Shown: positions 1 to 28,345 of the stretch, in pieces
Numbering within the stretch: the first letter of the stretch is position 1
Layout: each line of letters begins with the position of its first letter
IMG/VR virus record: IMGVR_UViG_3300005613_000327
Span: 1 to 28,345 of that record
Strand: one strand, 5' to 3'
DNA length: 28,345 nt
From: a virus
Notes under the pieces: model-generated
Databases searched by the model: none
Told to the model about the DNA's origin: nothing
Seen by the model: only the letters and a program-made list of their open reading frames with translations
Program-made: the position numbers and the translations under genes

Positions 1-229
1 CGGCGGGCGGCTCTTCTTCTACTGTTACCTCGGCTTCTGTTTCAATCCACACTTTCGCCCCGCAAGAGAGCGGTTTGTCCGGACTGTAGACCACGACACT
101 CGGCCCATGGACCACGACCCGGTTGCACTTGCGGTTTTCTTTGTACGTTTTTACTGTCAGCACAGGCAAGTCGGCGCCCTTGGCGTTAGCACGGATGTGG
201 TGCTGATTTACGTGAATCTTTGTTTTCAT
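1..229 (-). CDS. Small unknown phage protein, cut by left edge
   Basis: The minus-strand frame is open from an ATG at 229 to the window edge, giving at least 76 residues that begin MKTKIHVNQHHIRANAKG. An AAGGA ribosome-binding site lies about 9 bases before this ATG. The protein looks like a small beta-rich soluble protein with three cysteine-free N-terminal segments followed by an acidic, proline-ending tail (EEEPPA). It overlaps the gene upstream of it (186..419) by 44 bases, so the two are probably translated from one message. From memory, the N-terminal 20 residues resemble a short protein common in marine phages; no function is known to me. Confidence 0.75.
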   Translation of the reverse strand, partial: MKTKIHVNQHHIRANAKGADLPVLTVKTYKENRKCNRVVVHGPSVVVYSPDKPLSCGAKVWIETEAEVTVEEEPPA

Positions 230-419
230 GCTTGATGTCCTTGAACCCCACTTCGATGTGCGGAGCGTTCTTTTGCATTCTTGACTTGAGCGAGACCCGG
301 TAGCCGCGGGCGGTTTTCCTTATGATGTAGGCTCTCTTTTCACGGCCCGCGCACCACGATGCTTCCTCGAGTGCGTCTTTCAATGAGTCAAAAAATTGGT
401 TTTTGTCGATGTAGCGCAT
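186..419 (-). CDS. Small basic unknown protein (77 aa)
   Basis: This 77-residue protein (MRYIDKNQFFDSLKDALEEA...) starts directly after the TAA stop of the preceding minus-strand gene, with no spacer, and its own 3' end overlaps the next gene by 44 bases. That packing supports a three-gene leftward operon. The N-terminal half is predicted helical (a DSLKDALEEA heptad-like stretch). The C-terminal half is rich in Lys, Arg and His. No catalytic motif or membrane segment is visible. I do not recognise the family; a small nucleic-acid-associated early protein is possible from its charge, but that is only inference. Confidence 0.6.
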   Translation of the reverse strand: MRYIDKNQFFDSLKDALEEASWCAGREKRAYIIRKTARGYRVSLKSRMQKNAPHIEVGFKDIKHENKDSRKSAPHPC

Positions 420-614
420 TTAGAAGTCCGGCTCTACGTATTGGTCGATCATAGCGCACCACTGGCGGTACGTGCAGCGTGTTAGGCAGTCGATTAGTAT
501 CTCCCCCTCCCCTTCGGTAAAGTAGTAGTACCCGTCGCCCTTGGCAAGAAGCGTGTCAGTGCTTTGATTTTTTGTATGGATGTACGCGTTCAAATTGTCT
601 AAGCTTGCCTGCAT
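420..614 (-). CDS. Small unknown protein (64 aa), first gene of leftward operon
   Basis: The start ATG at 614 is preceded by a good AGGGAG ribosome-binding site about 8 bases upstream, and a divergent promoter region (615-663) lies just behind it. The 64-residue product is acidic and contains GDGYYYFTEGEGEILIDCLTRC, with two cysteines close together (written here as separate observations: Cys at about residues 43 and 47). Its stop codon abuts the ATG of the next gene. No known domain is recognised. The context suggests an early accessory gene transcribed leftward and away from the rest of the window. Confidence 0.6.
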   Translation of the reverse strand: MQASLDNLNAYIHTKNQSTDTLLAKGDGYYYFTEGEGEILIDCLTRCTYRQWCAMIDQYVEPDF

Positions 615-663
615 GGTTTTTTCTCCCTTTTGGGCAATTTAACATATCATAGAATCGCATACA
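615..663. promoter_or_regulatory. Divergent promoter region between 614 (-) and 664 (+)
   Basis: On the minus strand, TTGTAT and TAAATT are separated by 17 bases and sit upstream of the leftward operon. On the plus strand, the motif AATCGCA (653-659) followed by TACAAT (660-665) matches the 3' half of the promoter family seen at 2828, 6048 and 6860. However, the expected -35 position (637-642, ATTTAA) is poor. The plus-strand -10 would overlap the ATG at 664. Seen by eye only; promoter activity is inferred. Confidence 0.45.
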
Positions 664-858
664 ATGGGCTACCCACAAAAAGTGTTTTATCCAGACTACC
701 GCGTTAAGCAAATGATGCGCGAAGAGATCGAGCAGCACGTCAAGGAATTTCTTGATAAGGGCGGAGTTATCAAAAAACTCGAACCCGGCGAATCGGCCGA
801 CTTCGGAATCCACGACAACGACTACAAGAAGGTGCTGCGAGCAAAAAAAATTATTTGA
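664..858 (+). CDS. Small unknown protein (64 aa)
   Basis: The 64-residue product MGYPQKVFYPDYRVKQMMRE... contains the core EFLDKGGVIKKLEPGESADF. This resembles short phage proteins of the type 'FLxKGGxIxxLPPG' that I have seen in marine phages; their function is unknown to me. No ribosome-binding site precedes the ATG at 664, and a promoter-like TACAAT overlaps it. Translation could therefore be leaderless or begin at the internal Met-Met at 712/715. The 3' end overlaps the convergent lysin gene by 8 bases. Codon use looks like that of its neighbours, so I think the gene is real although its start is uncertain. Confidence 0.6.
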   Translation: MGYPQKVFYPDYRVKQMMREEIEQHVKEFLDKGGVIKKLEPGESADFGIHDNDYKKVLRAKKII

Positions 859-1240
859 AGAAAAGGTGATTGCCCACCACGCGGGTTAAACGCATCTCAG
901 CAGACCAATCAGGAGCGACCTTGTGCGTGTGGTAGTGCGTCGCGCCATCCACTACGTCCAACGTGTACGACATCCCCGCCATGCGAACCGCTTTCATCCA
1001 GGCGCGATCGTCAAACACCCATTCCGGCTTACCATCGCAGTAAAATGAGAATTGGCACTTGTGGCGTATGGGTAGACCCGCGGACCACGGCCCTTGCTTC
1101 ACGACCAAACAGGCATCACTCGGGTACCGCGGATCACGGACTCTGTTTAATACCACGTTGCCCACGGCCCACTGGCCAAGAGAGCTTTCTCCACGCGCCT
1201 CGAAGTAAATGGCGAGTGCTATACACATAAGCTGTTCCAT
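851..1240 (-). CDS. SleB/CwlJ-type cell-wall hydrolase (endolysin)
   Basis: This 129-residue protein matches the Hydrolase_2 (SleB/CwlJ) family in its typical order: an N-terminal ALAIYFEARGE motif with the likely catalytic Glu at residue 14, then AVGNVVLNRV (about 26-35), a C/F-rich CQFSFYCDG segment (about 62-70), and a C-terminal GATHYHTHKVAPDW motif (about 99-112). Such enzymes cleave peptidoglycan glycan strands, and in phages they act as endolysins. There is no signal peptide, so release would need a holin or pinholin. The gene faces the 664 gene and is read away from the terminase operon through the divergent control region at 1241-1511. The ribosome-binding site is weak. It is a single-domain enzyme without a visible cell-wall-binding module. 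Confidence 0.88.
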   Translation of the reverse strand: MEQLMCIALAIYFEARGESSLGQWAVGNVVLNRVRDPRYPSDACLVVKQGPWSAGLPIRHKCQFSFYCDGKPEWVFDDRAWMKAVRMAGMSYTLDVVDGATHYHTHKVAPDWSAEMRLTRVVGNHLFFK

Positions 1241-1270
1241 GTGGCGAGACTACTACAAAACGCCTCTTTG

Positions 1271-1482
1271 TATATATAGGAAATAAATTAGAAAAATAAA
1301 AAAAAATAAAAAATAGGCGTAACCGGTGTAACGGCGTAACCGGTGCTCTGGAGGCCACGTATTTCCTGACTTTTAGCGGTTACAGTAGGGTTACATTGGT
1401 TACAGGAGTAGGTTTGAGTGCAGAATCCGTTATATACGAAATATTTTGTTTTTTTATTTTTTTCATTTCTGCCCTATATATA
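1271..1482. promoter_or_regulatory. Mirror-symmetric divergent control region with GTAAC/GGTTAC boxes
   Basis: This is the non-coding gap between the lysin (minus) and the small terminase (plus). From left to right it holds TATATATAGG (1271-1280), an A-rich tract (about 1291-1315), three boxes GTAACC/GTAACG/GTAACC (1319, 1328, 1336), three inverted boxes GGTTAC (1378, 1389, 1398), a T-rich tract (about 1446-1465) and CCTATATATA (1473-1482). The outer elements read as the same CCTATATATA-(C)-AAAG sequence in each outward direction, so both are plausible -10 regions of divergent promoters. The six boxes are spaced 8-11 bases apart within each group and look like a regulator-binding array or origin iterons. 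A short CTGCC/GGCAG stem with a T6 run (1469-1496) lies just before the terminase start. Confidence 0.5.
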
Positions 1483-1511
1483 AAAGGCAGTTTTTTGGTA
1501 AGATCCAGCCC

Positions 1512-2144
1512 ATGAAGAAATCAACCTTGGCTAAAGCCCAATACCTAGACCCCGACAAGCCCAAACGCAAGGTCGGTCGTCCCTCTGTTAGCGAAAGAAC
1601 CGCTCTTACTCGAAAGCAGGAACTGTTCGTTAAGATCCTGGTCAGTCAAGACGGTCAGATAACCAAGCGTGATGCGGCTATCGAAGCTGGTTTTCCTGCC
1701 AGCTCTGCTCATCAACGTGCTTACGAGATGACCAACGCGGCGATATGCCCTCACGTCGTTAAAGCGATTAAGGAATATCGAGCCGAGTTAGACCGTAAGT
1801 ACGCTATAGACTATCAGCGCCACATTCGAGACCTACAAAAGATTCGTGATGCGGCCTTTGCTGATAAGAACTACTCGGCGGCTGTCATGGCGGAGTACCG
1901 CCGCGGTCAAGCCCAGGGCGATATTTACATCAGCAAGTCTGAGATCCGTCATGGTACAATAGACTCAATGTCAAAAGACGAGGTGTTAAAAGCCCTTAAT
2001 GAGCTTCGAGGACAGCTTAATCCCGTGGGAGGACAAACCTTCGACCACGAAGAAGACGACGAAGAAGAATTCGACGGAGAGCGGCTTTTGGTCGCTGCTG
2101 AAGAAATCGATAGCTCGTCACAAGCCCCAATGGAAAACGACTAG
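1512..2144 (+). CDS. terS: Terminase small subunit (TerS)
   Basis: The DNA-recognition subunit of the packaging motor. The ATG at 1512 is chosen over an upstream one at 1446 because the extra 22 residues are low-complexity Phe/Tyr encoded by a T-tract. The 210-residue product has a Lys-rich N-terminus, then a helix-turn-helix-like region LTRKQELFVKILVSQDGQ (about 33-50) followed by AIEAGFPASSAHQRAYEM (about 57-74), as in the Terminase_2 family. Next come a long helical oligomerisation segment and SKSEIRHGTIDSMSKDEVLKAL, a tail typical of such subunits. The C-terminus is very acidic (EEDDEEEF). Its last 146 bases also encode the start of the nuclease gene in another frame. The large subunit lies almost 6 kb away. 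Confidence 0.8.
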   Translation: MKKSTLAKAQYLDPDKPKRKVGRPSVSERTALTRKQELFVKILVSQDGQITKRDAAIEAGFPASSAHQRAYEMTNAAICPHVVKAIKEYRAELDRKYAIDYQRHIRDLQKIRDAAFADKNYSAAVMAEYRRGQAQGDIYISKSEIRHGTIDSMSKDEVLKALNELRGQLNPVGGQTFDHEEDDEEEFDGERLLVAAEEIDSSSQAPMEND

Positions 2145-2463
2145 GTTAGAGTCGTGGGCTATGCCAGGTGTGCCGGACGTGTTGATCACCGATACGTCTG
2201 GTCGCTTTCAACTCATTGAGCTTAAAAACTGCAAGGGTAAGGCAGTTAAGCTTAGTCCCCATCAAGTAAGTTTCCTCTCTGCTCACGCCAACTCTCTCGT
2301 TTGGCTGCTAGTTCGAGCGACCCCATCCTCTGCCCCCGATCAATACTACCTCTACCGCGGTGACCAGGCGCCTGAAGTAAGTAAGAACGGCATTCGAGTA
2401 GAGCCGCACCTCACCGATTTTAATCTTGAACCCATTTTAAGGTTGATCGACTCCACCCAATAA
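1999..2463 (+). CDS. PD-(D/E)XK nuclease (VRR-NUC / Holliday-resolvase-like)
   Basis: The 154-residue product has the core of a PD-(D/E)XK nuclease: SWAMPGVPDVLI with Asp60, then FQLIELKNCKG with Glu75 and Lys77, then KLSPHQVSFL (about 84-93). The pattern 'GVPDvl...liELKx...LsphQ' is characteristic of phage VRR-NUC or resolvase-like enzymes, which need Mg2+ and cut branched or nicked DNA. Here it would probably trim DNA before or during packaging. The first in-frame start after a stop codon at 1987 is ATG 1999, inside the small-terminase gene, so the two genes overlap by at least most of 146 bases. The N-terminal 30 residues (Lys/Thr-rich) are encoded by the region that gives the terminase its acidic tail. 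Confidence 0.82.
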   Translation: MSFEDSLIPWEDKPSTTKKTTKKNSTESGFWSLLKKSIARHKPQWKTTRLESWAMPGVPDVLITDTSGRFQLIELKNCKGKAVKLSPHQVSFLSAHANSLVWLLVRATPSSAPDQYYLYRGDQAPEVSKNGIRVEPHLTDFNLEPILRLIDSTQ

Positions 2464-2471
2464 GGTATATA
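2443..2471 (+). promoter_or_regulatory. Sigma-70-like promoter with shared leader
   Basis: TTGATC (2443-2448), a 17-base spacer and TATATA (2466-2471) sit across the end of the nuclease gene. The following leader (TAATAAAGTCTCATA, then AAAAAGGAG) is nearly the same as the leader at 7587-7612. This repeat suggests a shared promoter and leader cassette. Confidence 0.55.
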
Positions 2472-2501
2472 ATAAAGTCTCATATTAAAAAGGAGACGGG
2501 C

Positions 2502-2735
2502 ATGACCCTTTACAGCGAACTTATTGCTATAGACACCCCTGAAAAAAGCCGAGTTTTTGAAGTATTTTACGAGACTTTCCCAGCCGAGCCCGATGTTGGT
2601 TATTTTGGCAACGGTCGCGAGTGTGTGGAAATTGTTGAGGTAAAGCTAAGGCTCGGGCAGCGAGCGAAAAGAATAGATCCCGACTGGAAATTGCAGGAAG
2701 ATTTAGCGCATTTAATTTACCAGAGGATCGCTTGA
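2502..2735 (+). CDS. Small unknown protein (77 aa)
   Basis: This is the first gene after the promoter at 2443, with a strong AAGGAG ribosome-binding site. The 77-residue product (MTLYSELIAIDTPEKSRVFE...) is a mixed alpha/beta soluble protein with no clear motif; it ends in a helix DLAHLIYQRIA. Its TGA stop overlaps the ATG of the next gene (TGATG), which indicates translational coupling. I do not recognise the family. Confidence 0.65.
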   Translation: MTLYSELIAIDTPEKSRVFEVFYETFPAEPDVGYFGNGRECVEIVEVKLRLGQRAKRIDPDWKLQEDLAHLIYQRIA

Positions 2736-2896
2736 TGTTTTTGTTTTTTTGGTTGGAAAAGAAGATCCGCGGCGGCAGTATCGAAGAGACCCTCGAGAGA
2801 ATGAAGAAAGAGCAATTAAAAAAAGGCTTGCATTACACACAACAATCGCATATAAAAGACCCTCAAGCCAGTAAAACAGAGGAGCAAAAGCCCTAA
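2735..2896 (+). CDS. 53-aa peptide with hydrophobic N-terminus
   Basis: A short frame joined to both neighbours by one-base overlaps (TGATG at its start and TAATG at its end), which is why I accept it. The product begins MFLFFWLEKKIRGG, followed by a charged helical stretch IEETLERMKKEQLKKG and a polar tail. The seven-residue aromatic/hydrophobic start could anchor it to the membrane but is too short for a normal transmembrane helix. A strong promoter (2828-2856) lies inside the coding region. Function unknown. Confidence 0.5.
   Translation: MFLFFWLEKKIRGGSIEETLERMKKEQLKKGLHYTQQSHIKDPQASKTEEQKP
2828..2856 (+). promoter_or_regulatory. Promoter, family A (TTGCA ... AATCGCA-TAtAAA)
   Basis: TTGCAT (2828-2833), 17 bases, TATAAA (2851-2856). 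The spacer TACACACAACAATCGCA is conserved with those at 6048 and 6860 in its ACACAC and AATCGCA parts. It would drive the gene at 2896 and those after it. Confidence 0.7.
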
Positions 2897-3111
2897 TGGA
2901 CAAAAAAGAATTGGTAGACGCTGTGATTGAAATGATAAAGCAGGACACGGCGGCGGGAGATTTGGATAACGTAGACAGAATAATAAACTGTGCATTTAAG
3001 GAAAAACTTAAAGTTTGTTTACCCGATTATGAGGAGGAAGTGGGGGAAGATTTTTGCCAAGCTTGTGAAGACGGCACCTGTAGCGAATTAACAACAGAGG
3101 AGAAAATTTAA
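2896..3111 (+). CDS. Small acidic unknown protein (71 aa)
   Basis: The ATG overlaps the previous stop (TAATG) and the stop overlaps the next ATG in the same way. The 71-residue product is acidic. It has an N-terminal helix MDKKELVDAVIEMIKQD and a C-terminal CQACEDGTC segment containing three cysteines, which might bind a metal. No family is recognised. It lies about 40 bases downstream of a family-A promoter and is probably the first fully transcribed gene of that message. Confidence 0.65.
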   Translation: MDKKELVDAVIEMIKQDTAAGDLDNVDRIINCAFKEKLKVCLPDYEEEVGEDFCQACEDGTCSELTTEEKI

Positions 3112-3329
3112 TGGCTACCTATTATGAAGAACGAAAAATAATTGTCGATGAGTGGCATATTGACGACGTTTTAAACCAACGACCCGATTTGACTGAAGAC
3201 CAAGCTTGCGAGGTGCTTGCTTTAATAGCACATAACTTTGACGCCAACATCGGCATCAATTGGGACGTTATAGATTCGGCTGCCGAGTATTTGTATCCCG
3301 AAACCAGTGAAACAGAGGGGGAAGCGTAA
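3111..3329 (+). CDS. Small acidic unknown protein (72 aa)
   Basis: The 72-residue product MATYYEERKIIVDEWHIDDV... is acidic and mostly helical. Its core 'DEWHIDDVLNxRPDLTEDQACEVL' is the kind of pattern I have seen in small proteins of phages and plasmids (a short HTH-like 'DV...PdLTeeQA.evL' segment). I cannot assign a function. One-base overlaps on both sides place it firmly in the 2896-3523 operon. Confidence 0.65.
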   Translation: MATYYEERKIIVDEWHIDDVLNQRPDLTEDQACEVLALIAHNFDANIGINWDVIDSAAEYLYPETSETEGEA

Positions 3330-3523
3330 TGAGATGGGAAATTTTGTTTCAATGGTACGATAAGCCCAATGACCCGCCGCAAACGGCGATAGTATCGGAC
3401 GACCCATTGTCTTTAGAAGACGACATGGTTATGTACACGCTAGACGAAAACGAAGTAGCAAATGGCGTAATTGGCGATTACCTTGATTTTAGAATTATAC
3501 AAGCGAGAGAGGTGGTTAAATAA
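3329..3523 (+). CDS. Small acidic unknown protein (64 aa)
   Basis: The last gene of the coupled set that begins at 2502: its ATG overlaps the preceding TAA by one base. The 64-residue product (MRWEILFQWYDKPNDPPQTA...) is predicted as a small beta-sheet protein with acidic loops (SDDPLSLEDD) and ends EVVK. No motif is recognised. A new promoter begins nine bases after its stop codon. Confidence 0.65.
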   Translation: MRWEILFQWYDKPNDPPQTAIVSDDPLSLEDDMVMYTLDENEVANGVIGDYLDFRIIQAREVVK

Positions 3524-3531
3524 TTTGACCC

Positions 3532-3560
3532 TTGACACCACATAAAAACCGTATAATAAT
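3532..3560 (+). promoter_or_regulatory. Promoter, family B, upstream of gp88-like gene
   Basis: The block TTGACACCACATAAAAACCG (3532-3551), followed by TATAATAATG, is repeated almost exactly at 4193. TTGACA is a perfect -35. The -10 is AATAAT (3555-3560) with a 17-base spacer, or TATAAT (3552-3557) with an unusually short 14-base spacer. Confidence 0.7.
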
Positions 3561-3593
3561 GCCCTCAACATTAACAAAACGGGAGTTTCAATA

Positions 3594-4196
3594 ATGATGA
3601 TAGCAAGCGATAGGCAGATTAAACTTAGCACTATGACCGGCAAACTGACCGGCTTTAAGGCTATAAATACCAACACTGTGACAAATGAGTTTTGTCAAAA
3701 AATGAACAAAACAGATTCAATTTGCGGATCGTGCTATAGCATGGCAATGCTTCAAGGGTCGCGAAAGAACTGCCAGCCCGCATGGCAGAATAATAGCGAG
3801 GTACTTAGCCAGGCACCGTTAAGTGCCAGGCAGTTGCCGGTAATAAACGAGCGTTATTTTAGATTCCATGGGCATGGGGAGTTAATCAATAAAACTCACT
3901 TCGACAACTTATGTCGCATTGCGGAACACAATCCGGCGACGACCTTTGCGCTTTGGACTAAGCGTCGCAATCTTATTTGCGGCGACAAGCCAAGCAATCT
4001 CATTTTGATTTACAGCAACCCAACGATTGATCGGGTAATGAATAATCCGCCGAAAGGATTCGATAAGGTGTTCAACAACGTGGCATCGCCTCGCGCTAAT
4101 GAGAACTGCACCGGTCAAAAATGCGCCGATTGTCTAGAGTGTTACCGCTTCGAAGGGTCATCTGTAATTGTCGAGCGCGTTAAAATTAGGCATTGA
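3594..4196 (+). CDS. Gp88-like cysteine-rich protein
   Basis: This 200-residue protein resembles the 'gene product 88' domain family first named from mycobacteriophages. Recognisable parts are the N-terminal KLSTMTGKLTGF, then CQKMNKTDSICGSCYSMAML (cysteines 34, 44 and 47), RFHGHGELINKTHFDNL (His92, His94), TTFALWTKRRNLI (about 116-128), and a C-terminal cluster of cysteines 162, 167, 170 and 173. The four C-terminal cysteines in CxxxxCxxCxxC spacing look like a metal or iron-sulphur site. The true role of this family is not known to me. It has its own promoter and a GGGAG ribosome-binding site 8 bases before the first of two tandem ATGs. Confidence 0.7.
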   Translation: MMIASDRQIKLSTMTGKLTGFKAINTNTVTNEFCQKMNKTDSICGSCYSMAMLQGSRKNCQPAWQNNSEVLSQAPLSARQLPVINERYFRFHGHGELINKTHFDNLCRIAEHNPATTFALWTKRRNLICGDKPSNLILIYSNPTIDRVMNNPPKGFDKVFNNVASPRANENCTGQKCADCLECYRFEGSSVIVERVKIRH

Positions 4197-4221
4197 CACC
4201 ACATAAAAACCGCATAATAAT
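4193..4221 (+). promoter_or_regulatory. Promoter, family B, upstream of Api92-like gene
   Basis: This is a second copy of the 3532 element, with one change in its first 23 bases (GTATAATAATG becomes GCATAATAATG). It overlaps the end of the gp88-like gene. Both copies are followed by a similar ACGGGAGT ribosome-binding site, so the promoter and leader moved or were duplicated together. Confidence 0.7.
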
Positions 4222-4255
4222 GACCGCTCAACCAATATAAACGGGAGTAAACGCA

Positions 4256-4747
4256 ATGCCTAATCACTGCTACAACGAACTGACAATGACCGGCGACGCC
4301 GATAAATTATCGGAAATTGAAAAAAACGTCGAATCGCTTTTGGATTATTTGGTTCCCATGCCTAAAGAGTTAGAAGACGACGGCTGGTATGAATGGCGTT
4401 TGGAAAATTGGGGAACGAAGTGGGATATCTACGACCACCACGTGAGCCGAGTGTCGCCTACGAAGCTTTATATTTCTTTTAACTCTGCATGGGCACCGCC
4501 ATTCTATGCAATCGAAGACGGCTGCGAGCGACTAGGTTTAGAATTCGATTTATTCTATTTGGAGGATGATGGCATGGACTTTATAGGTTTGTTCTCTAGT
4601 AAACACCCTCCGCTTCACTTCGACTACGAATACGATAACCTCGAAGCGATCCCAAAAATTTTATACGACAATTTCGAGAGTTATCTATTGAGCAATCTTG
4701 AATCGTTAAAAGAATTGGAGGCGCTTGACGATGTATTACATATCTAA
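4256..4747 (+). CDS. Api92-like protein with ferredoxin-like domain
   Basis: The 163-residue product has the hallmark motifs of the Api92-like family (named from an aphid-endosymbiont phage protein): N-terminal MPNHCYNELTMTGD, central ENWGTKWD (about 50-57) and ISFNSAWAPP (about 72-81). The Trp/Asp-rich ENWGTKWD motif is diagnostic. The fold is thought to include a ferredoxin-like domain, but no biochemical role is established that I know of. The C-terminal third is acidic and helical. It shares its promoter type with the gp88-like gene upstream and overlaps the next gene by 17 bases. Confidence 0.8.
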   Translation: MPNHCYNELTMTGDADKLSEIEKNVESLLDYLVPMPKELEDDGWYEWRLENWGTKWDIYDHHVSRVSPTKLYISFNSAWAPPFYAIEDGCERLGLEFDLFYLEDDGMDFIGLFSSKHPPLHFDYEYDNLEAIPKILYDNFESYLLSNLESLKELEALDDVLHI

Positions 4748-4955
4748 CCTTGAGAACAACTGCGCGTTGTCTGTTTGTAAAAAGCGCCTCGGTGATTTTA
4801 AGGGAACCGAGGGCGAGCAATATCACGTTCGAACCTCTCGAGGTTTACCCGAGGGCGGCTCTTTTGTTCCAATCTACATTTTTCAAAACGGCAAGCTTCG
4901 GCGTTGCCCTAATCGGTCATGGTCAGTTTTTAATCTGTTTTACGGCTTTCGGTAA
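4731..4955 (+). CDS. Small basic unknown protein (74 aa)
   Basis: The ATG at 4731 is chosen because GGAGG lies 9 bases upstream; a TTG at 4725 in the same frame is less likely. The 74-residue product (MYYISNLENNCALSVCKKRL...) appears to be a small beta-rich domain with two cysteines near the N-terminus and Arg/Phe/Tyr-rich ends. No family is recognised. It overlaps the Api92-like gene by 17 bases and is the last gene before a pair of terminators. Confidence 0.6.
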   Translation: MYYISNLENNCALSVCKKRLGDFKGTEGEQYHVRTSRGLPEGGSFVPIYIFQNGKLRRCPNRSWSVFNLFYGFR

Positions 4956-4970
4956 TAAACAGTGAAACAG

Positions 4971-4984
4971 CGCCCCATGGGGCG
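4971..4984. repeat. Perfect palindrome CGCCCCATGGGGCG
   Basis: A 14-base perfect inverted repeat 15 bases after the gene at 4731. It has no T-run, so it is not a classical terminator. It may stabilise the 3' end of the message or bind a protein. Confidence 0.5.
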
Positions 4985-5037
4985 TGGGCTGTCAAGGAAA
5001 AGTTTTTGCCCATGGTGCGTGAAGCGTGGGGCGTGGG

Positions 5038-5062
5038 TCGCGACGAAGGGGTCGCGATTTTT
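5038..5062 (+). terminator. Intrinsic terminator
   Basis: Stem TCGCGAC (5038-5044), loop GAAGGG, stem GTCGCGA (5051-5057), then TTTTT. It is the first of two tandem terminators after the gp88/Api92-like operon. Confidence 0.75.
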
Positions 5063-5071
5063 GGGTGATGG

Positions 5072-5102
5072 ATTGCGCCCTGTGGTGGGGGCGCAATTTT
5101 TT
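5072..5102 (+). terminator. Intrinsic terminator (second of tandem pair)
   Basis: Stem ATTGCGCCC (5072-5080) pairs with GGGCGCAAT (5089-5097) around an 8-base loop, followed by more T. Together with the one at 5038 it isolates the next operon. Confidence 0.8.
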
Positions 5103-5174
5103 GCAGATTGGGGTTGATTGTGCAAGTTTTATGTGTAAAGCTTCAACCTCCACACAACAACGGGAGTTAAAAAA

Positions 5175-5498
5175 ATGAAATTGATAACACGCGAAATTGA
5201 ATTGAAGCTTAAAAAGAATATGGCGCTACCCGAAGGGGATCGCCGCCCAGTGGTTAAGTTTTTTGGTGGCGGTGCTTGCACGTGGTTAATTAGCGAAAGG
5301 GAGGGCGATATTCTTTTCGGACTTTGCGATCTTGGGCTCGGCTGCGCCGAGCTCGGTTATGTGTCGCTTTCCGAGCTCGAAGGGTTGCGCTTTCCTCCAT
5401 TTGGTTTAGGCGTGGAGCGTGATTCGAGCTTCGAGCCTGACAAGACGTTGAGCGAGTATGCATCCGAGGCGGCGCGCCTCGGGAGGGTTGCAGCATGA
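5175..5498 (+). CDS. DUF2958-like protein
   Basis: The 107-residue product matches the pattern I know for DUF2958: PVVKFFGGGACTWLISE (about 25-41), DILFGLCDLGLGCAELGYVSL (about 45-65, written across two motifs) and a late GLGVERDSSFEPDKTLSEYA. These proteins are often found beside antirestriction or conjugation genes on plasmids and in phages; the activity is unknown. A GGGAG ribosome-binding site lies before the ATG. The 3' end overlaps the next gene through ATGATG. Confidence 0.78.
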   Translation: MKLITREIELKLKKNMALPEGDRRPVVKFFGGGACTWLISEREGDILFGLCDLGLGCAELGYVSLSELEGLRFPPFGLGVERDSSFEPDKTLSEYASEAARLGRVAA

Positions 5499-5761
5499 TG
5501 GATATCTACTGCCGTTTTTGCGCAGAGCCGTGGGAGCATGACACTCTTCACGAGTTTAACGATTACCCACGCCGCGCTAAACTTTTCGCTCAGTATGGTT
5601 GCAATGCGTTAATGGATGACGGCGAGCGCCGCGAGCCGTGCTCCGCGCCTTGTATTGACGAGCGCGTTGCCGAAGCTTCGGCGTTTTTGCAAGATGATTC
5701 GCCGCACCCCGACGAGTGGTGCGGCGTTTACGATATCCTTGAGATGATGGAAGCGCTGTGA
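5495..5761 (+). CDS. Cysteine-rich small protein (88 aa), possible zinc-binding
   Basis: The start is in the overlap CATGATGG with the DUF2958-like gene (two tandem ATGs; the second is at 5498). The 88-residue product opens with MMDIYCRFCAEPWEHDTLHE, whose CxxCxEPWxHDTLH pattern occurs in many small phage proteins. Further cysteines are at about 35, 49, 53 and 76 (REPCSAPC). The CxxC pairs suggest a zinc ribbon. The rest is acidic and helical. It is coupled by TGATG to the 30-aa membrane peptide downstream. Function unknown. Confidence 0.7.
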   Translation: MMDIYCRFCAEPWEHDTLHEFNDYPRRAKLFAQYGCNALMDDGERREPCSAPCIDERVAEASAFLQDDSPHPDEWCGVYDILEMMEAL

Positions 5762-5853
5762 TGCGCGCGCTTTTCATCATCGGCAATGTCCTAGGGACGA
5801 TTGCCTTTTTTGCAGGGATCTATGCCCTAGTCTTTTTTGGTCTGCTGCTGTGA
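5761..5853 (+). CDS. 30-aa single-span membrane peptide
   Basis: The ATG overlaps the previous TGA (TGATG). The product is MRALFIIGNVLGTIAFFAGI followed by YALVFFGLLL: one basic residue, then an almost entirely hydrophobic stretch with GxxxG-like spacing, long enough to cross the membrane once. Such coupled micro-membrane proteins are often lysis or membrane-modifying peptides. Here this is inference only. Terminators follow directly. Confidence 0.6.
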   Translation: MRALFIIGNVLGTIAFFAGIYALVFFGLLL

Positions 5854-5927
5854 GACCATCACCGAACACCAGACTCCACGCTGGTTAATCGTGAGCCGTG
5901 GGTCGCGGGTTCTTTCCCGTTACCCGT

Positions 5928-5975
5928 GGCGCGCGGCACATGGTGCGCGCCCTCGCAAGGGGGCGCGTTTTTTTT
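5928..5975 (+). terminator. Intrinsic terminator with competing upstream hairpin
   Basis: The terminator stem is CGCGCCC (5946-5952) with GGGCGCG (5961-5967), followed by eight Ts. Its left arm can instead pair with GGCGCGC (5928-5934) to form GGCGCGC/GCGCGCC (5945-5951). The two structures cannot coexist, as in an attenuator. It ends the DUF2958-like operon. Confidence 0.75.
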
Positions 5976-5987
5976 GCGCTCGAGATT

Positions 5988-6041
5988 CGCGCCCCCACGC
6001 CCCGCCTTAACACCCTTTAGACCTTAAGGCGTGGGGGCGCG
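5988..6041. repeat. Long inverted repeat at operon boundary
   Basis: CGCGCCCCCACGCC (5988-6001) pairs perfectly with GGCGTGGGGGCGCG (6028-6041). An inner alternative pairs CGCCTTAA (6003-6010) with TTAAGGCG (6024-6031). It has no T-run and ends six bases before a family-A promoter, so it may insulate that promoter from read-through or act as an operator. The stretch 5854-6122 holds no gene that I can see. Confidence 0.65.
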
Positions 6042-6047
6042 AGAGGG

Positions 6048-6076
6048 TTGCATTACACACGTGAATCGCATACTAT
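6048..6076 (+). promoter_or_regulatory. Promoter, family A
   Basis: TTGCAT (6048-6053), 17 bases including TACACAC and AATCGCA, TACTAT (6071-6076). It shares 14 or more spacer positions with the copy at 2828. It drives the gene at 6123. Confidence 0.75.
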
Positions 6077-6122
6077 ATACACATGGGCGCAATTCAGCGT
6101 CCGCAATCGTGGAGATTTAAAG

Positions 6123-6638
6123 ATGAGCGAAATAGAAACAGCCGTTGAGAACCTGATCCAGTTCCATATAGATCAGAATGATTTCATCACACGGGCGGAT
6201 GTCGAGCAGTACTATGAAGAGCAAGATTTCGTCTGCCGCCTCGATGCCGAGCAGTACACCGATAGTGAAGTAAACGATGCGCGCGCCGACATGGAGGGTG
6301 AGCTTACTGAACTGCAACACCGCATCGAAGCCCTCGAGGGGAAAGAGATACCTGCCGAGATACAAGAGCACATCTACGAACTAGAGCACCGCATCGAAAC
6401 ACTCGAGGGGAAAACAAAGCCCGCAGCCCAAGAGCAAGAGCCGCGACCCGTGAACCAGATTGATTGGATCATGACCCATCACGGATTGATCGCGGGATAC
6501 GATTCGAAGGCTACGCTCGAGGCTTACGTTCGGTCGATGTTACCTGCGGATCAGTCTCATCAGGCCGAGATGCTAATCGCGATGGTGCTGACAACCGCGC
6601 GCAATCTGATCAACAAGAAACTGGAGGCCGAATCATGA
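6123..6638 (+). CDS. Coiled-coil protein with duplicated segment (171 aa)
   Basis: The start ATG 6123 is chosen because the longer frame upstream runs through the promoter, and GTGGAGAT gives a ribosome-binding site. Residues 1-50 are acidic (MSEIETAVENLIQFHI...). Two near-copies, ELQHRIEALEGK (63-74) and ELEHRIETLEGK (86-97), are 23 residues apart and form a coiled coil; their DNA is also alike, so the duplication is recent. A Pro/Gln linker follows, then a second helical domain NQIDWIMTHHGLIAGY to the end. Probably an oligomer. I know of no function. Its stop overlaps the next ATG. Confidence 0.65.
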   Translation: MSEIETAVENLIQFHIDQNDFITRADVEQYYEEQDFVCRLDAEQYTDSEVNDARADMEGELTELQHRIEALEGKEIPAEIQEHIYELEHRIETLEGKTKPAAQEQEPRPVNQIDWIMTHHGLIAGYDSKATLEAYVRSMLPADQSHQAEMLIAMVLTTARNLINKKLEAES

Positions 6639-6877
6639 GCACAGTTATCACTGGTGACGACACCATCCTGTTTTCAATCATCGCCCTCGAGTCCGCTTTG
6701 CGGCTCGAGGTCAAAGGTATGAAGATGAGCAGCGGGCGCAGCGCTTACTCGCTCGTGAAAGATCGATACGGGTTGAAGGGCAGCAAGCAGCGGGTGCTCG
6801 AGCAGTTCAACCAGATAGTCAACGAGCTTCGAGTCGAGCGCGGGCTCGAGCCGAAAGAGTTGCAATCCACACACTAA
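6635..6877 (+). CDS. Small helical unknown protein (80 aa)
   Basis: The ATG at 6635 overlaps the preceding TGA (ATGA), with a GGAGG site upstream. The 80-residue product (MSTVITGDDTILFSIIALES...) is helical and basic in the second half: KGMKMSSGRSAYSLVKDRYGL is followed by KGSKQRVLEQFNQIVNELR. A nucleic-acid-binding role is conceivable. The last codons overlap the family-A promoter at 6860. No known family. Confidence 0.6.
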   Translation: MSTVITGDDTILFSIIALESALRLEVKGMKMSSGRSAYSLVKDRYGLKGSKQRVLEQFNQIVNELRVERGLEPKELQSTH

Positions 6878-6888
6878 TCGCATACTAT
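6860..6888 (+). promoter_or_regulatory. Promoter, family A
   Basis: TTGCAA (6860-6865), 17-base spacer ending AATCGCA, TACTAT (6883-6888). It is the third clear member, and the -35 lies inside the end of the previous gene. Confidence 0.75.
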
Positions 6889-6931
6889 TAACACGTGCCC
6901 AATGTCGGGCACGTATCGTGGAGATAACATT

Positions 6932-7159
6932 ATGATCAAGAACACCGAAGTGAAGTACACGCGCCGCGAGGCTAAACTCATTGCCGACGTTCTGGACGCA
7001 GCGCGTTCAGAGTTCTACAAAGATCGGGAAGATCGCAGCGGCTCGTTCGCTTACTTCCGCGATGAGGACATTGAGCGCTTCCGCGCTATCTCTAGTTCGT
7101 ACTACGCGAGCAAGGTGACCAGCCTTGCATTGACACTCACCGAAGGCGATGACGATTAG
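6932..7159 (+). CDS. Small helical unknown protein (75 aa)
   Basis: The ATG 6932 follows the same GTGGAGAT-type leader as the gene at 6123, which favours it over a start at 6902. The 75-residue product (MIKNTEVKYTRREAKLIADV...) is helical and charged: an Arg/Lys-rich first half, and a second half with EDIERFRAISSSYYASKV and an acidic end GDDD. It is a one-gene unit between a family-A promoter and a terminator. No family recognised. Confidence 0.6.
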   Translation: MIKNTEVKYTRREAKLIADVLDAARSEFYKDREDRSGSFAYFRDEDIERFRAISSSYYASKVTSLALTLTEGDDD

Positions 7160-7175
7160 TCGTCGCCCGCAGCCG

Positions 7176-7207
7176 AAAAGCCTCGACACTGTCGGGGCTT
7201 TTTTTTT
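7176..7207 (+). terminator. Intrinsic terminator ending the accessory region
   Basis: AAAAGCCTCGAC pairs with GTCGGGGCTT (one T-G pair) around ACT, followed by a run of T. It is the last signal of the accessory region before the non-coding stretch. Confidence 0.85.
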
Positions 7208-7564
7208 GCCTGTGCCAATGAGATTGGCACACCTCTCGCGCTCTTCGCACTTTTGCGAGAGGTGTGCCCCCTGGTCATTTTGCGGATAAGTTGAACGGAC
7301 GGTACACAACGTTCAAGCAGGCCGCACCCCTAGCAGAATTTTTCGTCGCCCGCAAGTCTTGCGCGCGCCCCCCTAGTGAAACGTTCCAGGTTACCTGGAA
7401 GGGGGGCGCGCGCATGTAGGAATAGAGTCCCGGAATAGAGGCTAGATAGGTTGAAGGAAGTTAAGCTTGTTTTGTCTGTGACGATTTAGGGGGTGGGTTC
7501 TGTCAGACAGGAGCTTGAGCATGTTTGTCACAAACAATACAGTAGAAAAATATTATTAAAAAAA
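7208..7564. other. Non-coding, strongly structured stretch
   Basis: I see no credible gene here. Structures: TGTGCCAAT/ATTGGCACA (7211-7231) overlaps and excludes GGCACACCTCTCGC/GCGAGAGGTGTGCC (7226-7268). GCGCGCGCCCCCCT/AGGGGGGCGCGCGC (7361-7413) encloses TTCCAGGT/ACCTGGAA, forming about a 22-bp hairpin with one 9-base bulge. Small palindromes lie at about 7501-7530, and an AT-rich segment at about 7540-7585. The place, before the packaging and structural genes, suits a pac/cos site, an origin or a transcription switch; none is proven. Confidence 0.6.
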
Positions 7565-7592
7565 TTTACAAAAAAAGTAGCCGTGGTATAAT
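7565..7592 (+). promoter_or_regulatory. Promoter for structural module
   Basis: TTTACA (7565-7570), 16 bases, TATAAT (7587-7592, a perfect -10). The leader AATAAAATCTCATA then AAAAAGGAGG resembles the leader at 2466-2495. Confidence 0.75.
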
Positions 7593-7618
7593 AAAATCTC
7601 ATAAAAAGGAGGCACTAC

Positions 7619-7882
7619 ATGAAAGATGACAAACCTTTATTAGCAGATGGATTCGACAGCGCTGTCTTGGGCCTGAGCCGTGGTCCAGGAAGCGCGGACG
7701 TTGCGGTGTACAGCATAGACAAATGCATTGACATCTTGGTCCAACGAGACGGCATGTCTGAGGATGAAGCGATTGAGTACATGAATTTTAATGTTTTGGA
7801 TGCTTATATGGGTCCCATGACGCCTATTTTTGTGTACGAGATGGATGCTGCGGCGATAAATGAGTATGCTGATTCGCTTTAG
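7619..7882 (+). CDS. Conserved small phage protein (87 aa)
   Basis: A strong AAAGGAGG site precedes the ATG. The 87-residue product has a pattern I recall from many marine and enteric phages: ADGFDSAVLGL (about 9-19), then VAVYSIDKCIDILVQRDGMS and EAIEYMNFNVLDAYMG, ending with TPIFVYEM. It is acidic and soluble, and its role is unknown. It sits directly upstream of the large terminase, 31 bases before the TTG start, and is the first gene after the structural-module promoter. Confidence 0.75.
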   Translation: MKDDKPLLADGFDSAVLGLSRGPGSADVAVYSIDKCIDILVQRDGMSEDEAIEYMNFNVLDAYMGPMTPIFVYEMDAAAINEYADSL

Positions 7883-7913
7883 GGTTCACGGCCCACGGGT
7901 CAGGGAGTAGGAT

Positions 7914-9374
7914 TTGACGACGGTATCGGGTAGTACGGACGAGCATATTCTGAAGCTTGAGCTCCGGTTGGCTCAGATTGAGCGTTTGGAGGCGTGCCAG
8001 GGTAACTTTTTGGATTTTGTGAAGGCGGTTTGGCCTGAGTTTATTGCGGGCGAGCACCACCGGATCATTGCTGAGAAGTTGGAGCGTGTAGCGCGGGGCG
8101 AGCTCAAGCGTCTGATAGTGAATATGCCGCCTCGTCATACTAAGAGTGAGTTTGCGAGTTTTTTGTTTCCGGCTTGGATGGTTGGGAAGAATCCTGCGAT
8201 GAAGATTATCCAGGCGACGCACACCACGGAGCTTGCTGTAGGTTTTGGCCGTAAGGTGAAGAACCTGCTGGAGCGGGAGGATTATCTTGAAATATTTCCT
8301 GAAGCAAAGTTGGCGGCGGATTCTAAGGCCAGTGGTCGATGGGATACTGCTCGTGGTGGTATGTATTATGCTGTTGGTGTTGGTAGTAACCTCGCTGGTC
8401 GCGGTGCTGATTTATGTATTATTGACGACCCGCATTCTGAGCAGACGGCTATGTCAAATGCTGGGTTTGACGACGCCTGGGACTGGTACACAGGGGGACC
8501 AAGACAGCGTCTCCAGCCGGGAGGGGCAATCGTATTGGTAATGACCCGTTGGAATGAGAAGGATTTGACGGGGCAATTGATCAAACAGATGACGCGGGAC
8601 GAGAAGGCGGACCAGTGGGAGGTAGTGGAGTTTCCGATGGAGCTACCTTCTGGCCAGCCGGTATGGCCTGAGTACTGGTCTTTGGAGGATTTGACGGCTG
8701 TGAAGGCGTCTATTCCGCCGGGCAAGTGGAATGCGCAGTATCAGCAGCAGCCTACGGGCGACACGAACGCAATTTTGAAGCGGGAATGGTGGCAGATTTG
8801 GGAGCACGACAAGGTTCCCAAGTTGGAGTACATTATCCAGAGCTACGATACGGCGTTTAGCAAGAAGGAGACGGCTGACTACAGCGCCATTACGACTTGG
8901 GGCGTTTTTTACCCGGACGAGGGGACGCAGCCTAACTTGATTTTGTTGGATTCGAAGAAGGGTCGGTGGGATTTCCCGGAGCTGAAGCGGATTGCGTACG
9001 AGGAATACAAGTTTTGGGACCCGGAGACGGTTATAATCGAGGCGAAGGCCACGGGTATGCCTTTGACGCACGAACTGCGCAATATGGGAATTCCTGTGGT
9101 AAACTTTACGCCTTCCCGCGGCAATGATAAAGTCGCAAGGGTAAACAGCATCTCTCCGCTTTTAGAAAGCGGCATGGTCTGGGCTCCTGACACTCAGTGG
9201 GCGCACGAACTCATAGAGGAATGTGCTGCGTTTCCAAATGGCGAGCATGACGATTTGGTGGATAGTACCACCCAGGCGTTGATGCGGTACCGCCAGGGGA
9301 ACTTTGTACAGCTCCCGTCTGACGACTGGGAGGACGAGGATCACGACTCACGGACCTTCCGTTACTATGGGTGA
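7914..9374 (+). CDS. terL: Terminase large subunit (ATPase and nuclease)
   Basis: The packaging motor of the phage. The 486-residue product starts with TTG at 7914 after an AGGGAGTAGGA ribosome-binding site. N-terminal ATPase: adenine motif around LDFVKAVWPEF, a Walker A variant MPPRHTKSE (71-79) and Walker B LCIIDDPHSE with Asp171/Asp172. The coupling motif region VMTRWNEKDL follows. C-terminal RNase-H-like nuclease: SYDTAFSKKETADYSA with Asp312 and Asp322, IIEAKATG with Glu376 and EHDDLVD with Asp446/Asp447. This is the Terminase_6-type arrangement. It is full-length, and its end overlaps the next gene by 8 bases. The small subunit is not adjacent. Confidence 0.97.
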   Translation: MTTVSGSTDEHILKLELRLAQIERLEACQGNFLDFVKAVWPEFIAGEHHRIIAEKLERVARGELKRLIVNMPPRHTKSEFASFLFPAWMVGKNPAMKIIQATHTTELAVGFGRKVKNLLEREDYLEIFPEAKLAADSKASGRWDTARGGMYYAVGVGSNLAGRGADLCIIDDPHSEQTAMSNAGFDDAWDWYTGGPRQRLQPGGAIVLVMTRWNEKDLTGQLIKQMTRDEKADQWEVVEFPMELPSGQPVWPEYWSLEDLTAVKASIPPGKWNAQYQQQPTGDTNAILKREWWQIWEHDKVPKLEYIIQSYDTAFSKKETADYSAITTWGVFYPDEGTQPNLILLDSKKGRWDFPELKRIAYEEYKFWDPETVIIEAKATGMPLTHELRNMGIPVVNFTPSRGNDKVARVNSISPLLESGMVWAPDTQWAHELIEECAAFPNGEHDDLVDSTTQALMRYRQGNFVQLPSDDWEDEDHDSRTFRYYG

Positions 9375-9603
9375 GGTTGACCCTAAACGGTTAGAACAAT
9401 TCATGCAGCTTAGCCAAAAAGATCAGGCGGGTTGTTTGAATAACATATCCGACAGGTATATCCGAGAGTTGGTGATTAAGGAATTGTTCGGCGAAGAAGG
9501 CTGGTCTGGGGGTAGGACTCCTGGCGGTCTTTTGATTACAAGCGCCGTGGAACGTGCAATTAACGCATTCTCCGAGTCACCTCTGGGTAATAGAAAGGAA
9601 TAA
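9367..9603 (+). CDS. Small unknown protein between terminase and giant gene (78 aa)
   Basis: The ATG at 9367 overlaps the terminase stop by 8 bases. The 78-residue product MGEVDPKRLEQFMQLSQKDQ... is helical, with a GEEGWSGGRTPGGLLI segment in the second half and a basic end GNRKE. The 'F...LS..DQ...L..I...Y...L' pattern hints at a small adaptor or a regulator of the motor, but I recognise no family. It ends four bases before the giant gene's ATG, and its last codons form that gene's ribosome-binding site. Confidence 0.65.
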   Translation: MGEVDPKRLEQFMQLSQKDQAGCLNNISDRYIRELVIKELFGEEGWSGGRTPGGLLITSAVERAINAFSESPLGNRKE

Positions 9604-9607
9604 CACC

Positions 9608-12600
9608 ATGTCGACCTCTTACAATCGTGACGCTATGGCGGACCTCATGTCTTCTTTGGCGACTTATGCGTTAAACGCCCAGATACCTGGAGCGTCTTCA
9701 ACACAGCAAGCGGCACAAGGTGTAAGCTTTACTAATCGAGACGGTGGCGGAAGATCAGGTGCAGTAGCCGCGGGAGACGCGGGTAAGTCTAATACCCCAA
9801 TGCAAGGCGTCACACCTTCAGACACTTCTCAAGGAAGGTTTTCACTCTTTGGCGGTAGCCCTACTTCCACTTCTACTTCTACGTCTCAAGGCCCCGATTT
9901 ATTCCAATCGCTATACGACATGGGCGCTTTTGACACACAAAACGTTTTACCTTTAGACACTTCTGCTTTAACACCTACGTCGCAAGGCTCAGATTTTTTT
10001 CAATCTCTTTATAACGAAGGCTACCTTACGGGATCTCCGGTAAACCCTGGAGGAAATTACGGCTTTTCTGTTGGAAACATAGGTTCAAGCGCTAACTTAA
10101 CGGATGCGATACCCACAGTAACAACGCCTGGTTTTTCTATAGGCAACACGGACAATGCGGTTGTAGGGCCAAATCGACCCGGTGTTGGATTTTTAACAAA
10201 CCTGACTCCCGTGTACGACACCTCTACCTTAGACAACACGGGTTTCCAACTTTCTGATAACTCCGCTTTAGGCGGAGCGCTAAATTTTGATGTGCTGGGA
10301 GGAGGCTCTAACCTCGACTCGGTTCCTACCGGTTCAAACATTGAGAGAATCGATGTAACGGGACAACGCCTTAATCAAGGCAACACGCTTAATTCAGGTG
10401 CATTAGCTTCACTAAATACGAACCTAGACTTAGGCGGTGGGGACGGCGGCGACGGCGAGCCCAGAGAGCCCGACGAAGACCAACGTCCGATTGAAGAGAT
10501 TTTGGTCACAGGCGTTAGAAACGCGGCAAATACGTTGATCCCAGGTTTACCTTTAGTTACAGGTGCATACAATTTCATCAAAGATCTCCCTGAAGGAGAT
10601 TTTACTCCAGATGAATTAAACGCCTTAAACGCGGCTTCTGACGCGGCAAACGTTTACGTTGATCCTGAGCCCACTTACCAAGAAGGCGGCACCGGAACCA
10701 CCACAGGCGGCGGTGTAAACGTCCCGGGTCTTGGCATTGGCTCGTTAGGCGGGAGCCGTGGGTTTGTAGGCACGCAGGATGTTCTTGTACCGGCAACCGG
10801 TCAGATGGGAGACATTTACTCTATCCGTCCTGGTGACACGCGGGGCAGGTTTGCTGCACCGGCGTACGTGAATCCGTACGCGGACGTCGCGGTACAAGAC
10901 ACAGCATTCCGTCCTGGGTTTGTCCCTACTGCTCCGATAGCCGCGGCCCCCGGAACAGGGGTCACGCCTACGGTTACACAACCCACGGTTACACAGCCTA
11001 CGGTTACACAGCCTACGGTTACACAGCCTACGGTTACACAGCCTACGGTTACACAGCCTACGGTTACACAACCCCCGGTCTTACAACCTACTGACAATAC
11101 AGACTTTTACACGGCAAGAGATACTAACAACACAGGACAAACATTAACTGTAAACGACACTACTGGAACAGTTGGTGAAGTGTTTGACTTTCTTACAGGT
11201 GGTACTAGCACGGTCTTACAACCTACGGTTACACAACCTACGGTTACACAACCCACGGTTACACAGCCTACGGTTACACAACCCACGGTTACACAGCCTA
11301 CGGTTACACAGCCTATGGTTACACAACCCCCTGTTATACCGCCTACGGTCATTGCAGACCCTCCAGATGTTATGACGCCTAGAGAAATACTAGACAGTAT
11401 AACTTCGGAAGATGGCTTCTCTCGGGATGAGCAGCAGCAGATAGCAGACTTGCTAAGCAGCGGCGAAATTGGCATTGGTAACGTGATGAATGAGTTCGAC
11501 GTTGGATCGGGAGACGTGGTCGAAGGTCTGTTACGCGGTGGCTTCCAAACGCCTGAACAGCTCACGGAAATGATTCAGGGCTACGGTAACGAGGGGTTCC
11601 AAGAGCAGGATTTGATTGCCGACTTGTTGAACCAGGGCCGTACTACTCCGGAAGAAGTGGCGGGGTACTACAGCGCGAACAGGCCAGAGTTTGCTGACTT
11701 AACGCCTGAAGCGGTTACTGGGTATTTAAACGAAATCAACATGGGTCGCTTGCAGAATTTAAGCGACGTTGAAGTAGGCAAGCTAATCGATAGCGGTGAA
11801 ATGACGCCTGGTCAGGCGGTAGAAATATACCAAAGCCGTTACCCAGGTTTAAAAGAAGCCGACGTGATGGCGTCTTTGAATCAGATGAAGTCTCAGAGCT
11901 TGTTTGCCATGGGCGGCGTTGTTGAGAAAGCGGACGGCATAGAATCTTTGCTAGACAAGCGGCAGCAAGCCGTCAATCGCATGCTTAGCAGAAGAGCGGT
12001 CGCGCAGTTTCGAAACGGAGGACCCGTTGTAAAAAAGCCTTTAGCCCCCGCTAATTTTGCAGGGGGTGGAATTGCCACCAAGCTTATCCAGAAGGGTGCG
12101 GAGATGCTTGGTTTTGATGACGCGCGCCAGATAGAAATTACTCGTGAAGCGGTGGATCTGACCAATCAGATGGTAGACGCCGGTCTAGTTGACCCTAAGT
12201 TCCGCGTTAAGTTGCGTTTACCTAAAGAGGGTGCCACGCGGCAGAACACCGGTATCGAAGGTGACGAAGAAGTCTTTAACGCAGTTAATCACGCGTTGTT
12301 TTCTTACCACGCAGGTAAGAGTCCTTTAGCTCGTGCGGGTTCGCAAGCCAAAGAAATTTATCAGGGCATACGTCTAGCGGGCGCGGGCAAAGACCCGGGG
12401 TCCGAGAGCCTTGATTATTTCAACAACATGTTTGGTTTTGACTTAGCGCGTCAGGGTTTAAGTCCTGAAGAAGCTAAGAACGCGATCATCGACAACATTG
12501 CAAACATCAACAACCAAGGCGCTATGTCTCGGCTGCAAGCGGGCGAGCCGTTGATCGCGGGTAAAGATTTGAGCCGCACGGCTGAGGACATCCGTGGTTC

Positions 12601-14437
12601 TGGACCGGACGTCAGCGCATTTGACGTGCTTGCCGGGGTGCCGGGATTTAAGGACGGCGGTGCTCCTGAAAAAGTGCCTTCTTCTGTCTTAACGGGACAG
12701 GGTAGTTTTTATGGCACACCTTACCGCGAAGAGCCTAAAGTAGATACGGGTGAAACTAATCTTACTTTGCAGCAGCGCTTAGATCAGGCAACGCCTCTCG
12801 AGCAGTACGCTTATGAAGTGTTGGGATTAGAACCCGGGTTAGATAGGGGTATGATTACTCCTGTCGCCATTAGGCAAAGCGGTGACAAAGAATTTGCATT
12901 GCCTGCTTTAGCTTACGATTCGTTGAAAGCTTTGTTGGCTCCGGGAGCGGCTCTCAGCGGTAGGCAAGTCACGCCTGAAGAGACCATTGAACTTGCTATG
13001 GAAACCATGGGCAGTGGCTTAGCTACGCCTGGGGTAGACATCGGCACGGACGTCATGGCCGGTATGGCGGCTAAGCCCAAGGGCGGCCTGTTTGTGCCGA
13101 TGATAAAAGAAGAAAACCCGCTTAGCCCGGACTTTCAAGACAAGGGCGTGCCTACCTACCTTAGAGGTGAGTCGGGGGCCGAGAAAATTCCCGCTTTTTA
13201 TGCGCATCAGTTAATCTCTTCGGGCATGGACGAAGGTCTGGCTATGGACATCGCCAAACGGGCTGAGAATTACTTTAAGAAGTCTTACGGCACCGGTTCA
13301 GATCCTCTTAGAATTCAGATGCTTGAAGGAAAGATAGATCCTATCTTTACGGAAAAGATAACCCCTGAGCTTTTAAAACAAGCGCGAGAAGATTACGCGG
13401 CGTCTAAAAAGGGCGGCTCCAGCACAACCCCTGCTTTACAAAAGTTTGAAAAAGCATACGACTACGCCACGAGTATTATGGCCGAAGCTAATGTGCCAGA
13501 TTTCGACTCTAGCTTTCTGGACAGAGAAAAGCTTCGCGCTACTTTGACGAAAAGAGAAAAGGATAAAATGACTCAAGAGGGAGTACCGGAAGAGTTACAG
13601 AACCAAAAATATATCTCTACCTTAGACCCCGAAGAATACGCGGAAATCGCTTTGCAAAGCCCTGTAATAGCTAGAGCCCTTGATGAATCCGAACTGATGT
13701 ATGACATCTCTCCTTATTCTCTCTCTAAAGAGGGCTTAAGTTTTATTTTGCCGGAAGAGATAGTTGACGGAATCATGTCTTTGCCCGCTAGCAAGCTTGA
13801 GAACATGTCCTTCCCCGATATTGTGGCTAACGTCCAGAAAAGCGGGGCGGCAAAAGACATTAGTCAAATTCGTGAATTTTCTAAAGCTTTTAAAGAAGAG
13901 ACTCGCGCAATAAAAGACGCTAGTTCAGATCCAATACCTCCGGAAAACATTTTTAACAGGTCTTTGCCTGATCCTAGACTTTTGCTAGAAACAGGAGTTG
14001 AGAAAATCGACGACTTTGGCAATGAAGGCTGGTACAGAATAACAGAGCCTGCTTACACTGAGCTCGAAGGCGCGTTGATGGACCACTCTGTGGGCGGATA
14101 CTCGGAAAGCGGAAATTACAATCTCGGTGGACGAAAAGCCCTTAAGTCAGGTCGAGCAGGCATTTTCTCTTTACGCAACAACGAAACGGGTCGTCCGCGA
14201 CTGACCGTGGAAATTGACTTTTTAGACCCGGACAGGCCAAAACCGACAGCCAGTCAAATTCAGGGCCCCTCAAACTCTGATATAAAGGCTAAAGACTACG
14301 ATAAGTTGTTCTCGCTTTACGATGAAGTGGGTGTATTGATCGAGGACCTGCCGCGTTTCTGGCGAGATGCTTACAGAAGGTACAAAGAAACAGGGGTATC
14401 GGGTATGGATGATTACTTTGGACCTTCCGATGTATAA
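9608..14437 (+). CDS. Giant multidomain virion-cluster protein (1,609 aa), polyvalent-protein-like
   Basis: The ATG 9608 follows AAAGGAATAACACC. Residues 1-240 are Ser/Thr/Gly-rich with a repeated QGxDxFQSLYxxG (94 and 126). IERIDVTGQR (245-254) and IEEILVTGVR (295-304) resemble TonB boxes. Seven TVTQP units (455-489) and eight related units (535-574) follow, then a helical domain with repeated '[LI]xxGExTPxx[AV]'. GG motifs occur at 766 (FAMGG), 801, 817 and 1014. A helical domain has NHALFSYH (894) and DYFNNMFG (about 937), recalling DUF6973. The C-terminus (about 1475-1560) has W...LMDHSVGGY (His1493) and IFSLRNNETGRPRLTVE (1519-1535), like the PcfJ/polyvalent-protein domain. No signal peptide or clear enzyme. 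Its place between terminase and portal suggests a packaged, ejected protein. Confidence 0.8.
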   Translation: MSTSYNRDAMADLMSSLATYALNAQIPGASSTQQAAQGVSFTNRDGGGRSGAVAAGDAGKSNTPMQGVTPSDTSQGRFSLFGGSPTSTSTSTSQGPDLFQSLYDMGAFDTQNVLPLDTSALTPTSQGSDFFQSLYNEGYLTGSPVNPGGNYGFSVGNIGSSANLTDAIPTVTTPGFSIGNTDNAVVGPNRPGVGFLTNLTPVYDTSTLDNTGFQLSDNSALGGALNFDVLGGGSNLDSVPTGSNIERIDVTGQRLNQGNTLNSGALASLNTNLDLGGGDGGDGEPREPDEDQRPIEEILVTGVRNAANTLIPGLPLVTGAYNFIKDLPEGDFTPDELNALNAASDAANVYVDPEPTYQEGGTGTTTGGGVNVPGLGIGSLGGSRGFVGTQDVLVPATGQMGDIYSIRPGDTRGRFAAPAYVNPYADVAVQDTAFRPGFVPTAPIAAAPGTGVTPTVTQPTVTQPTVTQPTVTQPTVTQPTVTQPTVTQPPVLQPTDNTDFYTARDTNNTGQTLTVNDTTGTVGEVFDFLTGGTSTVLQPTVTQPTVTQPTVTQPTVTQPTVTQPTVTQPMVTQPPVIPPTVIADPPDVMTPREILDSITSEDGFSRDEQQQIADLLSSGEIGIGNVMNEFDVGSGDVVEGLLRGGFQTPEQLTEMIQGYGNEGFQEQDLIADLLNQGRTTPEEVAGYYSANRPEFADLTPEAVTGYLNEINMGRLQNLSDVEVGKLIDSGEMTPGQAVEIYQSRYPGLKEADVMASLNQMKSQSLFAMGGVVEKADGIESLLDKRQQAVNRMLSRRAVAQFRNGGPVVKKPLAPANFAGGGIATKLIQKGAEMLGFDDARQIEITREAVDLTNQMVDAGLVDPKFRVKLRLPKEGATRQNTGIEGDEEVFNAVNHALFSYHAGKSPLARAGSQAKEIYQGIRLAGAGKDPGSESLDYFNNMFGFDLARQGLSPEEAKNAIIDNIANINNQGAMSRLQAGEPLIAGKDLSRTAEDIRGSGPDVSAFDVLAGVPGFKDGGAPEKVPSSVLTGQGSFYGTPYREEPKVDTGETNLTLQQRLDQATPLEQYAYEVLGLEPGLDRGMITPVAIRQSGDKEFALPALAYDSLKALLAPGAALSGRQVTPEETIELAMETMGSGLATPGVDIGTDVMAGMAAKPKGGLFVPMIKEENPLSPDFQDKGVPTYLRGESGAEKIPAFYAHQLISSGMDEGLAMDIAKRAENYFKKSYGTGSDPLRIQMLEGKIDPIFTEKITPELLKQAREDYAASKKGGSSTTPALQKFEKAYDYATSIMAEANVPDFDSSFLDREKLRATLTKREKDKMTQEGVPEELQNQKYISTLDPEEYAEIALQSPVIARALDESELMYDISPYSLSKEGLSFILPEEIVDGIMSLPASKLENMSFPDIVANVQKSGAAKDISQIREFSKAFKEETRAIKDASSDPIPPENIFNRSLPDPRLLLETGVEKIDDFGNEGWYRITEPAYTELEGALMDHSVGGYSESGNYNLGGRKALKSGRAGIFSLRNNETGRPRLTVEIDFLDPDRPKPTASQIQGPSNSDIKAKDYDKLFSLYDEVGVLIEDLPRFWRDAYRRYKETGVSGMDDYFGPSDV
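10970..11074 (+). repeat. Seven tandem 15-bp repeats coding TVTQP
   Basis: Seven in-frame copies of a 15-base unit (ACGGTTACACAGCCT type) encode TVTQP. They differ only at silent third positions (CAA/CAG, CCC/CCT). A variant unit PVLQP follows. Confidence 0.95.
11210..11329 (+). repeat. Second tandem array coding TVLQP, TVTQP x6, MVTQP
   Basis: Eight 15-base units of the same family, 135 bases after the first array. The first (TVLQP) and last (MVTQP) units are degenerate. Spread of the silent variants suggests slippage or recombination between the arrays. Confidence 0.95.
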
Positions 14438-14438
14438 T

Positions 14439-14456
14439 ATGTTCCACGTGGAACAT
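14439..14456. promoter_or_regulatory. Perfect parS-type palindrome
   Basis: ATGTTCCACGTGGAACAT is an 18-base perfect palindrome in the 43-base gap between the giant gene and the portal gene. Its inner 16 bases, TGTTCCACGTGGAACA (14440-14455), fit the bacterial chromosomal parS pattern GTTnCACGTGnAAC exactly. ParB proteins load on such sites. A TATAAT at 14433-14438 touches its left side, without a good -35. No parA or parB gene is visible in the window. Confidence 0.75.
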
Positions 14457-14480
14457 TAACGAACCACAAAGGTAATTAAA

Positions 14481-16916
14481 ATGGCAAACGGTGACAGCAT
14501 AACGCCTATGATGGAGCGTCGGGAGGACCCGATAGACTTATCCATTGAGGATCAAGTGGAAATTGCGGTGCCCGGTGCGATGGAAAACATGGCTCGAGAA
14601 GGTCTTGACATCGAAATCACCGAAGATGACGAAGGCGGCGTGGTCATAGACTTTGACCCATCTATGCGCGACGTCGATGAAGGCGACTTTTTCCGCAATT
14701 TGGCCGAAGAAATTGACACCGGAATCCTTGGATCCGTGGCCAACGAGCTTATGGGCGAGTTCGATGCCAACAAATCCTCTCGTCAAGAGTGGGAAGACAC
14801 CTATCGAGAGGGTTTGGAGCTTCTTGGTTTTTCTTACGAAGAGCGCACACTGCCCTTTAGAGGCTCTACAGGAGTCACACACCCGCTTTTAGCCGAAGCC
14901 GCCACTCAGTTCCAAGCTCAAGCCTTTAACGAGCTGCTGCCCCCTGACGGGCCTGTACGTACGTCTGTGATAGGTGCGCCTACTCGAGAGAAAGAACAGC
15001 AAGCAAGACGGGTAAAAGAATTCATGAACTACTACATCACCAACGTGATGGAGGAATACACCCCTGAATTCGACCAAATGCTGTTTTATTTACCCTTGGC
15101 AGGCTCTACTTTCAAGAAAGTTTACTTCGATGAGGCCCTAAACCGTGTTGTCAGCAAGTTTGTGCCTGCTGAAAACCTTGTTGTGCCTTACGAAACAAGC
15201 AGTTTAGAGACTTGTCCGTGCATCGCGAACGTTATTTCGATGCCTTTGAACCAGTTGCGCAAGCTTCAGGTGTCTGGATTCTATTTAGACGTCCCCGTTC
15301 TACCCGGTCAGACCGATACGAACGAAGTTACGGACGAAATGGACAGAATTCAGGGTGTCCAGGCGTCAAATGTAGACTATGACGTGACTTTGTTAGAGTT
15401 TCACGTTGAATTAGACCTCGCAGGGTTCGAGGATACTGACGGAGACGGGGAAGAGACAGGAATTAAACTGCCTTACATCGTAACCATCGTTGAAAACAGC
15501 GGGGTTGTTTTGTCCATTCGCCGTAACTACGCCGAGGACGACGAAGATCGCAAGAAAATTCAATTTTTCGTTCACTACAAGTTCCTTCCTGGTTTTGGTT
15601 TCTATGGTTTGGGTCTAATCCACACTATTGGCGGCCTATCTAGGACGGCTACAGCGGCCCTCAGACAGCTTATCGACGCGGGTACGCTATCTAACCTCCC
15701 CGCAGGCTTTAAAGCCCGTGGGATGCGAATACGGGACGATTCTGAGCCGCTACAACCGGGAGAATTCCGTGATGTAGACGCTCCAGGCGGCGCTATTCGA
15801 GATAGTTTGATTCCGTTGCCGTTTAAAGGCCCAGACAGCACGCTATTCCAGCTCTTAGGCTTTGTTGTACAAGCCGGACAGCGCTTTGCCACGATTACTG
15901 ACCTAAAAGTAGGTGACGGTAACCAGCAAGCGGCGGTCGGCACGACAGTAGCCATGCTTGAGCAAGGTAGCCGGGTCATGAGTGCAGTCCACAAGCGCCT
16001 GCATTACGCCATGCGGCAGGAATTTAAGCTCCTGACACGTGTAATGCACGAATCTCTGCCACAGGAGTATCCGTTCTCCGTCGAAGGCGGAGATGAAACC
16101 ATTATGGCGTCTGATTTTGACGATCGTGTGGACGTGGTACCTGTATCTAACCCCAACATTTTCTCGCAAGCACAGCGTATTGCTTTGGCTCAAGCGCAGC
16201 TACAGATGGCTACACAAGCGCCTCAGATGCACAACATGCATGAAGCTTTCCGCCGCATGTACGACGCGTTGGGTGTTAAGGATGTAGATAAGTTGTTAAA
16301 TCAACCTGCTACGTTGGAACCGATACCCAAAGACCCTGCGCAAGAGAATATCGATGCGCTGGATAACGTGGACCTTAAAGCCTTTGATGGCCAGAACCAC
16401 GATGCGCACATTGTATCACACTTGTTGTTCAGTGCGTCGCCTATAGCGGCTCAGACTCCGTCTATCATTGCTTCGTTGCAGAAACACGTAACTGAGCATG
16501 TCAAGATTAAGTCTGAAGAAATGGCCATGATGCAGTTTATGCAGCAAAGCCAGGGACAACCGCCTACCGATGATCAGATGCTTGAAATTGAGATGCTGAT
16601 CGCGCAAAACATCGCTCAAGAGCTACAGAATGTACGCCAGTTGAGCATGCAGATAGCAGGTCAAGGACAACCGCAACAGCAAGGTCCTGACCCGTTAATC
16701 GCGCTCAAAGAGAAGGAAATCGGCATCAAAGAGCAGCAGACAATGGCTGATATCCAAGAGAGCCAAGCTAAGCTAGACTTAGAGCGTCAGAAGATGATGG
16801 AGCGAGGTCGCCAGTTTGATGAAAGGCTTGAAAGCCAAGAACAAATGACGGCCGCTAGATTGAACGCACAAGCTGAACGAGAGCTATTACGATTACGACA
16901 GAACCGAGGAGGTTAG
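14481..16916 (+). CDS. Portal protein
   Basis: The dodecameric DNA gate at the head vertex. The 811-residue product has an acidic N-terminus (DEGGVVIDFDPS), then RQEWEDTYREGLELLGF and RTLPFRGSTGVTHPLLAEAATQFQAQAFNELLPPDGPVR, described here in parts: the segment 'GSTGVTHPLLAEA' (about 127-139) and 'NELLPPDGPVR' (about 149-159) are typical of large podovirus-type portals. The centre carries the wing and crown (VHYKFLPGFGFYGLGLIHTIGG) and LIDAGTLSNLPAGFKARG. The last 150 residues form a Gln-rich coiled coil (barrel-like tail). A portal this long suits a short-tailed phage. The ATG at 14481 follows AAAGG. Confidence 0.9.
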   Translation: MANGDSITPMMERREDPIDLSIEDQVEIAVPGAMENMAREGLDIEITEDDEGGVVIDFDPSMRDVDEGDFFRNLAEEIDTGILGSVANELMGEFDANKSSRQEWEDTYREGLELLGFSYEERTLPFRGSTGVTHPLLAEAATQFQAQAFNELLPPDGPVRTSVIGAPTREKEQQARRVKEFMNYYITNVMEEYTPEFDQMLFYLPLAGSTFKKVYFDEALNRVVSKFVPAENLVVPYETSSLETCPCIANVISMPLNQLRKLQVSGFYLDVPVLPGQTDTNEVTDEMDRIQGVQASNVDYDVTLLEFHVELDLAGFEDTDGDGEETGIKLPYIVTIVENSGVVLSIRRNYAEDDEDRKKIQFFVHYKFLPGFGFYGLGLIHTIGGLSRTATAALRQLIDAGTLSNLPAGFKARGMRIRDDSEPLQPGEFRDVDAPGGAIRDSLIPLPFKGPDSTLFQLLGFVVQAGQRFATITDLKVGDGNQQAAVGTTVAMLEQGSRVMSAVHKRLHYAMRQEFKLLTRVMHESLPQEYPFSVEGGDETIMASDFDDRVDVVPVSNPNIFSQAQRIALAQAQLQMATQAPQMHNMHEAFRRMYDALGVKDVDKLLNQPATLEPIPKDPAQENIDALDNVDLKAFDGQNHDAHIVSHLLFSASPIAAQTPSIIASLQKHVTEHVKIKSEEMAMMQFMQQSQGQPPTDDQMLEIEMLIAQNIAQELQNVRQLSMQIAGQGQPQQQGPDPLIALKEKEIGIKEQQTMADIQESQAKLDLERQKMMERGRQFDERLESQEQMTAARLNAQAERELLRLRQNRGG

Positions 16917-16918
16917 TG

Positions 16919-17122
16919 ATGAGTCGAGTAAAGATTATGGGTGGACCTTCACCCAAGGCCCCTAAAGCCACAAACTATGCGGACATTAAAGACCAAGGCC
17001 GCATTCCTTACGCTACTATGAAGGAAGAAAAGACCCCTAATACTGCCAAGGGTGTTTGCACTACGGGCAAGAGCCGCGGTATGGGCGCTATGCTTCGCGG
17101 TGGTGAATTCCACATTTGCTAG
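16919..17122 (+). CDS. Small basic virion-cluster protein (67 aa)
   Basis: The ATG at 16919 lies three bases after the portal stop and behind a GAGGAGG ribosome-binding site. A GTG at 16916 is also possible. The 67-residue product is basic: MSRVKIMGGPSPKAPKATNY, then GRIPYATMKEEKTPN and a C-terminal VCTTGKSRGMGAMLRGGEFHIC. It is low in hydrophobic residues and looks unfolded or nucleic-acid-binding. Two cysteines end the protein segment (VC...IC). Probably a minor virion or portal-associated protein; function unknown. Confidence 0.65.
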   Translation: MSRVKIMGGPSPKAPKATNYADIKDQGRIPYATMKEEKTPNTAKGVCTTGKSRGMGAMLRGGEFHIC

Positions 17123-17131
17123 GAGAGTGTC

Positions 17132-17332
17132 ATGCCTTTAATGCGTGGTAGTAGTCAAAAGACTATAAGCTCGAATATAAGCAAGCTAAGAGACGAGGGA
17201 TACCCACAGGATCAATCTGTGGCTATTGCCTTGTCTAAGGCTGGAAAGACCAAAAAAATGGCTGACGGCGGGGCGGTAAAGAGTTTTAGTCCTATTGTTC
17301 GCGTCAAACAACGCTTCCAAGGGGTGTTCTAG
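17132..17332 (+). CDS. DUF6496-like small protein (66 aa)
   Basis: The N-terminus [20 protein letters not shown] with [11 protein letters not shown] downstream follows a pattern I recall for DUF6496-type short phage proteins ('KGSSxKTISxNIxxE...QAVAIAL.KA'). The rest contains [12 protein letters not shown], a GG peptide motif shared with other proteins here. It has a basic C-terminus. A terminator overlaps its last codons. Role unknown; it lies in the portal-to-scaffold interval, so a head accessory role is plausible. Confidence 0.7.
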
Positions 17333-17341
17333 CCCCTTTTT
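17319..17341 (+). terminator. Weak intrinsic terminator
   Basis: AAGGGG (17319-17324) pairs with CCCCTT (17333-17338) around an 8-base loop, followed by T. It overlaps the end of the gene at 17132 and precedes a new control region. Confidence 0.6.
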
Positions 17342-17356
17342 GTTTCTAATCCTTAA

Positions 17357-17396
17357 AGTATAAGATATACTCCAACGATATAGGATAATCCTATAT
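17357..17396. promoter_or_regulatory. Two adjacent inverted repeats before the co-chaperonin operon
   Basis: AGTATA-AGA-TATACT (17357-17371) and ATATAGGAT-A-ATCCTATAT (17378-17396) are both perfect. The second ends just before the GGAGGAG ribosome-binding site of the gene at 17406. TATACT could be a -10. The pair may be an operator, or may fold to hide the ribosome-binding site. Confidence 0.5.
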
Positions 17397-17405
17397 GGAG
17401 GAGTT

Positions 17406-17603
17406 ATGGATGATTTTTACGTCGTTCAGTTTATCCAAAAGATAATCAAAGAGCGCAAACGACAGGTTTTGGACCTGCTAGAAAACAATGGCATTAATTC
17501 TATGGAGCAGTACGCCTCTTTGATGGGCGAACTTAACTCTTTGAATTATATCCAACAGGAACTCTCGGACCTGCTAGAAAAACAGGAGCATATGCATGAT
17601 TGA
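17406..17603 (+). CDS. Small coiled-coil protein before co-chaperonin (65 aa)
   Basis: The 65-residue product MDDFYVVQFIQKIIKERKRQ... is nearly all helix with heptads (VLDLLENNGINSMEQYASLM, then LNSLNYIQQELSDLLEKQ). It overlaps the co-chaperonin gene by 8 bases and shares the GGAGGAG ribosome-binding site region with the operator-like repeats. Similar short helical proteins often stand before phage scaffold genes in marine phages, from memory. It may be a head-assembly helper; no known family. Confidence 0.7.
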   Translation: MDDFYVVQFIQKIIKERKRQVLDLLENNGINSMEQYASLMGELNSLNYIQQELSDLLEKQEHMHD

Positions 17604-18093
17604 AGTCCCAGGCTACTTAGCCAAGGAACTGGAAGCGGAGAAAAAAGCCAAGGAAGCCGAAGCTGCTAAAGCTGAGGTGGAAAAGGAAGAAGGCGTAGAC
17701 AAGATGTATGTCGAGCCTAAAGCCCGTGTTCTAGACCCCTCAAAAGCTGATAAATCTATGATTGATCGCATGCCCAACCCTACTGGCTGGCGTATGCTCA
17801 TTCTTCCCTACCGTGGAAAAGCCAAGACCGATGGCGGTATTTACATACCGGACAAGATCTTGGATGACGGTCAAATCCAAACCGTTGTTGGTTATGTCCT
17901 TAAGCAGGGGCCTTTGGCCTATGCTGATACGGAAAAGTTCCCGGATGGCCCGTGGTGCAAGGAAAAAGACTGGGTTGTCTTCGCGCGTTATGCGGGGTCC
18001 AGGTTCCGTATTGATGGCGGTGAGGTCCGGATTCTCAACGATGACGAGATTCTGGCTACGATAGATGATCCGGAAGATATCATTAGCTTTTAA
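17596..18093 (+). CDS. GroES/Cpn10-like co-chaperonin
   Basis: Residues 61-156 match the Cpn10 fold: NPTGWRMLILPYRGKAK, then TDGGIYIPDK with a mobile-loop-like hinge (74-86), QTVVGYVLKQGPLAY (95-109), WVVFARYAGSRF and VRILNDDEILATI. Co-chaperonins cap GroEL; phage versions (T4 gp31 is the known example) adapt host GroEL to fold the capsid protein. The first 60 residues are an unusual addition: an acidic/basic helix (EAEKKAKEAEAAKAEVEKEE) and a linker. It is longer (165 aa) than bacterial GroES (about 97). It lies between portal and scaffold genes, which fits a role in head-protein folding. Confidence 0.85.
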   Translation: MIEVPGYLAKELEAEKKAKEAEAAKAEVEKEEGVDKMYVEPKARVLDPSKADKSMIDRMPNPTGWRMLILPYRGKAKTDGGIYIPDKILDDGQIQTVVGYVLKQGPLAYADTEKFPDGPWCKEKDWVVFARYAGSRFRIDGGEVRILNDDEILATIDDPEDIISF

Positions 18094-18104
18094 AGGAGCG
18101 CGGC

Positions 18105-19022
18105 ATGAGTGATGAAGAAAAGCAAAGAAAGACCAGTGTCGATGACGGCACGGTAGACATAGAAGTAGGCGAGGGTTATGAGGAGCAAGAGGTTGAAGTA
18201 GATGACATTTCTGACTCCTCCGAAGAAACAACCGTCACTGCACAGGAAGACGAGCACGAAGAGTATTCGCAAAGTGTAAAGAAGCGTATTGACCGTCTGA
18301 CTAAGAAGATGCGCGAAGCTGAGCGGCAGCGTGAAGAAGCGCTTAAGTATGCGCAGGGCGTACAAAGCGAGGCAGAAAAGATTAAAGCCAAGCTAAACGC
18401 CGTAGATCAGGGTTATCTAACTGAATACGGGGGACGAATTACGGCAGAAATGGCTTCCGCGCAGGAAGCGTTTAAGCGTGCTATAGCTGTGGGCGACCCA
18501 GAAGCTACGTTAGAGGCCCAAAAGAAGCTTACAGAACTGCAATTTGCTACTTCTAAGCTAGAAGAAGCTAAGCGTATGCAAGCGCGTAGGGCTCCTCAGC
18601 AGGAAAATGAGCAACAACAGCAACAATATCAGCAGCCGCAGCAGCAGCAATATCAGCAGCCGCAGCAGCAAGCCACTAGACCAGACCCCCGGGCTGAGGA
18701 GTGGGCTGAAAAGAACGACTGGTTCGGAAATGATAATACGATGACCTTTGCTGCGTATGGGATACATAAGCAATTGGTTGACGAAGCATTTGACCCGACC
18801 AGCGATGACTATTATGATGAGCTAGATAAGCGAATTCGTGCAGAGTTTCCGCACAAGTTTTCTGATACCGGGTCCAAGCGCCGTACCGCCCAAACGGTCG
18901 CTGGTGTTTCCCGCACAAGTTCGTCAAATGGGCGCAGGCAAATAAAACTCACACCAAGCCAGGTAGCGATAGCTAAAAAATTAGGTGTGCCACTCGAAGA
19001 ATACGCGAAATATGTCAAATAG
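18105..19022 (+). CDS. Scaffolding protein
   Basis: The protein that shapes the prohead and then leaves. A GGAGCGCGGC leader precedes the ATG. The 305-residue product has an acidic N-terminus (1-55), a charged coiled coil (56-100), helices up to 160, a Gln-rich linker (165-189: QQQQYQQPQQ repeated), a conserved segment WFGNDNTMTFAAYGIH (206-221) with FDPTSDDYYDEL after it, and a short C-terminal helix-turn-helix IKLTPSQVAIAKKLGVPLEE (280-299) that probably binds the capsid protein. Length, charge pattern and place before the capsid genes all fit a scaffold. No protease domain is visible. Confidence 0.8.
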   Translation: MSDEEKQRKTSVDDGTVDIEVGEGYEEQEVEVDDISDSSEETTVTAQEDEHEEYSQSVKKRIDRLTKKMREAERQREEALKYAQGVQSEAEKIKAKLNAVDQGYLTEYGGRITAEMASAQEAFKRAIAVGDPEATLEAQKKLTELQFATSKLEEAKRMQARRAPQQENEQQQQQYQQPQQQQYQQPQQQATRPDPRAEEWAEKNDWFGNDNTMTFAAYGIHKQLVDEAFDPTSDDYYDELDKRIRAEFPHKFSDTGSKRRTAQTVAGVSRTSSSNGRRQIKLTPSQVAIAKKLGVPLEEYAKYVK

Positions 19023-19031
19023 GAGACGGTT

Positions 19032-19514
19032 ATGACTGATAAGAAAGGCTTTGAGGGTATTAATCGATCTTCTCGCGCTAAAGACAGTAGGGAGAAAGAG
19101 CAGCGGCGTAAGCCTTGGGCTCCCCCATCCATGTTAGATGCACCACCTGCACCCGAAGGGTATGCGCACCGGTGGATACGTACAGAGGTTCGTGGTTTTG
19201 ATGACCGCAAAAACATCTCTGCACGTTTAAGAGAAGGGTATGAGCTTGTAAGAGCGGATGAATACCCTGATTTTGAAGCTCCGGTGATTGACTCAGGTAA
19301 ATACGAAGGTGTGTTCGGCGTTGGAGGACTTTTACTCGCACGCATTCCAGTAGAAACACTTGAGGAAAGAACCCAGTATTTTTCTGGAAAAACTCAAGAT
19401 CTTATGGATGCTGTCGATCACGACATGATGCGAGAGAATGCTCACTCAAGTATGGCGATCAATAAACCTGAACGCCAATCTCGTGTAACTTTTGGTGGCT
19501 CTCGAAAGAACTAA
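19032..19514 (+). CDS. Conserved head-cluster protein (160 aa)
   Basis: The 160-residue product has a basic N-terminus and a conserved core: W-APPSMLDAPPAPEGYAHRW (about 29-48), IRTEVRGFDD, REGYELVRADEYPDF, GVFGVGGLLLARIPVE and, at the end, QSRVTFGGSRK. I recall this combination in marine phage structural clusters next to scaffold and capsid genes. It probably acts in prohead assembly or stays in the head; the function is unknown. It follows the scaffold by 9 bases with a GGAGACGG ribosome-binding site. Confidence 0.72.
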   Translation: MTDKKGFEGINRSSRAKDSREKEQRRKPWAPPSMLDAPPAPEGYAHRWIRTEVRGFDDRKNISARLREGYELVRADEYPDFEAPVIDSGKYEGVFGVGGLLLARIPVETLEERTQYFSGKTQDLMDAVDHDMMRENAHSSMAINKPERQSRVTFGGSRKN

Positions 19515-19539
19515 GCCACCCCTTTAGGAGAAATAAATC

Positions 19540-20190
19540 ATGGCTAATTCAGCTACAGCCTATGGTCTTCGTCCTATCGGGCTTGTTGGCAGCGGCGCTA
19601 ACACTACCGGTGTAACCGAGTACGAAATTGCCTCTGACAACGCTAATGCAATCTTCCAGTATGGAATTGTTATTCCTACTGCGGATGGTGTAATTGCTCG
19701 TGCAGCAGATACAGCAGGCGGCACTACCGCAGCATTAGGCGTCCTGATGGGTGTTGAATACCAAGATTCAGTCCAGAAAAAGCCTGTTTGGCTAAACTAC
19801 TGGCCTGGCGCAGCATCAGTAAGCGTGGATACTAACTATCCAGTTAAAGCTTACGTTGCGGACAATCCGAACCAAATCTTCCAGGTTGCTTCGGATGCAA
19901 GTCTTACAAACAGAGCTACGGCTCTAGCTACTGTGTTTGCTAACGCGTCTTTGGGTACTTCTGCTCAAGCGGGTTCAACAGACAACGGTAACTCTACATC
20001 TGCGTTGAGCGTAAGCAGTGTTGCTACTACAGCAACTTTGCCTCTCCGTATTGTAGGTATTGTAGATGATGAAGCGAACAGCGATTACACCGCAGCGGGT
20101 ATCCCACTGAAGGTGCGCTTTAACGCTCACTTCAACTCCAATGCATCGCGGTTTGATTCTCAAACCACTTCATTAACCACAGGCATTTAA
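19540..20190 (+). CDS. Head protein, probable capsid decoration protein (216 aa)
   Basis: The 216-residue product MANSATAYGLRPIGLVGSGA... is Ala/Ser/Thr-rich with beta-strand character and no Cys. The start 'MANSATAYGLRPI...G' followed by 'G.v.p.a.G.iara' is a pattern of capsid-associated beta proteins found directly before capsid genes in marine phages. The second half includes a Ser/Thr-rich loop and LRIVGIVDDEANSDYTAAG. The likely role is decoration or cementing of the capsid surface. It has a GGAG ribosome-binding site and is followed by the major capsid gene after 12 bases. Confidence 0.7.
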   Translation: MANSATAYGLRPIGLVGSGANTTGVTEYEIASDNANAIFQYGIVIPTADGVIARAADTAGGTTAALGVLMGVEYQDSVQKKPVWLNYWPGAASVSVDTNYPVKAYVADNPNQIFQVASDASLTNRATALATVFANASLGTSAQAGSTDNGNSTSALSVSSVATTATLPLRIVGIVDDEANSDYTAAGIPLKVRFNAHFNSNASRFDSQTTSLTTGI

Positions 20191-20202
20191 GAGGGATAAA
20201 TC

Positions 20203-21105
20203 ATGGCTATATCTCGCGCACAATTAGCGAAAGAGCTAGAACCCGGACTAAATGCGTTGTTCGGGATGGAGTATGATCGTTACGACAACGAGCATGCGGA
20301 GATCTTCGACGAAGAGTCCTCAGATAGGGCCTTTGAAGAGGAAGTGATGCTGTCGGGCTTTGGAACTGCGCCTGTTAAATCAGAAGGTGGTTCTATTTCG
20401 TTTGATGACGCGCAGGAAACTTTCACTGCACGTTACACTCACGAAACCATTGCTTTGGCATTCAGCATCACTGAGGAAGCTGTTGAGGACAATCTCTACG
20501 ATCGTCTTGCAACTCGCTATACTCGTGCTCTTGCACGTTCAATGTCTCAAACCAAGCAGATTAAAGCTGCTTCTGTACTGAACAACGCGTTCAGCACTGC
20601 TGCCCCTGTTGGCGACGGCGCTGCACTCTGTTCAGCAGCTCACCCTTCACTGACTGGTAACCAAAGCAATAAGCTTGCCGTTGCCGCAGACCTAAACGAG
20701 ACGTCGCTTGAGCAAATGCTCATCAACATCGCCGGTCTGACAGATGAGCGTGGTCTTAAGATTGCCGTACGCGGTATGAAGCTGATTATTCCTAAAGAGC
20801 TGCAATTCATTGCAGAGCGAGTAATCAACTCTAACCTGCGTCCAGGCACAGCCGATAACGACATCAATGCGATGAAATCTATGGGTATGCTCCCTGACGG
20901 TGCGGTGGTTAACCACTTCCTCACTGACACGGACAACTTCTTCATCAAGACTGATGCGCCTAACGGCTTCAAGATGTTCCAGCGCACTCCGCTTAAGACT
21001 GCAATGGAAGGTGACTTCGACACTGGTAACATGCGATTCAAGGCCCGTGAGCGTTACAGCTTCGGCGTCTCTGACTGGCGTGCAGTGTACGGCAGTGGTT
21101 CATAA
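20203..21105 (+). CDS. Major capsid protein
   Basis: A 300-residue protein with a GAGGGATAAATC leader. The pattern ELEPGLNALFGMEYDRYDNE (about 11-30), then VMLSGFGTAPVKSEGGSI, FTARYTHETIALAFSITEEA (about 72-91), LARSMSQTKQIKAASVLNNAF, the spine-like LIIPKELQFIAERVINS and FGVSDWRAVYGSGS at the end fits HK97-fold capsid proteins of the Mu gpT-like type. No obvious cleaved delta domain or protease is seen, and scaffolding is supplied by the gene at 18105. A strong terminator follows, as expected for the most highly made protein. Confidence 0.87.
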   Translation: MAISRAQLAKELEPGLNALFGMEYDRYDNEHAEIFDEESSDRAFEEEVMLSGFGTAPVKSEGGSISFDDAQETFTARYTHETIALAFSITEEAVEDNLYDRLATRYTRALARSMSQTKQIKAASVLNNAFSTAAPVGDGAALCSAAHPSLTGNQSNKLAVAADLNETSLEQMLINIAGLTDERGLKIAVRGMKLIIPKELQFIAERVINSNLRPGTADNDINAMKSMGMLPDGAVVNHFLTDTDNFFIKTDAPNGFKMFQRTPLKTAMEGDFDTGNMRFKARERYSFGVSDWRAVYGSGS

Positions 21106-21123
21106 AACTTCGGTTTTATGTGG

Positions 21124-21154
21124 AAAAGGGGTGGCTTGTGCTGCCCCTTTTTTT
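21124..21154 (+). terminator. Intrinsic terminator after major capsid gene
   Basis: AAAAGGGG (21124-21131), 12-base loop, CCCCTTTT (21144-21151), then more T. It probably sets the capsid-to-downstream expression ratio. Possible -10-like TATAAA at 21164-21169 follows, without a convincing -35. Confidence 0.85.
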
Positions 21155-21222
21155 ATCGTATCTTATAAATGTCCCTGACAGTCGCATCCCGCGGCTGACA
21201 CTAGCCACGACAGGAGATCTTC

Positions 21223-21681
21223 ATGGCGACTACTACTTTTTCTGGTCCTATTAAGGCCGGTACAATTCGAAATACAACTGGTACAACGGTTGGCACCGAC
21301 GTAGCTAACTCTGGTTTTGTCAGCATGGCTCAAGCAGCGGTCATCGCAGCTACGGGTGCCGATGGTCAGACTACTACTGTTGCTACTATCCCTGCGAATT
21401 CTAAGATCATTGCAGTGGTCCTGAACGTTACTACAGCTAACGACGATGGCACCGCTTCAACTGTTCAAGTTGGTACTTCAGGCGATCCGAATGCTTTCTT
21501 AGGTGCAACTAGCGTACAAGCAGAAGGTGTTACTTTTAGTGACGTTATGACTTCGGTTTCTACGGATGTAGGTACAACCGACATTCAAGTCATTTCAACC
21601 TTCTCGGCCACAGACGAAGACGGTACAGCAGGTGTAGCAGATGTCACTGTGATGTACATCCAGAACGCTAACTTGGCTTAA
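21223..21681 (+). CDS. Virion beta-protein (152 aa)
   Basis: The ATG 21223 follows GGAGATCTTC. The 152-residue product is Thr/Ala/Gly-rich and almost free of charged residues except Asp: MATTTFSGPIKAGTIRNTTG, then VATIPANSKIIAVVLNVTTA. It resembles phage head or fibre-like beta proteins. The order after the capsid gene suggests a decoration, head-fibre or small tail protein. Two acidic loops (SATDEDGTAG, TTANDDGTAS) could bind calcium; this is inference. Confidence 0.6.
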   Translation: MATTTFSGPIKAGTIRNTTGTTVGTDVANSGFVSMAQAAVIAATGADGQTTTVATIPANSKIIAVVLNVTTANDDGTASTVQVGTSGDPNAFLGATSVQAEGVTFSDVMTSVSTDVGTTDIQVISTFSATDEDGTAGVADVTVMYIQNANLA

Positions 21682-21695
21682 TTTGGGGGTGACTC

Positions 21696-22229
21696 ATGGC
21701 AGGATCTAATATTAGATCCGGGCATTTACATGGAAGCGGATATATAACCAACTACCGCGCACTCGTAAAAGCTTTGGACTTAGTCGGTACAACGTCTGCC
21801 GGGATTCTTGATATTTGGGATACAGACTCTGCCCCTATTCAAGCTACCTATGGTCGTTCTGGAACAACCGTAACCGTTACTAAAGTGGGGCATGGTTTAA
21901 GCACTGGAGACAAAGTCGGGATTACTTTTTTGACTACATCTGGTGCTATAGCCACTCCGGGTAATTATGTAATCACGGTTACGGGTGTAGATACCTTTAC
22001 GATAACAGACATTAACAGTGGCACTATAGCTGCGGGTAAGACTTGTTATTACGTGAATTCCACAGCCGATGGTTATGACGCTCAGTGGTTAGCGACTTGG
22101 CATACTTCGGCTAATGATACGTTTTTTAACGGTTTTAACATGCCCGATGAAGGTATGTTAGCCCGAATAGGTATTTACATCCGAGTTGAAAACATAGCCT
22201 CCGTAAACATTTACTACACTGGTGCGTAG
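21696..22229 (+). CDS. Virion protein with Ig-like/beta middle domain (177 aa)
   Basis: The 177-residue product opens MAGSNIRSGHLHGSGYITNY and ends in VENIASVNIYYTGA. The central region (about 55-100) reads TVTVTKVGHGLSTGDKVGIT and YVITVTGVDTFTITDI, a beta pattern seen in repeats of phage tail and baseplate proteins. It has one His-rich N-terminal spot. A structural role is likely; no function is assigned. A GGGGGTGACTC ribosome-binding site precedes it. Confidence 0.65.
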   Translation: MAGSNIRSGHLHGSGYITNYRALVKALDLVGTTSAGILDIWDTDSAPIQATYGRSGTTVTVTKVGHGLSTGDKVGITFLTTSGAIATPGNYVITVTGVDTFTITDINSGTIAAGKTCYYVNSTADGYDAQWLATWHTSANDTFFNGFNMPDEGMLARIGIYIRVENIASVNIYYTGA

Positions 22230-22231
22230 CA

Positions 22232-22516
22232 ATGGCGAGCACAAAGGCTGTAAAAAGAAGCCCTTCGGGGCGTCTTAGCTACCGCGGAGAAACTTTTTCA
22301 GGCTATAACAAGCCAAAAAGAACGTCCGGGGGCAGTAAAAAGTTTGCTGTTTTAGCTAAGAAAGGCGATGAAGTAAAACTGGTTCGATTTGGTGATCCCA
22401 ACATGACCATCAAAAAGAACATACCAGAGCGTCGTTCTAACTTTAGGGCTCGTCACAATTGTGATACCGCTAAAGATAAGTTCAGTGCTCGTTACTGGAG
22501 TTGCAAGAAATGGTAA
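22232..22516 (+). CDS. Basic virion-cluster protein (94 aa)
   Basis: The ATG lies two bases after the previous stop. The 94-residue product is very basic. Its second half KKFAVLAKKGDEVKLVRFGD, then PNMTIKKNIPERRSNFRARH and N-C-D-TAKDKFSARYWSCKKW, is a pattern I recall from many marine phages (two cysteines near the C-terminus). It is presumably a minor structural or DNA-associated protein. Role unknown. The 3' end overlaps the next gene by 7 bases. Confidence 0.72.
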   Translation: MASTKAVKRSPSGRLSYRGETFSGYNKPKRTSGGSKKFAVLAKKGDEVKLVRFGDPNMTIKKNIPERRSNFRARHNCDTAKDKFSARYWSCKKW

Positions 22517-22725
22517 GTAACGATCATTTAGAGCACGAAGTTAACGACGTCAAACGTCAAATGGCGGTCGTCGAGACTATTTTGAATCGCATTGAAAACA
22601 ATCATCTTAATCATATGGAAGATGATATACGTGATCTGCGAAACAAAAACTGGATGATCTTGGCCGGTATTGCTAGTCAACTCTCCGCGACATTAGTTGC
22701 GGTCGTTATGATGTTATTAGGTTAG
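22510..22725 (+). CDS. XhlA-like membrane-anchored coiled coil (71 aa)
   Basis: The ATG 22510 (rather than TTG 22501) follows a GGAG. The 71-residue product has a coiled coil (1-46, VKRQMAVVETILNRIENNHL) and a single C-terminal transmembrane helix (about 48-70, WMILAGIASQLSATLVAVVM). This is the layout of XhlA-type and similar phage membrane proteins that assist lysis, often with a holin. Here it sits in the structural module, away from the lysin at 851. A virion or lysis role are both possible; I would favour lysis or membrane association. Confidence 0.6.
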   Translation: MVSNDHLEHEVNDVKRQMAVVETILNRIENNHLNHMEDDIRDLRNKNWMILAGIASQLSATLVAVVMMLLG

Positions 22726-22734
22726 GAGAAAGCT

Positions 22735-22899
22735 ATGAAATGCAGTCCTCGTAAAGAAATGGCTATGGGTATGATGTACGGCGGCGAAGCTAAGAAGCCG
22801 GTAAAAATGGCTAAAGGCGGCTGTGCGGTAAAAGGAATGAAAGTAGGCGGTCCGGTGAAAATGAATAAAGGCGGTTGTGCTGTTAGAGGCATGAAATAA
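22735..22899 (+). CDS. Lys/Gly/Met-rich peptide with two GG repeats (54 aa)
   Basis: A short frame with TAGGAGAAAGCT ahead of the ATG. The product has a duplicated segment: KMAKGGCAVKGMK and KMNKGGCAVRGMK, joined by VGGPV, after MKCSPRKEMAMGMMYGG. It is strongly basic and probably unfolded. The MxxGG motif recurs in several neighbours. Probably a minor virion peptide; function unknown. Confidence 0.6.
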   Translation: MKCSPRKEMAMGMMYGGEAKKPVKMAKGGCAVKGMKVGGPVKMNKGGCAVRGMK

Positions 22900-22901
22900 G
22901 C

Positions 22902-23108
22902 ATGCTTAAATGCAAAGGCATGGGAAAAGTCCGCACAGGTCTTAAAGTAAAAGGCTACAAAGACGGCGGCTCAGTTAAAGACGAGTGTTACCGTAAGGTA
23001 AAGGCTCGCTATAAAGTGTTTCCCTCAGCCTATGCTTCTGGCGCAATAGCCAAGTGCCGTAAAGTCGGTGCTAAGAACTGGGGGAATAAGTCCCGTGGCA
23101 GTTCGTAA
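22902..23108 (+). CDS. Small basic protein with FPSAYASGA motif (68 aa)
   Basis: The ATG is two bases after the previous stop. The 68-residue product includes YKDGGSVKDECYRKVKARYK and FPSAYASGAIAKCRKVGA (about 40-57). The latter 'PSAYASGxxxKCRK' sequence is common in short basic proteins of marine phages and viruses, from memory. It has three cysteines and a high Lys/Arg content. It may bind DNA or be packaged. The 3' end overlaps the next gene by 14 bases. Confidence 0.7.
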   Translation: MLKCKGMGKVRTGLKVKGYKDGGSVKDECYRKVKARYKVFPSAYASGAIAKCRKVGAKNWGNKSRGSS

Positions 23109-23370
23109 AACTAAGAAAGGCGCAGACCTTAAGCGATGGTTTAAGGAAGAGTGGGTCGATGTTCGTACAGGGAAGCCTTGCGGACGTAAAGAAGGTGAAA
23201 AACGGGGAACCCCGTATTGCCGACCTAAAAAGCGTGTTTCTAGCAAGACACCTAAGACCGCAAGTGAAATGACTGCGGCAGAGAAGAAGTCCCGGGTAGC
23301 GCAAAAGAAGCGCCTTGGGCAACCAGCAGGTAAACCTAGGCGTGTAGCATCGCTTAAAAGGAAAAAATAA
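23095..23370 (+). CDS. DUF5872-like basic protein (91 aa)
   Basis: The start is taken as GTG 23095 because GGGGAATAAGTCCC precedes it. The product KADLKRWFKEEWVDVRTGKP-like segment (about 10-30), CGRKEGEKRGTPYCRPKKRV (about 28-47) and SSKTPKTASEMTAAEKKSRV match short basic phage/virus proteins I know as DUF5872-type; I am not certain of the number. Lys/Arg-rich with two Cys. Packaged or DNA-associated role plausible. Its stop overlaps the next ATG by one base. Confidence 0.65.
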   Translation: MAVRKTKKGADLKRWFKEEWVDVRTGKPCGRKEGEKRGTPYCRPKKRVSSKTPKTASEMTAAEKKSRVAQKKRLGQPAGKPRRVASLKRKK

Positions 23371-24038
23371 TGGCTGTTTCGGGATCAAAAGATTTTGAGC
23401 TAGACGTCGCCGATTACGTTGAAGAGGCGTTTGAGCGGTGCGGTAAGGAGATGCGTACGGGTTACGATCTTAAGACCGCCAAGCGCTCTATGAATCTTTT
23501 GTTTGCGGATTGGGCTAACCGTGGTTTAAACCAGTGGACTATTCAGCAGGTTACGACCACGTTGACTCAGGGTGATGCGGACTTAACTTTGAGTGCCGAT
23601 ACAATTGATATTTTGTCGGTTGTGGTTAGACGGGACAATACGGATTACGGAATACAGCGTTTGAGCCGGGATGATTACCTTAATATCCCAAACAAAACGC
23701 AGCAGGCACGGCCTTCTCAGTGGTTCTTAGACCGGCAGATAACGCCAGTCTTGAAGCTTTGGCCGGTCCCTGAAAACAGCACGGATCAAATTGTGTATGA
23801 TCGTTTAGTGCGTTTGGATGATGCGGATAGCGCAACTAATACTATACAGATACCGTTTCGGTTTTATCCCGCTTTAGCGGCGGGCTTGGCATACTACATT
23901 GCCATTAAGAAAGCACCGGACCGGATCCCTGTATTAAAAGCGTTGTACGAAGAAGAAATGCAGCGCGCGATGGACGAAGACCGAGATCGAGCTTCTTTTA
24001 ATGTTGTACCGAGCTTAGCGTATTCTAGGAATATGTAA
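23370..24038 (+). CDS. Head-tail connector protein (gp4/tail-tubular-A-like)
   Basis: The 222-residue product (MAVSGSKDFELDVADYVEEA...) has an N-terminal helical region ERCGKEMRTGYDLKTAKRSM followed by NLLFADWANRGLNQW, a beta middle part (QQVTTTLTQG), and a C-terminal helix-rich region PFRFYPALAAGLAYYIAIKK (about 163-182) with APDRIPVLKALYEEEM. This order is characteristic of short-tail connector or tail-accessory proteins (P22 gp4 or T7 gp11 kind). It would sit below the portal. The ATG overlaps the previous stop by one base. Confidence 0.72.
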   Translation: MAVSGSKDFELDVADYVEEAFERCGKEMRTGYDLKTAKRSMNLLFADWANRGLNQWTIQQVTTTLTQGDADLTLSADTIDILSVVVRRDNTDYGIQRLSRDDYLNIPNKTQQARPSQWFLDRQITPVLKLWPVPENSTDQIVYDRLVRLDDADSATNTIQIPFRFYPALAAGLAYYIAIKKAPDRIPVLKALYEEEMQRAMDEDRDRASFNVVPSLAYSRNM

Positions 24039-24343
24039 TGGGTAAGTTTGCTGTAGGTAAAAATTCTTACGGTATCTCAGATCGCTCCGGGTTTCGCTAT
24101 AAGCTAAACGACATGAAAAAGGAGTGGACCGGGATGCTGGTCGGTAAGGATGAGTGGGAGGCTAAACAGCCTCAGCTTAATCCGCGCCGTAAAGTAATCG
24201 ATCCTCAAGCTTTGAAGGACGCTCGCCCGGACAGGGTAGAGCCTTTAGACGTTTTCGTGGGAGTGCCGTTAGTTGAGGCCCCTAATTTAAAGCCGGTGAC
24301 TGGCTTTTGCCAAGTTGGTAGCGTGACGGTGGTGACCACATGA
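24038..24343 (+). CDS. Small connector-cluster protein (101 aa)
   Basis: The ATG overlaps the previous TAA. The 101-residue product contains YGISDRSGFRYKLNDMKKEW (about 11-30) and TGMLVGKDEWEAKQPQL with PDRVEPLDVFVGVP after it. I recall the 'GISDRSG.RY.L..M..EW.G..VG..E.E.K.PQL' pattern in marine phages in exactly this place between connector genes. Probably a short tail-assembly or connector component. No enzymatic motif. Confidence 0.72.
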   Translation: MGKFAVGKNSYGISDRSGFRYKLNDMKKEWTGMLVGKDEWEAKQPQLNPRRKVIDPQALKDARPDRVEPLDVFVGVPLVEAPNLKPVTGFCQVGSVTVVTT

Positions 24344-24990
24344 GTTTTACTTATGATCAGCTAAAAACAGCAATACAAGATTATACGCAAAACACCGAAA
24401 CAAGTTTTGTAAATAACCTGCCTGTTTTTATACGCGTCGCCGAAGAGCGTATTTTAAAGAACGTTCAGCTTACGCTTTTCCGTAAAAACGCGACGGGAAA
24501 CATGACTGCGAGCAATCAGTACCTTGCTGCCCCAAGCGATTTCTTAGCGCCGTTTTCGCTGTCTTACACGGACGGTGACGGCAACAAAGATTTTCTTGAG
24601 TACAAAGATGTAAACTTTGTCCAAGAATACAATCCGGATGCTACCACTACAGGAGCGCCGCGTTACTACGCATACTTTGACGTTAGTAGTTTTTTGATAG
24701 GCCCGACGCCCGATTCTTCGTATTCGGTGGAGCTTCACTACTTCTATAGGCCCGCTAGTTTGACTTCGGGATCCGGAAGTAGCACTACTTGGTTGAGTAC
24801 AAATGCGGAAGTAGCTCTTTTATACGGATGTCTGATTGAAGCTTACACTTATATGAAAGGTGAAGCCGATGTCATGCAAGAGTATGAGAAACGTTTTGCA
24901 GAAGCCATAATTTCATTAAAGAACTTTGGTGAAGCAAAAGAAGTTACCGATGCTTATAGAACTGGGCTTATCATTAGGGATAAAGCTTAA
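24340..24990 (+). CDS. Head-tail adaptor protein, SU10-adaptor-like
   Basis: The 216-residue product starts MSFTYDQLKTAIQDYTQNTE, then SFVNNLPVFIRVAEERILKN (about 22-41), a beta domain (GAPRYYAYFDVSSFLIGPTP), and a helical C-terminus LLYGCLIEAYTYMKGEADVM (about 160-179). The FV.N.P.FI..AEERI motif is that of the podovirus adaptor family I know as SU10-adaptor-like. It would form a ring under the portal. The ATG overlaps the preceding stop by 4 bases (CATGAG). Confidence 0.75.
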   Translation: MSFTYDQLKTAIQDYTQNTETSFVNNLPVFIRVAEERILKNVQLTLFRKNATGNMTASNQYLAAPSDFLAPFSLSYTDGDGNKDFLEYKDVNFVQEYNPDATTTGAPRYYAYFDVSSFLIGPTPDSSYSVELHYFYRPASLTSGSGSSTTWLSTNAEVALLYGCLIEAYTYMKGEADVMQEYEKRFAEAIISLKNFGEAKEVTDAYRTGLIIRDKA

Positions 24991-25007
24991 TTTAAGAGGA
25001 AAGAGAA

Positions 25008-25442
25008 ATGGCTATCACACAAGCTATGGTTACATCGTTCAAAGTTGGCGTGCTTGATGGCACTTTCGACTTCAGCAGCGGCACGTCACAAGTATTTAAG
25101 ATTGCCCTGTACACTTCAGCAGCTACTTTGGGCGCTACTACTACGGCCTATAGCGTTACTAACGAAGTCTCAGGCACAGGTTACACTGCGGGCGGAAACA
25201 CGCTGACTATCTCAGCAAACCCTGCCTCAAGTGGCACTACAGCGTTCTTAGACTTTGCTGATACTACATGGTCTACAGCGACTATTACGGCTCGTGGCGC
25301 TCTAATTTACTTGGCGGATGGCGGTACTAACCCTGCTGTTGCGGTTCTGGATTTTGGCTCTGATAAGACTTCAACTTCGGGTGACTTTACTATTGTCTTC
25401 CCCGCTGCTGATGCGAGCAACGCTATTATCCGTATTGCCTAA
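25008..25442 (+). CDS. Conserved virion protein before tail fibre (144 aa)
   Basis: The AGAGGAAAGAGAA leader precedes the ATG. The 144-residue product [20 protein letters not shown]... with [37 protein letters not shown] and an end [20 protein letters not shown] is an all-beta protein common in marine phage tail-fibre clusters. The '[10 protein letters not shown].lg..TT.Y...[12 protein letters not shown].tL' motif is clear. Likely a tail or fibre-base structural protein; exact role unknown. Confidence 0.75.
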
Positions 25443-25459
25443 ACCGCGAGACCCCAGCT

Positions 25460-28345
25460 ATGGTGACGTTAGTAAATAGAGCTAAAATGTCCACCGCTAC
25501 GACGGGGACAGGAACAGTAACGCTTGGCTCTGCGATAGCAGGGTTTCAGACCTTTGCCGCCTCCGGTGTATCTGACGGTGATGTTGTCCGGTACACCATA
25601 GAAGACGGTACTGCGTGGGAAATAGGCACGGGCACTTATACGGCGTCGGGCACGACGCTTTCCCGTACGCTTGACGAGAGTAGTACGGGGTCTTTGCTTA
25701 ACCTTTCTGGTAGTGCGACTATTTTTGTCACTGCTGCCGCAGAAGACCTGCAAAGCGCTACAGCCAACACAGCCTCTACACTAGTCGCTAGGGATGCCTC
25801 TGGTAACTTTAGTGCGGGTACGATTACGGCTGCTTTGTCGGGTAATGCAACCACGGCCACCACTTTAGCCACAGGCAGGACAATCAGCTTAACGGGTGAT
25901 GTTACTGGCACTTCTGGCAGTTTTGATGGTAGTGGTAACGTAAGCATTGCAGCCACTATTGCGGCTAACTCTGTTGCTTTGGGTACAGACACTACTGGTA
26001 ACTACGTTGCGACCATTTCAACCGGTGCGGGCTTAGACGGAAGTGCTTCAAGCGAGGGCGCAACCCCTACCATTACTCTGAACCTAAACGAGCTGACAAC
26101 CTCCACCACGGATGGGGACGGCGATTACTTTGTAGTTGTTGACACTCTCGGGGTCCAGAGAAAGCTAACCAAAGCCAACATTAACAACAGCGGCTTTAAC
26201 AACGACGCAGGCTACACTACAAACGTAGGCGACATCACGGGCGTTACTGCGGGTAGCTACATCACAGGCGGCGGAACCTCTGGCACGGTAACTGTAAACG
26301 TCGATGCAACTACAACAAACACGGCCTCTAAAGTTGTAGCGCGAGACGCATCAGGTAATTTCTCTGCTGGTACTATTACTGCGGCTTTATCGGGTAATGC
26401 TACAACCGCTACTACGCTGCAAACTGCCCGTACTATCAATGGCGTCTCGTTCGACGGTAGTGCGAATATTACCGTTACTGCGAATACACCAAATACACTG
26501 ACTCGTGGCACCTACCTAACCGGTTCTAACTTTAATGGTTCGGCTGCCACTACTTGGGCGGTAGACGCAACATCTGCAAACACAGCATCTAAAGTCGTAG
26601 CACGAGATGCTTCAGGTAATTTCTCTGCTGGTACTATTACGGCAAACCTTACTGGCACGGCGTCCAACTCTGATACCCTTGATGGCTTAAATTCTACTGC
26701 CTTTATTCAACTTGGTTCTACATACACGGTTGCTTCGGGGATAACATCATTTCAATCTAATGATGTAATTGACACTGCAAGTAGCGATCAATCTCCGCTA
26801 GAAGTTTATCAAGATACCGCTGGCGCAGATGCCTTTATGCAGTTTCATGTCGCCGGTGATTACGCAGCATACTTTGGATTACACGGCGGGATTAACGACT
26901 TTGTATTTGGCGGATGGTCTAAGGGCGCAACGTATCAACGCATATTCCACGACGGCTACCACCCCAACGCCGACACTCTAACCACAGCCAGAACAATCAA
27001 CGGCGTTAGCTTTGACGGTAGTGCGAACATCACCGTAGCTGACGCGACCAAACTGCCCTTAACTGGCGGTACTATTTCTGGTAGCTTAACCATTGGTGCG
27101 GGAGTTACTCTTGCTGAGTCTACCGACCGAGCTGATTTATTACAGATTACTTCAAATACGTCAAGTTGGGGCGGCCTACAAATACGTAACTCCTCAAACG
27201 AAGGCCGATGGTCTTTCATGACTGATGGAGAAAATGCGGGGATATATAACGACGAAGATAACCAGTGGCACATCTATATGACCGAAGTGGCAGGGGTAAG
27301 TTTATATTACGCCGCTGCCGTAAAGCTTGCTACAAGTAGTACAGGTGTAACCATAACAGGCACAGCCACAGCCACTACATTCTCTGGTGCTCTATCTGGT
27401 AACGCTACTACTGCAACTACACTTCAGACCGCTCGCAACATTGCTTTGACAGGCGCAGTAACTGGTAATGCCAACTTCGATGGTTCTGGAAATATTAGCA
27501 TTTCTACCACTGCAACTTCTGACCCAACTTTGACGCTTGCAGGTGATGTCACTGGTTCTGCTACGTTCACTAACTTGGGCAATGCCACACTGACTGCTAC
27601 AGTTGCTAACAACAGTCATACTCACGTAATAACAAATATTACTGATGCCTATAATTGGTGGAATAACTTTGGCGACCCCCACACCACTAGAAGTTCTTTT
27701 GATGCAAGCACAGCTTCTTATAATTTTGGTTGGAGATTTGTGCAAGGAAGTACCAACGGCCCCGGTACAGGAGGTACACAGTTTTATTCACTGTATACCG
27801 GTCTGGGTAGTGATTATGCGGCTACCGGGGCTGGGTCATATGGTATGTACATGGCCATTGATCGTAATGTCACCAACCCCTATTTGTCTATAAGGTATAA
27901 TGAAAACAATGTTTTAAGTACTTGGCGCAAAATTAGTGCGGGTAAGGCAGATACCCTAACAACAGCTCGTACTATTGGCGGCGTTAGTTTTGATGGAAGC
28001 GCTAACATCAATTTACCGGGTGTTAATACCGCAGGTAACCAAAATACTTCAGGCACTGCCGCCGGACTAAGCGCAACCCTTGCAGTAGCTAGTGGGGGTA
28101 CAGGAGCTACTACACTTACTGCCAATAACGTCATCCTCGGTAACGGAACCTCTGCGGTACAAGCAGTAGCGCCCGGCACTTCAGGTAACGTCCTTACTTC
28201 AGATGGTACAACGTGGACTTCTGCGCCAGCTTCGGGGGGGAGTAGTTTAGACGGATACACCAATGATGGAGTTACCGCGCCGATCTGTGCCACAGCGCTT
28301 GGCAATCTGGCAGGCGGAGCCAGCACGGCTACGGGGGTTACGTCC
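25460..28345 (+). CDS. Tail fibre protein, cut by right edge
   Basis: Open frame of 962 codons from ATG 25460 to the window end with no stop. Residues 1-100 ([20 protein letters not shown]..., then [20 protein letters not shown]) form the usual base-attachment domain of marine phage fibres. The rest is Ala/Thr/Gly/Ser-rich beta repeats: '[18 protein letters not shown]', '[15 protein letters not shown]' and '[10 protein letters not shown]' modules recur. Between them are globular inserts such as [20 protein letters not shown] (about residue 449) and a later [18 protein letters not shown] part. The end [20 protein letters not shown] is a common fibre repeat. It binds the host surface. The start ribosome-binding site is weak. 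Confidence 0.88.
25764..28015 (+). repeat. Dispersed in-frame repeats inside the tail fibre gene
   Basis: Modules coding for '[14 protein letters not shown]', '[12 protein letters not shown]' and 'TARTI[NG][10 protein letters not shown]' occur in part at about 25764, 26317, 26575, 26985, 27390 and 27959. One block of 29 bases is identical at 26351-26379 and 26612-26640, so recombination between copies is possible. Confidence 0.85.

Follow-up and report, generated by a model that had tools for sequence, protein, structure and literature searches.

A chromosomal-type parS site before the portal gene of a tailed phage: a candidate loading point for the host's ParB

The DNA analysed here, which we call the window, is the whole of a 28,345-bp IMG/VR virus record, and at positions 14439-14456 it carries the 18-bp palindrome ATGTTCCACGTGGAACAT. 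Judged from its letters, this palindrome is a true parS site of the chromosomal type, on a phage in which neither ParA nor ParB was detected, and we propose it as a loading site for host ParB. It is probably a functional parS that is kept to load the ParB of the host chromosome, and the likeliest benefit would be centromere mimicry. The DNA element itself is the known parS; what would be new is that a phage, as a mobile element, hijacks the machinery of its host's chromosome. Since the genes around the site encode a terminase, a GroES-like protein, a capsid protein and an SU10 adaptor, the window belongs to a marine tailed phage related to HTVC027P, HTVC023P, CRP-901 and DSL-LC04. The features discussed below are as follows.

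9554-14437, plus strand: 1627-aa gene, upstream of the parS
14433-14438, plus strand: TATAAT hexamer, overlapping the stop codon of the 1627-aa gene, in no promoter call
14439-14456, no strand assigned: perfect parS palindrome ATGTTCCACGTGGAACAT, 18 bp, its core kept in 17/17 close portal relatives
14441-14454: parS core GTTCCACGTGGAAC, within ATGTTCCACGTGGAACAT
14481-16916, plus strand: SU10-type portal protein gene (PF23899 SU10_portal, E=2.6e-15), downstream neighbour of the parS
15398-15411, plus strand: parS-like stretch in the portal gene, 2 mismatches
17596-18093, plus strand: GroES-like gene (PF00166), without a parS in the window

The 1627-aa gene closes with a stop codon at 14435-14437. 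The parS starts two bases past it, and a 24-nt gap separates the end of the parS from the portal ATG (14481). It is the single perfect match to GTTNCACGTGNAAC in the whole record. A parS is a 14-16 bp palindrome of the form TGTTYCACGTGRAACA; the match in the window is perfect over 18 bp, exactly as the first-pass annotation had described it. The mismatched stretch within the portal gene is probably incidental. At the corresponding place, one relative (L140, 415-428) has a perfect parS. The 1627-aa gene contains two TVTQP repeat arrays, and an ORF with a GP88 domain (PF17338) lies at 3594-4196.

A lone match to GTTNCACGTGNAAC, with its 12 fixed bases, is only mildly surprising in one window: for GTTnCACGTGnAAC, which also fixes 12 bases, a chance match is expected in about 1 in 600 windows of this size. 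The figure of about 1 in 10,000 originally given holds for TGTTnCACGTGnAACA, which has 14 fixed bases and is also matched at the site, but not for GTTnCACGTGnAAC. Relatives of the window phage were collected through the SU10-type portal gene. The resulting 81 portal-bearing loci (656 kb, window included) hold 38 parS sites, against a Markov expectation of 0.04 for the same 656 kb; for 179 composition-matched palindromes the mean is 0.022. Portal relatives below 84% identity alone still hold 19 sites. Loci picked by the R..Y pattern were discarded as a background, since that pattern selects itself. The occurrence of parS in this lineage is thus beyond chance.

The conservation check suggested by the first-pass annotation came out in favour of the site. 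Among relatives that reach 84% portal identity or more and have upstream DNA available, all (17/17) have the parS core before the portal, at an offset of -40, -47, -101/-102 or -114. Relatives of up to 99% portal identity have another kind of gene end before the portal, and in the nearest of them this other gene end has its own in-frame parS. The site is intergenic in the window and in L129, L130, L135, L186 and L133; in L122-L128, L131, L134, L139, L165 and L132 a different gene stands upstream and contains the site in frame, close to its 3' end, and the peptides read from the in-frame sites before the portal are VPRGT, VSRGT and VPRET. L122 is the nearest relative of the window in the portal tree (99% identity), yet its parS lies in a different upstream gene whereas that of the window is intergenic, which indicates that the gene end was exchanged and the parS kept. 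Among more distant relatives, the N-terminal linker of the GroES gene contains an in-frame parS (VSRET) in L137, L155, L156, L161 and L164; in others the site is found at the start of a scaffold-like or terminase gene, or between genes. Up to three sites occur per genome, as in G014 (57.7 kb). No perfect parS was found in DSL-LC04, 023Pt_psg01, HTVC023P, CRP-901 and GB2A among the relatives scanned. The lineage sites tend toward the terminase-to-capsid region (G014 14098, 22336 and 25279; window 14439; HTVC027P 16413; QDWS535 47935). As most loci were fetched around the portal, sampling may bias this apparent preference for the head and packaging module, which was non-significant in the single near-complete genome; suggestive but confounded, it was set aside as evidence.

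The letters of the site vary in a manner peculiar to parS. In the eleven sequences with the site at -101, none of the 12 parS-defining bases varies, although four of these are third-codon positions, whereas 41 of 53 third positions vary in the flanks. The sole varying parS bases in this group are the two free positions, and there the changes alter amino acids (P/S, G/E). Across the portal relatives 36 of 37 sites have Y..R at the free positions, the exception being L129 (C..C). Fixed contact bases, 12 in number, and variation confined to the two Y..R positions are the behaviour of a parS. Since the defining bases are fixed even where silent while neighbouring third positions change freely, selection on the site acts on the DNA and not on the protein, independently of the gene context.

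A ParABS system encoded by the phage itself was considered and rejected. The window contains no ParB_N (PF02195) or ParA-type AAA_31 (PF13614) domain, in agreement with the first-pass view that no parA or parB is present, and no tyrosine integrase. ParB_N was found in 0 of 43 lineage records and AAA_31 in 0 of 28 records tested; beyond the lineage, 46 of 50 parS-bearing IMG/VR records lack ParB_N, as do 18 of 19 named parS phages (Quhwah has one). The window and many IMG/VR records are fragments; HTVC027P and G014, 57-kb relatives that are complete or nearly so, have neither ParA nor ParB. Chromosomal parS sites cluster near oriC, usually near parAB, whereas the phage record is without parAB; the arrangement found, a parS carried by a mobile element that has no ParAB of its own, is that of an SGI1-like parS mimic. 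A temperate lifestyle by way of an integrase was also rejected, as a tyrosine integrase was absent from 26 of 28 records tested and from all lineage records among them.

The site is not a peculiarity of one phage, as might have been supposed at first, but is widespread among relatives and unrelated phages alike. Among the matches listed for TGTTNCACGTGNAACA in IMG/VR, 138 of 145 sites are Y..R and none is R..Y; the R..Y class amounts to 52 stretches in the entire collection. A tens-fold enrichment of Y..R is an estimate only, drawn from at least 145 IMG/VR sites among the matches listed. In padded BLAST searches of INPHARED, ATGTTTCACGTGAAACAT was found in 315 records and ATGTTCCACGTGGAACAT in 108, whereas the reversed controls of both 18-mers gave 0 and 0; public phage collections are redundant, so that these record counts are not independent events. 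The leading groups are Listeria, Microbacterium, Arthrobacter, Gordonia, Mycobacterium, Pseudomonas, Bacillus and Lactobacillus phages and Microviridae, and the parS 14-mer also occurs in Herelleviridae, Picovirinae and Inoviridae. In a set of 19 named phages there are 35 sites; every one is Y..R, and the backward control has no match in the set. Most dsDNA phages have only one to three sites, even in genomes above 100 kb. The densest case is an inovirus of 6.2 kb (PQ006097.1, L384, 1-6183) with six perfect copies of GTTTCACGTGAAAC. Perfect sites are also present in ssDNA microviruses (L385 3903-3920 and L394 692-709; phi-CA82 and Spiroplasma phage 4), and the site is therefore not confined to dsDNA phages. 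A 23-kb viral contig (L235 and L257, IMGVR_UViG_3300037423_000235) carries eight copies of an off-class palindrome, TGTTRCACGTGYAACA, which perhaps belongs to a ParB of different specificity or to some other repeat system.

Escherichia is missing from both top-ten lists of the parS-matching INPHARED records, although the annotated phage collection has 538 Escherichia records that can be recognised by T4-type capsid genes alone. Escherichia is not known to have a chromosomal ParABS, and its absence from these lists fits the expectation for hosts without that system. Against this stand the Klebsiella RaK2-like phages, which have one parS copy, located in coding sequence, although ParABS is not known to be used by their hosts. 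Pseudomonas phages carry the form TGTTCCACGTGGAACA, and Firmicute and most actinobacterial phages the form TGTTTCACGTGAAACA; the host consensus is TGTTCCACGTGGAACA in Pseudomonas and TGTTTCACGTGAAACA in Firmicutes and actinobacteria (PMC7022226, Table 1). The parS form of a phage thus tends to follow that of its host, which is consistent with host ParB loading at the phage site. Mycobacterium phages with the CG form are an exception, as they mismatch the M. smegmatis consensus. The window has the CG form, whereas three alphaproteobacterial MAGs with portal relatives have the TA form. In a search of genome contigs the portal was found in only 4 MAGs, too few to point to a host and possibly as binned phage contigs.

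We infer from these observations that host ParB binds the phage parS during infection. Nucleating at this site, ParB-CTP clamps of the host would spread along the adjacent phage DNA, and the phage genome would acquire a ParB cluster like that of the host's origin region, which could be moved or positioned by ParA and could recruit SMC. The likeliest benefit would be that phage DNA is held, positioned or spread on the nucleoid while a long infection or carrier state lasts, and is shared between daughter cells. A long-lived carrier state is conjecture, because none of the lineage records tested showed an integrase. Recruitment of host ParB was among the suggestions of the first-pass annotation and is retained as the best reading, in view of the parS type, its conservation in relatives and the lack of parA and parB; the link it drew to the portal gene and to TATAAT is not. 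Which consequence of ParB binding is under selection is less certain than the binding. Centromere mimicry is favoured because one to three parS per genome suffice for partition: in P. aeruginosa a single high-affinity parS close to oriC is enough for segregation (PMC4368675), and the parS mimics of SGI1 raise its stability through the ParABS of an IncC plasmid (PMC10954446).

The same binding could instead serve as a decoy, with replicating phage genomes multiplying parS and titrating ParB off the host origin, so that host segregation and division would be blocked or SMC freed, and partition of the phage DNA would bring no benefit. Replication turns one site per genome into many, each of them is loaded with ParB clamps over and over, the parS copies that SGI1 brings in destabilise its helper plasmid (PMC10954446), and the small inovirus packs six sites into its genome; but a decoy should favour arrays, and the low copy numbers of most dsDNA phages do not follow this expectation, nor would a lytic phage gain much by blocking segregation in a doomed cell. 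We regard a decoy as rather unlikely, and centromere mimicry as the more likely use. Still less probable is that ParB serves to load SMC (condensin), so that phage DNA or concatemers would be compacted or disentangled to the benefit of replication or packaging. Host ParB-parS complexes do recruit SMC (PMC7022226) and the lineage sites tend toward the terminase-to-capsid region, but the weakness of that position bias and its portal-centred sampling speak against this use, as does the presence of parS in small ssDNA phages.

There are two further readings. Regulation of the portal gene was raised in the first-pass annotation; local control of its transcription, by ParB or another regulator at the palindrome or by a hairpin in the transcript, seems very improbable. 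TATAAT adjoins the site, and a 7-bp hairpin (-9.7 kcal/mol) is possible in the RNA, but the hexamer belongs to no -35/-10 pair and is not conserved with the parS; there is no promoter or terminator call around the site, the z-score of the hairpin is only -1.0, and the stem is disrupted in the common C..A variants, which account for 7 of the 37 sites in relatives. Moreover, the site varies in its offset from the portal or lies kilobases off, shifting to other genes and often into coding sequence. Least probable of all is that a phage-encoded protein such as a terminase small subunit, a repressor or a replication protein binds the palindrome and the likeness to parS is coincidental. The lineage sites do lie near packaging genes, but the 14-mer with Y..R recurs in Herelleviridae, Picovirinae, Inoviridae, Microviridae and others, which have no such protein in common, and composition-matched palindromes and reversed controls are absent. 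This parS-specific degeneracy and recurrence in unrelated families likewise make the earlier caveat, that any other regulatory palindrome might occupy the gap, an unlikely one.

Capture of host ParB may extend well beyond this lineage: we think it fairly likely that centromere piracy is a widespread and hitherto unrecognised strategy by which many unrelated dsDNA phages, microviruses and inoviruses keep host-type parS sites without a ParB and use the ParABS/SMC machinery of the host chromosome in trans. A full-text literature search, which covered neither preprints nor most subscription journals, returned no account of a phage that uses a chromosomal parS together with the ParB of its host. 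If the reading is correct, chromosome segregation is a phage-host interface and ParB an infection factor or target, and loss or divergence of host ParB or parS might be partly phage-driven. The parS form is a marker readable from sequence that may help host prediction, and the proposal can be tested in laboratory pairs such as Bacillus subtilis with B103-type phages, which have two parS sites, and Pseudomonas aeruginosa with KPP25.

The phage site has the same sequence and the same tolerated Y..R positions as the parS of chromosomal ParABS (ParB/Spo0J), and is a perfect palindrome of the Pseudomonas-type consensus; unlike a chromosomal parS, it stands on a phage genome that encodes no ParA or ParB, apart from any oriC or parAB operon. 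The phages HTVC027P, HTVC023P, CRP-901 and DSL-LC04 have a related SU10-type portal (45-51% identity) and the same head-gene order as the window: HTVC027P has one parS (GTTTCACGTGAAAC) in a gap between genes, whereas HTVC023P, 023Pt_psg01, CRP-901 and DSL-LC04, unlike the window, are without a perfect one. Plasmid-prophages such as P1 and the extrachromosomal mycobacteriophages (PMC7157519) likewise carry centromere sites on phage DNA but encode their own partition proteins, whereas no ParB_N or AAA_31 was found in the window lineage. The closest likeness is to SGI1 (PMC10954446), a mobile element with a centromere only, which uses the ParA and ParB of another replicon. In SGI1 the system used is a plasmid ParABS and its use is experimentally proven; here it would be the ParABS of the host chromosome, the phages are of lytic type, and the case is made from sequence alone. 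If it holds, parS hijacking, for which SGI1 on IncC plasmids is the single proven case that we found, would extend to host chromosomes and to viruses.
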